Shown here in pieces: positions 1 to 12,025 of a DNA stretch of 12,025 nt. Position 1 is the first letter of the stretch; every line of letters starts with the position of its first letter. Source of the stretch: an uncultured Planctomycetaceae bacterium (GTDB lineage: Bacteria > Planctomycetota > Planctomycetia > Pirellulales > Lacipirellulaceae); contig CALMBE010000203.1 of NCBI GenBank assembly GCA_937860165.1, positions 1 to 12,025 of the forward strand. The letters run 5' to 3'. The translations under genes were made by a program, and so were the position numbers. The notes under the pieces were generated by a model. The model was not told the DNA's origin and searched no databases. It saw only the letters and a list, made by a program, of their open reading frames with translations.

Positions 1-60
1 TCCGGCATGACCCGCCAGCGCTGCCGGAACTTCGGAATACCTCGTTCCGGCCTACCAGCT
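1..60 (-). repeat. REP-like palindromic element, copy 1 (inverted orientation)
   Basis: Read on the minus strand, this stretch begins GTAGGCCGGAAC at plus bases 55-44. It then runs through a short spacer into the opposite arm GTTCCGGC at plus 30-23. A further inverted pair, TCCGGCA at 1-7 and TGCCGGA at 22-28, extends the structure. The first roughly 38 bases closely match the elements at 4781-4817 and 7526-7562, so it is a dispersed repeat. It sits immediately before the methyltransferase start and is truncated by the window edge. The GTAG head followed by an imperfect palindrome is the form of REP sequences handled by REP-associated tyrosine transposases; that link is inference, as no such transposase is in the window. 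Confidence 0.7.
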
Positions 61-77
61 TTGTGGTTCAACTTGTG

Positions 78-959
78 ATGACTAATTCAGAATCAGACTA
101 CGAACTTCTCGATTTCGGCGCGGGACGCAAGCTCGAACGATTTGGGCCGTGGGTGCTTGATCGTCCGGCACCGGGGATCGACACCCCGCTCCGCCATCCC
201 GAGCATTGGAAAACTGCCACCGCACGCTATTCGGGAGACCGCGCGACCCAAGGAACCTGGCAACCTGCGGCGAAGGGTTGGCAGGAAACCTCGGTCACTT
301 TATCGGTGCGATTGGCCGAGGATCGGGAATTCAAGCTGTTGCTCACGCCCTTGCCTTCGGGACAGGTCGGAGTGTTCTGGGAACAGTTTGCGAATTGGCA
401 GTGGATTGTACGGCAGGTTGCCAAACCGCGAGCGGCAGGTTTGCGCGTGTTGAACTTGTTTGGGTACACAGGAGCTAGCACATTGGCGGCGGCTGTTGCG
501 GGGGCTCAAGTCACTCATGTCGATTCGGCAAAAAGCATGGTGGCCCGCGCCCGGGAAAATGCCGGGATTTCTGGTTTGGAGGAAGCCCCTATTCGTTGGA
601 TTGTCGAGGACGCTCTCAAATTCTGTCGGCGCGAAGCCCAGCGGGGAAATCAATACGATGCCGTGATTCTCGACCCCCCCACCTATGGCCATGGTCCCCA
701 GGGGGAGAGTTGGACCATTCAACGCGACCTCTTGCCACTCTTGGAATTGTGCCGGGAGCTCACGGACGGAAAACCAAAATTTGTACTCCTTACGAGCCAT
801 ACCCCTGGAATCGGGCCGGCGGAGTTGAGTGCGTACCTCTCGGACGGAATGTTCGGTCATTGTGGTCAGCCACCCGAGAGCGGCAGGCTGGTATCCCTAG
901 CCACCGATGGCCGCCGTCTCGTAAGCGGAGATTTCGCCCGTTGGCCGGGGAGGGAATGA
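78..959 (+). CDS. class I SAM-dependent methyltransferase (RlmI/Methyltrans_SAM-like)
   Basis: This is a 293-residue protein that should transfer a methyl group from S-adenosylmethionine, probably to RNA. The SAM-binding motif I is visible as NLFGYTGAST at about residues 126-135, followed by THVDSAK at 146-152 (acidic residue of motif II). A catalytic-loop motif, LDPPTYGHGP, lies at about 198-207 and resembles the DPP signature of RlmI-type 23S rRNA methyltransferases. The first 120 residues form a separate N-terminal part without an obvious PUA domain. I prefer the ATG at 78 to the in-frame GTG at 63, but neither has a convincing Shine-Dalgarno site. The REP-like element ends about 18 bases upstream, so the promoter lies in or beyond that repeat. 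The fold and enzyme class are secure; the exact substrate is not. Confidence 0.85.
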   Translation: MTNSESDYELLDFGAGRKLERFGPWVLDRPAPGIDTPLRHPEHWKTATARYSGDRATQGTWQPAAKGWQETSVTLSVRLAEDREFKLLLTPLPSGQVGVFWEQFANWQWIVRQVAKPRAAGLRVLNLFGYTGASTLAAAVAGAQVTHVDSAKSMVARARENAGISGLEEAPIRWIVEDALKFCRREAQRGNQYDAVILDPPTYGHGPQGESWTIQRDLLPLLELCRELTDGKPKFVLLTSHTPGIGPAELSAYLSDGMFGHCGQPPESGRLVSLATDGRRLVSGDFARWPGRE

Positions 960-971
960 TCGGAATTACCC

Positions 972-1408
972 GAGTGGGACAGTGGTGTCCTAATTTCAAA
1001 TATTTTGAACCACAACGACACGACGGCACGACGAAAAGGCAACAATGCCTTTGAGAGGTCCCTTTGATCGACAAGAATTCTGTAGTTTTCTCCCCAAATT
1101 GGGTCCTTGTGTAAGCCCGCTTTTCTCACCATACGGTAACCACGAATCCTACGAATCCTACGAATATTCTCAGATTTCCCACAATCGAGAAGTCCGGTTT
1201 CGCAACCAACCGTCTTTCATGGTGACTTGTCTAGAGATGCAAGTACAGACCAGCTAACAGATTCGTGCTATTTGTCTCATTCGTGGTGAGAAATCCGGGT
1301 TAGTGCTTTGCCAAATCTGGGCATTCTCGAAGTACCCAGTACATTTTCTGATTTTGGCCGTTGTCCCGTCGTGGTTAAACCAATTAGGACACTACCACTG
1401 GGACTCTC
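972..1408. repeat. Imperfect foldback (nested inverted repeat) of about 440 bp
   Basis: The gene-free stretch from 960 to 1481 is largely filled by roughly concentric inverted repeats. The outermost pair is 972-995 with 1382-1408; both read GAGxGxxCCAGTGG...GTGTCCTAATT when oriented alike, with small differences. Inside lies 1008-1026 with 1358-1376, 15 of 19 positions matching. Further in, 1116-1131 pairs with 1284-1299 (14 of 16 match), and ACCACGAAT at 1139-1147 pairs with ATTCGTGGT at 1279-1287. The centres of the two outer pairs fall near 1190. No credible protein is encoded. It looks like a MITE-like or decayed mobile element; no target-site duplication was recognised. Confidence 0.65.
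1139..1165 (+). repeat. Short tandem CGAATCCTA repeat
   Basis: The unit CGAATCCTA occurs twice in tandem and is followed by a partial third copy (CGAATATTC). It forms the innermost left arm of the foldback element, with a related, degenerate inverted copy at 1261-1287. The unit is far too short and has no spacers, so it is not CRISPR. Its function is unknown. Confidence 0.6.
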
Positions 1409-1434
1409 GCCTACAATTGTGTCCGGGGATGCGT

Positions 1435-1440
1435 TATACT
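1435..1440 (+). promoter_or_regulatory. Possible -10 box for the PSP1 gene
   Basis: TATACT lies 41 bases before the preferred ATG of the PSP1-domain gene and just outside the right end of the foldback repeat. It differs from the TATAAT consensus at one base. No good -35 box is found at 16-18 bp spacing, so this is a weak prediction. If correct, transcription would begin near 1447 and the leader would be about 35 bases. Confidence 0.3.
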
Positions 1441-1481
1441 TGGCGGTCTCGAAACTCCCGATTCCCCAGGTTCTCAATGCA

Positions 1482-2408
1482 ATGCCCAAATACGTCGTTC
1501 GTCACGGAGTGATGCGCAATTTGGGAGTGTTCGCGAGTCGGGGCTCCGACGTTTTTTTCCGGGGAGCGCAGGTGATTGTCCGCACCCAGCGGGGCTTGGA
1601 AATCGGCGAGATACTGTGCGAGGCCAACGAGCTGGCACTGGCCAATCTTCAAGACCCCAAGAATGGCCAAATCTTACGAGAAACAACAGTCGAAGATTCC
1701 GGAGAACTGCGCCGCTTGTTTGAGCAGCAGAAGCAAGAATTCGAATCGTGCCAACGCCACATCGATCGTTTGCAACTCGACATGCGCTTGGTGGACCTCG
1801 AGCGAATCTACGGTGGCGAGCGTGTCGTGGTCTATTATTTGGCCGAAGATCGCATTGATTTCCGTCAACTTGTCAAGGATTTGGCAACCGAATATCAAAC
1901 CCGCATCGAAATGAAACAGATCGGTGTGCGGGACGAAGCTAAGTTGCTGGCAGACTATGGCGATTGTGGCAAACCAGTTTGCTGCAACACGCACCTCTCG
2001 GAAATGCCCCCCGTATCCATGCGAATGGCAAAGCTGCAAAAGGCGACCCTCGACCCCAGCAAGATTTCAGGTCGCTGCGGGCGCTTGAAGTGTTGTCTCC
2101 GCTACGAATATGACACGTACCAGGAATTACAGAGGGAATTACCCCCCCTGGGATCGGAAATCATCACCCAAGAGGGTCGAGGCCGGGTTCTAGCCCAAGA
2201 AATCTTGGCGGGCCGAATTCTGGTCGAGATGGAAGACATGCGGCGCCTGACCCTGGATAATTCAGCGGTACTCACGGTGTTAAAAAGGGGTGCATCAGGG
2301 AGAAAACTGGGTGAAAAACCGCAGACTTCCCTGCCGGATGTGGATGCGGGGGGCGATAGCGATGAAATCTCCACGGCGGATACTGACGATCTTACACTGG
2401 AAGAGTAG
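1482..2408 (+). CDS. PSP1 domain protein, RicT/YaaT-like
   Basis: From the ATG at 1482 this is a 308-residue protein. The reading frame is open back to 1308, but that upstream part runs through the foldback repeat and does not look like protein, whereas MPKYVVRHGVMRNLGVF is a natural PSP1-family start. The PSP1 core covers about residues 1-225. A coiled, charged segment lies at about 73-107. The conserved cysteine cluster is CGKPVCCNT at 162-170 and GRCGRLKCC at 197-205, giving Cys162, 167, 168, 199, 204 and 205. In Bacillus RicT, similar cysteines help bind an iron-sulfur cluster in a complex acting with RNase Y. The last 40 residues are acidic and probably disordered. The Minf_1886 gene follows 77 bp downstream. 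Family assignment is firm; a role in RNA processing here is inference. Confidence 0.88.
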   Translation: MPKYVVRHGVMRNLGVFASRGSDVFFRGAQVIVRTQRGLEIGEILCEANELALANLQDPKNGQILRETTVEDSGELRRLFEQQKQEFESCQRHIDRLQLDMRLVDLERIYGGERVVVYYLAEDRIDFRQLVKDLATEYQTRIEMKQIGVRDEAKLLADYGDCGKPVCCNTHLSEMPPVSMRMAKLQKATLDPSKISGRCGRLKCCLRYEYDTYQELQRELPPLGSEIITQEGRGRVLAQEILAGRILVEMEDMRRLTLDNSAVLTVLKRGASGRKLGEKPQTSLPDVDAGGDSDEISTADTDDLTLEE

Positions 2409-2485
2409 AATTAACGAAGCGGCGAGGCGCACCCGATACATTATTCCCATAATTAAGTCTCGCCCTTCAACTTCGCGAAAACACC

Positions 2486-2929
2486 ATGCCTATTCTTGGT
2501 CCCGATCATCCCCTGGCGGAACTCTTGGCGCGTGACAAGCGCTTTGATGTCAATGCGTATTTGTTTGTGTTCGAGGCCTTGCGCTACGCCCAGGAAAATC
2601 TCGGCTTGGGCAGTGATCACTATTCCGAGGACGACGATGAGCAGGAAGAGCCCGATCGGCATGTGACGGGTCGAGAGCTTTGCAATGCAATGCGAGCCTA
2701 CGCCCACCAGCAGTACGGCTATCTAGCCAAGTGTGTTTTGAATAGCTGGGGAGTAAGATCGACGGGCGACTTTGGCGAGATTGTTTTTAATCTCATCGAG
2801 ATTGAGCAAATGCGCAAGACTCCCCACGATCGACGGGAAGATTTTGACGAAGTCTTCGACTTTGCTGAAGGGTTTCAGCATAGTTTTCAATTTTCGGCTC
2901 CGGAGCCCAACGACGAGCGTGAATACTAA
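2486..2929 (+). CDS. Minf_1886 family protein
   Basis: This 147-residue cytoplasmic protein of unknown function matches what I recall of the Minf_1886 family, found in Planctomycetes and Verrucomicrobia. Recognisable family features are the FDVNAYLFVFEALRYAQ segment at about residues 21-37, the HVTGRELCNAMRAYAHQQYG stretch at about 54-73, and WGVRSTGDFGEIVFNLIE at about 89-106. There is no signal peptide or membrane segment. An acidic linker rich in Asp and Glu separates the first two blocks at about 45-53. The start has no visible Shine-Dalgarno site, which is common in this lineage. It lies 77 bp behind the PSP1 gene on the same strand and is probably co-transcribed with it. Confidence 0.8.
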   Translation: MPILGPDHPLAELLARDKRFDVNAYLFVFEALRYAQENLGLGSDHYSEDDDEQEEPDRHVTGRELCNAMRAYAHQQYGYLAKCVLNSWGVRSTGDFGEIVFNLIEIEQMRKTPHDRREDFDEVFDFAEGFQHSFQFSAPEPNDEREY

Positions 2930-2931
2930 TG

Positions 2932-2992
2932 GCACCCCACGAGCCGCGGGGTGGGGTTCGAGCGGAGAGTCCTCCCGACCGGGTTTCGCCCG
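2932..2992. repeat. Paired GC-rich hairpins downstream of Minf_1886 gene
   Basis: Directly after the stop codon, CACCCC pairs with GGGGTG across a short loop that includes GAGCCGC. About 30 bases later CGGG pairs with CCCG (near 2980-2992). No T-run follows, so this is not a standard intrinsic terminator, though it may slow or protect transcript ends. The rest of the 297-bp gap to groES shows no clear gene, CIRCE element or convincing promoter. Confidence 0.4.
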
Positions 2993-3226
2993 TGAGTCCA
3001 CCTCACCCAAGCCGTTGGCAACTTGTGGTTTCCAGTGGAATGGTAGTTGGCTGGCTCCTGTTTCTCGCCTGGTTGGCTTTTTGCGGTTGACTCACCTGAG
3101 TTTGAAGTTCTTTGAATTTACGATTTACCAAGTGTTTCCTAGCATCTCGACAGCAAGCCGGGCCAAGCGAACGGGCTCCCAACGGTTGCCAGTCGAGGAT
3201 TCCATTTTTCGGGGGCAGTACCGGTT

Positions 3227-3514
3227 ATGAACATCGTTCCTGTGGGCGATAGTTTGGTGGTCAAACGTATCGAAGCGGAAGAAACTACGTCCGGTGGGAT
3301 CGTGCTTCCCGATGCCGCTCGGGAAAAACCCCAGCAAGGCCGTGTGCTCAGCGTGGGCGATGGCCCGCAACTTCCCAGTGGGAAACGCGCTGCCTCGGAA
3401 GTGCAAGAAGGGGACCGCGTCGTCTTCGGCAGTTACGCCGGGAACGAAGTGACCATCGACGGGGAAACCTTGCTGATTTTGCGCTCGCGTGATGTGCTGG
3501 CGATTATTCGCTGA
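3227..3514 (+). CDS. groES: Co-chaperonin GroES (Cpn10), not adjacent to groEL
   Basis: This 95-residue protein has the normal GroES length. It caps the GroEL chamber in ATP-dependent protein folding in the cytoplasm. Recognisable features are the N-terminal strand with GDSLVVKRIEAEE at about residues 7-19, the mobile loop TTSGGIVLPDAA at 20-31 that contacts GroEL, GRVLSVGDG at 38-46, the GDRVVFGSYAG segment at 62-72, and a C-terminal strand ending DVLAIIR. No groEL lies downstream; a strong hairpin begins six bases after the stop and the next gene is unrelated. No CIRCE repeat is visible upstream, so control by HrcA is not supported. A G-rich run near 3211 lies about 11 bases before the start and is a poor Shine-Dalgarno site. 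Planctomycetes often carry more than one groES/groEL copy, and this may be a secondary one. Confidence 0.93.
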   Translation: MNIVPVGDSLVVKRIEAEETTSGGIVLPDAAREKPQQGRVLSVGDGPQLPSGKRAASEVQEGDRVVFGSYAGNEVTIDGETLLILRSRDVLAIIR

Positions 3515-3519
3515 GGCTG

Positions 3520-3587
3520 CTCCCCCCGCTAACGCGGGAGGCTCGTGGTGGGCAAATGGCACGAGCCTCCCGCGTCAGCGGGGGGAG
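3520..3587. repeat. Near-perfect 28-bp-arm inverted repeat after groES
   Basis: The left arm 3520-3547 (CTCCCCCCGCTAACGCGGGA...) and right arm 3560-3587 are reverse complements at 27 of 28 positions, around a 12-base loop. Each arm contains its own smaller palindrome, CGCGGG or CCCGCG. The hairpin would be extremely stable, but no T-run follows on either strand, so it is not a classical intrinsic terminator. It probably ends or protects the groES message and may be a dispersed repeat; no second copy is in this window. Confidence 0.8.
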
Positions 3588-3661
3588 AACGCCGCGAATT
3601 GCAGTATATTAGAATCCACTCATTTGCGTTACTCCTCGGACCTCAAGACACGGAGATTTCG

Positions 3662-4777
3662 ATGCAAACTCAAATCCTGCACCGACTAGGGTTTTTCTCC
3701 CTGGGACTTGTCGCACTGCTGCTTACACCGTTGCAGGGAGCCGAACCTACTGGTGTAGCCTCTACGGAATCGGTCGATTCGCTGATCGCAAAGGGAGTGG
3801 ACTATCTCACCAAAGCCCAGGCCGATGACGGTTCTTTTAGCAAGGAGTCCGGCACGGGGATTACTTCGCTGGTCGCCACGGCACTGCTCCGCACGGGCCG
3901 AGCGCCCGAGGAGCCGGTGGTCGCCAAAGCCTTGGAGTATTTGCTGCAGTTTGTGCAGTCTGACGGTGGCATTTACCAGCCGGGGAGCACGCACCGGAAT
4001 TACGAAACTTGTCTAGCCGTGGTCTGCTTGGATTTGGCCAATCGTGACAAAAAGTACGACCAGATGATCGCGCGGGCCGAAGCCTACATCAAACAGGTGC
4101 AATGGGACGAAGGGGAAGGCATCTCGCCCGAGGACCCCAGCTACGGCGGGGCCGGTTATGGTTCGCATTCACGGCCCGATCTGTCCAACACTTCTTTCCT
4201 GATCGACACACTGCAAGAGTTGGGTCGGGGAGACGACGACCCGGCGATTCAGCGGGCGCTCGTGTTTGTGTCGCGGTGCCAGAATCTCAAGTCCAAACAT
4301 AACGACACGAAGTTCGCGGAGCTTAGCCCCGATGGTGGGTTTTATTACACCATCGCCGCAGGGGGCGAAAGCCAAGCCGGCAGCGAAGAAGATGGCGGAC
4401 TGCGGAGCTATGGTTCGATGACTTATGCCGGCCTGCGGAGTATGATTTTCGCGGGTGTCAATGCCGACGATCCTCGTGTGCAGGCCGCCTATGAATGGGC
4501 GCAAAAAAATTACACGCTCGACGAAAATCCTGGTCTGGCCGATAGCGGGCTGTACTACTACTACCACACGTTCGCCAAGTCGCTCGACGCAGTGGGCAAA
4601 CCAGAACTGGTCGACGATCAAGGTCAGCCACACACTTGGCGCGAAGAATTGATCGCGGAACTGGCCGAGCGACAACAACCCGACGGTAGCTGGAAGAATT
4701 CTAACGTCCGCTGGTTGGAAGGAGACCCCAATCTGGTCACCAGTTATGTGCTCCTAGCGCTCGCGTATTGCCGATAG
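3662..4777 (+). CDS. Secreted prenyltransferase/squalene-oxidase-repeat (alpha/alpha toroid) protein
   Basis: The preferred start is the ATG at 3662, preceded by GGAG six bases upstream and opening a clear signal peptide: positive LHR, a hydrophobic stretch at about residues 9-22, then a likely cleavage after LQGA near 27. The upstream in-frame GTG at 3545 lies inside the hairpin and is unlikely. The mature protein has repeats of the alpha/alpha barrel type, marked by QW-like motifs: QADDGSF at 53-59, QSDGGIY at 99-105 and QQPDGSW at 338-344, followed by the final helix SYVLLALAY. The DxDD motif of squalene-hopene cyclases is not seen, so cyclase activity is unlikely. Secreted proteins of this fold are frequent in Planctomycetes and their role is not established. 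A REP-like element begins three bases after the stop. Confidence 0.82.
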   Translation: MQTQILHRLGFFSLGLVALLLTPLQGAEPTGVASTESVDSLIAKGVDYLTKAQADDGSFSKESGTGITSLVATALLRTGRAPEEPVVAKALEYLLQFVQSDGGIYQPGSTHRNYETCLAVVCLDLANRDKKYDQMIARAEAYIKQVQWDEGEGISPEDPSYGGAGYGSHSRPDLSNTSFLIDTLQELGRGDDDPAIQRALVFVSRCQNLKSKHNDTKFAELSPDGGFYYTIAAGGESQAGSEEDGGLRSYGSMTYAGLRSMIFAGVNADDPRVQAAYEWAQKNYTLDENPGLADSGLYYYYHTFAKSLDAVGKPELVDDQGQPHTWREELIAELAERQQPDGSWKNSNVRWLEGDPNLVTSYVLLALAYCR

Positions 4778-4780
4778 CCC

Positions 4781-4817
4781 GTAGGCCGGAACAAGGTACC
4801 CCGCAGTTCCGGCAGTG
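4781..4817 (+). repeat. REP-like palindromic element, copy 2
   Basis: This begins GTAGGCCGGAAC and contains the opposing arm GTTCCGGC at about 4806-4813, with GGTACC in the loop. Its first 33 bases are identical to the copy at 7526. It lies between two convergent genes, three bases after one stop codon, where it could act as a barrier to transcription from either side. A further inverted match, GTGCCGGAACTCCGC, occurs near 4891-4905, so the whole 140-bp gap may be a paired REP unit. Confidence 0.78.
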
Positions 4818-4917
4818 CATACCAAAAGGCGCGAGTTTCCCGTTGCGAGGCGCGAGTGAAGAATTCGTAACTCGCACCTGCAATCCGGAGTGCCGGAACT
4901 CCGCTCGGCTCTTACGC

Positions 4918-6555
4918 TCAAACTACCCAAGTGAGCTCGAGGCCGGATTGCCGCTGCCAGATAAGGTAGTCTACGCCATCGACATCGCCGTCCCCATCGG
5001 CATCGCCCGCGCTATCATCTTCATAACCTGCTTGCCAGATAGCCAGATCGAGACCATTGACCAATCCATCGCCATTAAAATCCGCCGACACGAGTTGGGT
5101 AAAGTCGCGTAAGAAATTCGCGTACACGAAATAATCCTCGCCGTAATCGACTTCTCCGCTGCCGTCCATATCCCCCTGCGTAAACACTGCGTTCAGCGGG
5201 GGATCGCCATAATAGTTGGTGTACCAAATCGTGTAATCGAAGGTATTTACCAGGTTGTTCAGATCGGCGTCGCCCGGCAACATGGAAAATACGAAATTGA
5301 AATTGCCACCGGCTAGGCCATTGCCGGAGGGAAAGTCGCTCACCAGGGTATTGTTCGTCGCAAGGCGGAACGGATTGGTCCACTCGCCGTCGAGTCGGTT
5401 GAATGCCTCATCGGTCACCAGGTCCGAGAGCGAAAGCACGTATTGGTTGGCCGCAAAGGGTGTGTTGAATCTCCAGGTAGCCTGGTGGGTAACGGGACTA
5501 TAGGAAAAGCCATCCGTCCCCGTCACCAGCGCTGGCACTGCGCCCGACCTCAGCCCACGAAGAACCAAGTGGCTCGCCTGGAGATTGGATACATGCTCGC
5601 TGAACTGGATCGTCACGGTGTCCGCATTGCCCACCGGCACCGTGCGGAGCTGGATTCCCGAACCGTCGAAATCGTTGATGTCGTCTAGCGGATTGTTGAA
5701 CGAATGAGGCGTATGGGTGGAAGTTGAACCGCTGATCGTGACGTTGGCGATTTGAGGAGGGAGTATCGAATCAATCCAATCCGCCTTCTTGGACACACGA
5801 ACATCCGTTCCAATTCCCCCGTAGACCAGCAGATAGGGGACGGCGGCCCCCGTGACGGCGATTCCGGCAATACGTCCGTTGAGAAACACCGGCGAGCCCG
5901 AATCACGCGAGGCGCTCAATACTTCAGCGTTTCCTTCACCAGCATCTCCAAACGTGTTGATGCCATTGCCGTCAAAGTCATAGCGAAGTCGAAATTCGTC
6001 AAACGAATTGTCGTATCGGTTGACTCCAAATCGCTTTTTGGTAGGAAGAAATATATTTGGATCGACAAAGCCCTGGCCAGCGACTCCATATCCGACCCGC
6101 ACGCCGACTTGACCAAACTCGTCGAACTCACGATAGATGTCGTAACGAGGTATCGAGTCATCCACCTCAAATGCGAGCTCGAGTATTGCCAGGTCGTCAG
6201 TGGGATGCCGAGTTGTTGCAGCCACGGGAATGAATTGGTCAGAACTGTCAGGTACGTTATCGCCGTTGAGATCGACCTCGATACGGAGTGACCGGCCATT
6301 CGCAACTTCGAGTTCGGATGGAATATTGTGTCTGGCGGTCAGGACATGGCGGCCCGTTGACAGCAAGACCCCGCTCACGTGGGTTGGCACGTTTCCTAGT
6401 TCGGGCATTGGCACGCCGTCTTGAACGTATCGCACGAGCACCACCCCGCCAAAGCCTTGTTCTGCGGTCACCTCGTGATTTGTGGGCGAGTCGACGCTCA
6501 CGCTGAGCATGAATCGGGACTCCAGAGTTTCATATCGAAGTTTTCTTCCACGCAT
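4918..6555 (-). CDS. Secreted trypsin-like serine protease with dockerin-like C-terminal repeats
   Basis: From the ATG at 6555 this is 545 residues. I prefer that start to the GTG at 6582 because AGGAGA lies nine bases before it and MRGRKLRYETLESRFMLS is the typical planctomycete 'LEPR-x-LLS' N-terminus of secreted proteins. A trypsin-like domain spans about residues 30-265, with catalytic-triad candidates His76 (LTARHN), Asp121 (DDLAIL) and Ser219 (SRDSGSP in place of GDSGGP). A beta-rich segment follows at about 270-410, containing DTVTIQFSEHV. The C-terminus carries four calcium-loop, dockerin type I-like repeats: GDADLNNLVNTFDY near 428, GDMDGSGEVDYGEDY near 461, ADFNGDGLVNGLDL near 491 and GDADGDGDVDGVDY near 517. 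It follows the PEP-CTERM gene directly, suggesting joint expression and a role at the cell surface. The substrate is unknown. Confidence 0.83.
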   Translation of the reverse strand: MRGRKLRYETLESRFMLSVSVDSPTNHEVTAEQGFGGVVLVRYVQDGVPMPELGNVPTHVSGVLLSTGRHVLTARHNIPSELEVANGRSLRIEVDLNGDNVPDSSDQFIPVAATTRHPTDDLAILELAFEVDDSIPRYDIYREFDEFGQVGVRVGYGVAGQGFVDPNIFLPTKKRFGVNRYDNSFDEFRLRYDFDGNGINTFGDAGEGNAEVLSASRDSGSPVFLNGRIAGIAVTGAAVPYLLVYGGIGTDVRVSKKADWIDSILPPQIANVTISGSTSTHTPHSFNNPLDDINDFDGSGIQLRTVPVGNADTVTIQFSEHVSNLQASHLVLRGLRSGAVPALVTGTDGFSYSPVTHQATWRFNTPFAANQYVLSLSDLVTDEAFNRLDGEWTNPFRLATNNTLVSDFPSGNGLAGGNFNFVFSMLPGDADLNNLVNTFDYTIWYTNYYGDPPLNAVFTQGDMDGSGEVDYGEDYFVYANFLRDFTQLVSADFNGDGLVNGLDLAIWQAGYEDDSAGDADGDGDVDGVDYLIWQRQSGLELTWVV

Positions 6556-6578
6556 CGCTCTGGGTCTCCTAGAGTCGT

Positions 6579-7400
6579 TCACATTGCCGGGTGCGCCACC
6601 GCGCCGCGCCGAGAGATAAAGTAAAAAGTTGCCGCTGTGGCCAGCGCCGCCAGGACGAAACTGGTTGGTTCCGGTACGGCTGGATAGCCGATCTGGAGAT
6701 GATCTAATTCAAAGTAATCAATCCCCTCAAGACTAAAGATAAAGGTTTCGATTCTTAAGGACCTGAGACCGGCGCTGCTTCTCACCCCGAAGAACCGATC
6801 CTCAGAAGTCTCGCCCGTGAAAGTGGAGTCACCTAAAAAGGGGGAGTTTCCGCCAATGAATATAGCACTCGCATTGACTTCAAGACTGAGATGCGAAAGC
6901 CATGTGAATGGCCGGCCGTCGGTCCACACGAATCCGAACGCCGCCGGATAATTGCCGTGGCTGTCAGGCAGAAAGGCAAAAAAAATCGCGGGACCTACCG
7001 GGCCCAAAATCGATGTGTCAAAGTAGTTTGAACGCAGAGAATGCCCCGCGTTTCCCGAACCGTCAATCGAACCATCGTCGCCGTCGACGGAGTCGGTCTC
7101 CACCCCTGGGCCGACGACAATCCCAATCCCGTCACCGGGGGGAGGAAAGACAGGGAATGGAGGCGGTGGAATCGGAATATTCACGATCCCCGGCACGTTG
7201 AGCAGACCATCTTCAAAGTCTTCGATCTGGGTGACCAGCGAAGGGTCGCCTAGAAACGGGCTGTCGGCCGCGCTGAGATAGGGGAACGGACCGACGGCAG
7301 TCACCGCGGCGCGTACCACGACGGCCTGGGCGGTCACAAGTAGCAACACGACAATTGAGGGCAGCAGGGAAGTAGAGAATAGCGACAGGGAGAGCTTCAT
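6579..7400 (-). CDS. PEP-CTERM sorting domain protein
   Basis: This 273-residue exported protein starts at an ATG preceded by a good Shine-Dalgarno site, GAGGTG four bases upstream. Residues 1-31 form a signal peptide with a long hydrophobic stretch. The C-terminus holds the PEP-CTERM signal: VPEPTSF at 242-248, a hydrophobic helix, then the basic ISRRG at 262-266, with an unusual seven-residue tail beyond it. In known systems this signal is recognised by an exosortase that places the protein at the envelope, often with exopolysaccharide. The mature part has a proline-rich run at about 75-88 and no domain I recognise. Its stop codon overlaps a possible GTG start of the protease gene. The promoter contains a 14-base C tract that may make expression variable. 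Confidence 0.88.
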   Translation of the reverse strand: MKLSLSLFSTSLLPSIVVLLLVTAQAVVVRAAVTAVGPFPYLSAADSPFLGDPSLVTQIEDFEDGLLNVPGIVNIPIPPPPFPVFPPPGDGIGIVVGPGVETDSVDGDDGSIDGSGNAGHSLRSNYFDTSILGPVGPAIFFAFLPDSHGNYPAAFGFVWTDGRPFTWLSHLSLEVNASAIFIGGNSPFLGDSTFTGETSEDRFFGVRSSAGLRSLRIETFIFSLEGIDYFELDHLQIGYPAVPEPTSFVLAALATAATFYFISRRGAVAHPAM

Positions 7401-7432
7401 AATTCACCTCACTTTTGCTTACGGTATGGCAG

Positions 7433-7461
7433 TTTAGAGGGGGGGGGGGGGGACTTGTCAA
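7433..7461 (-). promoter_or_regulatory. Promoter with a 14-base C tract as its spacer (candidate phase-variable)
   Basis: On the minus strand the order is TTGACA (plus 7456-7461), AGT, fourteen C (plus 7439-7452) and TCTAAA (plus 7433-7438). The -35 box is a perfect consensus match, the -10 matches at four of six bases, and the spacer is exactly 17 bp. The -10 ends 32 bases before the ATG of the PEP-CTERM gene, giving a short leader that includes its Shine-Dalgarno site. Homopolymers inside promoter spacers are known to cause phase variation, as in the Bordetella fim genes and Neisseria porA. That behaviour here is inference. Confidence 0.65.
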
Positions 7462-7474
7462 TACTGATTCCAAC

Positions 7475-7489
7475 ATTTTCCCAGAAAAT
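7475..7489. promoter_or_regulatory. Palindrome ATTTTC-N3-GAAAAT upstream of the C-tract promoter
   Basis: A perfect 6-bp inverted repeat with a 3-base centre lies 14 bp upstream of the -35 box. Its size and place suit a binding site for a dimeric regulator, and the A/T-rich arms could instead serve as an UP element. There is no direct evidence of a partner protein. Confidence 0.3.
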
Positions 7490-7525
7490 CCCCAAAATAG
7501 CAAATTAAAGTGTGGGGACTGGATC

Positions 7526-7562
7526 GTAGGCCGGAACAAGGTACCCCGCAGTTCCGGCCTAC
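7526..7562 (+). repeat. REP-like palindromic element, copy 3 (perfect 12-bp arms)
   Basis: The arms GTAGGCCGGAAC at 7526-7537 and GTTCCGGCCTAC at 7551-7562 are exact reverse complements around a 13-base loop containing GGTACC. The first 33 bases are identical to copy 2. It lies between the UVR-motif gene and the promoter of the PEP-CTERM gene, so it may insulate the two. Confidence 0.82.
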
Positions 7563-7581
7563 ACTTCTACTGTTAGAGCAA

Positions 7582-7669
7582 AGAGTCGAGAGCGGAGAGT
7601 CAAGAGCCAGAGGTGATTTCTGGCTCTCGACCCTCGACGCTCCGCTCTAATCCTTCAACTCTCGACTCT
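7582..7669. repeat. Nested inverted repeat overlapping the 3' end of the UVR-motif gene
   Basis: Three arm pairs nest around a 7-base loop: AGAGTCGAGAG at 7582-7592 with CTCTCGACTCT at 7659-7669, AGAGCGGAG at 7589-7597 with CTCCGCTCT at 7640-7648, and AGAGCCAGA at 7603-7611 with TCTGGCTCT at 7619-7627. The right side contains the stop codon (7647-7649) and the last codons of the UVR-motif gene. It could serve as the transcript end. The sequence is built from near-repeats of GAGAGTC. Confidence 0.7.
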
Positions 7670-8390
7670 CCATACGGTCGCGGAGCTCGGCTGCTAGTTC
7701 GTAGCGTTCGGCAGCGATGGCCTGCACAAGTTGCTCGGCCAAGGTGGGGCCGAGTTGGTAGAGTTGCGAGATCGATTTCTTCATCTCGCGAAGCTTTTCG
7801 ACGAACGTGTCTGTCTCGAATTGCTCCAGGGCAGAATTCGCGCGGAAAAACGCACGCAACTCTTTGAGTCCCTTGTCAACGAACTCGAGTGCCGCTCGGG
7901 GGTTGGACTTTTCCAATTCTCCCAAAGCGAGGGCCTGAATTCGATGGAACATCACAAACGGGCGGTACTGTTCGTGCAGGATCGTCCATTGCGGATCGGG
8001 CGAATTCGCGGCACAGAAATCCATCAAGGAGAGCGAATGCTCGGCATCGAGAATCACTTCCGGATAACGACTGAGCGTCAGCCAGCAGACCCGACGGTGA
8101 TAGTATTGGTAAAACTCGCGATCGATCTGGGCACACCGCTCGAAATCGAGTTGAAACGCCGGGCCTTCGGCAAACGAGAGCGATAACACGTAATCGTAAT
8201 AGGTCGCAAAGCCTTCGGGCTTGGCACCATCGGGGCGACCTTGCACTTCCATTTGCAGGATTCCCAGTTCCACGCGCATCTGTAGGAGGGGACGACCATC
8301 ACCTCCCTTGACTTCGCGGACCATGACTTGGCCAGGGACAAACGGCCAATCGGGCAAGAGATGATCGAGATGGATTGCGCGTTTGGCCAT
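7647..8390 (-). CDS. UvrB/UvrC (UVR) motif-containing protein
   Basis: From the ATG at 8390 this is a 247-residue cytoplasmic protein. The frame stays open to a TTG at 8441, but MAKRAIHLDHLLPDWPF is a more natural start. The main body, residues 1-210, is not a nuclease or helicase and I do not assign it a fold; it includes the segment KPEGFATYYDYVLSL and an aromatic patch EFYQYYHRR. The C-terminus has a UVR motif, LAEQLVQAIAAERYELAAEL at about 217-236, the short helical hairpin by which UvrC and UvrB contact each other and which also occurs in McsA and Clp ATPases. Similar proteins are common in Planctomycetes. The last residues, ESRELKD, are encoded by a repeat element. The motif suggests a protein-protein contact role; nothing ties this gene specifically to DNA repair. 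Confidence 0.72.
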   Translation of the reverse strand: MAKRAIHLDHLLPDWPFVPGQVMVREVKGGDGRPLLQMRVELGILQMEVQGRPDGAKPEGFATYYDYVLSLSFAEGPAFQLDFERCAQIDREFYQYYHRRVCWLTLSRYPEVILDAEHSLSLMDFCAANSPDPQWTILHEQYRPFVMFHRIQALALGELEKSNPRAALEFVDKGLKELRAFFRANSALEQFETDTFVEKLREMKKSISQLYQLGPTLAEQLVQAIAAERYELAAELRDRMESRELKD

Positions 8391-8489
8391 CGGAAGATTT
8401 CGAGCGAGACAAATTCTGTTAAGAGAAGTCACGGACCTCAATCAACCGATTGTAATCGAAATCGCTCGAATATGCCCGCCAATCGGGGG

Positions 8490-8516
8490 AAAAAAGTGCC
8501 GATTAGTATTCGGCAC
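8490..8516 (-). terminator. Intrinsic terminator of the hemerythrin-like gene
   Basis: On the minus strand a perfect 7-bp stem, GTGCCGA with TCGGCAC (plus 8496-8502 and 8510-8516), closes a 7-base loop and is followed at once by six T residues (plus 8490-8495). It starts 48 bases past the stop codon of the gene at 8565-9029. This is the clearest Rho-independent terminator in the window, and it separates that gene from the UVR-motif gene downstream. Confidence 0.85.
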
Positions 8517-8564
8517 CTTAGCAGTCATTCCCCCGGAGGCGGTGATGACGGGCTTGCGTCGCCG

Positions 8565-9029
8565 TTAGCCCTCGCCACCTTCATCGAAGAGTAAGGTTTC
8601 TTGCAGCAGTTCGATTTCCGCTGCGTCGTGACAGTCGACTCTTTCCAAGAGGGAGGATATTTCGTCGCACACCGTCTCGAATTGTTCGCCTTGATACTCG
8701 TTGATGGACTCGAGCTTGGGGATCAAGCGATCCACGGACCGGCGAAACCGGGCGTGGTCGCGTTCCAACTGATCCACCCGGAATTGGAGATTGGGTTTCG
8801 TCTCGGAGACAAACTCCATGTAGCCGTCCTGCTCCTCGATTTCCATCAACCGTTCGAGATGCCGCTGAAAGGATTTCAATGTGAATTGCACACTGGAAAG
8901 CTTGCGAGACACACCTTCTGCCGGAACCCGCCAACCTAGAGTGACCCGCAATGCCTGTTTGACATGCTCTAGAATCTGATGCTCCATCCAAGCTGCATTT
9001 GCTTGGGTACGATTGTCGAGGGTATTCAT
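8565..9029 (-). CDS. Hemerythrin-like (HHE) domain protein
   Basis: This 154-residue, all-helical soluble protein starts at an ATG with AGGA about nine bases upstream. Its later half fits the hemerythrin/HHE four-helix bundle: RHLERLMEIEEQDGYM at about residues 56-71 resembles the HxxxEE-GGY helix, ERDHARF at 89-95 gives a third-helix His92, and CHDAAEIELLQE at 133-144 matches the last-helix HxxxExxLLQE pattern with His134 and Glu138. Early histidines are His17 and His22. Such proteins can bind two iron atoms and respond to oxygen or nitric oxide. The spacing is not the full canonical ligand set, so metal binding is uncertain. It is probably transcribed alone, with a weak promoter candidate near 9104-9130 and a strong terminator behind. 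Confidence 0.58.
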   Translation of the reverse strand: MNTLDNRTQANAAWMEHQILEHVKQALRVTLGWRVPAEGVSRKLSSVQFTLKSFQRHLERLMEIEEQDGYMEFVSETKPNLQFRVDQLERDHARFRRSVDRLIPKLESINEYQGEQFETVCDEISSLLERVDCHDAAEIELLQETLLFDEGGEG

Positions 9030-9092
9030 CGGCGATCCTCACTTTCCTTGCGGTGGAGAAACCCCACAGGGCTCAAACGGAACAATCCTGTC

Positions 9093-9105
9093 ATGACCCC
9101 GTCAT
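9093..9105. promoter_or_regulatory. Palindrome ATGAC-CCC-GTCAT upstream of the hemerythrin-like gene
   Basis: A perfect 5-bp inverted repeat with a 3-base centre lies 64-76 bases before the start codon. It abuts a possible minus-strand -10 box, TAAGAT (plus 9104-9109), which has TTGCTT 18 bp further upstream. It would suit an operator, but both the promoter and the site are weak predictions. Confidence 0.25.
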
Positions 9106-9216
9106 CTTACCCTCAATAACCGAGCAAAAGCAATCGCTGGAGCGCCAGCACACTGTTTTTTGCGGCTAGAAAATCTCCCAGATCGTGTTACGCAAAGACT
9201 TTACGGCAAAGATTGC

Positions 9217-9651
9217 CTAGCTTTCCTCACCCGAACGAAACCTTCGCTGCTGCTTTTGTTGAGATTCTTTGCGTTTGTCGGCCAGCCGTCGCTCGATCGA
9301 GCCACGCGTGGGTTGCGACTTGGCCCGCCTGCGCGGGGCGACATAAGCTACCAAGAGAAGTTGTCGGAGTTTTTCGTAACACTCGTTCAAATTGCGCGGC
9401 TGGTCTCGATATTTGTCGCTGGTGATCACTACATCCCCAGACTGGGTTATTCGAGAAGCGAAGCGACTCAGAAATCGCATGCGAACTTCGGTAGTGAGAG
9501 CGGTACTTGCCGCCACGTTCCAGCGTAACACGGCCTTGGAACTAACCTTGTTCACGTTCTGTCCCCCCGGGCCGGAGGAGCGGACATAGGACACACTCAG
9601 CTCGCTGGCGGGGAGGACCAGGTTTCCGTTAACAATAAGCGGACGCGACAT
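9217..9651 (-). CDS. arfB: ArfB/YaeJ-type alternative ribosome-rescue peptidyl-tRNA hydrolase
   Basis: This 144-residue protein has the usual ArfB length. It rescues ribosomes stalled at the end of a broken mRNA by entering the A site and hydrolysing the peptidyl-tRNA. The catalytic GGQ motif is seen in SSGPGGQNVNK at residues 25-35, inside a class I release factor catalytic domain (about 1-105). There are no stop-codon recognition domains, as expected. The C-terminal tail from about 106 is very basic (RRRAK, RRLADKRK, QRRFR), which in the family reads the empty mRNA channel. The neighbours on either side are unrelated genes separated by 120-190 bp, so it is probably a single-gene unit. Confidence 0.92.
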   Translation of the reverse strand: MSRPLIVNGNLVLPASELSVSYVRSSGPGGQNVNKVSSKAVLRWNVAASTALTTEVRMRFLSRFASRITQSGDVVITSDKYRDQPRNLNECYEKLRQLLLVAYVAPRRRAKSQPTRGSIERRLADKRKESQQKQQRRFRSGEES

Positions 9652-9771
9652 GACAAGGCACAGTGTGTTGTGAGTGGTGATTTGTGATTAGAAAGAGATT
9701 TACATCCCATTGCACCCAGACCTATTCATCGTGCCCGTTGTGATGTCGAGGTTCAACCAGTTATTGCTTTG

Positions 9772-10617
9772 TTAGGCTGTCTTGCTGAACGACGGCATCC
9801 ACTGCTGGAATTGTTGTCTCGAATCGCTCAACACTTGCTGATAGCTCCGTGGCTGAATGCCCGCATTGGAGAGATCGACATCGAAGTCACCCGTGTATCC
9901 CGCTTCGAGCAGTTCAGCCAGGATCATGCCCAGGGGAATCACTCCTTCACCCAGTGGGCAACGCTGCCCACAACCGCTCGGGGGAACCTGGCGATCGCCC
10001 AACTGGACCAACGCCAAGTGGGGCACGATCTCTCTCAAGTTGGCAATCACCGCCTGATCGTGGCCAAAGTGATAGGTGTCGAGTACCAGTTTGAGGTGGG
10101 GTGAATTGATCGACTCGATCAGCGCAATCGTCGACTCCAGATCGGTTAAGAATGTCCATTCCCGCGCACTTGCCAAATGCATCGGCTTGATGGCGAGCGT
10201 AACTTCGGCAGCCTCGGCCAGCGATATCAGATTGTCCAGCGCAATGCGGAACAAGCGCTCGGCGTGACTCAGGATATGATTGTTCCGTCCACCCGGAAAC
10301 ACGATCAGGCAGCCGGCATTGGTTGCCCCCGCCAAGCGAATGGCGTGCAACCCGTCGTCGATGGCATCGTTGAGACTCCGCCCGTCGCTGCCGGTAAACC
10401 CGCCGGCCCACATCAGGTGCGACACGCGCATTCCTGTTTCGGCCAGCAGATCGACCCCTTCTTCCTCGCCAAAGTCACTTAGTTTGTGCCTCCAGACGCC
10501 GATCGCTTCATAACCAGCGGCGGCGTAATGGAACAAGTCTTGTTCGAACGACCACCGATAGGTGCTGACTTCGCTCATGGAGAGGCGGGAAAGACTTGGC
10601 AAAGCAGATACATTCAT
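9772..10617 (-). CDS. Sugar phosphate isomerase/epimerase-like TIM-barrel protein
   Basis: From the ATG at 10617 this is 281 residues; an ATG at 10578 is a credible alternative and the TTG at 10683 is unlikely. None has a strong Shine-Dalgarno site. It belongs to the xylose isomerase-like AP endonuclease 2 superfamily, which isomerises or epimerises sugars with a bound divalent metal. Family signatures are GIGVWRHKLSDFG-like text at 40-50, MWAGGFTGSDGRS at 69-81, EWTFLTDL at 153-160, LDTYHFGHD at 179-187 and VQLGDRQ at 204-210. Two expected metal-ligand positions look altered: IKPMH at 143-147, where relatives usually read EPMH, and FDVDL at 245-249, where FDVEL is usual. The barrel family is firm; enzymatic activity is not. 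Confidence 0.82.
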   Translation of the reverse strand: MNVSALPSLSRLSMSEVSTYRWSFEQDLFHYAAAGYEAIGVWRHKLSDFGEEEGVDLLAETGMRVSHLMWAGGFTGSDGRSLNDAIDDGLHAIRLAGATNAGCLIVFPGGRNNHILSHAERLFRIALDNLISLAEAAEVTLAIKPMHLASAREWTFLTDLESTIALIESINSPHLKLVLDTYHFGHDQAVIANLREIVPHLALVQLGDRQVPPSGCGQRCPLGEGVIPLGMILAELLEAGYTGDFDVDLSNAGIQPRSYQQVLSDSRQQFQQWMPSFSKTA

Positions 10618-10688
10618 TGCAGGGCAGCCGGGTGCAAATTGCTGATCTCCGGGGGCGAAGATCGTCTTCGCTCTCAGATACAACTAAG

Positions 10689-10768
10689 AAAAACTTCTGT
10701 TTTGTCCCTCTCCCCATCAGTGGAGAGCTTAAGCGAGAGGGCCTAAAGACCAAATGACAAAAGTTTTT
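10689..10768. repeat. Imperfect palindrome of about 80 bp upstream of the isomerase-like gene
   Basis: AAAAACTT at 10689-10696 pairs with AAGTTTTT at 10761-10768, TTTTGTC at 10700-10706 with GACAAAA at 10756-10762, and CCCTCTC at 10706-10712 with GAGAGGG at 10735-10741. A competing inner pair is CTCTCC with GGAGAG. It is probably a small non-coding repeat. The remaining spacer from about 10769 to 11040 shows no gene and no structure that I can name. Confidence 0.5.
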
Positions 10769-11088
10769 GTTGAGTTGTACCTTTGCAAGAAATAAACTCG
10801 GGATCGGCTTGGGGAGTGAGTATGGAGGATCACTCAAATGGTGTAAAGCTTGAACCTGGGCGTTTCTTTCGAGGTCGGTAGCAACGACATCGGAAAGTTT
10901 ACAAGGCAGCTTCACCAGACCGTTGTTCCTAACCTGAGGCGATCGACTTCCCGAATTGAATTCAAGTTTTCACCCCCAAAACCACGAGGTTTTTCTAGGC
11001 AATTCTTCTTTGGAGCACTCGATCTATTTCCCCAAAGACTATTGCAGAGTCGCGTTTCGTGTTAAATTACGGTTGGGGATAATTCATT

Positions 11089-11116
11089 GTGCGGCAGCGG
11101 ACCGCCGCTACCGCAC
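11089..11116 (+). promoter_or_regulatory. Strong leader hairpin upstream of the response regulator
   Basis: GTGCGGCAGCGG pairs with CCGCTACCGCAC around the tetraloop ACCG; 11 of 12 positions are complementary. A second, smaller hairpin, AAGTGC-TCTT-GCACTT, follows at 11135-11150. Both lie in the 50-150 bases before the response regulator start, so if transcribed they would make a structured leader. No T-run follows, and no known riboswitch class is recognised. Confidence 0.5.
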
Positions 11117-11234
11117 CGACTGCTAGCGATCTGAAAGTGCTCTTGCACTTCGCGGCCGGTTCCGAACGCAATCGGTACCCTGGGCGCGAGGTGCGTCGAT
11201 GTCACCCGTCCAACAAGGCTGGAGTACTCAAGCC

Positions 11235-11867
11235 ATGTCCATTCGCCTGCTGATTGCCGACGATCATGAGATCGTAAGGGCAGGTGTCGCCGCTCTGCTC
11301 AGCGGAACGGGGATCCAGGTTGTCGCCGAGGCGTGCGAGGGTTCGGAGGTTCTGCCGACTGCTTTACAGCACAGGCCCCAGGTCGTGCTCTTGGATGTAA
11401 GGATGTCCGATATCGATGGCATGACCTGCCTTGCCCAATTGCAGAGCGAGCTCTCCGAGACGGCGGTCATCATGTTCTCGGCCTACGACAATCCCACCTA
11501 TGTCGCCCGGGCAGCGGCCCTGGGAGCGGCAGGGTATCTGAACAAGAAAATTTCGCGCGACGCGTTGATCGCCGCCATCACCAAAGTTGCTGCCGGCGAG
11601 ACTCTCTGGAGTGGCGAGGAAATTCGGCGAACCCCGATGTCGGGCCCCTCGGATCTTGCCTCGGACGATCTCGAAGTCGGCCTCACCAAGCGCGAACGCG
11701 AAGTCCTCAAACAATTGGCACTCGGCCTGAGTAACAAAGAAATCTCGCTGGCCTTGTCGATCAGCTATGAAACCGTCAAGGAACATGTGCAACACGTACT
11801 GCGCAAACTCGGCGTCACCGACCGCACCCAAGCCGCCGTCTGGGCGGTGAGGAAGCGGCTGGTGTGA
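11235..11867 (+). CDS. NarL/FixJ-type response regulator (receiver plus LuxR HTH)
   Basis: From the ATG at 11235 this is a 210-residue DNA-binding regulator. The receiver domain covers about residues 1-120: acidic pair Asp9-Asp10 in IADDHE, phospho-acceptor Asp54 in VVLLDVRM, Ser82 in FSAYD and conserved Lys104 in YLNKK. A linker leads to a LuxR-type helix-turn-helix at about 148-210 (LTKREREVLKQLALGLSNKE, then the recognition helix around SYETVKEHV). An in-frame ATG at 11199 has a well-spaced GAGGTG and would add 12 residues; I prefer 11235 because receiver domains normally begin this close to the start, and GGAG lies ten bases before it. No sensor kinase is adjacent, so its signal and targets cannot be read from this window. 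Confidence 0.92.
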   Translation: MSIRLLIADDHEIVRAGVAALLSGTGIQVVAEACEGSEVLPTALQHRPQVVLLDVRMSDIDGMTCLAQLQSELSETAVIMFSAYDNPTYVARAAALGAAGYLNKKISRDALIAAITKVAAGETLWSGEEIRRTPMSGPSDLASDDLEVGLTKREREVLKQLALGLSNKEISLALSISYETVKEHVQHVLRKLGVTDRTQAAVWAVRKRLV

Positions 11868-11906
11868 AGGGGGTGTCTTGAATTTTTCTGGAATCCAGCG
11901 AGATGA

Positions 11907-11962
11907 TAGGAGCGGTCTCCAGACCGCGAGAGTGACTCTCGGCGACAGGAGTCTCCTCCTAC
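11907..11962. repeat. Cluster of adjacent palindromes after the response regulator
   Basis: Outer arms TAGGAG (11907-11912) and CTCCTA (11956-11961) enclose two compact palindromes: GCGGTCT-CC-AGACCGC at 11912-11927 and CGAGAGT-G-ACTCTCG at 11927-11941, plus GGAG-T-CTCC near 11948-11956. Read on the minus strand it opens GTAGGAGGAG, again a GTAG head. It begins 40 bases after the stop codon and lacks a T-run. It is probably a second family of REP-like repeat. Confidence 0.6.
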
Positions 11963-12025
11963 AGGAGTTTCAGCAAAACTGTACCACCAGTGGACTGAAT
12001 CGAGAGTCGCTCGTCTGTAGTTTTT

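Follow-up and report, generated by a model that had tools for sequence, protein, structure and literature searches.

A poly-C tract in the Bordetella fim promoters, which drive surface-protein genes, determines how far away an activator site lies. In Neisseria, porA, fetA and opc carry a homopolymer between the -10 and -35 boxes that is thought to alter sigma-factor binding, as set out in the part of PMC2791445 that deals with these genes, and the reference list of that article titles an opc paper on a poly-cytidine-containing promoter. For PEP-CTERM genes, the passages of PMC1569441 on upstream regions describe a shared upstream element, a sigma-54 site, that controls many of these genes in Proteobacteria, together with many PEP-CTERM genes, in and outside Proteobacteria, whose upstream regions are of another class. 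Mononucleotide phase variation has been suggested for Akkermansia muciniphila, where the tracts reported in the relevant part of PMC3048395 lie within genes, including two capsule-synthesis genes, and in gut bacteria a PEP-CTERM gene near invertons has been proposed to be switchable in its expression (PMC11892184, passage on that gene). Nothing on point was found in the open-access literature for planctomycete, PEP-CTERM or exosortase phase variation, which agrees with the statement of the initial annotation that no such case had been described in Planctomycetes.

The window is the whole stretch of 12,025 nt that was analysed, from an uncultured Planctomycetaceae bacterium whose draft genome (G000) comprises 3.77 Mb in 828 contigs. 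On the minus strand, a perfect TTGACA is followed by AGT, fourteen C and TCTAAA with exactly 17 bp between the hexamers, and the tract is upstream of a PEP-CTERM gene with a Shine-Dalgarno site before its ATG (7400-7398); on both points the sequence confirmed what had been annotated initially (Table 1). We consider it likely, with a probability of roughly 0.7, that the tract is a slippage-variable promoter spacer that switches a surface operon for PEP-CTERM and LEPR-XLL proteins. The homopolymer lies between the -35 box and a -10 box whose exact identity is predicted, and in a sigma-70-type promoter it would act as a spacer of variable length. Slippage of the strands during replication would add or remove C residues, which would alter how far apart TTGACA and a TANNNT -10 box lie and their helical phase, and the altered spacing would turn transcription of the operon up or down in a heritable and reversible manner. 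The same design is present before several other surface-protein genes of the family, which would form a small stochastic set of approximately 1-5 genes per carrying genome. Slippage as the cause, its reversibility and the effect on expression are what we infer from the sequences compared below.

Table 1. Features of the proposed switch and operon in the window, with the basis of each assignment
Feature	Position	Strand	Basis
PEP-CTERM secreted protein, 273 aa, first gene of proposed operon	6579..7400	-	Pfam, homologues
LEPR-XLL (Planc_extracel) secreted protein, 554 aa	4918..6582	-	Pfam 21.6 bits, cut-off 25.5
-35 box TTGACA, 6/6	7456..7461	-	sequence; AGTATTGAC at the same place in the G022 homologue
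C14 homopolymer, promoter spacer, proposed slippage switch	7439..7452	-	sequence and family census
TCTAAA, -10 box of the initial annotation, 17-bp spacer	7433..7438	-	sequence
TAAACT, better -10 candidate, type TANNNT, 19-bp spacer	7431..7436	-	sequence and spacing preference
Shine-Dalgarno GAGGTGA	7404..7410	-	sequence
Perfect inverted repeat ATTTTC-CCA-GAAAAT directly upstream of the -35 box	7475..7489	.	read by eye

The C10 pattern matched the window five times, all in overlapping positions within the C14 tract, compared with a mean of 0.04 after shuffling. C14 was the longest of the 11 runs of at least 10 C or G in G000. With independent bases, and with C and G each set to p = 0.262 according to the G+C content of the relative G005, approximately 8.6 runs of at least 10 and 0.04 runs of at least 14 are expected. 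Runs of about 10 are ordinary in G000, being near the chance number, and the run of 14 is not. A C12 tract elsewhere in G000 abuts the ATG of a gene identified by eye as amine-oxidase-like (L010, 1501-1512, contig C400), and is a possible second slippage site. The inverted repeat upstream of the -35 box is a possible operator. A perfect 12-bp inverted repeat (7526-7562) and nested imperfect ones (7573-7671) are located between the end of the adjoining UVR-motif gene and the promoter.

The 273-aa product has the signal peptide, PEP, hydrophobic stretch and basic tail of a PEP-CTERM protein (peptide and tail by eye). Its match to the Pfam PEP-CTERM model (PF07589) of 19.7 bits is just below the cut-off of 20.7, and no NCBIfam match was found. 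When the PEP-CTERM domain was defined in 2006, PF07589 caught 22% of the matches (PMC1569441, passage on that model). The 554-aa protein also has a dockerin and a very weak trypsin-like match, and its gene overlaps that of the 273-aa protein by 4 nt. The PEP-CTERM and LEPR-XLL signals make both products candidate surface proteins. Exosortase (PF09721) was detected in G000 with an E value of 4.4e-57 and was above the cut-off in all eight genomes checked.

The nearest named relative identified through the adjoining UVR-motif gene is Bythopirellula polymerisocia (67%), which makes a Pirellulales planctomycete close to that genus the very probable host. In B. polymerisocia and three planctomycete contigs (L117-L120), the UVR-motif gene is followed by a convergent gene of approximately 700-750 codons, with a small gene between the two in one of these four. 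These syntenic stretches, the three contigs being from MAGs, had no C run of at least 8, and no PEP-CTERM/LEPR-XLL pair was evident among their ORFs of at least 130 codons. The operon at 4918-7400 looks inserted, or the region looks rearranged.

The design recurs in the family and is linked to one class of genes. A search for TTGAC followed by C8 in 43 family genomes gave 58 sites vs. 20 for the reversed pattern, and the TTGAC sites with runs of at least 9 were mostly 23-48 nt upstream of the Shine-Dalgarno site and ATG of a secreted gene. A census was then made by run and not by promoter, in which 147 places with C11 or more in the family yielded 148 distinct runs. TTGACA, matched at five or all six positions within 4 nt 5' of the run, was found on the C side of 16 of the 148 runs and on the G side of two (Fisher p approximately 0.0009); for a perfect TTGACA beside runs of at least 11, the numbers were 11 and 0 (Fisher p approximately 0.0008). 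At thirteen of the 16 census promoters the next gene region encodes a PEP-CTERM motif, including L056, by eye, and L031, where the motif is in a frame other than that of the start; the region had none at L058, which has a short first ORF only, or at L064 and L073, both C11 sites without a PEP-CTERM gene. The motif was present downstream of 15 of 22 sites with runs of at least 9 vs. none of 37 sites with exactly C8 (p 4e-9), although L165 (TTTACA) joined the 22 after being seen (14 of 21 without it) and the sites are not independent because paralogues share ancestry.

Nineteen tract promoters, namely the 22 sites minus four without a PEP-CTERM gene (L050, L064, L076, and L085) plus L256 (C7), were compared further. 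Pfam was scanned for all 19 first genes and NCBIfam for nine. An HMM match naming PEP-CTERM was obtained for eight of the 19 (the window's, L040, L045, L057, L059, L067, L079, and L080), with only L079 and L080 above the Pfam cut-off; genes without an HMM match rest on the motif search, which missed L056 (IPEPRTAT, found by eye). The L066b protein has a long tail beyond the motif and the L256 ORF lacks a PEP end. An ORF with a LEPR-XLL motif lay downstream of the first gene at nine of the 19 promoters (window, L040, L045, L057, both at L066, L075, L079, and L165), compared with none of 19 PEP-CTERM ORFs in 400 kb of G005, a control from one genome with a single LEPR-like match in that stretch and no such partner seen at its own tract gene. 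Carrying genomes had 1-5 tract promoters each vs. at least 29-146 PF07589 matches, so the genes behind tract promoters are a special subset. Secreted proteins with an FGE-sulfatase domain were found behind the tracts at L045, L056, L079, and L256. The mutS gene was found in all eight genomes checked, which speaks against loss of mismatch repair and leads one to expect lower slippage.

The variation in tract length seen here is one between gene copies whose flanks are identical or similar. G022 contains one promoter twice, with C9 and C14, before different PEP-CTERM genes. Upstream, the two copies agree over 29 nt and first differ at the 30th nt before TTGACA; downstream, 47 nt beyond the tract are identical, and the copies first diverge within the PEP-CTERM genes. 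A pair in G001 with C13 and C14 is 93% alike over 76 nt. Tract promoters of G010 that are related in the -10 region have C7, C9, C11, C12, and C20, the C20 copy (L165) having TTTACA and being close to a contig end. The single 6.5-Mb contig of G005 has a tract of C13.

The initial annotation had taken TCTAAA as the -10 box and its 17-bp spacing as the 'on' state. In TCTAAA, position 2 is not A and position 6 is not T. These two bases matter most in a sigma-70 -10 box, and the promoter scan requires both, so the window site could not be listed under its rule. TAAACT, which has the TANNNT form typical of the genus, starts 2 bp beyond the start of TCTAAA and recurs behind the G005 tract (L056). 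Spacings of TTGACA-TANAAT, counted in three genomes of the genus, peaked at 16, 17, and 18 bp, with 12, 8, and 8 of 59 rows (28 of 59 at 16-18 bp within a gap range of 11-23; p 3e-5); these rows exclude three C-tract rows of G001 and are not independent, as at least one promoter is present in more than one of the three genomes. The strict TTGACA-TANAAT count over the three whole genomes was 62 vs. 33 in the reversed control. A first spacing search, which used loose boxes in a 400-kb stretch of G005 and also looked upstream of start codons, gave no peak. The apparent preference for 16-18 bp, on which promoter activity is predicted here, is one of genome counts. Given this peak and TAAACT at 19 bp, C14 is predicted to be weak or off and C11-C13 to be on, and, as assembled, the promoter in the window is probably off or only weakly active. 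What had been proposed as a C-tract switch is thus upheld in the recurrent, gene-class-linked design and in the lengths that differ behind identical or similar flanks, but C14 at 17 bp as the 'on' state is unsupported.

A TANNNT hexamer followed the tract in 18 of the 19 tract promoters, and the tandem TANNNTANNNT followed tracts at 11 sites in five of the 43 family genomes, compared with none in the reversed control. TANNNT was at 16-18 bp in only two of the 19, and the first TANNNT was at 14-16 or 19-20 bp in 15. The rarity of TANNNT at 16-18 bp fits switches that are mostly off and also fits a wrong choice of the -10 box; at a given moment most tract promoters may be switched off, or, where the spacer is a C tract, another -10 box may be the effective one or its optimum may be shifted. 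It is conceivable, though doubtful, that the family has a stochastic surface-protein set in which tandem -10 boxes 5 bp apart behind one C tract create two 'on' windows with a dead zone between them, so that a growing tract would take each promoter through on, off and on again, and that promoter cassettes are shared between different PEP-CTERM/LEPR-XLL operons.

Could the tract be a fixed regulatory element, whether a G-quadruplex or a binding site for some regulator or alternative sigma factor, and not a length switch? C on the coding strand beside TTGACA before one gene class would fit a co-regulated set, and the two spacing ranges that hold 15 of the 19 first TANNNT hexamers are narrower than free drift might give. 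However, C9 and C14 between identical flanks and C7 to C20 within one genome are unlike a protein-binding site, and the folding tool, whose model does not include quadruplexes, detected no stable hairpin at the C tract. We regard a fixed element as improbable.

It is likewise unlikely that the tracts are neutral, with weak promoters of dispensable surface genes tolerating tracts that grew by chance and vary without function. The near-chance number of runs of about 10 in G000 and the mere 1-5 tract promoters per carrying genome are compatible with neutrality. So are the homologues of the first gene: seven of the eight others read (of nine, all but L029) had no C run of at least 8 upstream, among them the best by E-value (G031, 42%). 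Against neutrality stand the specificity for side, hexamer and gene class and a tract in the matching position upstream of a homologue in a different genus: the G022 protein (44%), second by E-value outside G000, is preceded by AGTATTGAC-TG-C13 where the window has AGTATTGAC-AAGT-C14. A same-genus homologue that lacks a tract (L023 in G009) has, by eye, TTGACG-N16-TAGAAT, which we count in favour of the switch.

A sequencing or assembly artefact, from poly-G reads or a mis-sized homopolymer, is very improbable, for although G000 is fragmented, 32 of the 148 runs (the C20 copy L165 among them) are within 150 nt of a stretch end and six runs of 31-92 C, each at most 110 nt from a stretch end, look artefactual, the window tract is internal to a 12-kb contig and belongs to a coherent promoter and gene, and the same design is present in the single-contig genome G005. 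The exact count of 14 C could be off by one or two. The C31-C92 runs at L187, L148, L113, L101, and L169 are probably poly-G read artefacts and inflate the run counts.

Beyond the family, TTGACA followed after 0-3 nt by C10 was found at 16 sites in 12 of 396 genomes of the order, 11 of them in seven family genomes; the order-wide reversed control gave two sites, both in G317, which also has one of the 16. No PEP-CTERM gene was evident by eye at the five sites of the order outside the family. A phylum sample of 294 genomes had eight sites besides that of the window, in seven genomes, vs. one control site. Homologous secreted proteins of one distant genus (L264 and L265, in G565 and G397) are behind TTGACA-C10 and TTGACA-C11, each followed by TACATT, and paralogous secreted proteins of G414 (L262 and L269) are behind TTGACA-C17, whose tract touches the ATG, and TTGACA-C11. 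The homologues in the distant genus and the G414 paralogues suggest that the design may have more than one origin.

As in Bordetella fim, the proposed promoter in the window contains a C tract and precedes a gene for a candidate surface protein; in fim the tract controls the spacing to an activator site, whereas no activator is known for the planctomycete tract promoters. The likeness to Neisseria meningitidis opc, porA, and fetA, as the part of PMC2791445 on these genes presents them, would be an unstable homopolymer between the boxes of a surface-protein gene promoter. The planctomycete promoters differ in host phylum, in the PEP-CTERM/LEPR-XLL operons behind them, in the perfect TTGACA at 11 of 16 census sites and in their often tandem TANNNT -10 boxes 5 bp apart. 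The Proteobacterial PrsK/PrsR case, as far as the passages on it extend, also has one shared upstream element across many PEP-CTERM genes, and it uses a sigma-54 site and a response regulator in contrast to a sigma-70-like promoter and a C tract. Akkermansia muciniphila is a PVC relative with PEP-CTERM proteins and a suggested mononucleotide phase variation; its tracts are intragenic, and no PEP-CTERM promoter tracts are described in the relevant part of PMC3048395. The inverton case in gut bacteria, in the passage that treats it, depends on DNA inversion, whereas slippage is proposed here. The best reading of the sequences is that the tract promoters would work like the opc and porA switches, in a new group and a new gene class.

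To our knowledge, phase variation by spacer tracts is known mainly from host-associated bacteria. If our reading is true, the recurrence of such tracts before one class of planctomycete genes would suggest that stochastic switching of the cell surface has other ends in this group, such as phage evasion or attachment in biofilms or to particles. It would also answer, for part of the non-Proteobacterial PEP-CTERM genes, the question of upstream control left open in the passages of PMC1569441 on upstream regions.
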